Assembly (NCBI RefSeq): GCF_014652635.1
Contig: NZ_BMZE01000002.1
Location: 849,562 to 913,561 of the forward strand
Length of the DNA stretch: 64,000 nucleotides
Origin: Devosia pacifica
Lineage (GTDB): Bacteria > Pseudomonadota > Alphaproteobacteria > Rhizobiales > Devosiaceae
Direction: 5' to 3'
In this document: positions 1 through 64,000 of the stretch, in pieces
How the letters are laid out: each line of letters starts with the position of its first letter
Position numbering within the stretch: position 1 is the first letter of the stretch
The notes under the pieces: generated by a model
The model's database searches: none
Told to the model about the DNA's origin: nothing
Seen by the model: the letters and a program-made list of their open reading frames with translations, nothing else
Program-made: the position numbers and the translations under genes

Positions 1-1774
1 GTTCGGCTCGCATTCCACCGCCGAAACCGTCAACGCCGGGCTCGACCTCGAAATGCCGGGCCCGCCGCGCGATCGCGGCGAAGCACTGGTCGAGGCGGTG
101 AAGACAGGTGCCGTCCCTGAACAAACCCTGCGAGAGCGTGTAGGCACCGTGCTCGCGGTGATGCAGCGTACCGGGGCACTCGATGACCATCGAGAGTTCA
201 TCGAACACGCCGACGACCGAGAGGAGCATCGTGCGCTGATCCGCCGCGCCGGTGCCGAGGCCACGGTTCTTCTGAAAAATGACGGTATCCTGCCGCTCAC
301 GGCTACCGGTAAAATCGCTGTCATCGGGCCAAATGCCAAGACGGCTCAGATCATGGGCGGGGGCAGCGCGCAGCTCAATCCGCACTACCGCATTTCGCCG
401 TTCGAAGGGCTCGCCACAGCGCTTGGTGAAGGGCGGCTGAGTTACGCTCATGGGGCGACCAATTATCGCTATGAGCCGCTGCTCACCGGCGCGTTCGAGG
501 TCGACTATTTCGCCAACACCGATCTTTCGGGCGAGCCGGTGCACACCGAAACGCAGGAGGACGGTCAGGCCTTTTGGGCGGGCTATGTCGGTGCAGGCAA
601 GGTCGACCCAAAGCATTTCTCCGCCCGGATGCGGCATCGTTACGAGGCGCAGCAAACCGGCGCGCATCGCGTTGGCCTCTTCAGCGCCGGATTGTCGCGG
701 CTTTATGTCGATGGCGTGTTGGTTGCCGATGCATGGAGCCACTGGACTGCGGGGCACACGTTTTTCGAGCAGGGGTGTGATGAGGTCATCGGTATGGTCG
801 ATCTCGAAAAAGGGAAGAGCTACGAGATCGTCATCGAGTTTGCGACGGGGCAGGAAGGCACGCTCGGGATCGCCGCCATGCGGTCCGGGATCGGCGTGCC
901 GCTCGGGCGCGAAGCGATCGATGCTGCGGCAGAGATCGCCGGCGAGGCCGACACTGCAATCGTATTCGTTGGCCGAAACGGTGAGTGGGATTCAGAAGGC
1001 AGCGATCTGCCGGATATCACGCTGCCCGGTCGGCAGGATGAACTGATAGAAGCGGTGGCGTCAGCCAATCCGCGCACCATAGTCGTTCTGCAGACGGGCG
1101 GGCCGGTCGAAATGCCTTGGCTCGAGCGCGTGTCGGCGGTTCTTGAGGCCTGGTATCCGGGCCAGGAAGCCGGAAATGCCATCGCCGATGTCTTGACCGG
1201 CGCTGCAGAACCCGGCGGGCGCCTACCACAGACCTTTCCGGTCAAATGGCTCGACAATCCGGCTCATAGCCAGAACCGGGAGGTCTATCCCGGCCAGGAC
1301 GGGCATGTTCGGTACGCGGAAGGCGTCTTCATCGGCTATCGGCATTACGACAAGCACGGCATAGCGCCGCTGTTCCCGTTCGGGTTCGGGTTGAGCTACA
1401 CGCAGTTCGCGCTATCGGATCCGGCAGTTGACGAGACCCGGTTCGAAGCCGATGGCTCAGCGACAGTGTCGGTCACCGTCGAAAACACCGGTTCGCGCCC
1501 CGGCTCGACTGTGGTGCAGCTTTATGTCGGTGAAGATACCCCGGTGCTCGAGCGGCCCGAAAAAGAACTAAAGGCGTTCGCCAAGGTGCGGCTCGACGCG
1601 GGTGCGCGCACCGTCGTCCAGCTGCCGCTCGATGCCCGCGCCTTCGCCAGCTTTGATAAAGGTGGCTGGCGAGTCCATGCCGGTGGTTACACTGTCCGCG
1701 TCGGCACATCGGCTGCTGATCTTCCGCTGAGCGCCGCATTGCACCGGGATTCAAACCTCGATCTGCCGCTCTGA
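1..1774 (+). CDS. Beta-glucosidase-type glycoside hydrolase family 3, 5' truncated
   Basis: The reading frame is open from base 2, so the gene begins before the window. The first residues, FGSHST...GLDLEMPG, are the stretch just after the GH3 catalytic-aspartate loop (SDWF/Y), so the nucleophile lies outside the window. About 590 residues remain. They hold the second GH3 domain (GGGSAQLNP, later FPFGFGLSYT), an inserted PA14-like domain (roughly the FEVDYFANTDLSGEP region) and a C-terminal fibronectin-III-like domain (VTVENTGSRPGSTVVQLYV). This layout is known from bacterial beta-glucosidases and beta-xylosidases in which PA14 shapes the substrate pocket. It hydrolyses plant-type oligosaccharides. 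No export signal can be judged. The exact substrate cannot be read from the sequence. Confidence 0.9.
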   Translation, partial: FGSHSTAETVNAGLDLEMPGPPRDRGEALVEAVKTGAVPEQTLRERVGTVLAVMQRTGALDDHREFIEHADDREEHRALIRRAGAEATVLLKNDGILPLTATGKIAVIGPNAKTAQIMGGGSAQLNPHYRISPFEGLATALGEGRLSYAHGATNYRYEPLLTGAFEVDYFANTDLSGEPVHTETQEDGQAFWAGYVGAGKVDPKHFSARMRHRYEAQQTGAHRVGLFSAGLSRLYVDGVLVADAWSHWTAGHTFFEQGCDEVIGMVDLEKGKSYEIVIEFATGQEGTLGIAAMRSGIGVPLGREAIDAAAEIAGEADTAIVFVGRNGEWDSEGSDLPDITLPGRQDELIEAVASANPRTIVVLQTGGPVEMPWLERVSAVLEAWYPGQEAGNAIADVLTGAAEPGGRLPQTFPVKWLDNPAHSQNREVYPGQDGHVRYAEGVFIGYRHYDKHGIAPLFPFGFGLSYTQFALSDPAVDETRFEADGSATVSVTVENTGSRPGSTVVQLYVGEDTPVLERPEKELKAFAKVRLDAGARTVVQLPLDARAFASFDKGGWRVHAGGYTVRVGTSAADLPLSAALHRDSNLDLPL

Positions 1775-1788
1775 GTCTGATGCGTCTT

Positions 1789-1810
1789 GCCGGAGCCAAT
1801 TGGCTCCGGC
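1789..1810 (+). terminator. Perfect 22-bp palindrome downstream of the GH3 gene
   Basis: An 11-bp arm (gccggagccaa) is followed directly by its exact complement, 14 bases after the GH3 stop codon. Position and strength suggest a transcript-end hairpin. No T-run follows, so it may act as an mRNA 3' stabiliser and not as an intrinsic terminator. Confidence 0.4.
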
Positions 1811-1970
1811 TATACATTCCAGCATGTTGAGCAAATCTGAATCCGCCTGAAGCCTCGCCCAAATGCGGCGAGGCATAAAATGAACACATCGGACGCTGAG
1901 CGGAATGCCAGCCTCCGATCTTGTTTGTTTGCGGGTCCGCCGACCCGCCCAGGCGACAGATTTCACTACA

Positions 1971-2228
1971 ATGGATATTTCGAAAGACGAACAGCGTGTG
2001 TTGCACGCGCTGGCGCAGGGTGGCCGCATCGCGCTCATCCGAACCCCCGACGGCAAAACGGCAGGGCTGGAGTTCTTCAACCGCGACGGGTGGCTGATGA
2101 ATAGCTGCACCATGCGGGTCTTCAGGAAACTCAAGGCCAAGAAGGCCATCAAGTCATCAAACGGCCAGCCCTACCGCATCACGCGGCGGGGATTGCAGCT
2201 GGTCCGCAGCCAACTGGACAATCGCTGA
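1971..2228 (+). CDS. YjhX family (UPF0386) protein
   Basis: This is an 85-residue protein, the usual length of the YjhX/UPF0386 family. It begins MDISKDEQRVLHALAQGG and ends with the family's RITRRGL...NR block, and it shares the NGQPYRI motif with E. coli YjhX. I placed the start at the ATG at 1971 because family members begin there; the frame stays open further upstream without matching them. The fold looks like a small winged helix with basic C-terminal residues. E. coli YjhX has been described as the toxin of the yjhX-yjhQ pair. No YjhQ-like acetyltransferase lies next to it here: the neighbours are a GH3 hydrolase and a convergent DJ-1 protein. It looks like a solitary copy of unknown role. 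Confidence 0.8.
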   Translation: MDISKDEQRVLHALAQGGRIALIRTPDGKTAGLEFFNRDGWLMNSCTMRVFRKLKAKKAIKSSNGQPYRITRRGLQLVRSQLDNR

Positions 2229-2292
2229 CAGGCGTTGTGATCGCCTCGCAGTTTGCGGCTGCGGGGCGATGCTTATTGCAAGATCAAAGGCC

Positions 2293-2868
2293 TCACGCAG
2301 GCTCTGTTGTTCGCGCATGCTCGGCTGCGTGCAGGCCGACATAATAGTCGAGATCGGAATCGTGCAGCCCGAGCGCCGTCAGGATTTCGGTCATGAAGCT
2401 GACAGGCGCCGTTCCCGGAGCGGTGACGAGCCGTCCGTCACGCACCCCGGCCTGGTCCTGATAGAGTGCTGCGCCGGCGTATTCGGTCTCGAGGAGCGTT
2501 TCACGGCTGTTCGAAGTATGCCGATGACGATCGAGCAATCCTGCGCGTGCCATGGCCTTGGTCGCGTCGCAAATGCCGGCGATCACGCGGTCTTCTTGTC
2601 GGGCGCGTTGCAGCAAGTCTGCGAGGTCAGGAGAATCCGGTTTGGACCACGCCGTGCCACCGTTGAGAACAAGCGCATGGATTTTCGAAACATCGATCTC
2701 GGAAATCGCCATATCGGCACGCACGTGCAGCCCGCCGGATGAGGTGACGGGTTGCCCCTGCGGTGTCGCGAAGGCCGTCTCGACGCCATAGTATGAGCGC
2801 GCGACGGCGTTGAGCAGGGCGGTTTCCCAATCTGCGTATTCTTCGGTAAGAATTGTGATCATCTTCAT
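2293..2868 (-). CDS. DJ-1/PfpI family protein (class I glutamine amidotransferase-like)
   Basis: This 191-residue protein has the DJ-1/PfpI fold signature. It starts with a MKMITILTEEYADWE strand, carries the SSGGLHVRAD segment and has a nucleophile-elbow AGICDATKAM in which the Cys is the predicted catalytic residue. It resembles the YdeA/type-1 glutamine amidotransferase subgroup and not protease PfpI itself. Members act as stress proteins, glyoxalases or amidases, and the sequence does not say which. It is a single gene on the minus strand with its own intergenic region before the D,D-carboxypeptidase gene, which starts divergently at 3034. Confidence 0.8.
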   Translation of the reverse strand: MKMITILTEEYADWETALLNAVARSYYGVETAFATPQGQPVTSSGGLHVRADMAISEIDVSKIHALVLNGGTAWSKPDSPDLADLLQRARQEDRVIAGICDATKAMARAGLLDRHRHTSNSRETLLETEYAGAALYQDQAGVRDGRLVTAPGTAPVSFMTEILTALGLHDSDLDYYVGLHAAEHARTTEPA

Positions 2869-3033
2869 GTCGCTGTCTCCTGCAGGAATAGAATGATCCT
2901 GCGCCGCGTCATCTGATGTCAGGAGCGTTGGTGCGGCTTCACATGGCTGTCAGCCGACCCGGGCCCGATTGAGGTGGTCGGCATGCGCTGCTAAGGAGGC
3001 GCATCCGTCCTTGCAGTCCTGGAGAGATCTGCT

Positions 3034-4188
3034 GTGAGTCTTGTCCGCCGCATGCGCTCCCTGTTGGCCATTTGCCTCGTCGCACTCGTGACGATGCTGA
3101 CCGTTCAGGCACATGCGACCCCCAAGCTCGTCGTCGATATGGACACGCTCGAGGTGCTCTACGCCGAAGACGCGGGAGCGACCTGGCATCCCGCATCGCT
3201 GACGAAGTTGATGACGGCGTTTGTGGCCTTTGAGCAGATTGCGCTTGGCAAGGTTAGTCTCGATACGCCGGTGATCCTGTCGGCAAACGCCGTGGCCAAG
3301 CCGCCAAGCAAGACAGGTCTGCCGGTCGCAACGGCAATGACGCTTCAGGACGCGCTCTATGTGTTGCTGGTGAAATCCGCCAACGACATGGCCGTCGCTG
3401 TCGCCGAGACGGTTGGGGGCAACGAGGCCAGTTTCGTTGCGCTGATGAACGATGCGGCGAGCCGGATGGGGCTTTCGGCGACGCATTTCGTCAATCCGCA
3501 TGGCCTTCACGATGCACGCCAGACGACTTCCGCCCGCGATATGGCGGTGCTGACGCTTTATATTTTGCAGACTTATCCGCAATACGCGCCGATCTTTGCG
3601 ACGAAGGAGGTGCGGGTGGGCAAGTATGTCTACGAAACCCACAATGAGCTGCTCAGCCAGTTTCGTGGGGCGACCGGGATGAAGACCGGTTTCGTCTGCG
3701 CCTCGGGGCTCAACATGGTGGCGACCGCGCAGCGCGGGGGACGTAATTTGCTGGCGGTGGTTCTTGGGGGCTCCTCGGCTCGTGATCGAAATGAACGGGC
3801 TGCGCAATTGCTGACACAGGGGTTTAACGGGCAGCTCTCGGGCACTGGTGCCAGCGTTCTGTCAATCTCCAATTCCGGCGGGGCGCCGGTCGATATGCGG
3901 CCAAGAATCTGCGGCGCCGAGGCCAAGGCTTATGTCGCCGCGCAGGAAGCAGCGTTCCCGATGGGGCTTGAGGGGCAGCCGAGTTTTCTGGATGCGGATG
4001 TCGCGGCAGCCAGCTATGTCGCAACCAATATGGGCAGGATACGAGAGGGGATTCCGCTGCCGCGACCCCGTCCGATGCATATCGCAACGCGTCCGGCCCA
4101 GGGGCCCCAGGTGGCGGACGTGTCGGCGCAGCCGGATCTCGGTGCCTCGGCCCCCGTTCCAATTCCGCGGCCGAGGCCCGTTCGCTAG
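3034..4188 (+). CDS. D-alanyl-D-alanine carboxypeptidase (S11, PBP5/6 type)
   Basis: This penicillin-binding protein trims the terminal D-Ala from peptidoglycan stem peptides in the periplasm. The S11 motifs are complete: SLTK (Ser55, Lys58), SAN (Ser115 to Asn117) and KTG (Lys217 to Gly219). A signal peptide covers about residues 1-28, with cleavage near AHA. After the catalytic domain comes a roughly 120-residue tail rich in proline and arginine, ending in repeated PRPRP motifs, where other family members carry a SPOR domain or an amphipathic helix. The GTG start at 3034 follows a GGAGAG sequence; an ATG seven codons later is the alternative. It converges with tusA. Confidence 0.9.
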   Translation: MSLVRRMRSLLAICLVALVTMLTVQAHATPKLVVDMDTLEVLYAEDAGATWHPASLTKLMTAFVAFEQIALGKVSLDTPVILSANAVAKPPSKTGLPVATAMTLQDALYVLLVKSANDMAVAVAETVGGNEASFVALMNDAASRMGLSATHFVNPHGLHDARQTTSARDMAVLTLYILQTYPQYAPIFATKEVRVGKYVYETHNELLSQFRGATGMKTGFVCASGLNMVATAQRGGRNLLAVVLGGSSARDRNERAAQLLTQGFNGQLSGTGASVLSISNSGGAPVDMRPRICGAEAKAYVAAQEAAFPMGLEGQPSFLDADVAAASYVATNMGRIREGIPLPRPRPMHIATRPAQGPQVADVSAQPDLGASAPVPIPRPRPVR

Positions 4189-4194
4189 AGAGAT

Positions 4195-4422
4195 CTAACG
4201 CCTTAAAATGGCGAAGCGCAGGGCGCCGTCGGCCTCGGCGACCTCTACCTCGTGCCCGTGCTGGCGGCAATAAAGCGGGATATCGATCCGCGCCATGGGG
4301 TCGCTTGCAAGGACGACGAGGGCCGCGCCGGGCGACAATTCGGCGAGACGTTTTTCGGTTTTGAGGACCGGCAGGGGGCATTTCAGCCCCCTGAGATCGA
4401 GTGTTTCGGGATCAGTTGGCAA
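4195..4422 (-). CDS. TusA/SirA-like sulfurtransferase
   Basis: The product has the TusA fold and the catalytic CPLP motif (GLKCPLPVLK), where the Cys carries a persulfide for sulfur relay, for example to tRNA thiolation or cofactor synthesis. No in-frame ATG lies near the conserved N-terminus. I chose the TTG at 4422, which gives 75 residues, the usual family length. This start lies inside the last codons of the CAP lipoprotein gene, giving an 11-base overlap and suggesting translational coupling. A longer frame exists upstream, but it only shadows the lipoprotein gene. The start codon is the least certain part of this call. Confidence 0.8.
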   Translation of the reverse strand: MPTDPETLDLRGLKCPLPVLKTEKRLAELSPGAALVVLASDPMARIDIPLYCRQHGHEVEVAEADGALRFAILRR

Positions 4423-4891
4423 GCAGCAGGACCCAATGCGTTCCGTAGGTTGAAGTGCCGCTATAGGCGACGGCCAGGCCGGCGCGACGGGCGCCCGGAT
4501 CAGCGAGGACGCGCGCATCGGCGCTGGAATTGCGCCAGCCGGAGAAGGTTTCGGCGAAGTTTGAGTACCCAGCGCTCAGCTTGATGGCGCGAACACCCGC
4601 CGGCGCCGAGGGTGCGCGGCCGGATGCCGCGTACTGGCTGGCGAGGGTTTGCGCCTGGGCATCGAGGGCCGGATCAGCTTGCAAGGCGGGTGCGCCGACG
4701 CTGCTGCGATAGGCATTGAGAAGGTTCAGCGCCGCGTTGCGGTCGAGCTGCGCGCCCTGCTGGTCCATCGGGGCGCTGAGGCCTGCGGGAAGCGTGGTCG
4801 GCGCGCTGCCGCCGGCAAAGCCGGAGCAGGCGGCGAGGGCCGCTGCAGAGGCGAGAGCGATGAGGACGCGGGAGCTTTTCTGGACGATCAT
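4412..4891 (-). CDS. Degenerate CAP/SCP-domain lipoprotein
   Basis: The N-terminus is a lipoprotein signal with lipobox LAAC (Cys at residue 22). The mature part has the layout of a CAP (SCP/PR-1) domain: a LLNAYRSSVG helix, LDAQAQTLASQYA, then FAETFSGWRNS. Canonical CAP proteins have a His-Glu-Glu-His cavity. Here the region of the first His reads SGRAPSAPAG and the usual SPGHR reads DPGARR, so both His are gone while the Glu of FAET remains. It is short, at 159 residues. A second, intact CAP lipoprotein lies at 17961-18461. It is followed directly by the overlapping tusA gene. Confidence 0.75.
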   Translation of the reverse strand: MIVQKSSRVLIALASAAALAACSGFAGGSAPTTLPAGLSAPMDQQGAQLDRNAALNLLNAYRSSVGAPALQADPALDAQAQTLASQYAASGRAPSAPAGVRAIKLSAGYSNFAETFSGWRNSSADARVLADPGARRAGLAVAYSGTSTYGTHWVLLLAN

Positions 4892-5017
4892 GAAGGGTCC
4901 TGTGGGTGCGAAAGTCGATAAATCTGCGCTTCAGTATGACGGCAAAAGGTTGAGAACATGGCACGCAGCGCCACGCCCCATTTTGTCACCCGAGGGCCTC
5001 GATATGCTAACACCGCG

Positions 5018-6391
5018 TTAACGCCAGCTGACCGCGCCGGCAGGCGTTGCCGGGAGATGGACGGTGCTGAACCAGTGCCGGCCTTCAAGGCAGCCGATCT
5101 CGACGAAACCATTGTCGACGAAGACCTCGCAGATAAATGGCCCGTCGGTCTCGATCTGCGTCGAATATTCGTGCGCAAATGCGCCGCGTCCCGCTTGATC
5201 GAGTTCCTCGTGGCGCAGACTGGTAACGGTGAAGCCGTCGGCGATGCGCTCGACCCGAAAGAGGGGGGCGGGATTGCCGAACAGCGAAAGCTCGGCACGG
5301 TCGCCAAGCGCCAGATCGGCCCGCAGATCGAGCCGATAGGTCCCGGAGGCCGGTCTTGCACTCTCGCCAATGACGAGGCCGAGCTTGTCGAAGCGGGACG
5401 CCACGACTTCGTCGACACGCTGCACGAGTTTCGGGCCTGCCTGCGTCTCGATGGCACGCAAGCGCCGCGGCAGCGACATGGCACCGAGAAACTCGGTTCC
5501 TGGGAGCTGCTTTGCGTAATCCCAATTGCTCATCCAGCCGATGACCAACGGGTCCGCGCCTGAAATTCCGGCAAAGCTCTGAACGGCGTAAAAGTCCCGG
5601 CCCCAATCCATCATGTGTATGGTCTCGGCTGGGTAGTGGTTGGTGAAGCTGGTGCCGTCGAAATCCCCAAAGAACAGCTGCGTGCCGGACCCGCCGCCAG
5701 GGTGACCCTCGCCGATGCCGACGATCATCATCCAGACCTGCCGGGATGTGCCTGCAAGCCTGAGCGGGACGAGGTCGGGGCACTCCCAAGGGTGTTCGCG
5801 ATGAATGCCATGAGTTTCGCCAAAGGCGCTTGCCAACTCCCACTTCAGGGCATCAGGGGACCGATAGATGGCGATGCGTTGGCCTTCAGCGATCAGCATG
5901 ATCCAGTGGCCGCTCTCGGCGTGCCAAAAGACCTTGGGGTCGCGAAAATCGCGCGCGCCGGAATTTGGAACCACAGGGTTGCCGGGCCAGCGGGTAAATT
6001 CGGTCAGGGTCTGGTCGGCGATGGCCAGATGCTGGGTTTCGAGTGCGCTGCCGTCGTCATGATCGAGATGCGCTGTAAAGAACACCAGCGCGCCGCCGGC
6101 CGGAGCGTCGATTTCTTCTGCGAGGTCACCAGTTCCGACGGGTACTGCGCTGCCGGAAAAACACTGCCCCGAAGCATCGGGGGACAGGGCGATCGGCCCC
6201 TCCTGCCACTCGGCAAGATCGCTGCTGGTGGCGTGGCCCCAGTGCATCGGGCCATGCCGCAGCCCATCCGGGAAATACTGGTAGAACAAATGGTAGGTTT
6301 CGCCGATGCGCACGAGCCCGTTTGGATCATTCATCCAGCCGGTGCGCGGCGTGAAATGCAAACGCGGGCGATTGAGTGTAATGCCGGTCAC
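5018..6391 (-). CDS. GH32 beta-fructosidase / sucrose-6-phosphate hydrolase
   Basis: This 457-residue enzyme cleaves the fructosyl bond of sucrose or sucrose-6-phosphate. Family GH32 motifs are in order: WMNDPNG (nucleophile Asp22), SGSAV, the stabilising RDPKVFW and the acid/base motif WECPDL. The C-terminal half forms the beta-sandwich. I chose the GTG at 6391 because AAGGAGG lies 8 bases before it and family proteins begin shortly before the WMNDPNG block; the frame stays open further upstream but that part has no family similarity. No signal peptide is visible, so it is cytoplasmic. No sugar transporter or regulator sits beside it, so the source of its substrate is unclear. Confidence 0.9.
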   Translation of the reverse strand: MTGITLNRPRLHFTPRTGWMNDPNGLVRIGETYHLFYQYFPDGLRHGPMHWGHATSSDLAEWQEGPIALSPDASGQCFSGSAVPVGTGDLAEEIDAPAGGALVFFTAHLDHDDGSALETQHLAIADQTLTEFTRWPGNPVVPNSGARDFRDPKVFWHAESGHWIMLIAEGQRIAIYRSPDALKWELASAFGETHGIHREHPWECPDLVPLRLAGTSRQVWMMIVGIGEGHPGGGSGTQLFFGDFDGTSFTNHYPAETIHMMDWGRDFYAVQSFAGISGADPLVIGWMSNWDYAKQLPGTEFLGAMSLPRRLRAIETQAGPKLVQRVDEVVASRFDKLGLVIGESARPASGTYRLDLRADLALGDRAELSLFGNPAPLFRVERIADGFTVTSLRHEELDQAGRGAFAHEYSTQIETDGPFICEVFVDNGFVEIGCLEGRHWFSTVHLPATPAGAVSWR

Positions 6392-6547
6392 GATTTCCGC
6401 CTCCTTGGGCCGGGATGGCCTGATGCCGCCTAACGCTGAAAAGTGGCCAGCATGCGAACCGGTTGGCGCGGTTGCATCCACAATGCCGCATTGGCAGGTG
6501 CGATGGTGCTGCTGTATCAGGAGGCGTGACGATCGGCACGGGGTAAA

Positions 6548-6919
6548 ATGGTCCTTGCACGGAGCATAGCAGCGGAGTTCGCCAAGGCACTTGCGGTGCT
6601 GAGCTTCGTGCTGCTCGGGCTCGGCATCGGTCCGCAGCCGATCGGCAGTACCGCAATAGCGGTCGGCGACTCGGTAAGCGTTGCGCAGGTCGCCGGCACG
6701 ATCCAGATCCTGTGCGGCGGTGCGTCCGGCGATCATCATGTGAACGGTGCCTGTCACGCCTGTCGTGTCGATGGTGCCGTGCTGCCGCCTCCGCCGATGG
6801 TGTGCACCGGCGCGTTCCCACAACTGGCGATGGTGCGTTTTGCGCCGTTGCTGGTCGAACCGCCTGATGCGGCGCCACCGAGAACCGGGCAACCGCGTGC
6901 ACCACCCCACCAGCTCTAG
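6548..6919 (+). CDS. Small membrane-anchored Cys/His-rich protein, DUF2946-like
   Basis: This 123-residue protein has one N-terminal hydrophobic segment (about residues 13-30), followed by a Cys/His cluster: Cys56, GDHH, CHAC (Cys69, His70, Cys72) and Cys86. The CHACR...LPPPP stretch resembles DUF2946-type proteins, which are often found in copper gene clusters. It lies 50 bases upstream of a PCuAC chaperone and SCO gene on the same strand, so a periplasmic copper-binding or copper-import accessory role is a reasonable inference. The C-terminus is low-complexity proline-rich. The ribosome binding site is weak, which lowers confidence in the exact start. Confidence 0.6.
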   Translation: MVLARSIAAEFAKALAVLSFVLLGLGIGPQPIGSTAIAVGDSVSVAQVAGTIQILCGGASGDHHVNGACHACRVDGAVLPPPPMVCTGAFPQLAMVRFAPLLVEPPDAAPPRTGQPRAPPHQL

Positions 6920-6969
6920 TCGCATCATCGCGGCCACGTGGCCGCTTCCGACTGACTGGAGTTTTTATC

Positions 6970-7539
6970 ATGCAATCCAATTTCTTTCGCGCGGCCCTCG
7001 CCGCAACGATTTTCTTGAGCCCTGCTGCCGTGTCTGCGCATGAGCAGCATTCCGGCGACATGCAAACGCACTGCGATGCGATGGCAGGTGACGATACCGC
7101 CAGCGTTACCCTCGAGGGGCTGACAGTCGAGAACGCCTTCGCGCGGGCGACGCTGCCAAACGCGCCGGTCGGCGGCGGCTATCTCAGCATTACCAACACG
7201 AATGATGCGGATGACAGCCTCCTCAGCGCCACGTCCTCGGCAGCGGGCGAAGTCCAGCTGCACGAAATGTCGATGGTCGATGATGTGATGCGCATGAACG
7301 AGCTGCCGGACGGCATCACGATTCCGGCTGGCGAAACCGTGACGCTGGCACCGGGTGGTCTCCACCTGATGTTCATGCAGCTGACCCAGAGCTTTGATGA
7401 AGGCAGCACGGTGCCTGTCACCCTCAGCTTCGAGAAGGCCGGGACGGTTGAGGTCATGCTCGATGTTCGCGGGATTGCTGCGGGGACCGGCGCGGACTGC
7501 AACGGCGCGATGGAGATGGAGGGCCACCATGGCGAGTAG
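6970..7539 (+). CDS. Periplasmic copper chaperone PCu(A)C
   Basis: The protein has a signal peptide (cleavage near VSAHE) and the PCuAC beta-barrel. Copper(I) ligands of the family motif are visible as His98, Met109, His132 and Met134. The spacing between Met109 and His132 is one residue longer than the usual consensus. The N-terminal HEQHSGDMQTHCDAM segment adds further possible metal ligands. PCuAC proteins hand copper to the CuA or CuB site of cytochrome oxidase in the periplasm, often with SCO proteins. The SCO gene follows with an 11-base overlap, so the two are almost certainly cotranscribed and coupled. Confidence 0.9.
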   Translation: MQSNFFRAALAATIFLSPAAVSAHEQHSGDMQTHCDAMAGDDTASVTLEGLTVENAFARATLPNAPVGGGYLSITNTNDADDSLLSATSSAAGEVQLHEMSMVDDVMRMNELPDGITIPAGETVTLAPGGLHLMFMQLTQSFDEGSTVPVTLSFEKAGTVEVMLDVRGIAAGTGADCNGAMEMEGHHGE

Positions 7540-8128
7540 CGGACTGGCCAAGATCCGGATCGCCCTATGGGGCGGCGTGGTGGCGGTCGCAGCGATCGGC
7601 ATCCTCGCCTGGGCGATGCGGCCCGAGCCCAGTGCAGCCATCGAGCGCTATGGCGCGGGTGACTATGAACTCGTCACGCAGAACGGCGAGCCGGTCGATG
7701 ACAGCATGTTTGTCGGTCACCCCTCTGCAGTGTTCTTCGGGTTCACCCACTGCCCGGACGTGTGTCCGACAACGCTGGCGGAAATGACGATGTGGTTCGA
7801 GCGGCTGGGTGAAGAGGCAGAGGACCTCGATGCCTATTTCATCACGGTCGATCCAGAACGCGACACGCCGCAAGTTCTTGGCGACTATGTCGGTGCCGTC
7901 TCGGATGATGTTATCGGCGTGACCGGTGACCCAGACGAGATCGACAAGATCGTCGATGCCTTCTCGGTCCTGGCGGAGCGCGTGCCGCTTGACGGCGGTG
8001 GTTACACGATGAACCACACGGCTTCGGTGTTCCTGCTCAACAGTGACGGCGAATTCGAAGGCACCATCGCCTATCAGGAAAACATGGATACCGCGGTCGG
8101 CAAGCTGCGCAACCTGATCGACGGCTGA
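7529..8128 (+). CDS. SCO1/SenC family copper-binding thioredoxin-fold protein
   Basis: This 199-residue protein has an N-terminal membrane anchor (about residues 11-29) and a periplasmic thioredoxin-like domain. The copper/redox motif CPDVC (Cys75 and Cys79) and the conserved His162 (NHTA) are all present. SCO proteins help assemble the CuA centre of cytochrome c oxidase. The ATG at 7529 gives the family's normal N-terminal anchor and lies within the end of the PCuAC gene behind a GGAG-rich sequence. A strong hairpin closes the transcript immediately downstream. No oxidase subunit gene is in the window, so the target is inferred. Confidence 0.92.
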   Translation: MASSGLAKIRIALWGGVVAVAAIGILAWAMRPEPSAAIERYGAGDYELVTQNGEPVDDSMFVGHPSAVFFGFTHCPDVCPTTLAEMTMWFERLGEEAEDLDAYFITVDPERDTPQVLGDYVGAVSDDVIGVTGDPDEIDKIVDAFSVLAERVPLDGGGYTMNHTASVFLLNSDGEFEGTIAYQENMDTAVGKLRNLIDG

Positions 8129-8132
8129 TGTT

Positions 8133-8159
8133 AAAGGGCGGCCTCAGACGCCGCCCTTT
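8133..8159. terminator. Shared intrinsic terminator between SCO and LLM genes
   Basis: A 10-bp perfect stem (aaagggcggc and its complement) encloses a 7-base loop. It is followed by T residues on the plus strand and mirrored by them on the minus strand. It sits between two convergent genes, and the stop codon of the minus-strand monooxygenase gene begins at its edge. It probably ends both transcripts. Confidence 0.85.
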
Positions 8160-9448
8160 TACGGTTCGGGAAGCCCGTATCGCTGCCGCAAGGTGTCGGC
8201 GTGGGGCGGTGGGTTTCCGAGATGCGGAATCACGAACTCACTAAAGCTTGCGAGGTCAGCCGGCATTACCGGGCACATGACGTTGAAGCCGTCTGCCGCA
8301 CCCTCCGCCACCCAGTGCTTCATCGTGGCGGCGATCTCCGAACCCGTTCCGATGGCGAGCAGGTGCCCGCGACCGATGGCGAGGCGCAGAGACAATTGCC
8401 GTATGGTCAGGCCCTCGCGGCGGGCAATGCCGACGAGAACCGCGACACGGCTCTGGCTTGACTGGTTCGGCGGGCCGGACCCGACGCTTTCAGGCAGAGG
8501 TTGATCGGGGTCGAACTGCGTCAGATCCGTGCCGAGAAACTCCGACAGCTTTGCCATGACGTGCTCAGGCACGGCAAATCCGTTGAGCTCGGCCAGACGC
8601 TCTTCCGCCATCGTGCGCGTTTCCGCTGCAATCGGGACGATGCCGGGCATGACCAGCACCGCGCCCGGGTCTCGCCCTGCACTTGTGACCCGGCTCTTGA
8701 TATCGGCGTAGAACGCTCTTGCCTCACCGATCTCGGATTGCACGGTGAAGATGATGTCCGCGTAGCGGGCAGCGAAGGCACGCCCGGCTTCCGAAGAACC
8801 AGCTTGCGCAAGGATCGGTCGCCCCTGCGGTGGGCGCGCAACGTTAAGCGGCCCGGCTGTCGAGACGAACTCTCCCTTGTGTTCGACGCGGTGCACCTTC
8901 TTTGGATCGAGATAGCGACCCGTTGCCTTGTCGCCGATACGTGCACCGGCCTCCCAGGAGCGCCAAAGCTTCAGCGCTGCGTCGAGCACGTCTTCGGCGC
9001 GGGCGTAGCGTGCGGAATGCTCCGGCATGGCGTCGAGGCCGAAATTGTGCGCCTCGAGCGGGTTCGATGAGGTGACGATGTTCCAGCCGGCGCGGCCATT
9101 GCTCAGATGATCGAGCGAGGCGAAGCGCCGGGCGAGATGGAAGGGATGATCGAAGCTGGTGGAGGCAGTGCCGATCAATCCGATGCGCGTTGTCTGCGCT
9201 GCAAGCGCCGAAAGCACGACCAGCGGATCGAGCGCATCCGACAGATGCCGCTCCGCTTCCTGCTGCAAAGCCAGGACATCACCGAGAAACAGCGCGTCGA
9301 ACCCGGCAGCCTCCGCCCGCTGGGCTATATCCACCCAGTAATTGAGGCTGGTGATGGCGAACGGGTCGCTTTCCGGCAGCCGCCATCCGGCCTCGTGGCT
9401 TCCGAGGCCGAAAATGACGGCATTGAGCGGCATGCGCCGTTGGCTCAT
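8159..9448 (-). CDS. LLM-class FMN-dependent monooxygenase (NtaA/SnaA/DszA type)
   Basis: This 429-residue protein belongs to the bacterial luciferase-like superfamily, NtaA/SnaA/DszA branch. Diagnostic segments are WxxDIAQRAEAAGFDALFLGD, the HLSNGRAGWNIVTSS block and the late RPILAQAGSSEAG segment. Family members use FMNH2 from a separate reductase and O2 to oxidise small organic substrates. It is the last gene of an operon whose leader is a TPP riboswitch and whose other genes form a thiamine-precursor importer; its start overlaps the binding-protein stop by 4 bases (ATGA). The substrate is therefore probably thiamine-related, but this is inference. No flavin reductase is adjacent. Confidence 0.85.
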   Translation of the reverse strand: MSQRRMPLNAVIFGLGSHEAGWRLPESDPFAITSLNYWVDIAQRAEAAGFDALFLGDVLALQQEAERHLSDALDPLVVLSALAAQTTRIGLIGTASTSFDHPFHLARRFASLDHLSNGRAGWNIVTSSNPLEAHNFGLDAMPEHSARYARAEDVLDAALKLWRSWEAGARIGDKATGRYLDPKKVHRVEHKGEFVSTAGPLNVARPPQGRPILAQAGSSEAGRAFAARYADIIFTVQSEIGEARAFYADIKSRVTSAGRDPGAVLVMPGIVPIAAETRTMAEERLAELNGFAVPEHVMAKLSEFLGTDLTQFDPDQPLPESVGSGPPNQSSQSRVAVLVGIARREGLTIRQLSLRLAIGRGHLLAIGTGSEIAATMKHWVAEGAADGFNVMCPVMPADLASFSEFVIPHLGNPPPHADTLRQRYGLPEP

Positions 9449-10467
9449 AGCGCCGGCTCAATGAAGCGGTTGGTGTAGAACCGGGAGAAGTCCGGCGCGT
9501 CTTCGGCCACGTCGCCATCGGCGTCACGCAGGATGCCGTTTTCGAACAGGAACGTGCCCATGCGCTGCATCTTTTCGGGATCGATCAGCCCGATAGTGCC
9601 GTCTTCCCCCTTCAAGTAGTCGCCCTCGATCAGCGCCTGCATCGAAGCTCTGACGAGTTCGGGATTGGTGAGCGCGTCGGGGTTTTCTTCAACAAGGATC
9701 TCGGCGGCTTCTTCGGGATGGGCGACGGCATAGGCGTAGCCTTCATAAGTTGCCTCGATGAAGGATGCGGCAAGCTCTTCATTGGCATCGAGATAGGCGC
9801 TGCTCGAGCCGATGAAATTGGTGTGTTGGTCGGGCACACCGTAATCGGCATAGCGGAAGGCGGATTGCGCCGTTCCCTCGAGCTCGGCCTGAACGCCCTC
9901 CCAGGTCGACACCTCGAGGGTAAAATCGACGGCACCGTTGGCGAGGGCCTGATAGGCCGAGGTGCCGAGGGTGACCGTCTCGAAATTGCCTTCGCCGCCA
10001 TCGGCCTCGATGATGGTTTCGATCAGCGCCGTCTCCCAGGCACTGCCGAAGCCGCCATAGGTCATGCCGTCGAGATCGGACGGGGTTGTGATATCCGCGC
10101 GATCGGCGGAATAGACCAGTCGACCGGTATCGGACTGAACGATCGCATAGGTGGCGACGAGGTCCGCGCCGGCCGTGCCCTGTGTGAACAGACTGATCGA
10201 GCCGAGAACGCCGAAATCTGCGACGCCGTTTGCGACCAGCGTTCCTGCCGAGGTGTCGGTATAGGGCAGGATTTCGACGTCGAGCCCGTGCGCGTCGTAA
10301 AAGCCTTTGTTCTGGGCGACGAACAGGCCGACATGGTTGGTGTTGGGCGTCCAGTCGAGTGCGACGGTTACCGTCGCGGCTTGCTGTGCGAACGCCGGTG
10401 CGGCGTGCAGTGCGAAGGTGGCTGCCGCTGCGGCAAGCCATTTGCGGGTGTGGAACAGATCAGTCAT
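9445..10467 (-). CDS. ABC transporter substrate-binding protein, NMT1/THI5-like (ThiY type)
   Basis: This is a periplasmic binding protein of the NMT1/THI5-like family, about 340 residues with a signal peptide ending near AFAQQ. The segment LDWTPNTNHVGLF is typical of ThiY-like proteins that bind hydroxymethylpyrimidine (HMP) or its N-formyl-amino derivative. I placed the start at the ATG at 10467, which has an AGGAGA sequence upstream and yields a proper signal peptide; the frame is open further upstream inside the ATPase gene. It overlaps the ATPase gene by 8 bases and the monooxygenase gene by 4. The exact ligand cannot be told from the sequence. Confidence 0.85.
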   Translation of the reverse strand: MTDLFHTRKWLAAAAATFALHAAPAFAQQAATVTVALDWTPNTNHVGLFVAQNKGFYDAHGLDVEILPYTDTSAGTLVANGVADFGVLGSISLFTQGTAGADLVATYAIVQSDTGRLVYSADRADITTPSDLDGMTYGGFGSAWETALIETIIEADGGEGNFETVTLGTSAYQALANGAVDFTLEVSTWEGVQAELEGTAQSAFRYADYGVPDQHTNFIGSSSAYLDANEELAASFIEATYEGYAYAVAHPEEAAEILVEENPDALTNPELVRASMQALIEGDYLKGEDGTIGLIDPEKMQRMGTFLFENGILRDADGDVAEDAPDFSRFYTNRFIEPAL

Positions 10468-11215
10468 CTGGGTTCTCCTTGAGGCTGAACAGTGTTTCGA
10501 GAAGCGCCTGCTCGCATCGCGCAATGGCGTCGGACGCCGCTCGCGGATGATCGAGCGGAATATCGAGTTGCCGCACGACGCGGGCCGGGCGGCTGGACAG
10601 CACGTAGACACGGTCCGACAGCAGGGCGGCCTCGCGCACGTCGTGGGTGATCAGCAGCACCGTCCAGCGGTGACGCGCCCACATGCCGGCCAGCCAGCGC
10701 TGCATCTTCATGCGGGTCAGCGCATCGAGGGCGCCGAACGGCTCATCGAGCAGCAGCATGTCGCGTTGCTGCACGACGGTGCGCAGGAGCGCCGCGCGCT
10801 GTCGCATGCCGCCTGAGAGTTGTGCCGGATAGTGTTGTTCGAAGCCTTCAAGACCGAATTCGGCGAACAGTGGCAGCACCTTCTGGCGTGCTTCGCCGCG
10901 TGACAGCCCCGCGACTTCGAGCCCGAGCGTGGTGTTGTCGAGAATGCGTCGCCACGGCATCAGTGCATCGCGTTGCGGCATGAAGGCGAAGTGGCGGTTG
11001 CTTGGGTCGAGCGGTGCGCCATCGAAGCTGATCTGTCCGCCATCGCTGCCGAATGCGCCGGTCAGCAGCTTGAGAATGGTCGACTTGCCCGAGCCGGACG
11101 GACCAAGAATGCTGACAAAGGCGCCTTTTGGCACATCGAGCGAAATGTCATCGAGGACGGCAACATTGCCGAAGCGCTTGCTGACGTGCTGCAGCTCGAG
11201 GCGCATAGGGCTCAT
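10460..11215 (-). CDS. ABC transporter ATP-binding protein (ThiZ type)
   Basis: This 251-residue nucleotide-binding subunit powers the importer encoded by the flanking genes. Walker A (GPSGSGKST) lies at residues 38-46, the signature LSGGMRQR at 133-140 and Walker B MLLLDEP at 153-159. The sequence is of the SsuB/TauB/ThiZ group. Overlaps of 4 bases with the permease gene upstream and 8 bases with the binding-protein gene downstream indicate tight coupling within the TPP-riboswitch operon. Confidence 0.9.
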   Translation of the reverse strand: MSPMRLELQHVSKRFGNVAVLDDISLDVPKGAFVSILGPSGSGKSTILKLLTGAFGSDGGQISFDGAPLDPSNRHFAFMPQRDALMPWRRILDNTTLGLEVAGLSRGEARQKVLPLFAEFGLEGFEQHYPAQLSGGMRQRAALLRTVVQQRDMLLLDEPFGALDALTRMKMQRWLAGMWARHRWTVLLITHDVREAALLSDRVYVLSSRPARVVRQLDIPLDHPRAASDAIARCEQALLETLFSLKENPDD

Positions 11216-12012
11216 GGCTTGGCCCGCTTTTCAAGGCGCGCCCAGGGCATGGCGACGCGCTGCACCAGAAGCGTGCTACCGAAGAGCACAAGGGTCAGCG
11301 TGGCGCTGACAAGCACCGCTGCGAGCACCAGATCTGGCCGGAAATTGTTCTTGGCGTTGAGAATATAGATGCCGAGGCCTCTCGCCGCCCCGGCGTACTC
11401 GGCAAAGATCGCGCCGACCACGGCATAGGTGATGGCGATGCGCAGGCCCGCGAAGAAATAGGGCAAGGCCGAGGGCAGGCGTGCCATGACGAAGATGCGT
11501 CGACGCGAGGCGCGCATCGAGGCGAGGAGCGCGGTGATTTCGGGATCGGTCGATTCATAGCCCTCGATCCAGGCAACGAGCATGGGAAAGAAGGTGACGA
11601 GGGCGACAAGCAGAATTTTCGGGGCGAGCCCGAAGCCGAACCAGAGAACCACAAGCGGCGCGATGGCGACCATCGGCAGGGTCTGGCTGATGATAAAGAC
11701 CGGCAACAGCGCTCGGCGCATGACCGCGCTGAAATCGACCAGAACAGACAGAACAAAAGCGGCGGCGAGCGACAGGGAAAAGCCGAGCCCGGTGGCCGAA
11801 AGCGTTGCGAGGGCATGCGTGCCCAGCGACTCTCGGTTCTCGATTGTCTGGCTGAAAACGCGTGAGGGCGCGGGCAGGGTGGTGGGGGCCACGCCGCCGA
11901 GGCGGGCATAGGCCTCCCACGCGGCAATCAGCGCGGCAATGGCGAAGGCTGCCGGAAGGGCGGACGACAAGGCGGCTGCGCCACGGCGCAGGCCAGTGCG
12001 AGGAGCAAACAT
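11212..12012 (-). CDS. ABC transporter permease (ThiX type)
   Basis: This 266-residue integral membrane subunit of the SsuC/TauC/ThiX family has about six predicted membrane segments. An EAA-type loop appears in the second half (around RIFVMARLPSALPYFFAGLRI), where the ATPase docks. It starts 13 bases after the YkoF-like gene and overlaps the ATPase gene by 4 bases. Together with the neighbours it forms a complete importer, predicted to bring in a thiamine pyrimidine precursor. Confidence 0.9.
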   Translation of the reverse strand: MFAPRTGLRRGAAALSSALPAAFAIAALIAAWEAYARLGGVAPTTLPAPSRVFSQTIENRESLGTHALATLSATGLGFSLSLAAAFVLSVLVDFSAVMRRALLPVFIISQTLPMVAIAPLVVLWFGFGLAPKILLVALVTFFPMLVAWIEGYESTDPEITALLASMRASRRRIFVMARLPSALPYFFAGLRIAITYAVVGAIFAEYAGAARGLGIYILNAKNNFRPDLVLAAVLVSATLTLVLFGSTLLVQRVAMPWARLEKRAKP

Positions 12013-12025
12013 GAATGGCTCCGCG

Positions 12026-12631
12026 TCAGGCCAGCGACGGGCTGTTGGCAGATACCGTCAGGTCGATGGCCACATGGCCATCGGGAGCGCCGAACCGGCA
12101 AAATGACTGCTCGAGGAGCGCGAAGACCGGGCCGGCATCACCGGCGAGTTTCGTGCAGAAATGCTTCGGTGCGGCCTTCAGTCCGCTTTGCCGGCAGAGG
12201 TCGATGCACGCTTCAATCTCGTCCATGTGCTGTTGAGCACCGAGGAGGTAGAGCGAGAATTGCGCGACCGTGTGAACCGAAAGCTGTGGCGCTGCGGCGA
12301 TGGCATCGAGGGCCGCCGGGATGCGGTCTGACTTCGAAATCGTCGCATCGAGCGCTGGAGAGTGGCAACGCGGATCGTCCGGTTCGCCGGGGCAGCCGCG
12401 CGAGATCGTCGCCGACAGAACGCAATGCTTGCCGGTGGCGGCGGTGGCCGCGAACAAATCTCGCATCGCTGGAAACAACGCTTCGGGCGGCCCAACCAGA
12501 AGGGTCGAGACGTCGTCGGTCTCGACCTGCAGGCGATCCCGGTAGGGATCAAGAGCCGACAAAGCCTTGATTATTACACCGACGAAATCGTCGGTCATTG
12601 GATACAGGGAAAATTGCGCGCCGATATACAT
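12026..12631 (-). CDS. YkoF-like thiamine/HMP-binding protein
   Basis: This 201-residue protein has two internal repeats, each with an AQFSLYP or AQFSLYL strand (near residues 5 and 122). This tandem ferredoxin-like arrangement is known from Bacillus YkoF, which binds thiamine and belongs to an HMP/thiamine uptake operon. The ATG at 12631 lies 3-10 bases after the end of a TPP riboswitch, and the GAGAGGG that serves as Shine-Dalgarno sequence belongs to the riboswitch's 3' strand. It is the first gene of the operon. The protein has no signal peptide, so it acts in the cytoplasm. Confidence 0.85.
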   Translation of the reverse strand: MYIGAQFSLYPMTDDFVGVIIKALSALDPYRDRLQVETDDVSTLLVGPPEALFPAMRDLFAATAATGKHCVLSATISRGCPGEPDDPRCHSPALDATISKSDRIPAALDAIAAAPQLSVHTVAQFSLYLLGAQQHMDEIEACIDLCRQSGLKAAPKHFCTKLAGDAGPVFALLEQSFCRFGAPDGHVAIDLTVSANSPSLA

Positions 12632-12633
12632 GG

Positions 12634-12730
12634 CCCTCTCGCTCCGCTGGCATAACCCAGATCAGCTCCAGGGTCCGAAGGCTTGCACCTTCATCTCAGC
12701 CTCGGCTCTACGAGACACCCCTTTGGACAG
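12634..12730 (-). promoter_or_regulatory. TPP (thi-box) riboswitch
   Basis: Read on the minus strand, the leader contains the conserved thi-box elements in order: AGGGGTG, the pyrimidine-sensor CTGAGA, then GGAGCTGATCTGG, TTATGCCAGCGGAG and a closing purine-rich strand. These match the TPP aptamer consensus closely. The aptamer ends only a few bases before the ATG of the YkoF-like gene, and the probable Shine-Dalgarno sequence (GAGAGGG) overlaps its 3' strand. This points to control of translation start by TPP binding and not to a distant terminator. No T-run hairpin is visible between aptamer and gene. Confidence 0.95.
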
Positions 12731-12848
12731 TGCGCAGACACAAACAGATCGCGGCCGGCATTACAAGCCCGTGACACTCGGTTAACTGGCGCAACTTTTG
12801 CTTTCGCGAAGGGTTAACATGGAAACGAGTTAGCGGGAGGACACTGAA

Positions 12849-13121
12849 ATGCTTGATGAAAGGCCGATTGCGGAGGCACCGCGCGACACCAGCGTTGTCA
12901 TGTTGTGGTGTGATGACGGGATCTGGCGGAAAGCGCGTTGGCATTCGGGCGATATCTGGCTGTGCCTTGATGGCCGGACGCGGATTCGAGGCACGAGCGA
13001 GGTCGATCGCACGATCATCACGGCACCATTGTTTGCCAAGAAAACGCGTGCCGGAGAAAAACTCGCACAGGCCGGTATCCTCGCCAGCACTGCGGCGAGC
13101 CCAACATACGCTGCGAAATAA
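12849..13121 (+). CDS. Small hypothetical protein
   Basis: This 90-residue protein begins MLDERPIAEAPRDTSVVMLWCDDG and contains a Trp-rich middle (WRKARWHSGDIWLCL). I do not recognise the family. The start has a good GGGAGG sequence 9 bases upstream, and the gene is followed 15 bases later by the PRC-barrel-like gene on the same strand, so the two are probably cotranscribed. It has no signal peptide and no membrane segment. Confidence 0.65.
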   Translation: MLDERPIAEAPRDTSVVMLWCDDGIWRKARWHSGDIWLCLDGRTRIRGTSEVDRTIITAPLFAKKTRAGEKLAQAGILASTAASPTYAAK

Positions 13122-13136
13122 CCAAGGAGTTCGATC

Positions 13137-13484
13137 ATGGCCACCATACCTGTAGACGTGCGCAAAGGCATGGATGTCGTTGATAGCACTGGTGAAAAAA
13201 TCGGCGAAGTCGAGGATGTGAAATTCGGCGACGATGAGGCGGTGAGCACCGAGGGCTCACAGCAGCAAAGCGGCAACGGTCTCGTCAAGCAGTTCGTCGA
13301 TGCGATTTGGCCAGACGATATGCCGGAGGCAGAGCGCGCCCAGCTTCAGCGCGCAGGATATGTGCTTCTCGATGCCGATGGCATGATGCACCGCGACCGC
13401 TATATCCAGCCACACCAGATCGCGGGGGTCAGTGGCGACACTGTCAATCTTAGCGTCAAGCGCGACGATCTGATGCGCGCTTAA
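13137..13484 (+). CDS. PRC-barrel / DUF2171-like small protein
   Basis: This 115-residue protein starts with a PRC-barrel-like strand pattern (VRKGMDVVDSTGEKIGEVEDVKF) and ends with a second half, GYVLLDADGMMHRDRYIQPHQIAGVSGDTVNLSV, typical of DUF2171-like soluble PRC-barrel proteins. An acidic, Ser/Gln-rich linker joins the two halves. The role is unknown; such proteins are often induced by stress. AAGGAG sits 8 bases before the ATG. Its TAA overlaps the TAA of the convergent methyltransferase gene in the shared TTAA at 13481-13484. Confidence 0.7.
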   Translation: MATIPVDVRKGMDVVDSTGEKIGEVEDVKFGDDEAVSTEGSQQQSGNGLVKQFVDAIWPDDMPEAERAQLQRAGYVLLDADGMMHRDRYIQPHQIAGVSGDTVNLSVKRDDLMRA

Positions 13485-14443
13485 GCGTTACTGTCGCTGT
13501 CATACCGCCGGCGTCGCATCCAGAAACCGCCACCATGGGTCTCCGCGCCCAGCAAGGCCTCGCTTGACCAAAGCGGGGCCAATTTCTTGTGCAGATCGGG
13601 TTGCTGCGAAGCCCAGTGCGCGGGCAACACTATGTCATCGCCGCCACCGAGGAGAAACGCTGCGAGCAGATATTGCTCATTGTAGAAGCGGTCGAGCCAT
13701 TGCTCGGGATAATCCTCCGGCAAGCAGATATCGTGAAGTCCGTAGAGCGTGCCCGGCGGTAATGCCGGCAGGATTTCGAGAAAGAACACAGTAACATCCG
13801 AGTTCTGGAAGGCCCGGTGGCTACTGTCGAGAAAGACGATGTCTTCGGGCCCCACACCTTGCCAGAAACCGGGATCGAAGTCCTCGAGACCGGTTAGGTG
13901 CAATTCGGTGCACAAGGCTTCGACATCGGCGCGCGGCTGCGGATCGATGGCGATGATTTCGGTATCGAGGCCGAGATCAGAAATCGCGCGCGCCGCAAAA
14001 CGCGTTGAGTAGCCGGAACCGATCTCGACATAGCGCCGTGGCCGTTTATTGGCGATGAGGCTGTAAAGTGTCGCGGCATCGAAGGCCGGAAACCAGTTAT
14101 TGCGCCAGCAGGGGCCGGTATCCGCCTCAAGCGGGATTCGCCGCAGGGCCTCGACATGGCCCAGAATACCCTCGATTACATCGGCAATCGCGGGCCGTGC
14201 CGCATCGAACCGGCGCAGCAATTCTCGACCGCCTGACGTTTCCGGGAGCGGACGTGGCTTGGGGCGATAGGGATAGTCTGTCCGGATCAGCCGGTTCGCT
14301 GACAACTCGCTGTGAATGGCGCCAATCTCAGCGTCCCTTGCCGCAATCACGTCGGCCAGGGTCCGGGTTTCGGCGGCGAGAGCATTGCGCTGCGCGATGA
14401 GCCTTGAAATGTACGGGAGGCGTCGTGCAATGGCTTTCAGCAT
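13481..14443 (-). CDS. Class I SAM-dependent methyltransferase (Methyltransf_24-like)
   Basis: This protein of about 320 residues has a short coiled N-terminus (RLIAQRNALAAETRTLADVIAARDAEI) and a C-terminal Rossmann methyltransferase domain. Motif I is YVEIGSGYSTRFAAR, followed by EIIAIDPQPR and the DIVFLDSSH segment typical of methyltransferase family 24. The ATG at 14443 was chosen because GGAGGAG lies just upstream. The coiled coil hints at a cell-surface glycan or glycosyltransferase-type context, but no such genes are near. The substrate is unknown. Confidence 0.75.
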   Translation of the reverse strand: MLKAIARRLPYISRLIAQRNALAAETRTLADVIAARDAEIGAIHSELSANRLIRTDYPYRPKPRPLPETSGGRELLRRFDAARPAIADVIEGILGHVEALRRIPLEADTGPCWRNNWFPAFDAATLYSLIANKRPRRYVEIGSGYSTRFAARAISDLGLDTEIIAIDPQPRADVEALCTELHLTGLEDFDPGFWQGVGPEDIVFLDSSHRAFQNSDVTVFFLEILPALPPGTLYGLHDICLPEDYPEQWLDRFYNEQYLLAAFLLGGGDDIVLPAHWASQQPDLHKKLAPLWSSEALLGAETHGGGFWMRRRRYDSDSNA

Positions 14444-14577
14444 GGGTTCTCCTCCGTCCCCAGCAATCACATCAACGGTCTTGTCAAAGGATCTCAAGCC
14501 TTTGACAGAGCGGCCTTTCTCACGTTGTATAGATCGACGACCGGTCCCCCGCCGGCCGGGTCTTTCGCGGAGCCGAC

Positions 14578-15222
14578 ATGACCATACCCGGAATTCTCGC
14601 TATCGTCCTCGCAATTGTCAGCGCGGCGGGCGTGTCTGCTTTCCTGTCCTGGCGCCTGCCGATGGCGCCGCTTTCATCGGCAGTAATTGCAGCAGGGACG
14701 GTGGCCGGGCTGGTGCTCGGCATCGCGGGCATGAGCCTTTTTGCGTTTATCGTTGTTGTTGCCGGACTTGCGGCGGCTGGCGCCGGGGTTCTTTACGACC
14801 GTGCTGTCTTGAAGGGCTGGCAGCTCGTTCTGGCGGATGCGGCGATTACCGCGATCGCGATCGTCGCGGCGGTGCGCATGGCGCCGACCGCGCTCGATCT
14901 CGCCGCGCCCTTATTGCTTGAAACGCTGATCGGGGCGCTGGCCATCGGGGTCTGCGGGCTCGGGCTTCGGCGTGCCGACCGCTTACCCGGCTACTCAGCC
15001 TCGATCGCGGCGTGCGTTGCAGCAGTCGCGACGTTCCTCGCGCTATGGCTCGATGCTGAAAACTATCTGGCGATCTGGTGGCTGGCGGCATTCGGGGCCG
15101 CGCTCGCCGGTCTTGCCATCATCACCAGAGCCCGCGCTGCTCAGTTCGGCGCAGCCGGAACAAGTTTTATCGCTGTCGAGGCCGGTCTGCTGATCCTGGC
15201 GCTGCTCGAGCACCTGGGCTGA
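14578..15222 (+). CDS. Hypothetical multi-pass membrane protein
   Basis: This 214-residue, very hydrophobic protein has about seven predicted membrane segments made almost only of Ala, Val, Ile, Leu and Gly, with short Arg/Asp loops (for example ARMAP, RRADRLPGYS, RARAAQFG). I do not recognise a family. The gene ends 2 bases before the stop of a convergent small membrane protein gene at 15225. It has no clear operon partner. Confidence 0.65.
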   Translation: MTIPGILAIVLAIVSAAGVSAFLSWRLPMAPLSSAVIAAGTVAGLVLGIAGMSLFAFIVVVAGLAAAGAGVLYDRAVLKGWQLVLADAAITAIAIVAAVRMAPTALDLAAPLLLETLIGALAIGVCGLGLRRADRLPGYSASIAACVAAVATFLALWLDAENYLAIWWLAAFGAALAGLAIITRARAAQFGAAGTSFIAVEAGLLILALLEHLG

Positions 15223-15224
15223 TA

Positions 15225-15362
15225 TCAGGCCGAGGCGAGCATCAATCCGGCAATCGACACGATGAGAATGGCGCCGGCACTCGATGCGGTCAGCATGATG
15301 AGGCTCTGGCGGCGCGCCGAGCGCACTGCCCGGGTCAGTTCCAGCATATCGGTGTCGCTCAT
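15225..15362 (-). CDS. Predicted 45-residue single-span membrane protein
   Basis: This short ORF starts at ATG 15362 with GAGG 9 bases upstream and encodes MSDTDMLELTRAVRSARRQ followed by a hydrophobic segment of about 22 residues ending in LMLASA. The polar, Arg-containing N-terminus and a single membrane span to the C-terminus are the layout of bacterial membrane microproteins. It is convergent with and 2 bases from the multi-pass membrane protein gene. I know of no family for it. Coding status rests on the ribosome binding site, hydrophobic pattern and clean start-to-stop fit. Confidence 0.5.
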   Translation of the reverse strand: MSDTDMLELTRAVRSARRQSLIMLTASSAGAILIVSIAGLMLASA

Positions 15363-15577
15363 ATCGCGGTCCTCGCTCTTGTGACGCACACATGCGCGTC
15401 AATCGCTGGACCGCCGCCCTTTTCGGCCTGTTCTGACCCAGTTCAGACACTCTAGCGCCAGCAGCCGAAATCCCCGAGCGCGTCTCGAAAACGCAGTTAA
15501 ATTTCATCAAATGCGGTCGATCTGCTTCTTGTATGGTAGATATTGCCGACGCCTGCGGATCATGCCACAAGGGTCTC

Positions 15578-16999
15578 ATGACCAGTTCAGCCCCATCCCA
15601 TTTGCACCCCGATCGTCTGCTTCCTGCATCCGAGCCGGCCAAATCAATCGCCCGCGAGCTTTATGAGTCGGTCAAGGACCTGCCTCTGATCTGCCCGCAC
15701 GGCCACACGGACCCGTCGTGGTTTGCCGATAACCAGCGGTTTCCGGACCCGGCATCGCTGTTCCTGATCCCCGACCACTACGTGCTGCGCATGCTGCGCA
15801 GCCGCGGCATCAGCTATGATGACCTCGGCGTGCCGCGCAGGGATGGCGGGCCGGTGGCCGACAGCCGCAGCGCATGGCAGAAGTTTGCCGAGAACTATTA
15901 TTTGTTTGCGGGCACGCCTTCGAAGACCTGGATCGACCACTCTTTCTCGTTGGCGTTCGGTATCGAAGATGAACTCAGCGGCGATACCGCGAGCCAGATC
16001 TACGACACGATCGACAAGCGCCTCGGCGATGCCGATCTGTTGCCGCGGGCACTGCTCGACAGCTTCAAGGTTGAAGCGATCGCGACCACCGAGTTTGCAC
16101 TCGATGATCTGCCGCATCACCAGAAGCTGGCGACCGATGGGCTGATCGGGCAGGTGCGCACGACCTATCGCCCGGACGATGTGACCGACGCGAGCCGTCC
16201 GGCGATTGCCGAGAACATCAAGAAGTTCGGTGAACTGACCGGCGAAGACGTGACCAAGTGGGACGGGCTGATCAATGCTCACCGCAAACGGCGCGAATAT
16301 TTCCGCAAGTTCGGGGCGGTTGCGACCGACCACGGCGTGCCGACCGCAATGACCGCCGATCTCGAGCCCAGCGAGAAGCAGGCGCTGCTCGACAAGGTGC
16401 TTGCCGGTCGTCACGACGCTGTCGATGCGGAACTGTTCCGCGCGCAGATGCTGACAGAGATGGCTTTGCTATCGGTCGAGGATGGCATGGTGATGCAGAT
16501 CCATGCCGGTTCGCGCCGCAACACCGATCCGCTGCTGTTTGGCGAACGCGGACCGGACAAGGGCGCCGATATTCCCGGCACCACGGATTATGTCGGTGGT
16601 TTGCAGGCGCTTCTCGGGCGCTGCGGCAACGAGCCTAACCTCAACATCATCATGTTCGTTCTCGACGAGACGACCTATGCGCGCGAATTGGCGCCGATGG
16701 CCGGTTACTGGTCATCGCTGCAGATCGGGCCGCCGTGGTGGTTCCACGACAGCCCGCAGGGCATTCGCCGTTATCTCGACCAGGTGGTGGAGACGGCAGG
16801 GTTCTACAATCTCGCCGGTTTCAACGACGACACGCGAGCGCTGCTGTCGATCCCCGCGCGGCACGATGTGTGGCGGCGCGAAGTGTGCCGGTTCCTTGGC
16901 GAGTGGACCGCAGAGCACCGGTTGAGCGCCTCGACCGCAACCGAGTTGGCAAAGCATCTCAGCTACGACGCGGCAAAAGCGGCCTATCACCTGCCGTAA
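15578..16999 (+). CDS. uxaC: Glucuronate isomerase
   Basis: This 473-residue amidohydrolase-superfamily enzyme isomerises D-glucuronate to D-fructuronate (and galacturonate to tagaturonate) in the cytoplasm. Family segments include ICPHGHTDPSWFA near the N-terminus, YYLFAGTPSK, MVMQIHAGSRRN and PPWWFHDSP with GFNDDTRA near the end. I placed the start at the ATG at 15578 with a weak AAGGG sequence; an upstream in-frame ATG at 15533 would add a Cys-rich stretch not found in the family. No uxaB, uxuA or kdgK is adjacent, so the rest of the hexuronate pathway must lie elsewhere. Confidence 0.93.
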   Translation: MTSSAPSHLHPDRLLPASEPAKSIARELYESVKDLPLICPHGHTDPSWFADNQRFPDPASLFLIPDHYVLRMLRSRGISYDDLGVPRRDGGPVADSRSAWQKFAENYYLFAGTPSKTWIDHSFSLAFGIEDELSGDTASQIYDTIDKRLGDADLLPRALLDSFKVEAIATTEFALDDLPHHQKLATDGLIGQVRTTYRPDDVTDASRPAIAENIKKFGELTGEDVTKWDGLINAHRKRREYFRKFGAVATDHGVPTAMTADLEPSEKQALLDKVLAGRHDAVDAELFRAQMLTEMALLSVEDGMVMQIHAGSRRNTDPLLFGERGPDKGADIPGTTDYVGGLQALLGRCGNEPNLNIIMFVLDETTYARELAPMAGYWSSLQIGPPWWFHDSPQGIRRYLDQVVETAGFYNLAGFNDDTRALLSIPARHDVWRREVCRFLGEWTAEHRLSASTATELAKHLSYDAAKAAYHLP

Positions 17000-17097
17000 C
17001 AGCATGCGGGGCGGGCTGGTTGCAGTCCGCTCCGGCTTGCGCATTTGTGCTGCAAGATCAGTCGCGCACGACGAAGAGCTATGATTTACTGCCAAGT

Positions 17098-17949
17098 ATG
17101 GTGAATCAGTCTCCTGTTGAAACGGCGCTCAGCCGCGCCATGATCCGTTGGTCGCTGACCAAGTCGACGCCGGTGGCGGAAACGCCGACCAGCTGGATTT
17201 TTCGTGTCGAACAGAACGGCCGCAACTTCGCAGCGCTGAAGATCCTGAAGCCTTTGGCGGCCGAGGAGGAGCGCCGCGGGGCCGGGCTGATGCAGTGGTA
17301 TGCGGGCGAAGGCGCGGCCACGATCTTCGATACCCATGGCGATACGATCTTCATGGAATGGCTGAACGGCATCCCGCTCGGCGATGCGGTGCGCAAGGAC
17401 CGCGACGAGGAAGCAGCCATTGCCATTGCGACCGTGGTTGGGCAATTGCATCGTCCGCGCCCGGAGGCGCCCGAAGATCTGATGCCGCTACGGGAGCGGT
17501 TCGAAGCGTTATTCGAGACCGATGTGAAGGCCTGGCCGCATACCGCGCGCGACCTCTATGCGCGCGCCAATGGCATCGCCATCAAGCTGTTCGACAAGCC
17601 GAGCGCGCAGATTCCGCTGCATGGCGATCTGCACCACGACAACATCATCTCCTCGGATCGCGGCTGGCTGGCAATCGACCCAAAAGGGCTGCTGGGCGAT
17701 CCGGCCTATGAAGTGGCCAATGTGTTCCAGAACCCGGCCGGCTCGACCAAGCTGGCGGCGGACCCGAAGCGGATCGCGATGCTGGCCGACATGTTCGAGG
17801 CGCGGCTCGGGTTCAATCGCAAGCGCGTTCTCGGCTGGGCTGCGGCACACGCGGCGCTTTCGGCCTGCTGGCTGATCGAGACGGATAGCCCGATCACGAC
17901 ACAGCTTGCGGTATTGCCGCCATTGCTTGCGGCCTATGATCTTGTCTGA
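17098..17949 (+). CDS. APH(6)/hydroxyurea-type aminoglycoside phosphotransferase-like kinase
   Basis: This 283-residue protein has the aminoglycoside phosphotransferase fold. The catalytic loop HGDLHHDN is at residues 175-182 and the metal-binding IDPKGLLGDPAYE begins at residue 193; the latter form is diagnostic of the APH(6)/hydroxyurea kinase (StrB-like) family. ATP-binding Lys is probably in FAALKILKP. Chromosomal members of this group often do not confer clinical resistance, and the natural substrate is unknown. It lies between uxaC and a CAP lipoprotein gene. The ribosome binding site is poor. Confidence 0.85.
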   Translation: MVNQSPVETALSRAMIRWSLTKSTPVAETPTSWIFRVEQNGRNFAALKILKPLAAEEERRGAGLMQWYAGEGAATIFDTHGDTIFMEWLNGIPLGDAVRKDRDEEAAIAIATVVGQLHRPRPEAPEDLMPLRERFEALFETDVKAWPHTARDLYARANGIAIKLFDKPSAQIPLHGDLHHDNIISSDRGWLAIDPKGLLGDPAYEVANVFQNPAGSTKLAADPKRIAMLADMFEARLGFNRKRVLGWAAAHAALSACWLIETDSPITTQLAVLPPLLAAYDLV

Positions 17950-17960
17950 GAGGCGCCGTG

Positions 17961-18461
17961 ATGGCTGAGATTTCGCGGCGGACACTGCTGGCGCTCGGGG
18001 CAGCGGCGGCGCTTTCGGCCTGTTCGCCGAGCCTTTCCGGCCTTTCGAACGTCGCGGTTCCGCCAGACAGGCTGACAACGGCGCAGATCACCGAGGCAAT
18101 CAATGGGGTGCGCGCCAGCAATGGACGCAAGGCGTGGCGCTATAATTCGCGGCTCGAGCGGGCGGCACAGTCGCAGGCCGATCTGATGGCGGCGCGCAAC
18201 ACGCTGTCACACGATCTCGGGGTCACCTTGCGTCAGCGGGTGACGACTGCCGGCTATCTCGGCGCAGTGGGAGAGAACCTTGCCGGCGGGCACACAACCC
18301 TGGCATCGGCCATAGAAGGCTGGCTGGCCTCGCCGGGGCACCGCTCGACACTGTTGTCGGAGCGGTTCGAGGAGTTCGGGCTGGCGGTCGCCAAGACGTC
18401 TGCCGGCCGGCAATACTGGGCATTGATCGCCGGCGGCAGTTTCGAGGCGTGGCGCAGCTGA
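17961..18461 (+). CDS. CAP/SCP-domain lipoprotein
   Basis: This 166-residue protein begins with a Tat/Sec-like SRRTLLALGAAAALSAC signal and lipobox, so it is probably lipid-anchored. The CAP domain is intact: SHDLG supplies the first His, GENLAGG the Glu and WLASPGHRSTLL the second His. Members of this bacterial family are secreted, some as proteases or lipid binders, with unclear function here. The ATG at 17961 follows the kinase stop by 11 bases; a GTG one codon earlier is equally possible. Compare the degenerate copy at 4412-4891. Confidence 0.85.
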   Translation: MAEISRRTLLALGAAAALSACSPSLSGLSNVAVPPDRLTTAQITEAINGVRASNGRKAWRYNSRLERAAQSQADLMAARNTLSHDLGVTLRQRVTTAGYLGAVGENLAGGHTTLASAIEGWLASPGHRSTLLSERFEEFGLAVAKTSAGRQYWALIAGGSFEAWRS

Positions 18462-18465
18462 CAGG

Positions 18466-19956
18466 CTAGCGGCTCAGGGTGCGTCGAACGGCGTCATCCC
18501 ACCCACCGAGTTTCGCACGGCGCAGATCCGCGTCCATATCCGGCTCGAACCGCTTGTCGCGGGCCCAGCGCTTGGCAAAGCCTTCCATGTCGGGCCATAC
18601 CCCCGCCTTCATGCCGGCAAGCCATGCGGCGCCGAGCGCTGTGGTCTCGAGGATCTGCGGGCGATCAACCGGTGCGTCGAGAATGTCGGCGAGGAACTGC
18701 ATCGTCCAGTCCGAGGCCACCATGCCGCCATCGACGCGCAGCACGGTCTGCTCGGTCTTGTCGGCCCAGTCCTTCTGCATCGCATCGAACAGATCGCGGG
18801 TCTGGTAGCAGACGGATTCGAGAGCTGCGCGGGCAATCTCGGCGGGCCCTGTGTTGCGGGTAATGCCGTAAATGGCGCCGCGCGCCTCGGCATCCCACCA
18901 CGGCGCGCCAAGCCCGACAAAGGCCGGGACCATATAGACGTGCTGATCGTCATCGGCGCTTTCAGCTAGCGGGCCGGTTTCGCTGGCGTGCTGGACCAGT
19001 TTGAGGCCGTCGCGAATCCATTGCACGGCGGCGCCGGCAACGAAGATCGAACCTTCGAGCGCATAGGTCACCTCGCCATTGAGGCGGTAGGCGAGCGTGG
19101 TGAGGAGGCGGTTCTGCGAACGGACGAGATCCGTGCCGGTATTGAGTACGGCGAAGCACCCGGTGCCGTAAGTGGATTTCAGCATGCCCGGCTCGAAGCA
19201 CGCCTGACCGATGGTGGCGGCGTGCTGGTCGCCGGCAATGCCGAGAATGGGGATCGCCGCACCGAACAGGTCGATCTCGGTGGCGCCGAAATCATCGGCG
19301 CAATCGCGCACTTCCGGCAGGAGCGATTTGGGAATGCCGAGCAGCGACAGGAGCTCGTCGTCCCATTGCTGACGCGCGATGTCGAAGATCAGTGTGCGGC
19401 AGGCGTTGGTTGCATCAGTCAGGTGCGCCTTGCCACCCGTGAGACGCCAGACGAGGAAGCTGTCGACAGTGCCGAAGGCGAGCTTGCCGGCATCGGCTTT
19501 GTCCCGGGCGCCCTCGACATTGTCGAGCAGCCACTTGATCTTGGTGCCTGCGAAATAGGGATCGAGCAGCAGGCCTGTACGCTCGGTGAACAGCGCCTCG
19601 TGGCCCGCCTGGCGCAGATCCTCGCAGATCGAGGCGGTGCGTCGGTCCTGCCAGACGATGGCGTTGTGGATCGGGGTGCCGGTCTCGCGGTCCCAGATCA
19701 GCGTGGTTTCGCGCTGATTGGTGATGCCGATGCCAGCGATCTCGGCAACATCAATGCCGGCGTCGCCGATGGCGGTGCGTACCGTGGCAACGACGCTGTC
19801 CCATATGTCTTCGGGATCGTGCTCGACCCAGCCATCGCGCGGGAAGCGCTGGGTGAACTCCTGCTGAGAAAGCCCGACGATCTTCTGGTCGGCGTCGAAG
19901 ACGATCGCCCGGCTCGATGTCGTTCCCTGGTCGATTGCCAGTACAAATCCACTCAC
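18466..19956 (-). CDS. glpK: Glycerol kinase
   Basis: This 496-residue FGGY-family kinase phosphorylates glycerol to sn-glycerol-3-phosphate. It begins [20 protein letters not shown] (phosphate-1 motif) and contains [33 protein letters not shown] and DGGMVASDW, all characteristic of GlpK. The GTG at 19956 was chosen because GGGAGG lies 8 bases before it; a second GTG two codons earlier would leave no spacing. It lies 13 bases downstream of glpD on the same strand, so glpD-glpK form one unit for glycerol use. No GlpF facilitator is present. Confidence 0.95.
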
Positions 19957-19969
19957 AGGCACGTCCTCC

Positions 19970-21469
19970 CTATGCCGCCTTGGTCTGCATGTAGGCGTCA
20001 AGCCGGTCCTTGCCGGCCTGATCGAGCTTCAGCCCGAGCTTGGTCCGCCGCCACAAGATGTCGTCAGGTTTGCGCGCCCATTCGGTTTCTATCAGGAAAT
20101 CCACCTCGCGCGCATGAAGCCCGGCGCCGAAATGCTCGCCGAGCGCCTCCGGCGATTGCGCATCGCCGAGAAGCTGGCGGGCGCGAGTGCCGTATTGGCG
20201 CAGCATCCGGTTGAGCAGGGCCTTGTTGAAACCCGGATAATCCTTGCCGAGGCGGCGCAGTTCGGCATCGAACGCCTTGGGCGCGAATTCGCCGCCTGGC
20301 AGCTTGCTTTCGGCTGTCCAGGCGGGGCCGCGCTTGCCGAGAACGCTCTCGATCTTTTCGAGAACGGATTCAGCGAGGCGGCGGTAGGTGGTCAGCTTGC
20401 CGCCGAAGACATTGACCACGGCCCCGGTGGCTCTGTCGCCCTCAAGCTTCAGGACATAATCCCGCGTTGCTTCCTGGGCAGCGCTGGCGCCATCGTCGAA
20501 CAGCGGGCGCACGCCGGAATAGGTCCAGGCGATGCCATCGCGCGTCAGCGGCTTTTCGAAATACTCGCTGGCCGCGCGCAGCAGATAGTCCGTCTCGTCT
20601 TCGCTGATCTCGACCGAACGCGGATCGCCCTCGAAGTCCTGATCGGTGGTGCCGATAAGGGTATAATCGTGCTCGTAGGGGATGGCGAAGATGATCCGGC
20701 CATCGGCATTCTGGAAGATGTAGGAGCGGTCATGCTCGAACAGCTTGTGCATGACAATATGGCTGCCCTTCACGAGGCGGACATTTTTTGCCCCGTTCTT
20801 GCCCATCGCCCCGATGATGACATCATCGACCCAAGGACCGGCCGCGTTGACGAGCATGCGCGCCGTGATGTCTTCGCGCTCGCCGTTCTTCTCTAGCGTG
20901 ATCTGCCACTGCCCATTCTCGCGCCTTGCTGTGACGACGCGAGTGCCGACACGAATATCGGCGCCACGATCTGCTGCGTCGCGCGCGTTGAGGGCAACGA
21001 GCCGGGCATCGTCGACCCAGCAGTCGGAATATTCGAAGCCGCGCTTGAATTCGGGCTTGAGCGGTTCGCCGGTCACGTCCTTGCGCAGATCGAGAGTCTT
21101 GGTTGCGGGAAGAAGGCGGCGGCCACCGAGATGATCGTAAAGCGCCAGGCCGGTGCGCAGAATAAAGGCAGGGCGCAGACCCTTGTGGTGTGGCAGCACG
21201 AAGCGCAGCGGCCAGATGATGTGCGGCGCCATGGCCCAGAGCACTTCACGTTCGGCAAGCGCTTCATGCACCAGGCGGAATTCATAATGCTCGAGATAGC
21301 GCAGCCCACCATGCACGAGTTTGGTTGCGGCGGAGGAGGTGCCGGAGGCCAGATCGTTCATTTCCGCAAGCATCACGGAATATCCACGCCCGGCAGCATC
21401 ACGCGCGACGCCGGTGCCGTTGACGCCACCGCCGATCACGAAAAGGTCGATTGGGCTGTTCTCCGACAT
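19970..21469 (-). CDS. glpD: Aerobic glycerol-3-phosphate dehydrogenase
   Basis: This 499-residue FAD enzyme oxidises glycerol-3-phosphate to dihydroxyacetone phosphate at the inner membrane and passes electrons to quinone. The FAD-binding motif [18 protein letters not shown] is at the N-terminus, followed by [11 protein letters not shown] and, later, [10 protein letters not shown] and the GGKLTTYR block. The ATG has GAAGGAAAG upstream. Just 5' of the gene the sequence TTCGGT repeats (about 21484-21499 on the plus strand), which might be a DeoR/GlpR-type operator; this is inference only. glpK follows closely. Confidence 0.95.
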
Positions 21470-21659
21470 CGGCTTGTCTTTCCTTCGGTTTCGGTTTCCG
21501 CGCGTTTGAGTTCGCTTTTAGCGCATCGACATTTCGGGTGATAGTCGAAACACGCCTCGCTGATGCTGCGTTCCGCTGATCCAAGGCGCGGATTGCCGCG
21601 GCACATTGACCAAACGCCCGGCAGGGGGCTAGGTCAGCCGATTACAAGCCGGGCTGTTC

Positions 21660-22595
21660 ATGCTTTCCACCTTCATCGTCGTTGCTCCCATCTTTGCGCT
21701 GATCGCCCTCGGCTATAGCGCCGTGCGGTTCCGGCTCTATCCGGCGGCCGGGGTGCCCAGCCTGATCGCCTTCGTCAACAACTTCGCAACGCCGTGCCTG
21801 TTGTTCAACTCCATGGTCAACAGCGATTTCACCACAGCGTTCAATATCGGCATTATCGGGCCGTTTTATCTCGGCGCGTTCCTGTGCTTCGGGCTCGGCA
21901 TCTTTGTCGGCATACGGCTTTTCGGAGACACGCGCGGCGAAAGCGTCGCTTCCGGGTTTTCGGCAATGTTTTCCAATACGGTTCTCGTCGGGCTGCCGAT
22001 CCTGCAGCGTGCCTACGGCGAGGACGCGCTTCCGGTGGCGTTCTCGATCATCGGCATTCACGGCGCGATCCTTTTGACCTCGGCCATGCTGACCATGGAA
22101 CTGATGCGGCGCGACGGACGCCCTTTGACGGAGGCCCTGGGCAATGCCGGCAAGCGTATCGTCTCCAATCCGCTGCTCTGGGGCATCGCGCTCGGGTTGT
22201 CGTTCAATTTCGCGGGTATCGGGCTGATCGAGCCGGCATCGGCATTTTTCTCGATGATGGCGCAGGCGGTGGTGCCGGTGGCGCTTTTCGGTATTGGCGG
22301 GGCGCTCAACCAGTACAAGCTTTCCGAGAACTGGTCACAGGCGCTGGTGATCTCTCTGATCAAGCTCTTCGTCCACCCGGCCATCGCCTATGTGCTGATG
22401 ATCTGGGTGTTGCGGGTCGATATGCAGATCGCCCGCTACGGCATCCTGATGTCGGCGATGCCGGCGGGTATCAATTCTTATGTGTTTGCCACTTATTACA
22501 ATCGCGGCGTCAGCGTCGCCGCCAATGTGGTGCTGATCGGCACCGTCGGTTCGGCGCTGAGCATTGCCCTGTGGCTGTACATTCTCGGGCACTAG
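21660..22595 (+). CDS. AEC-family transporter (auxin efflux carrier type)
   Basis: This 311-residue membrane protein has about ten predicted helices in two similar halves, with the family's NNFATPCLLFNSMV and the second-half equivalents. AEC-family carriers export or import organic acids and related small molecules. It stands alone, transcribed away from glpD and convergent with the transglutaminase-like gene. The ribosome binding site is weak (GGGCTGTTC). The substrate cannot be inferred from its neighbours. Confidence 0.85.
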   Translation: MLSTFIVVAPIFALIALGYSAVRFRLYPAAGVPSLIAFVNNFATPCLLFNSMVNSDFTTAFNIGIIGPFYLGAFLCFGLGIFVGIRLFGDTRGESVASGFSAMFSNTVLVGLPILQRAYGEDALPVAFSIIGIHGAILLTSAMLTMELMRRDGRPLTEALGNAGKRIVSNPLLWGIALGLSFNFAGIGLIEPASAFFSMMAQAVVPVALFGIGGALNQYKLSENWSQALVISLIKLFVHPAIAYVLMIWVLRVDMQIARYGILMSAMPAGINSYVFATYYNRGVSVAANVVLIGTVGSALSIALWLYILGH

Positions 22596-22607
22596 CCGGG
22601 AACAGCC

Positions 22608-23456
22608 TCAGGCGATGCTGACTTCGACCGACACCGTCTCAGGTTCACCCGCCACCGGCACAGCGCGGACCGGGCGCACATCGGCAGCATCAAGCCCGGC
22701 TGCCAGCCGTACATGCCTGTCCGTGGGACACAATTGCAGCTCGGGGTCGAAGCCGATCCAGCCCAGCGTCGGCTCATAAGCTTCTGCCCATGCATGAAGG
22801 CCTTCGTGCCCGTCTATTCCGCACAGATAGCCGGTGACATAGCGGGCGGGGATATCGAGAGCGCGTGCAGCGCCGATGAAGGCATGGGCCATCTGTTCAG
22901 CGCTCGGGGCGATGATTTCGGCGGGTATGGGCTCTGCGCCTTCCTCGGAGTTCTGCGTTTGCGACTGGCTTTGCGATTGCGACTGGCCTTGCGATTGCAG
23001 GTCGGCGTCCTGGCTCTGTTGCTGGCGGCCTGGTTCGGCATAGGTTTCAGAGACCCGCTCCATCAGCGCGTGCAGCAGCGCGATGCGGTCATGCTTCATG
23101 TTGCGGAACTTGCCGTAAAGCGTCACCGGCACGCGGGTCAGCGCGGTCGTTCGCAAATAGAGCGTCGGCACCGGTTCCGTCTCACTGGGCGCGACGATGC
23201 CGTTGGTGTCTGTAGTCACGACGCGCCCCGAAGCCGAGATGCGCAGACGGCCTTCCGGGCGCAGATTGACGAGGTGGACCGTGTTGCCATGAGCGTCAGC
23301 AAAGCGGGCGGCATGGCCGATGCCAGGCATCTCCACCCGCCAGCTTTCAACCCTCTGATTGCCGTGGTTGGCCGGCGTCAACAGCAGTTGCAGGACAAGG
23401 CTGCCTGCATCTTCGGGCGGCGTCACGGTCAGCTCATGATGGATCGTCAGGCGCAT
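22608..23456 (-). CDS. Transglutaminase-like protein lacking the catalytic Cys
   Basis: This 282-residue protein has the bacterial transglutaminase N-terminal beta domain (residues 1 to about 110) and a transglutaminase core. Active-site His221 (HAWAEA) and Asp237 (GFDPE) are present. Where the family has GVCQDHAH, this protein reads PSAEQMAH (residues 184-191), so the nucleophile position is Ala186. Just before it lies a Gln/Ser-rich stretch, residues 145-169, encoded partly by an 18-bp tandem repeat. It is the last of three minus-strand genes with the alpha-E and ATP-grasp proteins, a known association. It cannot work as a Cys peptidase or transglutaminase if the alignment is right. Confidence 0.85.
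   Translation of the reverse strand: MRLTIHHELTVTPPEDAGSLVLQLLLTPANHGNQRVESWRVEMPGIGHAARFADAHGNTVHLVNLRPEGRLRISASGRVVTTDTNGIVAPSETEPVPTLYLRTTALTRVPVTLYGKFRNMKHDRIALLHALMERVSETYAEPGRQQQSQDADLQSQGQSQSQSQSQTQNSEEGAEPIPAEIIAPSAEQMAHAFIGAARALDIPARYVTGYLCGIDGHEGLHAWAEAYEPTLGWIGFDPELQLCPTDRHVRLAAGLDAADVRPVRAVPVAGEPETVSVEVSIA
22961..22996. repeat. 18-bp tandem repeat, two copies (17/18 identical)
   Basis: Two adjacent copies, 22961-22978 and 22979-22996, differ at one base. They encode the Gln-Ser run of the transglutaminase-like protein. Because 18 bases keep the frame, copy-number change would lengthen or shorten the low-complexity segment without disrupting the gene. Confidence 0.9.
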
Positions 23457-23471
23457 ATACTCTTCACGTCA

Positions 23472-24416
23472 TCAGTAGAAATTGTAGCTTTCCGACAGAC
23501 ATTCGGTCACCCGGTTGTTGCGGGCGATGAACTCAGTCAGAAACTCGTGGAGGCCCCGCCGGAAGATCTTTTCCATATTGGTGCCCTCGACCATCGCGCA
23601 GAGCTCGGCAACGGCATCGTGGCAATCGACACGGCGGCCGTAGAGCTCGGCGAGCGAATCCAGCGTCTGGCCGAGCATGCGCGAACAATGGGCAAGCGAG
23701 CGTGGCATTTGATGCCTGAGGATCAGGAAATCCGCGATTTTCTCCGGCTGGTAACGGTCGCGGTAAAAATGCCTGTAGGAGCGGTGCGCCGAGGCAGCCC
23801 GAAGGATCAGCGTCCATTGCTGGATGTCGAGATCGCCGCCGACGAGATCGGCGCGCGGCAGCAGCACGAAATACTTCATGTCGAGAATGCGCGCGGTGTT
23901 GTCGGCACGCTCGACGAAGTTGCCGGCCTGGCTGAAGGCGAAACCTTCGTCGCGCAGGATGGTGCCGAGAAGCGCACCCCGAAACTCGTGACTGCGCTGC
24001 TTGATCCACTGCAACAGCCCCAAAAGCTTGGCGCCCCGCACATCGCGCGGCTTGATCTGCGAGAACTCCAGCCAGGCGCTGTTGAGGCTTTCCCACATGT
24101 CGGAGGTAATGGCCGTGCGCACCGATCGGGCATTGGTGCGCGCGGCGAAAAGGCAGGCTTTGACTGATGAAGGGTTGGTCTCGTCGAACACCATGAATTG
24201 CGCCACTGTGTCGACGGTCGCAACCTTTCCCGTGGCCTCGAAAGCCTCATCGACCTCGGCGGCCTGCATCATTGAGATCAGGTGCTCGCTCTCGCCGCCC
24301 TCACGATGCGAGGTGAGGCTCATGCGGTAGCCAACCTCGAGCAGGCGCGCCATGTTTTCGGCCCGCTCGACATATCGAGAAAGCCAGAAGAGGTTCTGTG
24401 CGGTGCGTCCCAGCAT
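23472..24416 (-). CDS. Alpha-E domain protein (DUF403)
   Basis: This all-helical protein of about 314 residues begins MLGRTAQNLFWLSRYVERAENMARLLE, the classic alpha-E start, and later has FVERADNTARILDMKYF. I chose the ATG at 24416, 2 bases after the ATP-grasp stop, since family proteins start there; a longer frame extends into the upstream gene. Alpha-E proteins occur almost always with circularly permuted ATP-grasp proteins and are predicted to act in peptide-bond or tag synthesis. It is the middle gene of this trio, 15 bases before the transglutaminase-like gene. Confidence 0.9.
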   Translation of the reverse strand: MLGRTAQNLFWLSRYVERAENMARLLEVGYRMSLTSHREGGESEHLISMMQAAEVDEAFEATGKVATVDTVAQFMVFDETNPSSVKACLFAARTNARSVRTAITSDMWESLNSAWLEFSQIKPRDVRGAKLLGLLQWIKQRSHEFRGALLGTILRDEGFAFSQAGNFVERADNTARILDMKYFVLLPRADLVGGDLDIQQWTLILRAASAHRSYRHFYRDRYQPEKIADFLILRHQMPRSLAHCSRMLGQTLDSLAELYGRRVDCHDAVAELCAMVEGTNMEKIFRRGLHEFLTEFIARNNRVTECLSESYNFY

Positions 24417-24418
24417 GC

Positions 24419-25840
24419 TCAATCTTCCAGCACCCACGTATCCTTGGTGCCGCCGCCCTGGCTGGAATTGACGACGAGCGAGCCCTTCTTGAGGGCCACG
24501 CGGGTCAAGCCACCGGGGGTGATGCGGACCTCGTCACCCACCAGCACATAGGGCCTGAGATCGACGTGGCGCGGCGCGATGCCGCTTTGCACATAAGTCG
24601 GGCAGGTCGATAGCGCCAGCGTCGGCTGGACGATGTAATTGTCGGGCCGGGCCTCGATCTTCTTTTTGAACTCGGCCTGCTGCGCCTTGGTCGAGGTGGG
24701 CCCGACCAGCATGCCATAGCCGCCCGAGCCATGTACTTCCTTGACCACCAGATCGCCGATGTTCTCGAGCACCCAGGCGCGCTGGTCCTCGTCGGTGCAG
24801 TTATAGGTCGGCACGTTGTTGAGAATGGCCTTTTCACCGAGATAGAACTCGATGATTGCAGGCACGTAGGTATAGACGGCCTTATCGTCGGCGATGCCGG
24901 TTCCGGGCGCGTTGACGAGGGTAACATTGCCGGCGCGATAGGCATTGAACAGCCCCGGCACGCCAAGCAGTGAATCCGGATTGAACGTCAACGGATCGAT
25001 ATATTCATCGTCGATACGGCGATAGATGACGTCGACGCGCTCCGGCCCGGTGGTTGTGCGCATGTAGACTTTGCCGCCTTCGACAAACAGGTCCGGGCCT
25101 TCGCACAGATGCGCGCCCATCTGATCGGCGAGGAAAGAATGTTCGAAATAGGCCGAGTTGTAGATACCCGGCGTCAGCACCGCGATATTGGGGTTTGACC
25201 CAGACCCGTCGGGCGCAACGCTTTGCAGGGTCCGCCTGAGATTTTCCGGATAGGTTTCAACCGGCGCCACACGGGAGCGCTGGAACAGGTCCGGCGCGAG
25301 CTGCATCATAGCCTCGCGGTCCTCGAGCATGTACGACACGCCAGAGGGCGTGCGCAGATTGTCCTCGAGCACGTAGAACTCGTCCGGCCCGACCCGCACG
25401 ATATCGACGCCGATGATGTGCGCGTAGACGTTCTTGGCCGGGTTGAGGCCCATCATTTGCGGGCAGAACGCGGCATTGTTGACGATCAGCTTTTCCGGGA
25501 CGCGCCCGGCCTTGATGATCTCCTGGCGGTGATAAATGTCATAAAGAAAGGCGTTGAGAGCGCGTACCCGCTGCTCGATGCCCTTGGAAAGCCGGCGCCA
25601 TTCGGCGGCCGATATGATGCGCGGGATGACATCGAACGGGATGAGCTTCTCGTTGCCCTCATCCGAGCCATAAACGGCAAAGGTGATGCCCAGTTTGCGG
25701 AACAGCCCCTCCGCATCGGACTGCATCAAGGTCAGCGCCCGCTCGGGCTGCTCCTCGATCCATTGCTTGAGCACACGATACGGTTCGCGGACCGAACCAT
25801 CCGAGGCGTACATCTCATCAAAGGGAACATTCTCGTCCAT
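24419..25840 (-). CDS. Circularly permuted ATP-grasp type 2 protein (DUF404/DUF407)
   Basis: This 473-residue protein is predicted to catalyse ATP-dependent ligation of a carboxylate to an amine. Typical segments are NNAAFCPQMMGL, GPDEFYVLEDNLRTPSGVSYMLEDR, ILTPGIYNSAYFEHSFLA and VKEVHGSGGYGMLVGP, with a C-terminal SSQGGGTKDTWVLED. The ATG at 25840 has CTGGAG just upstream and gives the normal family length; ATGs further upstream are possible. It leads the operon with the alpha-E and transglutaminase-like genes. The genomic association often also includes the proteasome-like peptidase Anbu, which is not next to this trio. Confidence 0.9.
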   Translation of the reverse strand: MDENVPFDEMYASDGSVREPYRVLKQWIEEQPERALTLMQSDAEGLFRKLGITFAVYGSDEGNEKLIPFDVIPRIISAAEWRRLSKGIEQRVRALNAFLYDIYHRQEIIKAGRVPEKLIVNNAAFCPQMMGLNPAKNVYAHIIGVDIVRVGPDEFYVLEDNLRTPSGVSYMLEDREAMMQLAPDLFQRSRVAPVETYPENLRRTLQSVAPDGSGSNPNIAVLTPGIYNSAYFEHSFLADQMGAHLCEGPDLFVEGGKVYMRTTTGPERVDVIYRRIDDEYIDPLTFNPDSLLGVPGLFNAYRAGNVTLVNAPGTGIADDKAVYTYVPAIIEFYLGEKAILNNVPTYNCTDEDQRAWVLENIGDLVVKEVHGSGGYGMLVGPTSTKAQQAEFKKKIEARPDNYIVQPTLALSTCPTYVQSGIAPRHVDLRPYVLVGDEVRITPGGLTRVALKKGSLVVNSSQGGGTKDTWVLED

Positions 25841-26012
25841 GGCGCTCCAGGGTTGGATGCGGCTGCCCATCGCCTTGCCATTGCTGCACATTTGAGGCGC
25901 AACGTCCAGCGTCTCTCACGAATTGGTCACGCAATGGGCTTTTACCGGCCCCAGCCTCGACACCTCCGGCATGGAACGGTATCAGGTGGTCAATGAAAGA
26001 AGGGGAGGCCAG

Positions 26013-26942
26013 ATGTCGATAGAAGTGCTGCAAACACACGCGCTGCTGAAGAGCTGCGAGGAGGGAATCGCCGAGCGGTTTACCGTCCACAAGCTGCACG
26101 AGGCCTCCGATCGCGACGCGATGCTGGCCGAGATCGGGCCACGGATCAGGGGTATTGCCGGCGGTGCGGTGACTGCCGACTTGATGGACAAGCTGCCCAA
26201 TCTCGAGATCATCGCCAATTTTGGGGTCGGCTACGACAATATCGACACCGGGGCGGCACGGCAGCGCAATATTCGCGTCACCAACACGCCGAACGTTCTC
26301 AACGATGCCATGGCGGAAATGACAGTGGGCATGATGATCGCGCTGGCACGGCGGATTCCGCAGGGCGACCGCTATGTGCGCGAGGGAAAATGGCCATCGG
26401 GGACGATGGGGCTGTTTTCCGAACTGACCGGCAAGACTGTCGGCATTCTCGGGCTCGGACGCATCGGCAAGGAAATCGCGCTGCGGCTGCAGGCGATGCG
26501 CATGCGGGTGGTCTATCACGGCCGGCACGAACAGCAGAACGAGCCTTATGTTTATTACGGCGATCTCGTTGCGATGGCGCGCGACGTCGACTGGCTGGTG
26601 GTGATCGCCCCAGGCGGCAAGGGCACCGAAGGCATCGTTTCGCGCGAAGTGCTCGAGGCGCTGGGGCCGGATGGCATGCTGTGCAACATGGCGCGGGGCA
26701 CGCTGGTGGATGAAGCGGCGATGCTCGAAATGCTCAAGGCCGGCAAGCTCGGTGGCGCGGCGCTCGATGTTTTCGAGAAGGAGCCACACGTGCCGGAAGG
26801 TTTCTTCGACCTCGATAACGTGGTTCTGGCGCCGCACCAGGGCAGTGCCACGCATCAAACACGCAACGCGATGGGACGTCTCGTCATTGCCAATCTGGAC
26901 GCCCATTTCGAAGGCAAACCACTATTGAGTGCAGTTGTATGA
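26013..26942 (+). CDS. D-2-hydroxyacid dehydrogenase (glyoxylate/hydroxypyruvate reductase-like)
   Basis: This 309-residue enzyme reduces 2-oxoacids with a nicotinamide cofactor. The Rossmann motif GLGRIG is at residues 147-152. The following strand ends YHGR (168-171), where an Arg in place of an acidic residue suggests NADPH preference. Catalytic Arg (ARGTLVDE), Glu (KEPHVPEGF region) and His (APHQGSAT) are present. The ATG at 26013 follows GGGGAGG; the frame is open further upstream. The next gene, a GST, overlaps by 4 bases, so the pair is coupled. Confidence 0.87.
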   Translation: MSIEVLQTHALLKSCEEGIAERFTVHKLHEASDRDAMLAEIGPRIRGIAGGAVTADLMDKLPNLEIIANFGVGYDNIDTGAARQRNIRVTNTPNVLNDAMAEMTVGMMIALARRIPQGDRYVREGKWPSGTMGLFSELTGKTVGILGLGRIGKEIALRLQAMRMRVVYHGRHEQQNEPYVYYGDLVAMARDVDWLVVIAPGGKGTEGIVSREVLEALGPDGMLCNMARGTLVDEAAMLEMLKAGKLGGAALDVFEKEPHVPEGFFDLDNVVLAPHQGSATHQTRNAMGRLVIANLDAHFEGKPLLSAVV

Positions 26943-27562
26943 GTGAACTGGTTCTACATGGCGGCAAACGCTCGCCTTTCGTGCGGCGCGTGGCCGTCTG
27001 GCTCGGTCTTCAGGGGCGCGCCTTCAAGCGGCGCCCGATCGATATCTTTGGCTCGGATTTCGAGCTGTTTCGCGCCTATAACCCGCTCAGCCGGGTGCCG
27101 GTGCTTTCTCTCGGCCACGGCCAGCATCTTATCGAGACGTCGGCGATCATCGATTATCTCGAGGACACTGCCGAGCCTGCCGAGCGGCTGATTCCAGCAA
27201 GCGGCGAGGACCGGCTGGTGTGCCAGCAGCGCATCGCGCTCGCCAATGCATTGTCCGAAAAGGGCGTTGCCTATGTCTATGAGACAGAGCGCCGGCCCGC
27301 GGACAAGCAGTGGAAGGAGTGGATCGAACGGCTCGAGGCGCAGGTCCGCTCCGGGCTGGAGGCGCTCGAATCGCACCTTCCGGCAGAAGGCTGGATGGGC
27401 GGTGACAAGCCTGACGGATCGGATGTCGCGGCGTTGTGCGCCTACGATTTTCTCGTTGGGATCGCAGCGTTTTCCGACAGCGACTGCCCCCGGCTCAAAG
27501 CGTTGTCAGAGCGTTCAGCGGCGATCGGCGCGTTCTCGGAATCGCATCCGGCCGCTCAGTAG
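26939..27562 (+). CDS. Glutathione S-transferase family protein
   Basis: This 207-residue protein has the N-terminal thioredoxin-like GST domain, beginning ELVLHGGKRSPFVRRVAVWL with a possible Ser active site in RSPF, the cis-Pro motif RVPVLSL and the glutathione-anchor HLIETSAIIDYLED. An all-helical C-terminal domain follows. It is translationally coupled to the hydroxyacid dehydrogenase. The substrate is unknown. Its end overlaps the convergent hypothetical gene by 7 bases. Confidence 0.85.
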   Translation: MSELVLHGGKRSPFVRRVAVWLGLQGRAFKRRPIDIFGSDFELFRAYNPLSRVPVLSLGHGQHLIETSAIIDYLEDTAEPAERLIPASGEDRLVCQQRIALANALSEKGVAYVYETERRPADKQWKEWIERLEAQVRSGLEALESHLPAEGWMGGDKPDGSDVAALCAYDFLVGIAAFSDSDCPRLKALSERSAAIGAFSESHPAAQ

Positions 27563-27852
27563 ACGCGGCGATAGGTGTTGGGCGAATAAAACTGCATGGT
27601 TTCGCCGCCACCAGGCTGGCGGACATAGGCCCTGAGGCAGCCGTTCCAGCGCTCGACGCGCGTGGCATCGACGCCTCGGCGCCTCAGCGCGCGCAGGTCA
27701 TCCTCGTTGCGCTCCATTTCGGAGCGCGGTTCGCCAAAGCGCAGGCCAAACTTGAGGGTGAATCCGGGATTGGTATCGTTGCAATAGGGTATCGCCATCG
27801 CAGGCGTTGCCAGCAGCAATACCAAGCCAATAGCCGAAGCTAGTCTGATCAT
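27556..27852 (-). CDS. Small exported hypothetical protein
   Basis: This 98-residue protein has a clear signal peptide (LASAIGLVLLLATPAMA, cleavage before IPYC). The mature part has two Cys (PYCND and WNGCLRAYV) that could form a disulfide, and an Arg-rich middle. I do not recognise the family. The ATG at 27852 has GGAGAG 6 bases upstream; a TTG one codon earlier is possible. It lies 48 bases downstream of the AbrB-like gene's stop region in map order but on the same strand as a separate upstream unit. Confidence 0.65.
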   Translation of the reverse strand: MIRLASAIGLVLLLATPAMAIPYCNDTNPGFTLKFGLRFGEPRSEMERNEDDLRALRRRGVDATRVERWNGCLRAYVRQPGGGETMQFYSPNTYRRVY

Positions 27853-27903
27853 CAAGGCTCTCCGATTGTCGCTGAACGATGCATTGGCATTGTGGCAAGA
27901 GTT

Positions 27904-28965
27904 CTACTGGCTCGCAGCGCGCTTTTCGAGCTGGCGGATCATCAGGACGACGGCCGGGATGGCAAAGCTCAGCAGCAGCAGTCGGATGACGTGGTGCGCA
28001 GCAACAAAGGCTGTATCGTAGCCGAGAGCGATTCCGAGTGCGCCCATGCCCTCGAGGGCGCCGGGGGCGAGGCCGACCCAGATCTGGCCATACGGCATGT
28101 CGACGAACAGGCTGGCGCAGAATGCGACAAATGTCGTGATGCTGACGGCGATGCCGGTAGCGATGAAGCCGCCCTTTGCGGCGCTGAGAAATTCCGAGCG
28201 GGAGATGACGGCGAAGCGTGAGCCGAGCAGGGAGCCGGCGGCGACGAAAGCGAGGATAACGACGATCGGCGGCAGGCCGGCATCGTAGAATCCGCCGAGC
28301 TTGCCGACGGTCGAAACGGCCATCGCGCCGAGCACCCAGCCGGCCGGGACCTTCAGACGCGCGAAGCCCCACCCCGCGAGCGCGCATGCCACGAGCAGGA
28401 CCAGCAGCGTTGCCAGTGACATGACGGTCGGCGCAGCGCCGGGCGGGAAGTGCGCGATCGGCAGCAGCATGGTGCCGATCGGCACGGCGATGGTCAGCAC
28501 CGCGATGCGGATGGTCTGGATGATGACGATCATGCGCGCATCGCCGATGCCGGCGGAGGTCATACCGATGATGAAGGCGAGATGGCCGGGAAACGAGCTG
28601 AGATAGGCCGTGCCCTTGTCGAGGCCGAAAAGACGGGACAGGGCCCAGCCGGTGATGGTGACGATCAGCACCAGCTCGGCGACAAGGGCGAGCAGGGTGA
28701 TCGGCCATTGCGGCAGCAGCGAGAGACTGTCCGGGGCGACATTGGCGCCCATCGACAGGCCGATGAGAATGAAGCCGAGATCCCGCACCCGGTCCGGCAG
28801 AAGGATCGGGGCGCCGAGCAGACCGGCGGCGCTGACGGCGATTGCGCCACCCATGATCCAGCCGGCCGGCAGGCCCATTGTTGTGCCGACAAAGCCGCCG
28901 GCGCCCGATATGGCGAGCGTCATCGCAGCGCGCAGTGCGGTGGTCATGCTGGATGGCACGCTCAT
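27904..28965 (-). CDS. AbrB-family membrane transporter
   Basis: This 353-residue membrane protein belongs to the AbrB (ammonia monooxygenase-like, AbrB_dup) family. It has about ten hydrophobic helices in two repeats, with the family's GLPAGWIMGGAI and VPAGWVLGAMAVS at the start of each repeat. The family is named from a mistaken regulator annotation; members look like transporters, with unknown substrates. It overlaps the upstream M20 hydrolase stop by 4 bases, so the pair probably handles one substrate: uptake or export plus hydrolysis. Confidence 0.85.
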   Translation of the reverse strand: MSVPSSMTTALRAAMTLAISGAGGFVGTTMGLPAGWIMGGAIAVSAAGLLGAPILLPDRVRDLGFILIGLSMGANVAPDSLSLLPQWPITLLALVAELVLIVTITGWALSRLFGLDKGTAYLSSFPGHLAFIIGMTSAGIGDARMIVIIQTIRIAVLTIAVPIGTMLLPIAHFPPGAAPTVMSLATLLVLLVACALAGWGFARLKVPAGWVLGAMAVSTVGKLGGFYDAGLPPIVVILAFVAAGSLLGSRFAVISRSEFLSAAKGGFIATGIAVSITTFVAFCASLFVDMPYGQIWVGLAPGALEGMGALGIALGYDTAFVAAHHVIRLLLLSFAIPAVVLMIRQLEKRAASQ

Positions 28966-30125
28966 GCGAGTGGCAGGGCTCTTTCCACCAGCCTGATCCA
29001 GTAGCTGGTGCCGAGCGGAATGGCCTCGTCGTTGAAATCGTAGGTATCGGAATGCAACTGACTGGAGGGGCCGTTGCCGAGAAAGATATAGGAGCCGGGA
29101 CGCGCTTCGAGCATGAAGGCGAAGTCTTCGCCCCCCATTGTGGCGTCGGTGTCGGCGTCGACATTGGTTTCGCCGGCGACCTCACGCGCCACCTCTGCCG
29201 CAAAGGCTGTCGGGCCGGCGGCGTTCACCGTCACCGGATAGCCGGGCAGGTATTCGAATTTCGCCCGTGCGCCGAAACTCTGCGCATATGCCGGCACGAA
29301 TTCACCGAGCTTTTCCGGCAGGAAGGCGCGGGTTTCCGGATCGAGTGCGCGCAGCGTACCTTTGAGGCGTACCGTCTGCGGAATGACGTTGAAGGCGCTG
29401 CCGGCCTCGATCACGGTAACGGAGACCACCGCGGGGCGCAGCGGGTCGATATTGCGCGAGACGAGGGTCTGCATCGCCGTAACGAGGTGTGCCGCAATCA
29501 CCACCGGGTCCGTGGCCATGTGTGGCATCGCCGCGTGCCCGCCCGAGCCCTCAAGCTCGATCGAGAACTGGTCGGATGCGGCCATGATGCCGCCTTCGCG
29601 AATGGCGAAGTTGCCGAGGGGAATGCCGGGCATGTTGTGCATGCCGAACACTTCCTCAATGGCAAAACGCTCCATCAGGCCGTCCTTGACCATTTCCCTG
29701 CCGCCACCGCCGCCCTCTTCGGCGGGCTGGAAGATGACGGCGACGCGGCCGCTGAAATTGCGCGTTTCTGCAAGGTACTTGGCGGCGCCAAGCAGCATCG
29801 CAGTATGCCCGTCATGGCCGCAGGCGTGCATCTTGCCGGCAATCGTACTGGCATAAGGCTTGCCGGTTTTCTCATTGATCGGCAGGGCGTCCATATCGGC
29901 GCGCAAGCCGATGGTTCTGCCTTCGCCACGCCCGTTGATGATGCCGACAACGCCGGAGCGCCCAAGCCCTGTAACAACCTCGTCGCATCCGAACTCGCGC
30001 AGCCTCGCCTCGACCGTGCCCGCGGTGCGTTCGACATCGAACAGCAGTTCCGGGTTGGCGTGAAAATCATGCCGCCAGCCTGTGATCTCCTGCTTGAGCT
30101 CGGCGATACGGTTGACGATGGGCAT
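28962..30125 (-). CDS. M20 family amidohydrolase (hippurate hydrolase-like)
   Basis: This 387-residue metal-dependent amidohydrolase splits N-acyl or similar amides in the cytoplasm. The metal motif HACGHDGH is at residues 100-107, the general-base PAEEGGGG follows, and GMHNMPG and GGEDFAF complete the M20D signature. The dimerisation domain lies between. Its stop codon overlaps the start of the AbrB-family transporter by 4 bases, supporting a joint role. A 265-base gap separates it from the divergent etfB. Confidence 0.9.
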   Translation of the reverse strand: MPIVNRIAELKQEITGWRHDFHANPELLFDVERTAGTVEARLREFGCDEVVTGLGRSGVVGIINGRGEGRTIGLRADMDALPINEKTGKPYASTIAGKMHACGHDGHTAMLLGAAKYLAETRNFSGRVAVIFQPAEEGGGGGREMVKDGLMERFAIEEVFGMHNMPGIPLGNFAIREGGIMAASDQFSIELEGSGGHAAMPHMATDPVVIAAHLVTAMQTLVSRNIDPLRPAVVSVTVIEAGSAFNVIPQTVRLKGTLRALDPETRAFLPEKLGEFVPAYAQSFGARAKFEYLPGYPVTVNAAGPTAFAAEVAREVAGETNVDADTDATMGGEDFAFMLEARPGSYIFLGNGPSSQLHSDTYDFNDEAIPLGTSYWIRLVERALPLA

Positions 30126-30390
30126 GAGAAAAATCCGGTTTCTTGAAAGTCAGATCAGTGTTGCTGTGGCGCGATGTTGCGTCAATCGCATTGCAGACGG
30201 CGAGTCGCTGGCGGGCATGGTTGATACTACGCCTCGGGGCACGGCTCTGCCACACGCTATGCGACAAAAGCGAGCCGGCGGCAGGCTTTTTCCAAGGGGC
30301 CAGCGGGATATGGTGCGATTTTCCTGCCGCTCGGCTTGCCGCTCACGGGACGATTTGTAACAACCCTCGGCACAAACGGAGGAGTATCCC

Positions 30391-31158
30391 TTGGCAGGAA
30401 AAATCCTGGTTGCCGTCAAGCGTGTGGTCGACCACAACGTTCGCATTCGCGTCAAGCCTGATGGGTCCGGTGTCGAGACGCAGGGCGTCAGGATGTCGAT
30501 GAACCCGTTCTGCAAGCATGCCGTCGAGGCAGCAGTTGCGCTGTGTGAGGCTGGCAGCGCAGAGGAAGTTGTCGTGGTCTCGATCGGGCCGAAAGGCGCT
30601 ACCGATGCGATCCTCACCGGCCTTGCAATGGGCGGGCATCGCGGCATTCTGGTCGAGACCGACGAGACGCTTGAAACGCTTGCCATTGCCAAGATCCTTG
30701 CGTCGATCGTCGACGAGGAAAAGCCTGATCTGGTGCTGCTGGGCAAGCAGGCCGTCGACGATGATTCCAATCATGTCGGGCAGATGCTGGCTGCGCTGAC
30801 CGACAGGCCACAGGCGACGTTCGCCTCAGAAATCACGTGGGATGGCGATACACTGACCGTGACGCGCGAGGTCGATTATGGCCGCGCGAAAGTTTCGCTG
30901 ACGCTGCCGGCGGTGGTGACTGCCGATTTGCGGTTGAACACGCCGCGCAACGCGGCATTGCCGATGGTGATGAAAGCCCGCTCGAAGCCGCTCTCTGTGC
31001 GGCCTCTTGGCGATTTCGGTATCGATACCGCGCCGCGTCTCGTGACGGAAAAGGTCTCGGCTCCGCCTGAACGCGGCGGAGGGCAAGCCGTGAAGTCAGT
31101 CGAGGAACTGGCAGCAATCATTGCCGAAGACGTCGCAGCGATGGAGGGTGCGTCATGA
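30391..31158 (+). CDS. etfB: Electron transfer flavoprotein beta subunit
   Basis: This 255-residue subunit forms the ETF heterodimer with EtfA, carries AMP and takes electrons from acyl-CoA and other dehydrogenases. It begins AGKILVAVKRVVDHNVRIRV and contains the recognition segment (DDDSNHVGQMLA) and DYGRAKVSLTLPAVVTADLRLN. The start codon is TTG at 30391, backed by GGAGGAG 7 bases upstream; no better start exists. It overlaps etfA by 4 bases. No ETF-quinone oxidoreductase gene is in the window. Confidence 0.95.
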   Translation: MAGKILVAVKRVVDHNVRIRVKPDGSGVETQGVRMSMNPFCKHAVEAAVALCEAGSAEEVVVVSIGPKGATDAILTGLAMGGHRGILVETDETLETLAIAKILASIVDEEKPDLVLLGKQAVDDDSNHVGQMLAALTDRPQATFASEITWDGDTLTVTREVDYGRAKVSLTLPAVVTADLRLNTPRNAALPMVMKARSKPLSVRPLGDFGIDTAPRLVTEKVSAPPERGGGQAVKSVEELAAIIAEDVAAMEGAS

Positions 31159-32102
31159 GCGTCCTGGTTCTGGCCGATCATGATCTCGGCCGCTTGTCGC
31201 CCTCTACCGCACGAACGGTCCATGCCGTTGCCGAACTCGGTCCGATCGACATTCTGGTTCTCGGCGAAGGTGTCGACCAGGTGGTTGCCGATGCTGCGCA
31301 GATCTCCGGCGTGCAGCGCGTTCGCGTGTCGCAGGATAGTGGGTTTGTCGGCCAGTCTGCGGAAGCCCTCGTGCCGCTGCTCGCGGAACTTGCGGAAGGC
31401 TACAGCCATATCGTCGCCTCTGCCGGATCGGTCGGTCGCGATGTGATGCCGCGTCTCGCTGCCAAGCTCGACCTGATGCCGGTCACCGATGTAACGGCGC
31501 TGCTCGGGCCTAACCGGTTCGAACGGCCGATCTATGCCGGCAACGCCATCGAGACTGTGACATCGAACCAGACGCAGCATGTGCTCACGATCAGGACTTC
31601 GTCGTTCGCGCCCGCTGCAAACGGCAATTCGGCGACGATCGAGCCTGTCAGCCACGCGCCCGTCATCAGTGCAGCGCGTTTGATCGATGCGCTGCGGACG
31701 GAGGGCGACACCCCCGATCTCGGTAGCGCTCGGATCGTTGTCGGTGGCGGCGTTTCGGTGGGTTCGGCTGAAGGCTTCAAGCTGATCGAACAGCTTGCGG
31801 CTCAGCTCGGTGCCGCAGTTGGCGCAACGCGCGCCGCAGTCGATGCCGGCTACGCGCCGAATGACTGGCAGGTGGGCCAGACCGGCAAGGTCATTGCGCC
31901 CGATCTTTATATAGCCGTCGGCATTTCCGGTGCGCTGCAGCACCTGGCCGGAATTCAGGGCGCCAAGAAAATCATTGCCATCAACAAGGATGCAGAAGCC
32001 CCGCTGGTGCAGATCGCCGAACTGCGCCTTATTGGTGATTTGTTCGAGATGGTCCCGGCATTGATGAGGGAACTCGAGGCCAGGGGTGTCCGTCAGGCCT
32101 GA
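31155..32102 (+). CDS. etfA: Electron transfer flavoprotein alpha subunit
   Basis: This 315-residue FAD-binding subunit of ETF has the C-terminal FAD domain signature, with VVGGGVSVGSAEGFKLIEQLA, GATRAAVDAGYAPNDWQVGQTGK and IAVGISGALQHLAGIQGAKKIIAINKD. It transfers electrons to the quinone pool through ETF-QO. The start overlaps etfB by 4 bases. A 7-bp stem follows the gene at 32130-32149. Confidence 0.96.
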   Translation: MSVLVLADHDLGRLSPSTARTVHAVAELGPIDILVLGEGVDQVVADAAQISGVQRVRVSQDSGFVGQSAEALVPLLAELAEGYSHIVASAGSVGRDVMPRLAAKLDLMPVTDVTALLGPNRFERPIYAGNAIETVTSNQTQHVLTIRTSSFAPAANGNSATIEPVSHAPVISAARLIDALRTEGDTPDLGSARIVVGGGVSVGSAEGFKLIEQLAAQLGAAVGATRAAVDAGYAPNDWQVGQTGKVIAPDLYIAVGISGALQHLAGIQGAKKIIAINKDAEAPLVQIAELRLIGDLFEMVPALMRELEARGVRQA

Positions 32103-32129
32103 AGCGAACTGCAATTGCAAATCCGGCAC

Positions 32130-32149
32130 GCCCGCCTATAAAGGCGGGC
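32130..32149 (+). terminator. Hairpin after etfA
   Basis: A 7-bp GC stem (gcccgcc and its complement) encloses the loop tataaa, 27 bases after the etfA stop. There is no clear T-run, so termination is plausible but unproven. Confidence 0.45.
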
Positions 32150-32186
32150 ACCGCCATCCGATGCGACCAACTGGAAGCGCGTTCTC

Positions 32187-33371
32187 ATGTTCGAGACACT
32201 GACCAAAGCCCCCGGCGACAAGATACTGGCGCTGATGGGAGAATTTGCCGAAGACCCCCGTACCGACAAGATCGACCTCGGGGTCGGCGTTTATAAGGAC
32301 GAAAACGGCAAGACGCCGATCCTCAATCCCGTGCGCAAGGCCGAACAGCGCATGATCGAGACCGAGACCACCAAGTCCTATCTTGGTATTGCGGGCAACA
32401 AAGGCTTCGGCAAATCCGTCCTGCAGCTGGTTGCCGGCGATAGTGTCGATCACGCTCGCCTGCGGATCGCCCAGGCGCCGGGCGGTACCGGCTCGCTTTG
32501 GGTCTTGATGCAGTTGATCAAGCGAGCCCGGCCCGACGCGACGCTGTGGCTATCGGACCCGACATGGCCGAACCACAAGCCGATCGCCGACAATGCCGGG
32601 CTGAAGACCGAGACCTATCCGTATTTCGACCCGACCACCGGCAAGGTGAAAATCGACGAGCTGTTCTCTGTGCTCGATGGGCTCGGTCCCAATGACGTGG
32701 TGCTGCTGCATGGGTGCTGCCACAACCCGACCGGCGCCAATCTGACCAATGCCGAGTGGGACCGCGTTGCCGACTCGCTGAAGCGCACCGGCGCCCTGCC
32801 GTTGATCGATCTCGCTTATCTCGGGTTCGGCGATGGCCTTTCTGCCGATGCCTACGGCACCCGCAAGGTGCTCTCGAGTGTCGACGAAGCGCTGATCGCG
32901 TTCTCGGGGTCGAAGAATTTCGGGCTCTATCGCGAACGTATCGGCGCCGCCATCCTTCTGGCAAAGGACCCGGACGCAGCCGATATCGCCAACTCGCAGA
33001 TGATGAACATCATCCGCTCGAGCTATTCGCAGCCGCCTGATCACGGGGCAGAGATCATCCGCACCATTCTTGAGGATGATGCGCTGCGCGCCGAGTGGGA
33101 AACCGAGCTCGAAGCCATGCGCAACCGCATGATCAGCCTCCGCGAGGCGCTGGTCGAGGCGATCCGCCAGCGCTCGAACACGCATGATTTCGACTTCATC
33201 GCCGAACATCGCGGCATGTTTTCGCTTTTGGGGCTTCCTGCTGAGGCGGTTGACCATGCAAAAGTCGAGAATGGTGTCTATATGATAGGGGACAGCCGGA
33301 TCAACGTCGCCGGCATTCCCGAGAACCGCGTGGATGCTCTGGCCGACGCACTGGTTGCGGCAGCCCGCTAG
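32187..33371 (+). CDS. Aromatic amino acid / aspartate aminotransferase
   Basis: This 394-residue PLP-dependent class I aminotransferase has the TyrB/AspC-type N-terminus (DKILALMGEFAEDPRTDKIDLGVGVYKDE), HGCCHNPTGANL and SGSKNFGLYRERIG, in which the Lys binds PLP. It transfers amino groups between aromatic or dicarboxylic amino acids and 2-oxoglutarate in the cytoplasm. It is a single gene. The strong resemblance to TyrB-type enzymes favours aromatic substrates, but aspartate activity cannot be excluded. Confidence 0.9.
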   Translation: MFETLTKAPGDKILALMGEFAEDPRTDKIDLGVGVYKDENGKTPILNPVRKAEQRMIETETTKSYLGIAGNKGFGKSVLQLVAGDSVDHARLRIAQAPGGTGSLWVLMQLIKRARPDATLWLSDPTWPNHKPIADNAGLKTETYPYFDPTTGKVKIDELFSVLDGLGPNDVVLLHGCCHNPTGANLTNAEWDRVADSLKRTGALPLIDLAYLGFGDGLSADAYGTRKVLSSVDEALIAFSGSKNFGLYRERIGAAILLAKDPDAADIANSQMMNIIRSSYSQPPDHGAEIIRTILEDDALRAEWETELEAMRNRMISLREALVEAIRQRSNTHDFDFIAEHRGMFSLLGLPAEAVDHAKVENGVYMIGDSRINVAGIPENRVDALADALVAAAR

Positions 33372-33460
33372 GCCCGCCTGGCACATCACTTGCGGCATGA
33401 AAGTGCCGTTGAAACAGACAGACAAACAGGCTGGGCCTGAACAGGATACTGGAGGATACG

Positions 33461-34114
33461 ATGAAATTCTTCGTCGACACCGCGGAAATCAACGACATCA
33501 AGGAACTGCACGAAGCAGGGCTTCTGGATGGCGTGACTACCAACCCGTCGCTGATTGCGAAATCCGGGCGAGACTTCAAGGAAGTCATCAAGGAAATCTG
33601 TTCGATCGTGCCGGGGCCGGTTTCGGCTGAAGTGGCAGCGACGGACTATGACGGCATGGTCGCCGAAGGGCGCGTTCTGGCAAAGCTCGCCGACAATGTC
33701 GTCGTCAAGGTGCCGCTGACGCTTGATGGCCTCAAGGCCACCAAGACCTTCGCCTCCGAAGGCATCAAGATCAACGTCACGCTGTGCTTTTCGGCCAATC
33801 AGGCGCTCTTGGCGGCCAAGGTCGGCGCGACCTATATCTCGCCGTTCATCGGCCGGCTGGACGATATCAATATCGAGGGTATGGAGTTGATCGAGCAGAT
33901 CCGTGTGATCTACGACAACTACGATTTCGACACCGAGATTCTGGCTGCCTCGATCCGCACGCCAAATCACGTGACGCAGGCAGCCATGGCCGGCGCCGAC
34001 GTTGCAACCATTCCACCGGCGGTGATCAAGAAGCTTGCTGCGCATCCGCTGACCAATGCCGGCCTCGAGAGCTTCGTCAAGGACTGGAAGTCGACCGGTC
34101 AGTCGATCCTTTAG
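33461..34114 (+). CDS. Transaldolase / fructose-6-phosphate aldolase-type protein
   Basis: This 217-residue short transaldolase (class I aldolase, TalC/MipB type) starts [32 protein letters not shown]. The Schiff-base Lys is in VVVKVPLT, and [13 protein letters not shown] and [11 protein letters not shown] follow. It works in the non-oxidative pentose phosphate pathway or as a fructose-6-phosphate aldolase; the length fits either. ACTGGAGG precedes the ATG. It stands alone between the aminotransferase and mrp. Confidence 0.92.
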
Positions 34115-34172
34115 GCGGCAGGCGCACAGCGTCTTCCGCGTTCGATGTCCTAGCAGGCATCGGCTAATCAAG

Positions 34173-34200
34173 CGCCGGGCACCCGACAGGGCGCTCGGCG
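34173..34200 (+). terminator. Hairpin after the transaldolase gene
   Basis: Two 12-base arms, cgccgggcaccc and gggcgctcggcg, pair at 11 of 12 positions (one of them a G-T pair) around the loop gaca. It lies 58 bases after the stop codon and 40 before mrp. The following bases are only moderately T-rich. Confidence 0.5.
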
Positions 34201-34239
34201 TCTGTGTTTCAGTCTCCCGGCCGCGTCAGGAAAAGCAAA

Positions 34240-35328
34240 ATGGCAGATAGCGAACTTGCAGCGCGCATTCGTTCAGCGCTTGGCACTATCGAGATCCCCG
34301 GCGGCGGGTCTCTTGCCGATTATGGCGGGCTTTCCGAAATCATCGTCACGCCATCGGCGGTGGCATTCGCGATCTCGGTCGGCAAGGGCATGGAAGCAGC
34401 GTTCGGCCCGGCGCGTGATGCTGCCCACAAGATTGCCGGCGAAATCGCCGAGGGCCGCAAGGTGATGGTTTCGCTGACGGCGGACCGGGCACCAGCGAAT
34501 AGCGGCGGCGGCCAGGCGCCTGCCTCGGGCCGCGGGGCGCCGCCGGCGCGTGAGCGGGTGCCGGGCATTCGGCATATCGTCGCGGTGGGCTCGGGCAAGG
34601 GTGGCGTTGGCAAATCCACGGTTGCCGCCAATTTCGCGCTGGCAATGCGCAAGGCGGGGCTGCGCGTCGGCCTCCTCGACGCCGATCTTTACGGGCCGTC
34701 CGTTCCGCGCCTCTTGGGACTTGAAGGCAAACCGGCGGTGCGCGAAGACGGGATTTTCACGCCGCACGAGGCGCACGGAATCAAGGCGATGTCGATCGGT
34801 GCGATGCTGGAGCCTGGCCAGGCTGTTGTCTGGCGTGGCCCGATGGCGACATCTGCACTACGGCAATTGCTTCGCGAGACGGACTGGGGCGAACTCGACC
34901 TGTTGGTCGTCGATTTGCCGCCCGGCACCGGCGACATTCATATCTCGCTGTTGCAGCAGGTGCCGCTATCGGGCGCCGTGATCGTTTCGACACCGCAGGA
35001 GCTGGCCTTGATTGATGCCCGCAAGGCCATCGACATGATCAAGCGCATGCAGGTGCCGGTGCTCGGCATCATCGAGAACATGAGCCATTTCATCGCTCCG
35101 GATACCGGCACACGCTATGACATTTTCGGCACGGGCGGTGCCCGGCAGGCGGCCGCTGATCTCGGAGTTCCGTTTCTCGGCGAGATCCCGCTGGTCATGG
35201 CGATCCGTGAACTCTCGGATGCAGGAACACCGGTAGTGGTCTCCAATCCGGAGGGCGCCGATGCGCAAGCCTTTAGCGCCATCGTCGCGACAATCCTCGA
35301 GGAAGCGCCGGCATTGCGGCCTCAGTAG
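34240..35328 (+). CDS. Mrp/ApbC family iron-sulfur cluster carrier ATPase
   Basis: This 362-residue P-loop protein has an N-terminal DUF59 (MIP18-like) domain, a Pro/Gly-rich linker and a deviant Walker A GSGKGGVGKST at residues 117-127. The DADLYGPSVPRLLG segment and VVDLPPGTGD confirm the Mrp/NBP35 family, which delivers Fe-S clusters in the cytoplasm. The usual CPxC that bridges the cluster in the dimer reads APDTG (286-290) here, so both Cys are missing. The ATG at 34240 follows AGGAAAA; an upstream ATG is in frame. Confidence 0.92.
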   Translation: MADSELAARIRSALGTIEIPGGGSLADYGGLSEIIVTPSAVAFAISVGKGMEAAFGPARDAAHKIAGEIAEGRKVMVSLTADRAPANSGGGQAPASGRGAPPARERVPGIRHIVAVGSGKGGVGKSTVAANFALAMRKAGLRVGLLDADLYGPSVPRLLGLEGKPAVREDGIFTPHEAHGIKAMSIGAMLEPGQAVVWRGPMATSALRQLLRETDWGELDLLVVDLPPGTGDIHISLLQQVPLSGAVIVSTPQELALIDARKAIDMIKRMQVPVLGIIENMSHFIAPDTGTRYDIFGTGGARQAAADLGVPFLGEIPLVMAIRELSDAGTPVVVSNPEGADAQAFSAIVATILEEAPALRPQ

Positions 35329-35398
35329 CGCCCTTGAAGGAACCGCCGGTGCTGCGGAACATTATGTGAACAGCATTCAAGAATGAGGTTCATGTGTC

Positions 35399-35614
35399 AT
35401 GTCCGACATCAATCCGAAATCGCACCCCGAGTCCAATGCGGAAAAAGATCCGGATGAATGGACGACTGGTGAAGAGCCGATGACCGGCGCACAGGCTTCC
35501 TATCTCAAGACGCTGTCGGAGGAAGCACATCAACCGGACTCGTTTGACGAAGGCCTGAGCAAAGCCGAGGCTTCCAAGCGCATAGATGCCTTGCGCGAGA
35601 CGTTGGGGCGCTAG
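35399..35614 (+). CDS. DUF3072 domain small protein
   Basis: This 71-residue acidic protein has the DUF3072 core DEWTTGEEPMTGAQASYLKTLSEEA, followed by a helical SKAEASKRIDALRETLGR end typical of this small family. The function is unknown. It stands 70 bases after mrp on the same strand and ends 4 bases from the convergent ABC transporter ATPase gene. Confidence 0.85.
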   Translation: MSDINPKSHPESNAEKDPDEWTTGEEPMTGAQASYLKTLSEEAHQPDSFDEGLSKAEASKRIDALRETLGR

Positions 35615-35618
35615 ACGA

Positions 35619-37169
35619 CTAACTGAGAGCCGGCAGACGGGCCGCGAGAAGCGCCTTGGTGAGATCGTGGGCGGGGTTGTCGAAAATGTCTTTCGGCGTT
35701 CCCGCCTCGACGATCTCGCCAGCCGACATCACCAACACCCGGTCCGCAAGATGGCGAACAGATTCGAGATCGTGGCTGATCAGCAGATAGGTCAGCCCGA
35801 AATCGTTCTGTAGCTTCAGCAGCAATCCGAGGATTTCGGAGCGCACCGACACATCGAGCGCCGAGACGGGTTCGTCGAGGATAAGGAATTTCGGGCGCGT
35901 GATCAAAGCACGGGCGATGGCCAGCCGCTGGCGCTGGCCGCCCGAGAATGCGTGCGGGTACCGGCCCAGCATGTTGGCGGATAATCCCACAGCTTCGATG
36001 GCTTCTACCGCTCTTGATCGACGCTGTGCGGCATCGAGGTCTGGCAGCAGCCGTAGTGGCTCCATCAGCGAGTCGGCGACGGACATGCGCGGATCAAAGC
36101 TCGAGAACGGATCCTGAAATACCAGCGAGATCTGGCGGCGCAAATCGGCTGCGAGATTGCTGCCATAGTGCACACGCCCGAGGAAGCTGATCTCGCCTGA
36201 ACTCGACGGCTCGAGTCCGGCCAGCATCTGGGCAAGCGTACTCTTGCCGCAGCCCGAGGGCCCGACAAGCGCGGTGAACGCACCTTCAGTGAGCTCCAGT
36301 GATACCTTGTCGACCGCCACAGTGATACGCGGCTTGCGCAGGAACCCCTGCCGCTGGGAGTACTTTTTGCTAAGCGCCCGGGTCGCCAGTAGTGACTGGC
36401 GTTGAGGGCGTGACTGCGGCAGGCGCACGAGCCTTGGTGTGTCGGCGTCGACCAGACGGCGCGTATAGCTCTCGCGCGGATTTTTGAAAACTTCGGCGAC
36501 CGGCCCGTGTTCGACGACCCGCCCGGCCTGCATCACCACGACCCGCTCGCACAATCGCGCAACAGCGCGAAGATCGTGGCTGATGAACAGCAACGCCATG
36601 CCACGGCTGCGGCAAAGCTCATCGAGCAGATCGAGTATGCGTGCCTGTGTAATGAGGTCGAGCGCGGAAGTCGGCTCGTCCGCGATCAGCAATTCCGGCC
36701 TCTTCGCCAGGGCGATTGCAATCATCGCGCGTTGACGCTGGCCGCCGGAAAGCTGATGCGGATAGCGCTCGGCGAAGCCTCTGTCGAGATCGACCTCTTC
36801 GAGAAGCTGGAAGATGTCACCCTCGACGCCCGACAGCGTGAGCGCCTCGCGGATCTGGTGGCTGATCTTCATCAGTGGATTGAGCGCCGTCATCGGCTCC
36901 TGGAACACAAACCCGACGCGTTCAGCACGCAGCCGAGCCCGCTCCCGTTCGTCGCGGGGCAGTGGCTGGCCGCCAAAACGGATGCGGCCGCCCCAGCGCG
37001 CCGTATCTGGCAGGAGCCCTGTTGCCGCAAGCGCCGAAAGCGACTTGCCCGATCCACTCTCCCCGACGAGTCCTAGCCGCTCGCCCGGTTCGAGAGCGAA
37101 CCCGACATCGCGGACGGCGCGCATATCACCAAAACTGACCGTGAGGCCGTCGACCTCAAGCAACGCCAT
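35619..37169 (-). CDS. Dipeptide/oligopeptide ABC transporter, double ATPase subunit
   Basis: This 516-residue protein fuses two OppD/OppF-type nucleotide-binding domains. The first has Walker A GESGSGKS and LSGGQRQRAMIA; the second has GPSGCGKST and FSGGQRQRLAIA, followed by LILDEPVSALD. One gene thus replaces the usual DppD and DppF pair, as in YejF and DdpDF fusions. The ATG at 37169 starts at the usual position and overlaps the end of the permease gene by 14 bases. It is the last gene of the four-gene importer operon. Confidence 0.92.
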   Translation of the reverse strand: MALLEVDGLTVSFGDMRAVRDVGFALEPGERLGLVGESGSGKSLSALAATGLLPDTARWGGRIRFGGQPLPRDERERARLRAERVGFVFQEPMTALNPLMKISHQIREALTLSGVEGDIFQLLEEVDLDRGFAERYPHQLSGGQRQRAMIAIALAKRPELLIADEPTSALDLITQARILDLLDELCRSRGMALLFISHDLRAVARLCERVVVMQAGRVVEHGPVAEVFKNPRESYTRRLVDADTPRLVRLPQSRPQRQSLLATRALSKKYSQRQGFLRKPRITVAVDKVSLELTEGAFTALVGPSGCGKSTLAQMLAGLEPSSSGEISFLGRVHYGSNLAADLRRQISLVFQDPFSSFDPRMSVADSLMEPLRLLPDLDAAQRRSRAVEAIEAVGLSANMLGRYPHAFSGGQRQRLAIARALITRPKFLILDEPVSALDVSVRSEILGLLLKLQNDFGLTYLLISHDLESVRHLADRVLVMSAGEIVEAGTPKDIFDNPAHDLTKALLAARLPALS

Positions 37170-37995
37170 TGCGGGTATCCTGTGAGCGGAGGCGAGGGTC
37201 GAGCAGATCGCGCATACCATCGCCGGCCAGGTTGAGTGCGATCACCAGAATGACAATGGCGATGCCGGGAACCAGCGACAGAAACGGGTGCAGGATGAAC
37301 AGCGCCTGGGCATCGCGCAGCATCAGGCCGAGGCTTGTATCTGGCGGCTGCGTGCCCAGCCCGACATAGCTGAGCCCGGCTTCTGCGAGAATGCCGAGCG
37401 AGAGCTGTATGGTTGCCTGCACGATGACCAGCCCGGCAATATTGGGCAGGAGGTGCCGTAGCGCGATCTGCCAGTTGTCGAGCCCGGCAAGCCGCGCAGC
37501 GCTGACAAACGCCATTGGTCTTATGGCGAGGGCTCCGCCGCGTGTAACACGCGCGAACACCGGAATATTGAAGATGCCGATTGCGATGATGGCGTTGACG
37601 GCGCCGGGGCCGAACAGCGTGGTGATGAGGATGGCAACGATAAGCGCCGGGAATGCGAAGATGAAATCGGAGACCCGCAGCACGGCCCATTCGGCGCGTC
37701 CGCGAAAGCCCGCAGCGACGAGTCCCAGCGGCACGCCAATGCCGGCGCCGATGAGAACGGCTATGGCGGCAACGAAAAAGCTTGTCAGCGTACCGCGCAT
37801 GATGAGCGACACCATGTCCCGCCCGAGGTGATCGGTGCCGAGCCAATGCGCTTCGCTTGGTCCCAGGAAACGGCGCCCGATATCGATTTCGGTGATCGGG
37901 TAGGGCGTCCAGACCAGCGACAGCATTGCGACTATGGCGAATATCAGGGAGAGGGCGGCTCCCACGACAAAGCTCGGATGCTGCCATGCCTTCAT
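37156..37995 (-). CDS. Dipeptide-type ABC transporter permease (DppC-like)
   Basis: This 279-residue membrane subunit is of the OppC/DppC type. An N-terminal helix precedes LGPSEAHWLGTDHLGRDMVSLIMRGT, the conserved motif before the core helices, and an EAA-like loop (ARLAGLDNWQIALRHLLPNIAG) follows. It pairs with the DppB-like permease, which overlaps its start by 4 bases. The substrate of the system is not determined by the sequence; peptides, nickel or sugars are all possible in this family. Confidence 0.92.
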   Translation of the reverse strand: MKAWQHPSFVVGAALSLIFAIVAMLSLVWTPYPITEIDIGRRFLGPSEAHWLGTDHLGRDMVSLIMRGTLTSFFVAAIAVLIGAGIGVPLGLVAAGFRGRAEWAVLRVSDFIFAFPALIVAILITTLFGPGAVNAIIAIGIFNIPVFARVTRGGALAIRPMAFVSAARLAGLDNWQIALRHLLPNIAGLVIVQATIQLSLGILAEAGLSYVGLGTQPPDTSLGLMLRDAQALFILHPFLSLVPGIAIVILVIALNLAGDGMRDLLDPRLRSQDTRNGVA

Positions 37996-38945
37996 GGCCG
38001 GCCTCCGGTGCGCACACGCGGGTCAACGAGCGTATAGAGCAGGTCGGTGAGCAGCATGGTGGCGGTGACGGCAACGATCAGCACCATGGTGATGCCGCGT
38101 ACGAGAACCAAGTCTCTTTCCAAAATTGCGGCGAGGACCAGCCGGCCAAGCCCCGGAAGGTAAAAGACGTTTTCGACGATGATGACGCCCGAGATCAGGA
38201 AGGCGAACTGCAGGCCGAGAATGGTGATGACGGGCAGAAGCGCATTGCGCACGCCGTGCCGCCATAATGCTTCGCCGCGCGTCATGCCCTTTGCCTCAGC
38301 GGTGCGGATGAAATCCTGCCCGCTGACCTCGACAAGCGCTGTGCGCATCACCCGTGCCAGAATTGCCGCCTGCGGCAGGGCCAGCGCCAGGCCAGGAAGG
38401 ACGAGGCTTCGTGCCGCGCTGACCGGGTCTTCCTGCCAAGGAATGAAGCCGCCGGTTGGTAGCCAGCCGAGCATAACCGCAAACACCAGAGCGAGCAGCA
38501 GGCCAAACCAGAAATTGGGGATTGCAATACCGATTTGCGCCAGCACCATCAGCGCCGTATCGGCGGGCCTGCCGCGCCGGCGCGCTGCCGCTATACCGAG
38601 TGGCAGGCCGACCGCGACGGAGATCACCATGGCCACCCCGGCAAGCGGCAGCGTCACCCAGATACGCTCAGCGATCAATTCGGCCACGGGGGCGCCCTGC
38701 GTGTAGGAGATGCCAAAGTCACCCTGAAGCATGCCCCATAGCCAATCGCCAAAACGCTGCCATGCCGGGGCGTCGAACCCCATCTGCGTGCGCAGGCTCG
38801 CAACGGCCTCTGCACTGGCATTGATGCCGAGAATGAACCGGGCCGGATCACCGGGGAGCAGATCGAGAAGGACGAAAACAACCAGTGCCGCGACCAGCAG
38901 CGTCGCCACGAACCCGGCGATACGGCGAATGGCGATGCCCGGCAT
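37992..38945 (-). CDS. Dipeptide-type ABC transporter permease (DppB-like)
   Basis: This 317-residue subunit of the OppB/DppB type begins with a membrane helix and GDPARFILG, then DFGISYTQGAPVAELIAERIWVTLPLA, and carries the EAA loop (TAEAKGMTRGEALWRHGVRNALLPV). It forms the membrane channel with the DppC-like permease. It follows the substrate-binding protein gene by 26 bases and overlaps the next permease gene by 4. Confidence 0.92.
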   Translation of the reverse strand: MPGIAIRRIAGFVATLLVAALVVFVLLDLLPGDPARFILGINASAEAVASLRTQMGFDAPAWQRFGDWLWGMLQGDFGISYTQGAPVAELIAERIWVTLPLAGVAMVISVAVGLPLGIAAARRRGRPADTALMVLAQIGIAIPNFWFGLLLALVFAVMLGWLPTGGFIPWQEDPVSAARSLVLPGLALALPQAAILARVMRTALVEVSGQDFIRTAEAKGMTRGEALWRHGVRNALLPVITILGLQFAFLISGVIIVENVFYLPGLGRLVLAAILERDLVLVRGITMVLIVAVTATMLLTDLLYTLVDPRVRTGGRP

Positions 38946-38971
38946 CTATCGGCTCCGCACGTCGGCGCCGA

Positions 38972-40450
38972 TCATTCGCTCCAGCGTAAGTCGCGCAGCA
39001 CAAGGCCTTCGATCGGGGAGTCCTGCCACATGCCTTCAAGCCCAGCCCGCCACACGCCGGTCTGCGCCAACTCGAACAGATAACCGTTGACGGCGTCCTC
39101 GGCGAGGATGCGCTGCGCCTCTTCTGCAAGCGTGCGGCGCTCGGCGTCGTCGGTCGTGGTGTTGAGGGTCTCGATCAGCTCGCGGAAGTCCGCATTGTCG
39201 TAGCCGAAATAATAGTCCGGATCGGCGTAGATGCCGATATCGAAGGGTTCGACATGGGCGACGATCGAAAGGTCATAATCGTGGTTGGTCAGCACGTCCT
39301 CGAGCCACTGCGCCCATTCCACGTTGATCAGTTCAAGCGTGATGCCGATTTCGGCGAACTGGGACGCCAAGATCTGTCCGCTCTGGCGGGCATAGCCCAC
39401 CGGGGGGAGCTTCAACGTGGCGCTGAAGCCGTCTTCATATCCGGCCTCTGCCAGAAGAGTGCGCGCGCGCTCGAGATCGTACGGGTAGGTCTGCGTCAGA
39501 TCGACGTAGAATGGGTGATGCGGCGCGAAATGGCTGCCGATCGGGGCGCTGTAGCCATAGGTCACGCCCTCGATCAGGGCGTCACGGTCAATCGCGTGCG
39601 CCATTGCCTGGCGCACCTTGAGGTCACTGAACGGCTCGATGCGATTGTTGGTCGCCAGCACTACTTCGCCCTCGGTGGTGCCCACCAGGACCTGGAACTC
39701 CGGGTTATTGGCGAACACTTCAAGCGCCTCGGCAGCCATGTTGTTGGTGCCATCGACTTCGCCAGCGAGAAGCGCGTTGATCAGCGTTGCGGTATCGCCG
39801 ATGAACTGTATCGTCGCCCGTGCGAGCGGCGGCCTGTCACCCCAATAGCTGTCGAAGCGTTCGAGAATAACCCGGCTGCCGCGATCCCATTGAACGAAGG
39901 CGTAGGGGCCAGTGCCGATCGGCAGTGTGGCGTTGTTTTCAGCGCTCTCGGACGCCACGATCACCGCGTCGCCGCGGCCAATGTCGAAGAGGAAGCGCCC
40001 GGAGGGCTGCGCCAGGGTGAACCGCACAGTCTGCGGGTCTTCAACCTCGACAGCCTCGATCACCTCGTAAAGAGATTTCTGCGCGTTGGTGCTGTCATCC
40101 GCGAGTATGCGCTCGAAGGTGAAAGCGACGTCGTCCGCATCGAAGGTCGAGCCGTCATGAAAAACCACATCCTCGCGCAGGCTGAAGACGTAGCTCAGCC
40201 CGTCATCCGAGATCGTCCAATCGCTGGCAAGGCCTGGCTGCACCGACCCATCGCGATCGATCCGCGTCAGCCCTTCGAAGATGTTCTGGTAGGTGACGAT
40301 ATCGATGGCTTCGGCAGCGCCGGCTGTCGGATCGAGGGCGGGAGGCTCGAGCGCCACGGCGATGGTAATGTCGTCGGCCTGCGCAAACACAGCGGTCACG
40401 CCGGTCAGCAGCAGCGTTGCGCTCACCAGAAGTGTTGCAATCGAGCGCAT
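38972..40450 (-). CDS. ABC transporter substrate-binding protein, SBP_bac_5 (DppA-like)
   Basis: This 492-residue periplasmic binding protein has a signal peptide (cleavage near VFAQA) and the family 5 signature LSYVFSLREDVVFHDGSTFDADDVAFTFERI. Later segments (AMAHAIDRDALIEGVTYGYSAPIG) fit peptide, nickel or glutathione binding proteins. GGGGAG lies 7 bases before the ATG. It is the first gene of the importer operon (binding protein, DppB-like, DppC-like, double ATPase), so its promoter is in the 100-base gap behind it. Confidence 0.92.
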   Translation of the reverse strand: MRSIATLLVSATLLLTGVTAVFAQADDITIAVALEPPALDPTAGAAEAIDIVTYQNIFEGLTRIDRDGSVQPGLASDWTISDDGLSYVFSLREDVVFHDGSTFDADDVAFTFERILADDSTNAQKSLYEVIEAVEVEDPQTVRFTLAQPSGRFLFDIGRGDAVIVASESAENNATLPIGTGPYAFVQWDRGSRVILERFDSYWGDRPPLARATIQFIGDTATLINALLAGEVDGTNNMAAEALEVFANNPEFQVLVGTTEGEVVLATNNRIEPFSDLKVRQAMAHAIDRDALIEGVTYGYSAPIGSHFAPHHPFYVDLTQTYPYDLERARTLLAEAGYEDGFSATLKLPPVGYARQSGQILASQFAEIGITLELINVEWAQWLEDVLTNHDYDLSIVAHVEPFDIGIYADPDYYFGYDNADFRELIETLNTTTDDAERRTLAEEAQRILAEDAVNGYLFELAQTGVWRAGLEGMWQDSPIEGLVLRDLRWSE

Positions 40451-40553
40451 GACATATCTCCCCGTCGCCTTCGGTCAGTGGGCGCCTTATAGGCCATCAC
40501 CGGGCCCGTGACCATATGCGCTGCCTGCCGTGCACGGGAGATCGCTCGTCCGG

Positions 40554-40889
40554 TCAGGCGTAACGATCGACCTTCATCAGAATCGGTGGAGGCTCGGGGC
40601 TGTCTTCATTGCGGGGATAAAGGCCGCTGCGGCGGATTTCATCCCACATCCGCTCGACCGTGTCCGGGGCGTCCTGGCCCGTATAACGGGCCGCAATCGC
40701 CTCGACCCCCGAGACCTGGCTGGCGCTCGGGGTATAACCAACGGGCCAAGCGACGGCATAGCCGCTACGGGTGGCGTCCGTAGGCGTTGCGGCCGGCTGC
40801 GGGGCCGGGTCCTGCTCCTGTGCGGGGCGCTGTTCGGGTGTGGTGACCCAACCCGGCATCACCGGGGTCGCCTGAAATGAAATCTCCAT
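40554..40889 (-). CDS. Small proline-rich hypothetical protein
   Basis: This 111-residue protein has a disordered Pro/Gln/Ala-rich N-terminal half (EQRPAQEQDPAPQPAATPTD) and a folded C-terminal part, VEAIAARYTGQDAPDTVERMWDEIRRSGLYP. I do not recognise the family. It is interesting mainly because a palindrome-bearing candidate promoter lies about 80 bases upstream at 40970-40998. It has no signal peptide. Confidence 0.6.
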   Translation of the reverse strand: MEISFQATPVMPGWVTTPEQRPAQEQDPAPQPAATPTDATRSGYAVAWPVGYTPSASQVSGVEAIAARYTGQDAPDTVERMWDEIRRSGLYPRNEDSPEPPPILMKVDRYA

Positions 40890-40969
40890 CGGTTTGCTCC
40901 GCGGATCGCGTTCCAGCGGTGTCGTTGGAATGGCGATCGATATAGCACCTCATGCAGTCGTCCGGTTTG

Positions 40970-40998
40970 CATATTGTATAGTGTTTCACTATCGTCAA
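40970..40998 (-). promoter_or_regulatory. Candidate promoter with a palindromic operator between -35 and -10
   Basis: On the minus strand TTGACG (40998-40993) is followed directly by the perfect inverted repeat ATAGTG-AAA-CACTAT (40992-40978), then an A/T-rich AATATG-like -10 at the proper 17-base spacing. A repressor dimer bound there would block the promoter. It points towards the small proline-rich gene at 40554-40889. The -10 match is only moderate. Confidence 0.5.
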
Positions 40999-41224
40999 TT
41001 TATTTTGGGAAAGTAATTTGAGGATAATTAGGAGTATTGTAGATCATCAATTGAGTTCTGTTTTTATTTAATTTTGCGGCTCAAGGGATTTACTCATGGG
41101 GGATTTCGGGGCTGCGCTAAGCCGGCGCAATGCAGGTTAAGGCCTTCCTCCTTTGTCGCACGTTTAGGAACGTGCTTGCTGAGTGGCTGTTGAGGTGCCG
41201 CTATCACCCGAGAGGACCCAGCAC
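40999..41224. other. AT-rich intergenic stretch before the Mn catalase gene
   Basis: The 335-base gap between the small proline-rich gene (start 40889) and the catalase gene holds the palindromic promoter, then about 90 bases (41000-41090) with unusually high A/T for this chromosome, including runs such as tttttatttaatttt. The remainder returns to normal composition. It probably contains the catalase promoter. I see no further gene; a run of frames across it has no coding character. Confidence 0.5.
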
Positions 41225-42052
41225 ATGTTTCACCACTCTTCCAAGCTCCAGTACGAAGTGCGCGTCGATAAGCCAAATCCGCAGTTTGCCAACCACCTGC
41301 AGCAGGCCATCGGCGGCATTGAAGGCGAAATCCGCGTTGCGATGCAGTACTTCTTTCAGGCGATGGGCGCCCGCGGCGACGCGAAATATCGCGACATGCT
41401 GATGATGACGGCGACTGAAGAACTGTCCCATATCGAGTTTCTCGGCCACGCCGTTGCACTGAATCTCGAAGGGGCTCCGGCCAACATTCAGGAGAAGGCC
41501 GCAGAGGACCCGGTGGTCAATGCCATCCTCAGCGGCGCCAACCCGCGGCACATCTTGTCTTCGGGCCTGTCGGCGATGCCGGTGAATGCCAATGGCGTGC
41601 CGTTCGACATGAGCCATGTCTATGCCACGGGCAATCTCGGCGCCGACATGCTGGCCAATGTCACGGCGGAAGCAGGTGGGCGCGTGCTGGCGAGCCGGCT
41701 CTACAACATGACGGACGATGCCGGCATGAAGGACATGCTGTCCTTCCTGATCGCGCGCGACACCATGCACCAGCAGCAATGGCTGGCGGTGATCGAGGAA
41801 CTCGGGGGCATGGAAAAGCAATTGCCGATCCCGAACTCCACGCCAACGGAGAACGAGGCCACCGAGCACTCGTACTACTTCCTCAACACCTCACTCGACG
41901 AGCCGACGCCAGAGGGGCGTTGGACCTCCGGCAAGTCGCTCGACGGCCGCAGCGAGTTTTCGGTGGTCGACAAGGTCAAGCCGCTGGGACAGAAGCCGGA
42001 CCTGGGCAAGGCGCGGCCGGACTCGGGCGCGCAGAACGAGCAGATCGGCTAG
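41225..42052 (+). CDS. Manganese catalase
   Basis: This 275-residue non-heme catalase splits hydrogen peroxide at a dimanganese centre. The metal ligands are visible in two helices: GIEGEIRVAMQYFFQAM (Glu) and TATEELSHIEFLGHAV (Glu, His), and again in AEAGGRVLASRLYNMTDD and RDTMHQQQW. The N-terminal MFHHSSKLQYEVRVDKPNPQFA is typical. The ATG at 41225 has GAGAGGA upstream. The gene has its own strong terminator. Such enzymes are often stress- or desiccation-induced. Confidence 0.94.
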   Translation: MFHHSSKLQYEVRVDKPNPQFANHLQQAIGGIEGEIRVAMQYFFQAMGARGDAKYRDMLMMTATEELSHIEFLGHAVALNLEGAPANIQEKAAEDPVVNAILSGANPRHILSSGLSAMPVNANGVPFDMSHVYATGNLGADMLANVTAEAGGRVLASRLYNMTDDAGMKDMLSFLIARDTMHQQQWLAVIEELGGMEKQLPIPNSTPTENEATEHSYYFLNTSLDEPTPEGRWTSGKSLDGRSEFSVVDKVKPLGQKPDLGKARPDSGAQNEQIG

Positions 42053-42062
42053 GCCGAATTTC

Positions 42063-42095
42063 AATGGCTCCCGCCATGGCGGGAGCCATTCTTTT
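42063..42095 (+). terminator. Intrinsic terminator of the Mn catalase gene
   Basis: A perfect 14-bp inverted repeat (aatggctcccgcca, then its complement) is followed by ctttt. It starts 10 bases after the catalase stop. Its end overlaps the stop codon of the convergent nuclease-like gene. Confidence 0.85.
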
Positions 42096-42657
42096 ACCCA
42101 TCGCGGCCTGTATGTGTGGCGCCTGGGGTATCCTTCTTGATGGACGACTTCATTCCAGCCCCTTGGCGGGCATGCGCCCGCCACAACTTTCGGCGCGCAT
42201 CCGCCGGCTCGAGGTCTGCGTACTTGCCACCAGAGAATTTCGGCCAGTCGAGCGCAAGGCCATTGCTCACGAGTTCTGCCGCAAGGTCGCGTCCATCGGG
42301 CAGAAAACACTGCGCCACCACCCGGTCATAAGACTGTTCGGGTCTGAGGTGTGCGGTGATCTGTTGGCCCCTGCACAGTTCCACCAAAGCCCATTTAGAG
42401 CGCTTGCCCCATGGATGGTCGAGTTCTGGGGCATCGATTCCGGCGAGCCGAATACGGACATTATCGATGATGATTGTATCGCCATCGATGACCCAACATG
42501 GCCCCTTCAGGGTGAGGGGCGTAGCCGCCTGGCGGGGCTGCGGTCTCGGCCTCGGACGTGATGGTGCGCGGTATGGCCGCATGGGGGTAGGGGCCGGTTG
42601 CGAGGCGGAGGATCGGCGCGGGAAGAAGACCCGTATCAGTAACCGAAACAGATTCAT
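42094..42657 (-). CDS. Thermonuclease-like (SNase) protein
   Basis: This 187-residue protein has a short N-terminal hydrophobic/basic anchor (MNLFRLLIRVFFPRR), a Pro/Arg-rich linker and an SNase (OB-fold) domain. Family motifs are VIDGDTIIIDNVRIRLAGIDAPEL, the Asp/Arg active-site loop and YDRVVAQCF. The ATG at 42657 follows AGGGGA. Function could be nuclease or nucleic-acid binding. Another SNase-like gene lies at 48286-49095. Its neighbour transcribed in the opposite sense is the Mn catalase. Confidence 0.85.
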   Translation of the reverse strand: MNLFRLLIRVFFPRRSSASQPAPTPMRPYRAPSRPRPRPQPRQAATPLTLKGPCWVIDGDTIIIDNVRIRLAGIDAPELDHPWGKRSKWALVELCRGQQITAHLRPEQSYDRVVAQCFLPDGRDLAAELVSNGLALDWPKFSGGKYADLEPADARRKLWRAHARQGAGMKSSIKKDTPGATHTGRDG

Positions 42658-42914
42658 GAATTCCCCTATGCAACCGGCGCAACGCAACTTCCTCAGCCGC
42701 AGTCTCGCCCAGATCTTCGAAGTCTGGAAGCGGTGCAATTCTTTGAGGATTGATGACAGTTAACGAGGATGCGGTATTCGCTGCGGCGATAATTTATGCA
42801 CGGCTTGAATGCCCTCGAACGCTTTGACTTCACCAGGCGACGCTTCCGAGCTTTTCAGGAACCCAGCGCAAGGTCCGGCGTTTTTCGCGAGACTGAACAA
42901 TATCAAAGGGTTGA

Positions 42915-43322
42915 ATGATGAAAGTCCTTCTAAGCACCGCTCTTGCCGGCCTTCTTGCTGCAGCGCCAGTGGCGATGGCACAGGATGCGAACAGCGCTAT
43001 CGGCTATGTGACGCCGGAGACGACGGACTTCGTTTTCTCCGAGCTCGAAGGTGAGGATGTCGACAACCTTCAGGGCGAAGAGATCGGCGAGATTCACGAC
43101 ATCATCGTGCGCGATGGCACGACCGTGACCGCTGTGGTGATCAGCGTCGGCGGGTTTCTCGGAATCGGCGAATCCTATGTCGCGGTCGATCCGGCTTCGC
43201 TGACGATCGAGCAGGAAGATCCCGATGACGACGACGTGGACTGGGAAGTGACGCTGGACATCGACCGGGCCAGCCTAGAGGCGGCACCGAAGTTTGAATA
43301 TGAGGGGCGCTGGGACGACTAA
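42915..43322 (+). CDS. Exported PRC-barrel domain protein
   Basis: This 135-residue protein has a signal peptide (cleavage near AMAQD) and a PRC-barrel domain: GEEIGEIHDIIVRDGTTVTAVVISVGGFLGIGESYVAVD. It ends with a very acidic segment (EDPDDDDVDWEV). Exported PRC-barrel proteins of this type are common in Hyphomicrobiales and have no known role. AAAGGG lies upstream of the ATG pair at 42915 and 42918. A terminator follows. Confidence 0.85.
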   Translation: MMKVLLSTALAGLLAAAPVAMAQDANSAIGYVTPETTDFVFSELEGEDVDNLQGEEIGEIHDIIVRDGTTVTAVVISVGGFLGIGESYVAVDPASLTIEQEDPDDDDVDWEVTLDIDRASLEAAPKFEYEGRWDD

Positions 43323-43348
43323 GGCTCTCGTTCCAAAGACCCAAAGAG

Positions 43349-43376
43349 CGCCGTGGCAAAAGCCGCGGCGTTTTTT
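43349..43376 (+). terminator. Intrinsic terminator of the PRC-barrel gene
   Basis: A 9-bp GC-rich stem (cgccgtggc with gccgcggcg, one G-T pair) has the loop aaaa and is followed by six T residues. It ends the PRC-barrel transcript 54 bases after its stop and just before the tRNA. Confidence 0.9.
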
Positions 43377-43394
43377 ATCGTCGCTCATGCAGAT

Positions 43395-43471
43395 TGGTGA
43401 TCCCGGCGGGATTCGAACCCACGACCCTCAGATTAGGAATCTGATGCTCTATCCTGCTGAGCTACGGGACC
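43395..43471 (-). tRNA. tRNA-Arg (anticodon CCT)
   Basis: Read on the minus strand, the sequence forms a full cloverleaf: acceptor GGTCCCG with CGGGATC (one G-U pair), D arm GCTCAGCAGGATAGAGC, anticodon stem TCAGA/TCTGA with loop TTCCTAA, T arm GTGGGTTCGAATCCCGC, and a genome-encoded CCA end. The anticodon CCT reads AGG. Length is 77 bases. Immediately beyond it lie the unknown genes of the S24-led cassette. Confidence 0.97.
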
Positions 43472-43522
43472 ACGCGATGCCCTCAATACCAGAGCATGAG
43501 CGGCTGGCAAAGACCTGAACAG

Positions 43523-44236
43523 TCAATGCATGAGCCGGTCGATGCCCGCCTCGTCCTGCCAATGGGGCGGGACCGGCAACAGCAGGCGGCGTTTGAGCGC
43601 GCGGATGCGGTCCTGAGCAGACTCGACCTCCCAGATATGCGGGGCCAGTTGCGGGAGCGGCACACCATCATCAAGAGCGCTCTGCATGTCATCAAACAGT
43701 TGAGCAATCCGATCGCGTTCGCTTTCAAGAAGCGTATACACGGCCTTGTCGCGTTGCTTGAGGTCGCGCAGGCGGGCCTGGTGTTCTGCACGCTCCCACG
43801 CCTTTTGATCGAGTGTCTGCGCCAGCCTTCCATCGACAAGAGCGGGAACACTGTGCACCAGCACGTCGTCGGAAGCGAAGGCTGCCGTCAAACGATCAAG
43901 GCTGAACTCGTTCTCGAAATCGCCGGCCAGTTCGTCCGCTATGCGGTCAAGCACCAGTGCGCTCAGCGCTTCTGCGTCCATGTAAGGGTCGCTGCCGAGG
44001 CCATCATAGAGAATGAAGAGCGCCTTATGCCTGATATAGGCGTAGAACAGGTCTTCGCGGTGTTCGTCGCGCGCCGCAGGCAGCTTGTTGACCCGAATCG
44101 ACATGGCCTGGCTCAAATGCCGTTCGGCCTGGCCGCGAACATAGGCAGAGGCGCCTTCAGGACTGCGCCGATGCAGGCCCGCCAGATCAGGAAGCGTCGG
44201 CAGCAGTCGACGCCGCTTCGGCCATGGCCATTTCAT
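43523..44236 (-). CDS. Hypothetical protein, third gene of the S24-led cassette
   Basis: This 237-residue, highly charged and probably helical protein starts MKWPWPKRRRLLPTLPDLAGLHRRSPEG and has no signal peptide or membrane segment. Recognisable runs are LSALVLDRIADELAGDFENEFSLDRLTAAF and the long helix AWERAEHQARLRDLKQRDKAVYTLLESERDRIAQL. I do not recognise the family. It starts 52 bases after the proline-rich gene, and a nested inverted repeat exactly fills that gap up to its ATG. No ribosome binding site is visible. Its 3' end is close to tRNA-Arg. Confidence 0.65.
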   Translation of the reverse strand: MKWPWPKRRRLLPTLPDLAGLHRRSPEGASAYVRGQAERHLSQAMSIRVNKLPAARDEHREDLFYAYIRHKALFILYDGLGSDPYMDAEALSALVLDRIADELAGDFENEFSLDRLTAAFASDDVLVHSVPALVDGRLAQTLDQKAWERAEHQARLRDLKQRDKAVYTLLESERDRIAQLFDDMQSALDDGVPLPQLAPHIWEVESAQDRIRALKRRLLLPVPPHWQDEAGIDRLMH

Positions 44237-44287
44237 GTTGCACCCAGCGGGCTACTGGCGGGCAGTAGCACTATGGCCGCGTGCAAC
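44237..44287. repeat. Nested inverted repeats filling the gap before the third cassette gene
   Basis: Outer arms gttgcac (44237-44243) and gtgcaac (44281-44287) pair, gcgg (44247-44250) pairs with ccgc (44277-44280), and ctactg (44252-44257) pairs with cagtag (44263-44268). In RNA on the minus strand this would fold directly before the ATG of the gene at 44236 and could hide the start region. It has no T-run. Confidence 0.7.
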
Positions 44288-44288
44288 A

Positions 44289-45314
44289 TTATCCATTCCC
44301 CTCCAGGCGGACCGCGCGGGCCTTCGTCACGGCATCGGCCAGTGTGTAGCGGGTACGGCTAACATAATCGGGCTCGAGATCCTCGCCCTCCTGATCAGCC
44401 TCCCACTGACCGCGCCGATTCAGCAGATACCCCTCATAGCGCACGACCCAGGCGTTATTGCCGCGCCACTCGACAAAAATCCGGTCCTTGACGCAAAAGC
44501 TGCGTGTCATCAGCAGCAGCCCGGTCAGTTGCTCGTTAACCCCGGTCAGGCGCTTCAGCTGCGCCTGCAGGTCAAGCGACTGCGCTTCGGAACTGCGCCA
44601 CTGGTTGAACCAGCGCTCCATCTGCAACCAGCTCTGATCCCGCTTTTCGCGCAACAGCCTGATGGTGGCCGCCGCTTCGCGCAGCACCTGGCTGGTGGCA
44701 GAGCGTTCATAGACATGCTCGGGGTGGCTCTCGACGAACAGCAGCGTCGCCTCGACCCTGCCGAGCGTGCCATCGATCATGTCCGGTTGCACGCCGCCCT
44801 TTTGCTGCGCCACCGCCTTGGCGAACTCGCCATCGCCATGCAGAATTTGCTCTGCCGAGGGCGCATCCCGGCGCGGCGGAGGGCCCGCCGCAGCATGGCC
44901 CGACGGGCGCCCGGCTGAAGCAGGTGGCGGCGCGATAGACGGAGCGGGGTGCTCTGCGGCCTGCGAGAAGGGTTCGAGATCTCCGGTCAGGGCCGCTTCA
45001 ACGGCGGCCATTGCCGCTTCAAAGACGTCATCCCCTGCAGGAGTTGCGGGAGGTTTCTCGCTGGGGAATCGAAACGGTGGCGGCTCTGGTGGAGGGGGTG
45101 CAGAAAAAGTCTCGGCAGCGAATGCTGCGGCGAACTCGTCTGGCGCTTCGGTTTCCTCGACCTCTTCCGAGAGGTCTGGTGCGCGCTCGTCCTCGGGCTC
45201 AGCTTGCGCGGCGCCGGGGCGCGGTTGCGCGCCCTCTGACTCCGCGGCCGCCTCGATCAGCGCGTCGATGCCGGCCAGGTCGTCGTCTAGCCGCTTGCCG
45301 TTCTCACCGCTCAT
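44289..45314 (-). CDS. Hypothetical acidic/proline-rich protein with coiled coil, second cassette gene
   Basis: This 341-residue protein begins with an acidic, disordered half rich in Ala, Pro and Glu (DDLAGIDALIEAAAES, later PPPPEPPPFRFPSEKPP). A helical core follows, predicted as coiled coil around EAAATIRLLREKRDQSWLQMERWF and QLKRLTGVNEQL, and a C-terminal region near DYVSRTRYTLADAVTKARAVRLEG. The Walker motifs and signal peptide are absent. I do not recognise the family. AGGAAGG lies 8 bases upstream of the ATG. It is the middle gene, 69 bases after the S24-domain gene. Confidence 0.65.
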   Translation of the reverse strand: MSGENGKRLDDDLAGIDALIEAAAESEGAQPRPGAAQAEPEDERAPDLSEEVEETEAPDEFAAAFAAETFSAPPPPEPPPFRFPSEKPPATPAGDDVFEAAMAAVEAALTGDLEPFSQAAEHPAPSIAPPPASAGRPSGHAAAGPPPRRDAPSAEQILHGDGEFAKAVAQQKGGVQPDMIDGTLGRVEATLLFVESHPEHVYERSATSQVLREAAATIRLLREKRDQSWLQMERWFNQWRSSEAQSLDLQAQLKRLTGVNEQLTGLLLMTRSFCVKDRIFVEWRGNNAWVVRYEGYLLNRRGQWEADQEGEDLEPDYVSRTRYTLADAVTKARAVRLEGNG

Positions 45315-45383
45315 CGCGTCGCCTTCCTGATAGGGCCGGTGACGCTGATTGATGAAACCCGGGCTGAAGCTGAAGGCGCGCGG

Positions 45384-46613
45384 TCAGGATACATGTCCGA
45401 ACTTGCGCAGGACGCGGCCGACCACCTGGATCTCATCGAGATAGAGGTGCCGCGGTTCGTATTTCGGGTTGTCCGAGATCACCTGGACCATCGGGAACTT
45501 GTCATCGGCGTTGGCGATTACCTCCAGCCGCTTGACCACGATGCCGCCGAACGCGTCATTGAGAGCGTAAATGCCATCGGGCGATGGCAGGCGGTGCCGC
45601 GTGTCGATAACGGCCACGTCACCATCGAGGAGTGTCGGCACCATCGAATCGCCCTGGATCGGTACGAGCGCGATGTTTGTCGGCGGTACGCCGCCAAGTG
45701 CCATAAGGATGACCGGCGGGACGCGCCAATAATCGGTGACCTCGCCGGTGCCATTGGCATCCTTGCGCGCCGGGGGGCCGCTTGCACCGGATAGCGCCTC
45801 GCCAAGCATTGTCAGGCCATCGTCATCCTGCCCCTGGTGGTCGGCTCCATCTGCTGCCGTCACCGCGGTCTCGTCGTCCGGCGCCTCTTCCGGGTCACCG
45901 AACAGCTCCGCCTCGATAGCGGAATGAAAATCGGGCTGCGGATCGTGCCGGGGCTGTTGCGCAGGTTGTCGCGCCGCCGGCTCGGGCGCTCGCGAGATAC
46001 TGCGCGGATCAATGCGCGGCTGCGGCTCGATACGCGGTGCGGCGTCAGCAGCGCTTGTTTCTGGTGCGGGTGGCTCGGGCTCTATGCTGGGGGCAGGGGC
46101 TGCAGCCGGTGGGGGCGCTGCCTTTTGCACTGGGGCTGCAGGTGGTGCCGCGGCCTGCCGTCTTGCCTCTGGCTCTCGGAGGCGCGGCGGGGCGGGGCGC
46201 TTTTCTGGCGCACGGCGCGATCGCACCGGCGGGTCCGGCGCATCCGTGCCGACACGGTCCTGACGAAAATGCAGCCGCCAAACCGCAAGGAAGGCCCGCT
46301 CGAGCTCGCGTTTTCCCGAGTGGCGCAGAAGGTAAGCCACCTGATTGACAGGGTAGGTGGACGGCTTCTCCCCGAATGTGAACCAGCGATCGAGGCCGGC
46401 ATCGACGCGGCTGATCTGGGTCAGAAGCTCGTCGCCATCTGCCTTGAGCCCGGTTTCCGCCAGAGTGTCGACAGCGTCCGATTGGCGAGCCTGTTCCCGC
46501 AATGCCTGGGCTGCGCCAGGTGTAAGCGGCGGCGTGTCCCGGAGGCGATAGATGACCGCAAACAGGGCATTGATCGCTGCCTCGGAAACATGGCTGGTGG
46601 CAGTCGCACTCAT
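45384..46613 (-). CDS. S24 peptidase (LexA/CI C-terminal-like) protein with unknown N-terminal domain
   Basis: This 409-residue protein has an N-terminal helical domain of unknown type (residues 1 to about 120), a Pro/Ala/Gln-rich linker (about 121-290) and a C-terminal S24 domain. The S24 catalytic Ser is in QGDSMVPTLLDGD (Ser323) and the Lys in VVKRLEV (Lys361). These motifs are those of LexA and phage repressors, which cut themselves when bound to RecA. I see no helix-turn-helix in the N-terminal domain. The ATG at 46613 has no clear Shine-Dalgarno sequence; it overlaps the stop of a short leader ORF (ATGA), which suggests coupling. A TTG at 46673 would lengthen it by 20 residues. Confidence 0.8.
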   Translation of the reverse strand: MSATATSHVSEAAINALFAVIYRLRDTPPLTPGAAQALREQARQSDAVDTLAETGLKADGDELLTQISRVDAGLDRWFTFGEKPSTYPVNQVAYLLRHSGKRELERAFLAVWRLHFRQDRVGTDAPDPPVRSRRAPEKRPAPPRLREPEARRQAAAPPAAPVQKAAPPPAAAPAPSIEPEPPAPETSAADAAPRIEPQPRIDPRSISRAPEPAARQPAQQPRHDPQPDFHSAIEAELFGDPEEAPDDETAVTAADGADHQGQDDDGLTMLGEALSGASGPPARKDANGTGEVTDYWRVPPVILMALGGVPPTNIALVPIQGDSMVPTLLDGDVAVIDTRHRLPSPDGIYALNDAFGGIVVKRLEVIANADDKFPMVQVISDNPKYEPRHLYLDEIQVVGRVLRKFGHVS

Positions 46614-46720
46614 GCGTCGCGCCCATCGGTTCGGAAATGGCGTGAGACTGCCAGCGGTGCCGCGGCCCGGCAATGCGGCGAGATCTGCTTGCGCATATGT
46701 GTGCGACGATGCGTTCGCAT
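46610..46720 (-). CDS. 36-residue leader ORF overlapping the S24 gene start
   Basis: It starts at ATG 46720 behind a perfect AGGAGG, 4 bases of spacing (tagt), and ends in TGA overlapping the S24 gene's ATG (ATGA at 46610-46613). The product is rich in Arg and His (starts MRTHRRTHMRKQISPHCR) and resembles no known family. It probably serves as a leader that carries ribosomes to the S24 gene, which has no ribosome binding site of its own. Alternatively the ATG is the real start and the frame between it and the S24 gene contains a frameshift; the S24 frame differs from it. Confidence 0.55.
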   Translation of the reverse strand: MRTHRRTHMRKQISPHCRAAAPLAVSRHFRTDGRDA

Positions 46721-47002
46721 ACTACCTCCTGGTCTTGCGGGTAACACTAAGAACAGGATTTCTCCAGTCAGAAATAGCGCGTGGCGTTGCGGAATGCTCT
46801 CTGCAAAGCCTGTCGGTGATCAAATGAATGCCGGTCACAGTTCAGCACTACATTTTCAAAACGACAACCCATACGTCCTCCTACATCTGACTTAGCGGTC
46901 TTCGATCGCTTCAGGTTTTACCGGACGAGACCATGTTTGGTAACAAAATCCACACGTTAAACCCTTATGCCCACTCCCGGTTCAACGGGCAAGGAAGCGT
47001 TG
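46721..47002. other. Divergent intergenic region between the S24 cassette and the diguanylate cyclase gene
   Basis: This region of 280 bases holds the Shine-Dalgarno sequence of the leader ORF on the minus strand and presumably both promoters. The plus-strand end has the AAGGAAG of the diguanylate cyclase gene. A GTTC-N5-GTTA pair (minus strand) resembles the alphaproteobacterial SOS box but has the wrong spacing. I see no further gene in it. Confidence 0.5.
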
Positions 47003-48154
47003 ATGCTGTTTGACCAAATATCGTTACTGCTTGCCCTGGGCTTTTGCGCTGGAGCGCTTGGCGTGACCTTGCTGGGAGCTTGGTACGCGTCGCGTTCGGA
47101 CATCTTCCTGCTGTATCTGGGTGTCGGGGTGATGTTGCTGGTCATCGGCATTGCGGTGTTCAGCAATTACGCGGAACATTACTCGGCAGAGCGCCATATG
47201 GTGGCGTTCGTGATGCTGATCCTCGGTTTCTCGGCGATATGGGGCAGCGCGCGACGCTTTATGGGACGCAGGAGCGTTCTGCGTTTCACTCTCGTCGTCG
47301 CAACGCTTGGCACCTTCTCGGCGGCGCCATTCTTTATCGCCGGGTTTGATGGCTTGGGGGCCATCATCGCCAATCTCTTGTGCATGGCATTTCAGATCGG
47401 CACCGCGTACGAATTCTGGCGCGGCCGGCGTGAGGCTCCTGTGCCCATGCTCGGCGTGGGCGCGCTCTATCTCGTCAATGCCACCTCTTTCGGTTTGTGC
47501 GCACTGGCTCTGATGCTGGAAGGCGACATGGTGCTGGCCGGGGCGCCGTCGAACCGGGCGGAAGATCTAAACGCGCTGATCTCGATTTTTTCGATGAGCG
47601 GCATCGGCGCATTGTCGCTTGCGCTCAATCAGACGCGGCTCGCCCGGCGGCACCGCGATGAATCGCTGACGGACGCCTTGACCGGACTGCTCAACCGCCG
47701 TGCGCTGTTTCAGCGCCATGAAGGAGTGCTCGAAAGCGGGACGGTGGTCCTTATCTGCGATCTCGACCTGTTCAAGGCCGTTAACGACAGGTTCGGCCAT
47801 GCAGCCGGCGATGTCGTCTTGATGGAGTTTGCTGAGACGGCGCGTGCCTGCCTTGCCAATGCCAAGGATGCGGTCAGCGCCCGCCTCGGCGGCGAAGAAT
47901 TCGCATTCGTCTATAACGCGGACAATACTCCACAGGCTGTCAAAATCGCCGAGCGTGTGCGCGAAGCGGCCGCCGCTCAGACCGTTCAGGCGGGCGAGCA
48001 CATTATTCGTTTCACGATCAGTGCCGGCCTCGCCATCGCCAAGGATGGCGAACGCTTCGAAACCGTTCTGGACCGGGCGGACGCTGCACTTTATAGCGCC
48101 AAACGCTCCGGCCGGAATCAAGTCTCGCTTGGGACGTTGCACCTCGTGGCCTAA
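47003..48154 (+). CDS. Membrane-bound diguanylate cyclase (GGDEF)
   Basis: This 383-residue protein has about six membrane helices in residues 1-205, which form a probable sensor module, and a C-terminal GGDEF domain. Substrate and metal residues are intact: LTGLLNRR, the DLDLFKAVNDRFGHAAGD block and GGEEF at 296-300. It makes c-di-GMP. The inhibitory I-site normally sits five residues before GGEEF as RxxD; here that position reads AKDA, so product inhibition is not expected. The ATG at 47003 has AAGGAAG upstream; an in-frame ATG at 46967 has no ribosome binding site. Confidence 0.9.
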   Translation: MLFDQISLLLALGFCAGALGVTLLGAWYASRSDIFLLYLGVGVMLLVIGIAVFSNYAEHYSAERHMVAFVMLILGFSAIWGSARRFMGRRSVLRFTLVVATLGTFSAAPFFIAGFDGLGAIIANLLCMAFQIGTAYEFWRGRREAPVPMLGVGALYLVNATSFGLCALALMLEGDMVLAGAPSNRAEDLNALISIFSMSGIGALSLALNQTRLARRHRDESLTDALTGLLNRRALFQRHEGVLESGTVVLICDLDLFKAVNDRFGHAAGDVVLMEFAETARACLANAKDAVSARLGGEEFAFVYNADNTPQAVKIAERVREAAAAQTVQAGEHIIRFTISAGLAIAKDGERFETVLDRADAALYSAKRSGRNQVSLGTLHLVA

Positions 48155-48285
48155 TGGCGTGGCAGTTTGGCAACGCAAGCGGATAAGCACGCTTTTTGGC
48201 GGCGCTGCACCTTGTTGTGAGGCGCGGCTTAATCATTTCTTGCCGTATTCTGAGCTATGGTAAATGCAATGTTGAAGGAGCAGAC

Positions 48286-49095
48286 GTGCGTGGACTGACG
48301 GCAAGCGGCGTGGCAATTGCCCTGGCAGCGATGATCTCGCCGGCTGATGCCTGCGAATCGCTGCAGCCGGGACCGCGTGGCGTCGTGACCGAGGTGACCG
48401 ATGGCGACACTGTCGTGCTCGACAATGGCATCGTTGTGCGCATGATCGGTACGCAGGCACCAAAACTTCCGCTCGGGCGCGAGGGGTTCGAGGCCTGGCC
48501 GCTGGCCGGCGAGGCCAAGCACCATCTCGAGGAGATGGTATTGGGCCAGGCGGTAACGCTGCGCTATGGCGGGGAACGCGTAGATCGCTATGACCGTGCC
48601 CTGGCGCATCTCTTCGTTGTCGATGAAAGCGGGCAGCCAAAGCTGTGGGCGCAGCAGCAGATGGTGGCCAACGGCATGGCCCGGGTGTACTCGTTCCCGG
48701 ACAATCGCCAGTGTCTCGACGAGTTGCTGGCCGCCGAGCGGCAGGCCCGCACGGACCGGCTGGGGATCTGGCAGAATCAGTATTACGCCTTGCGCAGCGC
48801 CGAACAGCCGGAACGGCTTTCCGATCTGGCAGGCCGCTACGAGCTGGTGGAAGGCCGGGTGCTCAAGGCGGACCGTGCAGGCTCGCGTATCTACCTCAAT
48901 TTCGGTCGAAACTGGGATTTGGACTTTACCGTGGTGATGGAGCGGGCAGCCATAGCAATGTTCGAGGAGGCGGGACTTGATCCGCTCGCGCTCGAGGGCG
49001 CTCTCGTGCGGGTTCGCGGGTGGGTCGACGATTGGGATGGGCCGCGCATCGAGGTCACACATCCCGAGCAGATCGAGGTCCTTTCGACACGATGA
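48286..49095 (+). CDS. Exported thermonuclease-like (SNase) protein
   Basis: This 269-residue protein begins with a signal peptide (VRGLTASGVAIALAAMISPADA, cleavage before CES) and has an SNase/OB-fold domain with VTDGDTVVLDNGIVVRMIGTQAP and YDRALAHLFV. A second, shorter OB-like segment (LVEGRVLKADRAGSRIYLNFG) follows. The usual Arg/Glu active-site residues are only partly present, so it may bind and not cut. GTG at 48286 follows AAGGAG exactly. It overlaps the downstream M48 gene by 4 bases, which implies a shared role in the periplasm. Confidence 0.82.
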   Translation: MRGLTASGVAIALAAMISPADACESLQPGPRGVVTEVTDGDTVVLDNGIVVRMIGTQAPKLPLGREGFEAWPLAGEAKHHLEEMVLGQAVTLRYGGERVDRYDRALAHLFVVDESGQPKLWAQQQMVANGMARVYSFPDNRQCLDELLAAERQARTDRLGIWQNQYYALRSAEQPERLSDLAGRYELVEGRVLKADRAGSRIYLNFGRNWDLDFTVVMERAAIAMFEEAGLDPLALEGALVRVRGWVDDWDGPRIEVTHPEQIEVLSTR

Positions 49096-50567
49096 TCCGC
49101 GCACCCAAGTCAAACAGAGCGCGCCTGATGGCGCTTGCCCTTGCCATTGCGACGCTGAGCGGCTGCACTGGCCTGTCGGGCGGGCAGGTGACCGTGACGA
49201 GGACCGGCGACAACCCGGCCCCGACCGTTGTGCCGCCCGGAACCGAACCCAATGATGAAGTGATCGGACGGCGCGAGCATCCGCGCATTCTTGCCTCCTA
49301 TGGTGGCGTCTATTCGGACCGCAAGGCCGAGATCATGATCGCGCGGATCGTCAGTCGGCTGCTTGCCAGCGCCGATCAGCCGAATGCGCAGTTCCAGGTG
49401 ACGGTTCTCGATTCGCCCGAGGTCAACGCCTTCGCGCTTCCCGGTGGCTATATCTACGTCACGCGGGGGCTTCTGGCGCTTGCCTCTGATACCAGCGAGC
49501 TGGCAGCGGTTCTGTCGCATGAGATCGCGCACGTGACCTTGCGTCACGCGCGCGCGCGCACCGACCGCACACGGACGAACGCTATCGTTGATCGGGTGAT
49601 GACGGCGATTTTCGGGGAAGACGACGAGACGACGTCGGGCCGGTCACAGGTTTCGATGGCCGCGTTCAGCCGGCAGCAGGAGCTCGAGGCGGATTCAGAG
49701 GGCATCAAGATCGCCGGCAAGGCGGGGTATGATCCTCATGCCGCGGCGCGCTTTCTTGGGGTGATGAGCAGGTTTGCCCGGTTCTCCAGTGGTTCGGCGA
49801 CCAGTGGCGACGACTTCTTGTCCTCGCATCCATCGACACCGGAGCGCATCTCGAAGGCTGTTGAGCGTGCACGGGCCTTGTTCGGCGCGCCCGACAGCAA
49901 TCAGGCGGCGGGGCGCAGTGACTATCTGTCAGCGATTGACGGGCTGACCTTCGGCGAGAACCCGAGCCAGGGCTCGATTGTCGGGCAACGATTCATCCAC
50001 CCTGGTGGACGCTTCACATTTACGGTGCCGCAGGGCTATTCGCTCGAAAACTCCAGTAATGCGGTTGTTGGTGTTGCGGGCGATGGCGAAGCCGTGCGCT
50101 TCGATAGTGCCGAAGTGCCTTCCGACGTCTCTTTGGTCGATTATCTGCGTTCGGGGTGGATTGCAGGGCTTGAAGCCAATTCCGTGCGCTCCGTGACGCA
50201 TAACGGCATCGAGATGGCGACCGGAACCGCGCAGACCGACCAGTGGCATTTCCGCGTCTCGGTGGCGCGGCTCGATGGCGAGGTCTATCGCTTCATCTTC
50301 GCGGCGAAGGCCGACAGTCAGCGCTTTGCCATGGGCGCCGAGTCAACGCTCGAGAGCTTCCGGCGTGCGACGCCTGCCGATCTCAGCGGCATCAAGCGGG
50401 TCAATATCACGCTGGTGACCGCAAGCGCCGGGGATACCGCGGACAGCCTTGCGAGACGAATGCAGGGCCTCAACCGCGGGCAGGAGCTGTTCTATATCCT
50501 CAACGAACTCTATCCCGGCGATCCGGTAACAGCCGGTCAGCAGTACAAGATCGTGACGGTCGACTGA
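49092..50567 (+). CDS. M48 family metalloprotease lipoprotein with LysM-like tail
   Basis: This 491-residue protein has a lipoprotein signal (lipobox LSGC, Cys25) and an M48 catalytic domain with zinc motif HEIAH at 143-147 and the third ligand Glu in RQQELEADSEG. It resembles BepA/YfgC-type outer-membrane quality-control proteases. The C-terminal part has a second, unrecognised domain and a final LysM-like segment (SAGDTADSLARRMQGLNRG...VTAGQQYKIV). The start overlaps the SNase stop by 4 bases. Confidence 0.9.
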   Translation: MIRAPKSNRARLMALALAIATLSGCTGLSGGQVTVTRTGDNPAPTVVPPGTEPNDEVIGRREHPRILASYGGVYSDRKAEIMIARIVSRLLASADQPNAQFQVTVLDSPEVNAFALPGGYIYVTRGLLALASDTSELAAVLSHEIAHVTLRHARARTDRTRTNAIVDRVMTAIFGEDDETTSGRSQVSMAAFSRQQELEADSEGIKIAGKAGYDPHAAARFLGVMSRFARFSSGSATSGDDFLSSHPSTPERISKAVERARALFGAPDSNQAAGRSDYLSAIDGLTFGENPSQGSIVGQRFIHPGGRFTFTVPQGYSLENSSNAVVGVAGDGEAVRFDSAEVPSDVSLVDYLRSGWIAGLEANSVRSVTHNGIEMATGTAQTDQWHFRVSVARLDGEVYRFIFAAKADSQRFAMGAESTLESFRRATPADLSGIKRVNITLVTASAGDTADSLARRMQGLNRGQELFYILNELYPGDPVTAGQQYKIVTVD

Positions 50568-50589
50568 CCTTGCCGGTGGCACCCAGGCA

Positions 50590-50619
50590 ATAAAAAAAGG
50601 CCGGCTTCGCGCCGGCCTT
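50590..50619 (-). terminator. Intrinsic terminator of carD
   Basis: A 9-bp perfect stem (aaggccggc with gccggcctt) and loop ttcgc lies between the convergent M48 and carD genes. Read on the minus strand it is followed by seven T residues, so it ends carD transcription. On the plus strand no T-run follows. Confidence 0.9.
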
Positions 50620-50642
50620 GATTCTTCTCTAGCTTTCGCCGA

Positions 50643-51209
50643 TCAGGCTGCAGCTTCCTCGTCGGTCGCATCTGAGCCATCGGACTTCGTGCGGCGCGGG
50701 CTCTTGGCGAGGTTCTTTTCAATCAGCTGCACGGCCTCGGTGAGGGTCAGCTTGTTGACGGCGGAAACCTCGCGGCTCATGCGGTCCATGGCCTGTTCGA
50801 ACAGCTGGCGCTCCGAATAGGACTGCTCTGGCTGGTCGTCCGACCGATAAAGATCGCGCACAACCTCGGAGATCGAGATCAGATCGCCGGAATTGATCTT
50901 TGCTTCGTATTCCTGTGCACGGCGCGACCACATGGTGCGCTTGATGCGTGCGCGGCCGGTGACGGTATGCAAAGCCTTTTCGACCATGTCCTCATCCGCA
51001 AGCTTGCGCATGCCGACAGACTTGACCTTGGTGACGGGAACCCGCAACGTGAGCTTGTCCTGTTCGAAGGTGATGACGAACAGTTCAAGGGTTAGGCCCG
51101 CGACTTCCTGTTCTTCGATGGCGACAATGATGCCGACGCCATGCGACGGGTAAACGATAGATTCGCCCGTCTTGAATCCAAGTCGCTGGACAGACTTCTT
51201 GGCTACCAT
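50643..51209 (-). CDS. CarD family transcription regulator
   Basis: This 188-residue protein has the N-terminal RNA polymerase-interaction domain (FKTGESIVYPSHGVGIIVAIEEQEVAG...FVITFEQDKLTLRVP) and a helical DNA-binding half ending in an Ala/Glu/Asp-rich tail. CarD binds RNA polymerase and stabilises the open promoter complex, acting on rRNA and growth-related genes. AAGGAG precedes the ATG. Its own promoter candidate is at 51431-51459. It is next to fdxA, as in many Hyphomicrobiales. Confidence 0.95.
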   Translation of the reverse strand: MVAKKSVQRLGFKTGESIVYPSHGVGIIVAIEEQEVAGLTLELFVITFEQDKLTLRVPVTKVKSVGMRKLADEDMVEKALHTVTGRARIKRTMWSRRAQEYEAKINSGDLISISEVVRDLYRSDDQPEQSYSERQLFEQAMDRMSREVSAVNKLTLTEAVQLIEKNLAKSPRRTKSDGSDATDEEAAA

Positions 51210-51430
51210 AGGGAACTCCTTATTGACGCCCCGAAGTGAACGTTACCGTGCGGGTCGGTCGTCCACCTTTACTCACTGTGCTCCTGTGCCGGAGCCTTGA
51301 TGCAGCACAAGGCGCGCACGTCCGGTCCGCTTGTTTCCGGAGTTCGCGCATCGATTTAGGTGATCCTGTCAAAAAAAACGTGCCGGGACGGCACAGGTTG
51401 GCAATGACGAGCTTGGCTGCATGTGTGTCC

Positions 51431-51459
51431 TACATAACACATATTTTGTGCAGAATCAA
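51431..51459 (-). promoter_or_regulatory. Candidate carD promoter
   Basis: On the minus strand TTGATT (51459-51454) and TATGTA (51436-51431) are spaced 17 bases apart, about 220 bases before the carD ATG. The region 51210-51568 between carD and fdxA otherwise contains no gene that I can support. Confidence 0.4.
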
Positions 51460-51568
51460 AACTGTCATAACAGCGCCAATGGCGGGGCCGAATCGACCCC
51501 GCTGACAGAACTTTCAAGACCGCATCAGGTCTCGTACGGCGCCAGGCGGCGCCGCACAGCATCAAAAC

Positions 51569-51907
51569 TCAGTCGCCTTCGCCGGGCTCTTCCGAGAAGT
51601 ATTTCTCGAACTTGCCCTCTTCGCCGTCGAATTTTTCGGCATCCGCGGGAGCATCACGTTTCTCGGTGATGTTCGGCCAGACCGACGCGAACTTGGTGTT
51701 GATCTCGAGCCATTTGTCGAGGCCGCTCTCGGTGTCGGGCTTGATCGCCTCGGCCGGGCATTCCGGTTCGCATACGCCACAATCGATGCACTCGTCCGGA
51801 TGGATGACGAGCATGTTCTCGCCTTCATAGAAGCAGTCGACGGGGCAAACCTCGACGCAGTCCATGTATTTGCACTTAATGCAATTGTCGGTGACGATAT
51901 AGGTCAT
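51569..51907 (-). CDS. fdxA: 7Fe ferredoxin FdxA
   Basis: This 112-residue ferredoxin has Cys pattern Cys9, Cys12, Cys17, Cys21, Cys25 and a second CxxCxxCxxxCP cluster at Cys40, Cys43, Cys46 and Cys50. The spacing of the first group fits one [3Fe-4S] and one [4Fe-4S] cluster, as in FdxA. The C-terminal acidic tail (SEEPGEGD) is normal. The ATG at 51907 is the family start ([17 protein letters not shown]); the frame runs further upstream without homology. It lies in the usual block with carD and the S4/helicase genes. Confidence 0.95.
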
Positions 51908-52090
51908 GTGGGCGGGCCGTCTAACGGTGCGGACAATCGACCGGCAAGGCGAAAGCCTCAAGGGTCGTGTGGTTGCTAACGTGTTTTGCCAGGACCCGCA
52001 AGGCCGTGGCTTGGGCGCATTGCCTCGTGGCAAAGGCAATTCCCGGAAAAACATTCCCCATGCGAATTTCGGTCCGCGACGTGTCCGTGA

Positions 52091-52492
52091 CTAATCGTTG
52101 TCGCCGCTGTCGCGCAGTGCATCGGTCTGCCGGCGCTGCTTCTTGGTCGGACGGCCCCAGCCGGGTGGGCGTTCGGCGATCGCCGTCTCGAAGGCGCTGC
52201 GCTCGTGTTTGGGCGGGGCCGGCGGCGAGATGTCCTCGTAAAGCGTTTGTGCTTCGCTCGCCGGGCCTCGCCGGGCGCCAATCGCAAGGATCCGCCAGAC
52301 GATGACGTGCGCGCGCAACTGCATGGTCAGCACGTCGCCGGCTCCGACCTTGTGGTCGCTGTCGAGCACACGATCGGAATTGACCCGGACGGCGCCCGAC
52401 TCGATAAATTTCTGCGCCAGGGTGCGGGATTTGACGGCGCGCGAAAAGAACAGGAACTTGTCCAGCCTCTGTCGTTGCGCCGCCTCGGTCAA
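52091..52492 (-). CDS. S4-domain RNA-binding protein (Hsp15/RqcP-like)
   Basis: This 133-residue protein has an N-terminal S4 domain (RLDKFLFFSRAVKSRTLAQKFIESGAVRVNSDRV) followed by a basic tail. Hsp15 (HslR) binds 50S subunits with a stalled nascent chain. The TTG start at 52492 begins directly after the TAG stop of the helicase gene (52493-52495) and has GGGGAAG 9 bases upstream inside it. The two proteins are therefore coupled. An RNA-helicase and RNA-binding pairing suggests joint RNA or ribosome work. Confidence 0.88.
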   Translation of the reverse strand: MTEAAQRQRLDKFLFFSRAVKSRTLAQKFIESGAVRVNSDRVLDSDHKVGAGDVLTMQLRAHVIVWRILAIGARRGPASEAQTLYEDISPPAPPKHERSAFETAIAERPPGWGRPTKKQRRQTDALRDSGDND

Positions 52493-55453
<2,961 letters not shown>

Positions 55454-55794
55454 CGAGGCCCAATGTAGGCATGAAGCGAACAGGATTCGAGTGTCCCATG
55501 AAAGGACAGTGTGCGCGACCTTTTTCGGGCCGATATTAACAAACGAAACGAAAAGAGAACAAACTCGGACCGAATCGATGAGAATCACCGAATCCGGTTT
55601 TGTTCCACACCAGATATAGCGGTGTGATCACCGGCCACTGCACTAGACGCCGACAGGGACTCCCAAAACCGGCCGAAATGCGCCGCAAAGCGTTCAAACA
55701 TCTGAACAAGCGGTTAATTGCCAGCGATTCGACGCTCTTCATGTACAAATGGTTGCCGCGACAAGCCGAAGAAAACTTTGAGCGTTAACAAAGA
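55454..55794. other. Intergenic region upstream of the SUV3-like helicase gene
   Basis: This gap, part of about 430 bases between 55453 and 55884, contains the helicase promoter on the minus strand and a near-SOS motif at 55546-55560. A short plus-strand frame near 55600-55788 has no ribosome binding site and unlikely composition. I see no gene in it. Confidence 0.5.
55546..55560 (-). promoter_or_regulatory. Near-consensus SOS (LexA) box upstream of the helicase
   Basis: Minus-strand GTTC-TCTTTTC-GTTT matches the alphaproteobacterial LexA consensus GTTC-N7-GTTC except for the last base. It lies about 95 bases before the helicase start, within a T-rich promoter-like area. Whether LexA binds it is not known. 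Confidence 0.35.
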
Positions 55795-55816
55795 AAAGCC
55801 CGCGTGATCGGGCTTT
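55795..55816 (-). terminator. Intrinsic terminator after the DUF3108 gene
   Basis: An 8-bp stem (aaagcccg with cgggcttt) has the loop cgtgat. On the minus strand it is followed by the T-rich tttctttgtt, and it lies 68 bases after the stop of the DUF3108 gene. Confidence 0.75.
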
Positions 55817-55883
55817 ATCGAGAGCGAATTTACAAAGTTTTCCGTTGACGTACCGATCCGGGACAGTGCCTCTGCCAGGCGAG

Positions 55884-56666
55884 CTAATTGGTCAGGCTGG
55901 TCAGGACCATCGACAGATCGCCAGCGCCTGTGCCGATCAGTGCCCGATAGGGAACGAAGTAGCCGGTCTCGCCGAGCGGGGCGTACCACAGCAGAATGCG
56001 ATCAGTGTCGGCGAGGTAGCTGGTGATTTCGGAATTTTCGAAATGGCCGGAAATCGGCCGGTAGTCGAGCGTGCAGAGGACAACCGGGCCCTGATAGCCG
56101 GTGCGGGGAGAGGTTGCCTCCTCCGTGCGGGCGAATCGCATCGCCACGTCGAAGCGCTCAATGCCGGTGAAGATCCGCAGGTTCTGCTGACATACATCGG
56201 CAGACAGCGCTGGAGCCCGTATGACGAAGGCAGACAGCATATCCTGGACGCCCGTCAGATGCCGGCGCTCGAGCGGTACGCGGTCGTAATCCGGGATCGG
56301 TGGTTCGACCTTGAAAGCGGTGACGCCGCCGCCCGCATAATCGACTGACACATCGAAGGTCTCGCCGCCGGCGCGTGTTGCGAGTTCGAAGTGCTGCGAG
56401 TTGAGATCGTTTCCACTGATGGTCCCTTCGGCGCTTGCGCTGGCATTGCCACGGGCGACGAAGCTGCCAAGTCCGGCAACTTCGGCGCTGGCATCGAGCG
56501 AGTAGCGTCGGTTGTCGTCGTCGAGATCGACGCTGACCCGGGCAATGTTGATGCCCCCGAGGGTCACGATATACTGGGCGTTGGCGGAGACCTGCGCCGA
56601 CGCTGCGGCGGTGCCGGCAAGAGTGGCGAGCGGAATGAACAGGGCGAGAAAAGCGAGGCGGGCCAA
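55884..56666 (-). CDS. DUF3108 domain periplasmic protein
   Basis: This 260-residue protein has a signal peptide (cleavage near ASAQV) and the DUF3108 beta-barrel pattern, with YIVTLGGINIARVSVD, RYSLDASAEVAGL and the C-terminal WYAPLGETGYFVPYRALIGTGAGDLSM. Family members are periplasmic and of unknown function. It lies upstream of rpmB, in the order seen in many related genomes. Confidence 0.85.
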   Translation of the reverse strand: MARLAFLALFIPLATLAGTAAASAQVSANAQYIVTLGGINIARVSVDLDDDNRRYSLDASAEVAGLGSFVARGNASASAEGTISGNDLNSQHFELATRAGGETFDVSVDYAGGGVTAFKVEPPIPDYDRVPLERRHLTGVQDMLSAFVIRAPALSADVCQQNLRIFTGIERFDVAMRFARTEEATSPRTGYQGPVVLCTLDYRPISGHFENSEITSYLADTDRILLWYAPLGETGYFVPYRALIGTGAGDLSMVLTSLTN

Positions 56667-56918
56667 GGGATAGTCCTGCGGGCTGATCTGGGGGACGGCG
56701 CGGCATTGCTGTCGCCCCTATGGCGAATCAGCTACAGGACAGAGGGTAAGACTGAGCATGACACTTGCAAGTCAAACCCGGGTCAGTGTGCGTTCACTGG
56801 CCGCAAAGCTTGACGCGCCAGGCGCTTTTCTCTATCTACGCGCTGGATTTCACGACACAACAAGCCCGTCGCGGGGCTCGATCCCCGCCTGTACGGCTGT
56901 TTGCAACAGGAAAAGACC

Positions 56919-57203
56919 ATGGCACGGCGCTGTGAACTGACCGGCAAAGGCGTTTTGACCGGCAACAACGTTTCCCACGCGGTCAACAAGACCCGTCGTC
57001 GGTTCCTTCCCAATCTGGTGAAGGTGACCCTGCAGTCCGAGGCGCTCGAGCGTCCGGTGAAGCTGCGGGTTTCCGCTGCGGCTCTGCGTACCGTTGAACA
57101 TCGCGGTGGGCTCGATGCGTTTCTTTTGAAGCAGGCTGATGCCGATCTGTCGCCTCTGGCGCTCGGCATCAAGAAGGAACTGCGCGCTACTCTCGCTTCC
57201 TGA
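56919..57203 (+). CDS. rpmB: 50S ribosomal protein L28
   Basis: This 94-residue ribosomal protein starts [21 protein letters not shown] and contains [20 protein letters not shown] and the [19 protein letters not shown] segment of L28. I chose the ATG at 56919, the normal family start, which has AGGAAAAG upstream; an in-frame ATG lies six codons earlier. A strong terminator follows. It is a single gene, not followed by rpmG. Confidence 0.97.
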
Positions 57204-57232
57204 GCGCGCCGGTTCTCTCATCTGAATTGGAT

Positions 57233-57260
57233 CGCGCGGTCCATCGGACCGCGCGGTTTT
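57233..57260 (+). terminator. Intrinsic terminator of rpmB
   Basis: A perfect 10-bp stem (cgcgcggtcc with ggaccgcgcg) and 3-base loop is followed by gttttg. It begins 30 bases after the rpmB stop. Confidence 0.9.
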
Positions 57261-57367
57261 GTTTGCGCGCTTAACCGTGCATTCTCGGTGTGTCTGGTCA
57301 CCGGAATTACCGCCAGATGTCCCGCCCCGGTCTTTTGCCGGCAAGCGGATGATAGAGGTGCATTGTC

Positions 57368-58006
57368 ATGCTAGCTCGCTTCATGGTGGCGCTCGCCGCC
57401 ATGGTCGCGGTGGTTGCCGCGTCCAATTTTCTCGTCCAGTTCCCGGTTGAAGCCCAGCTCGGCGCGATCAATCTCGCCGATGTGCTGACCTGGGGCGCCT
57501 TCACCTATCCGATCGCGTTTCTCGTGACCGACCTCACCAACCGCCATTTTGGGCCTCGCCAGGCACGGCTTGTGGTGCTGAGCGGCTTTGCGGTAGCTGT
57601 CCTGGTTTCGATCTGGCTTGCAAGCCCGCGTATCGCCATTGCCTCAGGCACGGCTTTCCTCCTGGCGCAATTGCTCGACGTGTCGATCTTTGACCGGCTG
57701 CGCCAATCAGACTGGTGGCGGGCGCCGCTGGTATCTTCGGTGCTCGGCTCGGTCCTCGATACGCTGTTCTTCTTCTCGCTGGCGTTCGCGCCAGTATTTT
57801 CCGGGCTCGATACCGCCTTCGGTCTCGAAGACGGCTCGCTCGGCTTTCCTGCGCCACTGCTTGGCTTCGGGCCGGAAGTGCCGCTGTGGGTGTCGCTGGC
57901 GCTCGGCGATTTCCTCGTCAAGCTACTCGTCGCGGCGGTGCTGCTGGCGCCTTACAAGGTGCTGCGTGGCATGATCAGCGATCGTTCTGCCGTGGCTGCC
58001 GCTTGA
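57368..58006 (+). CDS. yhhQ: Queuosine precursor transporter (YhhQ/VUT family)
   Basis: This 212-residue membrane protein has about six helices and the VUT-family features ASNFLVQFPVEAQLGAINLADVLTWGAFTYPIAFLVTDLTNRHFG and AQLLDVSIFDRLRQ...WWRAPLVSS. YhhQ-type proteins take up queuosine precursors (preQ0/preQ1). I see no preQ1 riboswitch in the 107 bases upstream. GATAGAGG lies before the ATG. It converges with the phytase-like esterase gene. Confidence 0.9.
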   Translation: MLARFMVALAAMVAVVAASNFLVQFPVEAQLGAINLADVLTWGAFTYPIAFLVTDLTNRHFGPRQARLVVLSGFAVAVLVSIWLASPRIAIASGTAFLLAQLLDVSIFDRLRQSDWWRAPLVSSVLGSVLDTLFFFSLAFAPVFSGLDTAFGLEDGSLGFPAPLLGFGPEVPLWVSLALGDFLVKLLVAAVLLAPYKVLRGMISDRSAVAAA

Positions 58007-58027
58007 GGCTTACGGCTCGGGCGGTCC

Positions 58028-59041
58028 TCAGGGGCCGTCCACCAGCGCGAACTCAAGCAGGATCGTGCGCTGCCAGTCATTGAAATTGTCGTCAGAAGCG
58101 ATGGTGACGCGCGTCTCCCCGTCGGGGCCGACATGCACGCCAAGTGCCTCCATGTTATCGATATCACCGCCTCCGGCTTCCAAGAGCACCGCGCCACGCA
58201 TTACCGCGCCCGGGCGCACGAGATCAGCCGGAATGCGCACCAGCCGCATTGCAAAGCTGAGAAAGCCGAGGCCCCGCTCGAGCACCAGAAGGTCGCCATC
58301 GGGCAGGAACGCGCAGTCCGTCGGCACCATATTGCCCGAGGTCTCATAGGCCAGATCGCCACGATCGCGCACGCCCATCATCCAGGCGCGGACCTGTCCG
58401 CCATTCGTTCGCAGGTTCTCGCTCAGCATCAGCGTTGAGCCGGCGACCGGGGAGGCCGGCGGCGCGATGCACAGGGATTCCAGTGTTTCGTTGCTGCGTG
58501 CGCTGCTCAGCCATTCGGGGATAGCGATGTTCCGCGCCGCACCGGCGGGCGACATACCGTCGAGATCAAAATCCGCCGCTCGCGTGAGATGCTCGAACCC
58601 TACGCGCACCGCAACTGGCGTCCCCTCACGCACTACCACATCGACGGATTCGGCATCGCGCGAATACTGGCGCGGCAGGGGTTCGCCGTTCGAATTTTCC
58701 ATCGTTGTGAGAGCGGTATCGAGAAGTTCTGCCGGGCGGCCGCTTTCATCATAGGCGATGCGCGCGGTAAAGAATTGCCCGCGATCTGAAACGAAGATCA
58801 TCGCTGAAGTGTCAACGAAGCTCAGCCCCGACAGTCCGCCAAAGCGATCATTGTCGCTCGTCAGGTTCAATCCGCCACGCCAGATCAGGCCATCGCCGAC
58901 CGCTTCGCCCGGTGTCCGGCCGGCAAAATAGGTGAGCGGACTCGTTCTCACGACAAAATCTTCGGTAGCCTCGGACGTGCTTCCGATGCCAGCAACCGCA
59001 AGAGCCGCGAGCGAGACTGCGCGCAGGGCGCCTCGGTTCAC
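58028..59041 (-). CDS. Esterase-like activity of phytase family protein
   Basis: This 337-residue protein has a signal peptide of about 26 residues (Ala-rich, ending STSEAT) and the beta-propeller pattern of the phytase-like esterase family, with [28 protein letters not shown] and a late [22 protein letters not shown]. Function is unproven; it is probably a periplasmic hydrolase. The GTG start at 59041 overlaps the cobT stop by 4 bases (GTGA), so it is translated after cobT. Confidence 0.85.
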
Positions 59042-60921
59042 AGCGCGCTCCGCCGTCCTGCCCCTTTAGGGGCTTCATCGAACAGCGCTGCAAGTTCATC
59101 CGTCAGCGCGCCAGCCAGTTCCTCGGCGTCGAGCAGCGTCACGGCGCGACGATAATACCGCGTCACGTCGTGGCCGATGCCGATGGCGGACAGCTCGATC
59201 GGCGAGCGCGTCTCGATCTCCTCGATCACCTGGCGCAGGTGCGCTTCGAGATAGTTGCCGGCATTGACCGACTGGGTGGAATCGTCAACTGGCGCGCCAT
59301 CGGAGATCACCATCAGGATGCGCCGGTTCTCCGGACGCCCCATCAAGCGTTTCTGCGCCCATAGCAGCGCCTCGCCATCGATATTTTCTTTCAGCAGCCC
59401 TTCTCGCATCATCAGCCCGAGATTGCGCCTTGCGTGCCGCCACGGCTCGTCAGCGGCCTTGTAGATGATGTGGCGCACATCATTGACGCGGCCGGGATTG
59501 GGCGGCCGATCCGCTTCGAGCCAGGCTTCCCGGCTCTTGCCGCCCTTCCATGCGCGGGTGGTGAAGCCGAGGATCTCGACCTTGACGCCGCAGCGCTCGA
59601 GCGTCCGGGCCAGGATATCCCCGCAGATCGCCGCGATGGTGATCGGACGTCCCCGCATCGAGCCGGAATTGTCAATCAACAGCGTCACGACGGTGTCGCG
59701 GAAATCGATATCGTTTTCGGTCTTGTAGGAAAGCGCTGCGGTCGGATCGATCACGACGCGCGTCAGGCGCGCGGTATCGAGCAGGCCCTCTTCGAGATCG
59801 AACGTCCAGGAGCGGTTCTGCTTGGCCATCAACCGGCGCTGCAGCTTGTTGGCCAGCCGCGCGACGGCGCCGGCGAGGCTTTCGAGCTGTTTGTCGAGCA
59901 GCGAGCGCAACTGGTCGAGTTCATCGGCCGGGCAAAGATCGCCTGCCTTCACGGTCTCGTCGAACTTGCTGGTGAAGATTTTGTAATTGAACTGGTTGGA
60001 GAGGCGCTGCCCGTCATCCTTGCCCGGTGGCGGCATCGGCGCGTCTTCACCGGCCTCGGCGGTTGCGTCCTCGTCGACATCGGCCATGTCGGCTTCCATG
60101 CCCTCGACATCGCCGGTCTCCTCCGATTGGCCGGTGGCCTGTTCGTCCTCGGCGCTCTGGTCCTCGGTGTCGCCTTCGCCCTGTTCGGGCTGTTGGTCCG
60201 ATCCCTGGGCCTGCTCGGGCTGTTGCTCCTCGTTTTCCTCCTCGGAGCCCTCCGACTGGTCGAACTCATTTTCGGGAACGAGATCGAGATCGCGCAGCAG
60301 CGCACGCGCCGCCTTCGAGAAATCGTCCTGGCTTTCGAAGCGCGACAACAGATCGCCGAGGGAGGTCTGGGCCTTGTTCTCGATCTCGTCGCGCCACAGA
60401 TCGACCAGAGCCTTGCCGGATGGCGGGATCGGGACGCCTGCAACACGCTCGCGCAGCATCAGGCCGAGAGCCTCGGCCAGCGGCGCATCGCCGCGATCGT
60501 CGACCTCGGCGAGATTTGCGCGGAACAGCCGGTCCTCCAGCATCTCGCCGATATTGCCGCTCATGCCGGGCATACGCACGCAGCCAAGAGACTCAACGCG
60601 CGCCTGCTCGAGCGCATCGAACGCAGCACGTGCATCTGGGTCCGCCGGTGCCCGGCGCCGGTGCATGTCCGGGTCGTGGCTCGCAAGCCGCATTGCCATC
60701 GCATCGCCCTGGCCACGGGCGACTGCAATGTCGCGCCGAGTCGGCAGACGCGGCAGATTGGCAAGTCTTGCCTTGTCGGAGGTCAGGAGCGGACGGTCGG
60801 CCGTGAAGCTCACCTCGAGATCGGCCTTGCCGCCGACTGCACGCACTGCCGCCCCCACCGCCGACTTGAACGACTGGCTGGTATCGGGCTTGTTGGTCTT
60901 TGAGCGCGGCGGCGTTGCCAT
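59038..60921 (-). CDS. cobT: Cobaltochelatase subunit CobT
   Basis: This 627-residue protein is the VWA-domain partner of CobS and, with CobN, inserts cobalt into hydrogenobyrinic acid a,c-diamide in aerobic cobalamin synthesis. The C-terminal VWA domain has MIDAS motif [13 protein letters not shown] and ISDGAP. An acidic, Glu/Gln/Asp-rich linker of about 100 residues lies in the middle. No other cobalamin gene except cobS is in the window. Its start is 12 bases after the methyltransferase stop. Confidence 0.95.
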
Positions 60922-60933
60922 GGGCGGCTCCAG

Positions 60934-61677
60934 TTAAGTCGAAGGTGGCAGGTGGACAGCCATCAGCAGCAGCTGGGGGCGGGTCTTTTCATCTATCAAT
61001 GCAGCGTTGACGGCAATCTGTTCGTCCGTCGCAGTCCATTCGTTGATGGCCTTGAGGACAAATCCGTGGTCATGCAAGGTGCCGATCAGTGTCGATAGCT
61101 TGCGGTGATACTTGACGATGCCGTTGGTGATCCAATCTGTGGTTCGCGGTCCTTCGACGCCATAGTCCTTGAGCGCGAAGATGCGCGACCCGTCGGCATC
61201 AATCCGAAACTCGGGATCGGCGCGGCTCGCCCAGATTGGATGCTCGGTCGTTAGCACCAGATCGCCGCCATAGGGGCCGAGCGCCCGCGACACCATTGCG
61301 CAAAACCGGTCGAAATCTGCAAGGTAGTGCACCGCCAAGGCGGTAAACACCAGATCGTAGCCACCAGAGGCGGGCTCATAAGTCTCGAGATCCGCGCGCT
61401 CATAGGTGATCGGCATCTCTTCGCCACGATGCTGCGCCTCCTCCAGCATCTTGGTCGACAGATCAACCCCATGAACGCGGCTTGCGCCTTGCTCTATGGC
61501 ATACCGGCCAAAGGCTCCGAACCCGCACCCGAGATCGAGAATTCTCAACCCTTCAAGGTTGGGCAACATAACACGGACATCAGGCCACTCCGGCGCACCG
61601 GCAAGCCCCAGACGCGAGCGGGAAATCTGGCTGTAACCTTCAAAAAAGGTGTCATCATCATAGATGTTCTGAGCCAT
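60934..61677 (-). CDS. SAM-dependent methyltransferase between cobS and cobT
   Basis: This 247-residue class I methyltransferase has motif I LDLGCGFGAFGRYA (residues 46 to about 59), VHGVDLSTKMLEEAQ and the later LVLTTEHPIW. It belongs to the Methyltransf_11/25 group, whose members modify small molecules or cofactors. It sits between cobS and cobT, 12 bases before cobT and 120 after cobS, on the same strand. Whether it takes part in corrinoid metabolism is unknown. Confidence 0.88.
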   Translation of the reverse strand: MAQNIYDDDTFFEGYSQISRSRLGLAGAPEWPDVRVMLPNLEGLRILDLGCGFGAFGRYAIEQGASRVHGVDLSTKMLEEAQHRGEEMPITYERADLETYEPASGGYDLVFTALAVHYLADFDRFCAMVSRALGPYGGDLVLTTEHPIWASRADPEFRIDADGSRIFALKDYGVEGPRTTDWITNGIVKYHRKLSTLIGTLHDHGFVLKAINEWTATDEQIAVNAALIDEKTRPQLLLMAVHLPPST

Positions 61678-61797
61678 TCATGTTTCTCGCGCCTGTGGCC
61701 ACCCATGTTTAGGGCAGGGCAAAGCAATAGTCGGCTGCGTTTCAACCGGAAAGGAGTGCGCCAAGATCTGGGGTAGCCCTGAACTTGGCGCCGTCCG

Positions 61798-62778
61798 TCA
61801 GGCCATGACTGCGAGGTTCGCAGCGGATTCCGGCAGGTCTTCGCCAAACACGCGCTGGTAGAACTCGGCAACCACCGGACGCTCGAGCTCGTCGCACTTG
61901 TTGAGGAAGGTCAGCCGGAAGGCAAAGCCGACATCGCCGAAAATCTCGGAGTTTTCCGCCCAGGTGATGACTGTTCGCGGGCTCATCACCGTCGACAAAT
62001 CGCCGTTCATGAACGCCGAACGCGTCAGATCGGCAAGGCGTACCATGTTGGCGATGGTCTTCTTGCCATCGTCGTTTTCAGCATAGCGCTTGTTCTTGGC
62101 GAGAACGATGCCGACTTCCTTGTCGTGCGGCAGATAGTTCAGCGTCGTCACGAGGCTCCAGCGGTCCATCTGGCCCTGGTTGATCTGCTGCGTGCCGTGA
62201 TAGAGCCCCGAGGTATCGCCGAGACCGATGGTGTTGGTCGTTGCGAACAGCCGGAAGGCCGGATTCGGAGTGATCACCCGGTTCTGATCGAGCAGCGTCA
62301 GCCGGCCCGAGACTTCGAGAACGCGCTGGATCACGAACATGACGTCCGGACGGCCGGCATCATACTCGTCGAAAACGAGAGCAATGTTGTTCTGCACGGC
62401 CCAGGGCAGAATGCCGTCGCGGAATTCGGTGACCTGCTTGCCATCACGCAGCACGATCGCATCCTTGCCGACAAGGTCGATACGCGACACGTGGCTGTCG
62501 AGGTTGACGCGAACCAGCGGCCAGTTCAGCCGCGCCGCAACCTGCTCGATATGGGTCGATTTACCCGTGCCGTGATAGCCCTGCACCATGACGCGACGGT
62601 TATGCGCAAAACCGGCCAGAATGGCGAGGGTGGTGTTGCGGTCGAACAGATAGTCAGGGTCCTTGGGCGGGACGTGCTCAGATGTTTCCGAATAGCCCGG
62701 CACCACGAGATCGGTATCAATTCCGAACAGGTCGCGCGCCTTGTATTCGGTATCCGGCTGGTTGGAATATTCAGTCAT
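61798..62778 (-). CDS. cobS: Cobaltochelatase subunit CobS
   Basis: This 326-residue AAA+ ATPase has Walker [10 protein letters not shown] at 67-75 and Walker B region [16 protein letters not shown], with the conserved [36 protein letters not shown] segment of CobS. It forms the chelatase motor with CobT for cobalt insertion by CobN. I chose the ATG at 62778 ([20 protein letters not shown]); another in-frame start lies 7 codons upstream. Confidence 0.96.
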
Positions 62779-62900
62779 GAGTATCGACTCTTCGGGCAAG
62801 TGTCTGGTGTTTTCGCGTCGTATTCGCGCGCTCTATAGCAGCTAAGCCTGGCATGGGGTAGCGCCGCACGGGCAAAAGGCCATCGCGGCGGCAGAAGGCC

Positions 62901-63548
62901 TCAGCCAGCGAGAAAGCCGGCTTTCTTGAGGTGCGTGTAGGCCGCAATGATCGTGCGCAAACGCTCTTCTGAGGACTTGTCGCCGCCATTGGCATCGGGG
63001 TGGTGAATCTTGACGAGGCCCTTATAGGCCGACTTGATCTCGTCCGAGGTCGCCCGCCCGGTGAAGCCAAGCGCCTCGAGCGCGCGCCGGTCCGGCTCGT
63101 GGATCGGTTTTTGGCTGCGCTCGCCTGCCGGCGTCTGCTTGCCCTGGCGGTAGCGATAGCGCGCGAAGACCCCGAACGGGTCGCCATAGCGTTCGTTCTG
63201 ACGCATGCCGGCTGTACGCGCGGTCTGCGAATTGCGCGCGCCCGGCTGGCCTGTACCAAAGCTCGACCGGCTTTCCGCCCGTGGCGGCTTGGTCAGGGTC
63301 TCTTCAAGCTCTTCATCGCTCATGTCGGAGAAGAAATTGTATGCGGTATTGTAGTGCCGCACATGCTCGAGACAGAAATTATGGTACTGGCCCTCGGCCT
63401 TGTGGCCCTTGGGTGCCTTATACAATCCCGGCTTCTCGCAGCCTTCCCAGGCGCATTCCGGCGCCGCCGCTACCTCGGGCTTTTCCGAAGTAGCCCCTTT
63501 GCGCGAGCGGATACGCACATTGTCGAACAGCTTGGAATCGATCTTCAT
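62901..63548 (-). CDS. J-domain protein with N-terminal Cys cluster
   Basis: This 215-residue protein has an N-terminal Cys-containing region (Cys32, Cys37, Cys59 with nearby His), a disordered middle, and a C-terminal J-domain with the HPD motif at 183-185 (KIHHPDAN). It would stimulate Hsp70 ATPase. In related genomes it is the usual neighbour of cobS and bolA. Its ATG lies 57 bases from the divergent bolA gene. Confidence 0.9.
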   Translation of the reverse strand: MKIDSKLFDNVRIRSRKGATSEKPEVAAAPECAWEGCEKPGLYKAPKGHKAEGQYHNFCLEHVRHYNTAYNFFSDMSDEELEETLTKPPRAESRSSFGTGQPGARNSQTARTAGMRQNERYGDPFGVFARYRYRQGKQTPAGERSQKPIHEPDRRALEALGFTGRATSDEIKSAYKGLVKIHHPDANGGDKSSEERLRTIIAAYTHLKKAGFLAG

Positions 63549-63605
63549 TGCGCCTAGTTACAGTTCGTTTTCGTTCAAAGTTAGCCAACCACCGGGGCGT
63601 TACCA

Positions 63606-63896
63606 ATGTCCGTACGCGAGACCATCATCCAGAAGCTGGAAACCCGTTTTTCCCCCGAGCACCTCGAAGTGATCGACGAATCCAACAAGCACTTTGGCCA
63701 CGCAGGTTGGCGCGAAGGTGGCGAAACCCATTTCAGGGTCAGAATCGCGACCCGGCATTTTGAATCCAATAGCCGCGTTGCGCAACACCGCGCAGTGATG
63801 AGCACGCTTGATGACGAACTCAAGGATCGCGTCCACGCTCTGGCGATCGAGGTTCTGCCCCCCGAGGGACCGTTCACGCTTCCGCAGCACGTCTGA
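63606..63896 (+). CDS. BolA family protein
   Basis: This 96-residue protein has the BolA fold: SVRETIIQKLETRFSPEHLEVIDESNKHFGHAGW, a His-containing HFRVRIATRHF strand and RVHALAIEVLPP at the end. It lacks a canonical Cys and resembles the BolA1/IbaG-type partners of monothiol glutaredoxins in iron handling. It is divergent from the J-domain gene. Confidence 0.93.
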   Translation: MSVRETIIQKLETRFSPEHLEVIDESNKHFGHAGWREGGETHFRVRIATRHFESNSRVAQHRAVMSTLDDELKDRVHALAIEVLPPEGPFTLPQHV

Positions 63897-63903
63897 TGGA
63901 AAC

Positions 63904-63936
63904 AGCGGATTTGGCGGCGATGTGCCGCCAGCCGCT
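63904..63936 (+). terminator. Hairpin downstream of bolA
   Basis: Inner arms tggcggc and gccgcca with outer arms agcgg and ccgct form a stem-loop 8 bases after the bolA stop. There is no T-run. The last 65 bases of the window contain no gene that can be supported; an ATG at 63994 region is too close to the edge. Confidence 0.4.
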
Positions 63937-64000
63937 TGGTATTAATTGAGGGTTCAGGCGGCTCCAGTCAAGCCGGTTACATGAGCTTGAACGCGGGTGG

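What the first reader, a model, noticed from the sequence alone, without database searches (positions are those of the whole stretch)
43395..46720. Cassette beside tRNA-Arg: S24 protease-domain protein, disordered coiled-coil protein and unknown basic protein
Three consecutive minus-strand genes have no recognisable family outside the S24 domain. The first protein joins an unknown helical N-terminal domain by a 170-residue Pro/Ala/Gln linker to a LexA/CI-type domain with Ser323 and Lys361. There is no helix-turn-helix, so a classical repressor role is not supported. Its partners are an acidic disordered protein with a coiled coil and a charged helical protein. The group could be a damage-triggered switch in which RecA-dependent self-cleavage releases the N-terminal domain. 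The three genes sit against a tRNA-Arg, a typical integration site.
Basis: partly seen in the sequence, partly recalled or inferred. Interest (0 to 1): 0.65.

Follow-up and report, generated by a model that had tools for sequence, protein, structure and literature searches.

The report
Rewired phage-repressor fragment in orphan cassette
Beside a bacterial tRNA gene sits a small cassette whose lead gene joins a piece of a virus's on/off switch, with its usual self-cutting site apparently worn away, to a helper domain normally found in DNA-end-binding proteins; its job is unknown but it is probably not the damage-triggered switch first proposed.

Summary
The three genes are real, intact and accessory: they are missing between tRNA-Arg(CCT) and its neighbours in 9 of 9 syntenic congener stretches. 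Gene A (409 aa) is a chimera. Its S24 domain nests inside phage CI-type repressors (sister to L094, 99/97; 49-58% identity). Its N-terminal domain is not a helix-turn-helix but the helical tail module of HIRAN proteins (E 6e-5). Ser323, Lys361 and 34 of 37 clade-invariant positions are kept, but the cleavage motif of 22 of 22 closest phage relatives is missing; Gln260-Gly261 aligns with their scissile bond. One Ala-Ser pair (277-278) at the spacing of a neighbouring clade's site remains as a possible substitute. No SOS box lies upstream; the genome's lexA has two. RecA-triggered self-cleavage is therefore less likely than proposed. I favour a non-self-cleaving dimeric adaptor with B and C as probable partners (inferred). 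B has only a weak C-terminal match to small phage/plasmid proteins; C is an orphan and acidic, not basic. New variant of a known kind.

The parts
46610..46720 (-). possible 36-aa leader reading frame, AGGAGG upstream, stop overlaps start codon of A (ATGA)
   Evidence: read directly; conservation not tested
45384..46613 (-). gene A: chimeric S24 protein, 409 aa
46254..46613 (-). A residues 1-120: helical domain homologous to the C-terminal module of HIRAN proteins
   Evidence: model pLDDT 78.5, five helices
45744..46253 (-). A residues 121-290: Pro/Ala/acidic linker
45831..45836 (-). Gln260-Gly261, aligned with the Ala/Gly-Gly scissile bond of the closest phage CI relatives
45780..45785 (-). 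Ala277-Ser278, the only Ala-Ser/Ala-Gly pair in residues 191-322, 46 before Ser323: possible non-canonical site
45387..45743 (-). A residues 291-409: S24 domain of phage CI type; Ser323 codon 45647..45645, Lys361 codon 45533..45531
44289..45314 (-). gene B: 341 aa, acidic low-complexity N-terminal half (net charge -23 over residues 1-160)
44292..44519 (-). B residues 266-341: small domain weakly similar to short phage and plasmid proteins
   Evidence: best E 2e-3
43523..44236 (-). gene C: 237 aa orphan, all-helical model (pLDDT 74, single sequence)
43395..43471 (-). tRNA-Arg (CCT); its 5' end faces gene C

Best explanation
Gene A is a chimera. A phage CI-type repressor has lost its helix-turn-helix and carries in its place the helical module that normally ends HIRAN (DNA-end-binding) proteins, joined by a 170-residue flexible linker (shown by homology). 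Its S24 domain keeps the fold signature and the Ser-Lys dyad but not the cleavage motif of its own clade (shown by sequence). The most likely working (inferred) is a non-self-cleaving dimeric adaptor: the S24 domain pairs the molecules, as CI and LexA C-terminal domains do (recalled), and the flexible arms present two helical docking domains to a partner, most simply the co-oriented products B and/or C or a DNA-repair or defence complex of the kind that HIRAN proteins accompany. B (acidic low-complexity half, then a small domain shared with phage/plasmid proteins) would be the downstream adaptor and C a helical subunit. No sign of LexA control was found.
For: S24 domain nested in phage CI repressors, sister to L094 at 99/97; a profile of 22 phage CIs matches A residues 290-408 (E 3.7e-57 for this one sequence); 34 of 37 invariant columns kept, five of which my QGDSM filter fixed beforehand. 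N-domain: E 6e-5 and 7e-5 to two HIRAN-protein tails, four further Rhodobacterales loci, and a distant protein with Pfam HIRAN over cut-off (L176, E 3.7e-7). Cleavage motif 22 of 22 versus absent in A; alignment over A261-279 to the segment behind the phage site: mean score reached by 0 of 300 shuffles, fixing Gln260 at P1. No SOS box in 46601-47000, two at own lexA. HIRAN proteins with this module lie next to a calcineurin-type phosphoesterase and an AAA_27 ATPase (SbcD- and SbcC-like by my naming) in L024, look alike in L084 and L085, and beside a multiubiquitin/ThiF operon in L023; in L083 and L086 the upstream side is cut off.
Against: Ser323 and Lys361 are kept at about 50% divergence, which a mere scaffold would not need. 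Ala277-Ser278 could serve as a cleavage site: five repressors of a neighbouring clade (L007, L149, L158, L161, L167) have Ala-Ser at 45, and about 17 further repressors there show no site by my pattern either, so absence of a recognisable motif is not proof of loss. Dimerisation, partner binding and co-transcription of A, B and C were not tested. Only one genome was found with the set, so conserved linkage cannot be shown. The N-domain model matched no fold well (best Z 3.2).
Confidence: 0.42

Rival explanations
1. Trans-acting peptidase: the intact Ser-Lys dyad cuts a partner (B, C or a foreign protein) instead of A's own linker, with the helical domain choosing the target.
For: Dyad and 34 of 37 invariant positions kept while the clade's cis site is missing. 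Leu-Ala-Gly triplets occur in B and C (read). Trans cleavage by UmuD/LexA C-terminal domains is recalled, not from a call.
Against: Leu-Ala-Gly triplets are expected in Ala-rich proteins; I read no DVTAG-like context in B or C (no scan run); no experimental support.
Confidence: 0.18
2. Damage switch as first proposed: RecA filaments trigger self-cleavage of A and release the N-domain, at a shifted or non-canonical bond such as Ala277-Ser278.
For: S24 domain with Ser323/Lys361; flexible linker; Ala277-Ser278 at 46 residues, near the Ala-Ser at 45 of a neighbouring clade.
Against: Motif of its own clade absent against 22 of 22 relatives, Gln-Gly at the aligned place, acidic residues where relatives have Gly; Ala277-Ser278 lacks the Val/Ile two residues before it; no SOS box.
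Confidence: 0.16
3. Decoy against temperate phages: the free CI-type C-terminal domain forms mixed dimers with the CI repressor of incoming phages of the same subfamily and spoils lysogeny or immunity.
For: The S24 domain belongs to one CI subfamily carried by many viral contigs and has no DNA-binding domain, like a dominant-negative fragment.
Against: The three other S24 matches of the own genome are not of that subfamily; no hetero-dimer evidence; does not use the N-domain, B or C.
Confidence: 0.07
4. Recent, functionless chimera left in a variable locus and on its way to decay.
For: No second genome with C, with B or with the A architecture among those searched, changed cleavage site, orphan neighbours.
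Against: Three intact frames with ordinary third-codon GC; near-complete conservation of the S24 core.
Confidence: 0.17

Closest known systems
CI-type repressors of phages (viral contigs L094-L127)
   Same: S24 domain 49-58% identical, Ser-Lys dyad, 34 of 37 invariant positions
   Different: A has no helix-turn-helix, a much longer linker and not their cleavage motif
HIRAN-domain proteins with a helical C-terminal module (L023, L024, L083-L086, L176)
   Same: the helical module, 26-33% identical, shared E-x-x-F-L-x-x-W-x-x-H-F core
   Different: A has no HIRAN domain; the module is N-terminal and an S24 domain follows
UmuD and UmuD-like proteins (recalled)
   Same: S24 domain without helix-turn-helix
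   Different: no Cys-Gly or Ala-Gly in the linker of A, no umuC seen next to it, long N-terminal part of other origin
Co-opted phage repressors such as FddR of Francisella (PMC13148647, passages read)
   Same: phage-derived S24 protein outside a prophage
   Different: FddR keeps HTH, Ala-Gly site and DNA-damage control

Membership tests
LexA/CI self-cleaving S24 regulators | S24 domain | tested here: met
   Pfam PF00717 44.6 bits over cut-off 23.3; profile of 22 phage CIs E 3.7e-57
LexA/CI self-cleaving S24 regulators | Ser-Lys catalytic dyad | tested here: met
   Ser323, Lys361
[quoted passage not shown]
   motif 0 in A against 22 of 22 closest relatives; Gln260-Gly261 aligned. An Ala-Ser at 277 remains possible
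LexA/CI self-cleaving S24 regulators | N-terminal helix-turn-helix | tested here: not met
   no HTH family in A in Pfam, PHROGs or NCBIfam N-terminal to S24; N-domain homologous to HIRAN-protein tails
LexA/CI self-cleaving S24 regulators | RecA-stimulated cleavage | not testable with these tools
   needs protein
UmuD | S24 without HTH, Cys-Gly site, linked umuC | tested here: not met
   no Cys-Gly/Ala-Gly in about residues 201-300; the genes beside A are B and a GGDEF gene
HIRAN proteins | HIRAN domain | tested here: not met
   no HIRAN match in A, whereas L176 scores 30.3 bits
HIRAN proteins | helical C-terminal module of this subgroup | tested here: met
tRNA-integrated element | direct repeat of the tRNA 3' end, an integrase, element on the 3' side | tested here: inconclusive
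   no such repeat of 18 bases or more in 40-52 kb, shorter or more distant ones not excluded; cassette on the 5' side; no integrase among four neighbouring proteins scanned
known anti-phage defence proteins | match in PADLOC-DB | tested here: not met
   0 families for A, B, C at E 1

The most novel reading that the evidence does not exclude
A is a naturally uncleavable phage-repressor C-terminal domain put to work as an anti-phage device: it keeps an active peptidase or dimer face that recognises CI repressors of incoming temperate phages in trans (mixed dimers or cutting) and, through the HIRAN-associated domain, ties that recognition to a DNA-end or repair/defence complex formed with B and C.
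Probability: 0.06. Interest if true: 0.8.

Novelty: new variant of a known kind. Interest (0 to 1): 0.42.

Why it matters
S24 proteins are textbook self-cleaving switches. A chimera that keeps the active site and 34 of 37 core positions, but has neither the DNA-binding domain nor the cleavage motif of its clade, would be a natural separation of function: it makes directly testable whether the phage-repressor C-terminal domain has uses beyond self-cleavage (dimer scaffold, RecA binding, cutting in trans). It also points to a helical module, named by no Pfam model here, shared with HIRAN proteins that sit beside SbcCD-like and bacterial ubiquitin-like operons.

Tried and rejected
RecA-dependent self-cleavage switch: moved behind other readings for lack of its clade's cleavage motif and of an SOS box; the check brought up Ala277-Ser278 and motif-less repressors in a neighbouring clade, so I raised this reading from 0.12 to 0.16 and lowered my own from 0.45 to 0.42 and the decay reading from 0.18 to 0.17. 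tRNA 3'-end integration: no repeat of 18 bases or more; none of the 20 families shown of 37 lies on the tRNA; wrong side. Borders of the insertion: alignment of the intergenic gaps of G012, G017, G003 and G018 with the window gave no usable junction (eight comparisons; best 2 of 200 shuffles, two more at 10 and 11 of 200). Homologues of C: 1 of 61 (own); 4 of 136 family genomes at E 0.01, the three others partial at 0.002-0.008, two with a TGA inside; 2 of 397 order genomes at E 5e-4, the other (L082) a frame antisense to a more plausible gene, taken as chance; none in phages, plasmids or, by short peptide patterns, viral contigs. Homologues of B: 2 of 61, the other a 67-residue stretch with a stop; C-terminal profile 1 of 201 (own); none in viral contigs by patterns. 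Whole A: 12 of 61, the 11 others only in the S24 part. N-domain profile: 2 of 385 class, 3 of 136 family at E 0.01 of which two weak inside very long frames, 2 of 397 order; none in phages or, by patterns, viral contigs. N-domain, B and C in the 80 viral CI loci: none at E 0.01. Fold searches: C best PDB Z 7.4 over 70 residues of two helices, nothing at E 0.001 in the viral library; N-domain best Z 3.2, viral nothing at 0.001. A TPR-like look of its last two helices is only my reading; Pfam at E 10 gave no family for it. Hairpin between B and C: no better than shuffles (z -0.69). Alignment A6 of whole A put the HIRAN rows on the S24 domain and was not used. Rows dropped: of the 34 loci L094-L127, 22 went into the profile and motif count; six gave identical C-terminal 150 residues and six had a wrong frame picked by my script. 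Literature: searches showed by title no paper on such an architecture; only open-licence PMC text is held.
Full report
What is there. Three minus-strand genes, A (46613..45384), B (45314..44289) and C (44236..43523), lie between a divergent GGDEF gene (46967..48154) and tRNA-Arg(CCT) (43471..43395). They are intact and have ordinary third-codon GC. A short frame of 36 codons with a strong ribosome-binding sequence ends on the start codon of A. Outside the S24 domain of A no library names any of the three.

They are accessory. To the right of the cassette lie a nuclease gene (SN2, Pfam SNase) and an M48 peptidase gene. Of the 22 congeners searched with the peptidase I fetched 11 stretches. In 9 of them (G012, G017, G019, G015, G010, G008, G007, G003, G018) tRNA-Arg(CCT) stands next to SN2-M48 with roughly 0.25-2.0 kb between, and A, B, C and the GGDEF gene give no hit at E 1e-3; in G006 the order differs and in G002 no tRNA lay in the stretch; these two have no A, B, C or GGDEF hit either. 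In most of the other congeners the best tRNA match and the peptidase are not close, so this neighbourhood is not universal in the genus. In the window the gap is 4.7 kb. The cassette is thus an insertion, or a set kept in one species, at a variable site. It lies on the 5' side of the tRNA, I saw no repeat of the tRNA end, and could not define the borders.

The S24 domain of A comes from phage repressors. A scan of viral contigs with a five-row S24 alignment gave 440 relatives, of which the best 80 were kept; the top 34 (L094-L127) are 49-58% identical to A. From these I took 22 distinct frames (six duplicates and six loci with a wrong frame were dropped; L127 is cut by its contig end). Their profile matches A from residue 290 to 408 at E 3.7e-57, an E-value for this one sequence. 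In a tree of 56 S24 domains A is sister to the repressor of contig L094 with support 99/97, inside phage CI-type repressors and away from the three other S24 proteins of the own genome; A's branch (0.54) is among the long ones, and the program warns of long branches, chiefly L001, L002, L004 and L014. A keeps 34 of 37 positions that are invariant in 21 phage relatives, the catalytic pair among them; five of the 37 (QGDSM) were fixed by my filter.

The cleavage motif of its clade is gone. [quoted passage not shown] All 22 of 22 relatives have D[ILV][TR][AG]G[ML]G[AGS]GG, with the presumed scissile [AG]-G pair 54-58 residues before the serine; the pattern was written from these rows. A has no such motif and no Ala-Gly, Cys-Gly or Gly-Gly pair between about residues 201 and 300; its only V-x-A-G is V70-D-A-G73 inside the N-domain. 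Homology does run a little beyond the profile match: residues 261-279 of A align without gaps to the stretch just behind the phage cleavage site; the mean score over 22 relatives was reached by 0 of 300 shuffles, the best single one by 5 of 500, L094 alone by 13 of 2000. This puts Gln260-Gly261 on the scissile bond, Ala-Asp-His on the preceding Asp-Val-Thr, and Gln-Asp-Asp-Asp on Met-Gly-Gly-Gly.

Against that reading. A wider look shows that five repressors of a neighbouring clade (L007, L149, L158, L161, L167) have Ala-Ser, 45 residues before the serine, and that about 17 more repressors there show no site by my pattern. A has exactly one Ala-Ser or Ala-Gly pair in residues 191-322, Ala277-Ser278, 46 before Ser323. 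It lacks the Val/Ile two residues earlier that those sites have, and lies elsewhere than the site of A's own sister, but cleavage there cannot be excluded. I therefore infer, and do not claim to have shown, that self-cleavage is lost.

No sign of SOS control. The alphaproteobacterial box GTTCN7GTTC (recalled) is present twice, 24-63 bp before the start of lexA of this genome (L001, named from its sequence by memory) but not in 46601-47000, also with relaxed patterns; with one mismatch the nearest of 56 matches in the window (44 expected by chance) are at 45399 and 47083.

The N-terminal domain. Residues 3-118 are homologous to the C-terminal part of two plasmid-borne proteins annotated as HIRAN proteins (28.5-29.1%, E 6e-5 and 7e-5), to four more in Rhodobacterales (the four of this close group that I scanned score below Pfam's HIRAN cut-off), to a protein of another family of the same order with HIRAN over cut-off (L176, E 3.7e-7) and to the tail of a protein without recognised HIRAN domain (L092). 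The joint alignment keeps I21, L63, Q66, V70, G81, P84, A93, L96, E105, F108, L109, W112, H115, F116 and G122 of A. AlphaFold2 gives five helices, pLDDT 78.5, pTM 0.72 from five rows; no fold match stands out. So the place of a repressor's helix-turn-helix is taken by the partner module of DNA-end-binding proteins (the DNA binding of eukaryotic HIRAN domains is cited in PMC11090510, which calls the prokaryotic ones uncharacterised; passages). HIRAN proteins with this module stand beside a phosphoesterase and an AAA_27 ATPase, SbcD- and SbcC-like by my naming, in L024, with a same-looking pair in L084 and L085, and beside a multiubiquitin/ThiF operon in L023. This hints at repair or defence but says nothing of A directly.

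B and C. B has an acidic, low-complexity first half (net -23 over 160 residues) and a C-terminal stretch similar to short proteins of Virus Rctr197k, Gordonia phages and actinobacterial plasmids (E 2e-3 to 7e-2, two further records at 0.6 and 4; alignment): a lead, not a proof. C has no relative that I trust. A single-sequence AlphaFold2 model is all-helical with one helix of 53 residues (pLDDT 74, pTM 0.53, other models 55-67); PDB matches reach Z 7.4 only on a two-helix stretch, which is common for long helices. C is acidic overall.

Mechanism. Shown: chimeric origin, kept S24 core and dyad, missing clade motif, no HTH and no SOS box found, accessory status. Inferred: that A dimerises through its S24 domain, does not cut itself, and offers its helical domains to partners among B, C or a repair/defence complex. 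Next come cutting in trans, a functionless chimera and the RecA switch, close together.

Known or new. By title I found no paper with this architecture in five searches of open-licence PMC text. S24 proteins that depart from the rule are known, such as IrvR, which cuts itself without RecA (PMC7101444, passages), and co-opted phage repressors such as FddR (PMC13148647, passages), but both have a DNA-binding domain and an Ala-Gly site. I class A as a new variant of a known kind.

Noticed in passing
46610-46720 (-): 36-codon frame with AGGAGG ribosome-binding sequence; its TGA overlaps the ATG of gene A, so translation may be coupled.
   Followed up: partly
44235-44289 (-): Nine-base inverted repeat ATGTTGCAC/GTGCAACAT spans the B-C junction and includes the start codon of C; the fold is no better than shuffles.
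   Followed up: yes
41183-43322: On the 3' side of tRNA-Arg: Mn-catalase, a nuclease-like frame (by similarity to SN2 only) and a PRC-barrel gene, none of them found in the 11 congener stretches fetched (one weak hit of the nuclease frame falls on SN2), so both sides of this tRNA look variable.
   Followed up: partly
46967-48154 (+): Divergent GGDEF gene next to A, also without a hit at this locus in the 9 syntenic congeners; may have come with the cassette.
   Followed up: partly
L023 6840-8468; L024 7359-8465; L084 7362-8471; L085 7299-8471: A group of HIRAN proteins with the same helical tail next to SbcCD-like genes or a multiubiquitin/ThiF/DUF6527 operon, on plasmids and contigs of Rhodobacterales.
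   Followed up: partly
L075 and L076, tRNA to SN2 gap: Two congeners (G010, G008) carry a 324 and a 312 aa membrane-transporter-like frame in the same gap (naming from memory).
   Followed up: no
L130, L136-L138, L140, L143 and kin: A clade of phage CI-like repressors in which my pattern finds no Ala-Gly-type cleavage site; their way of induction may be unusual.
   Followed up: no
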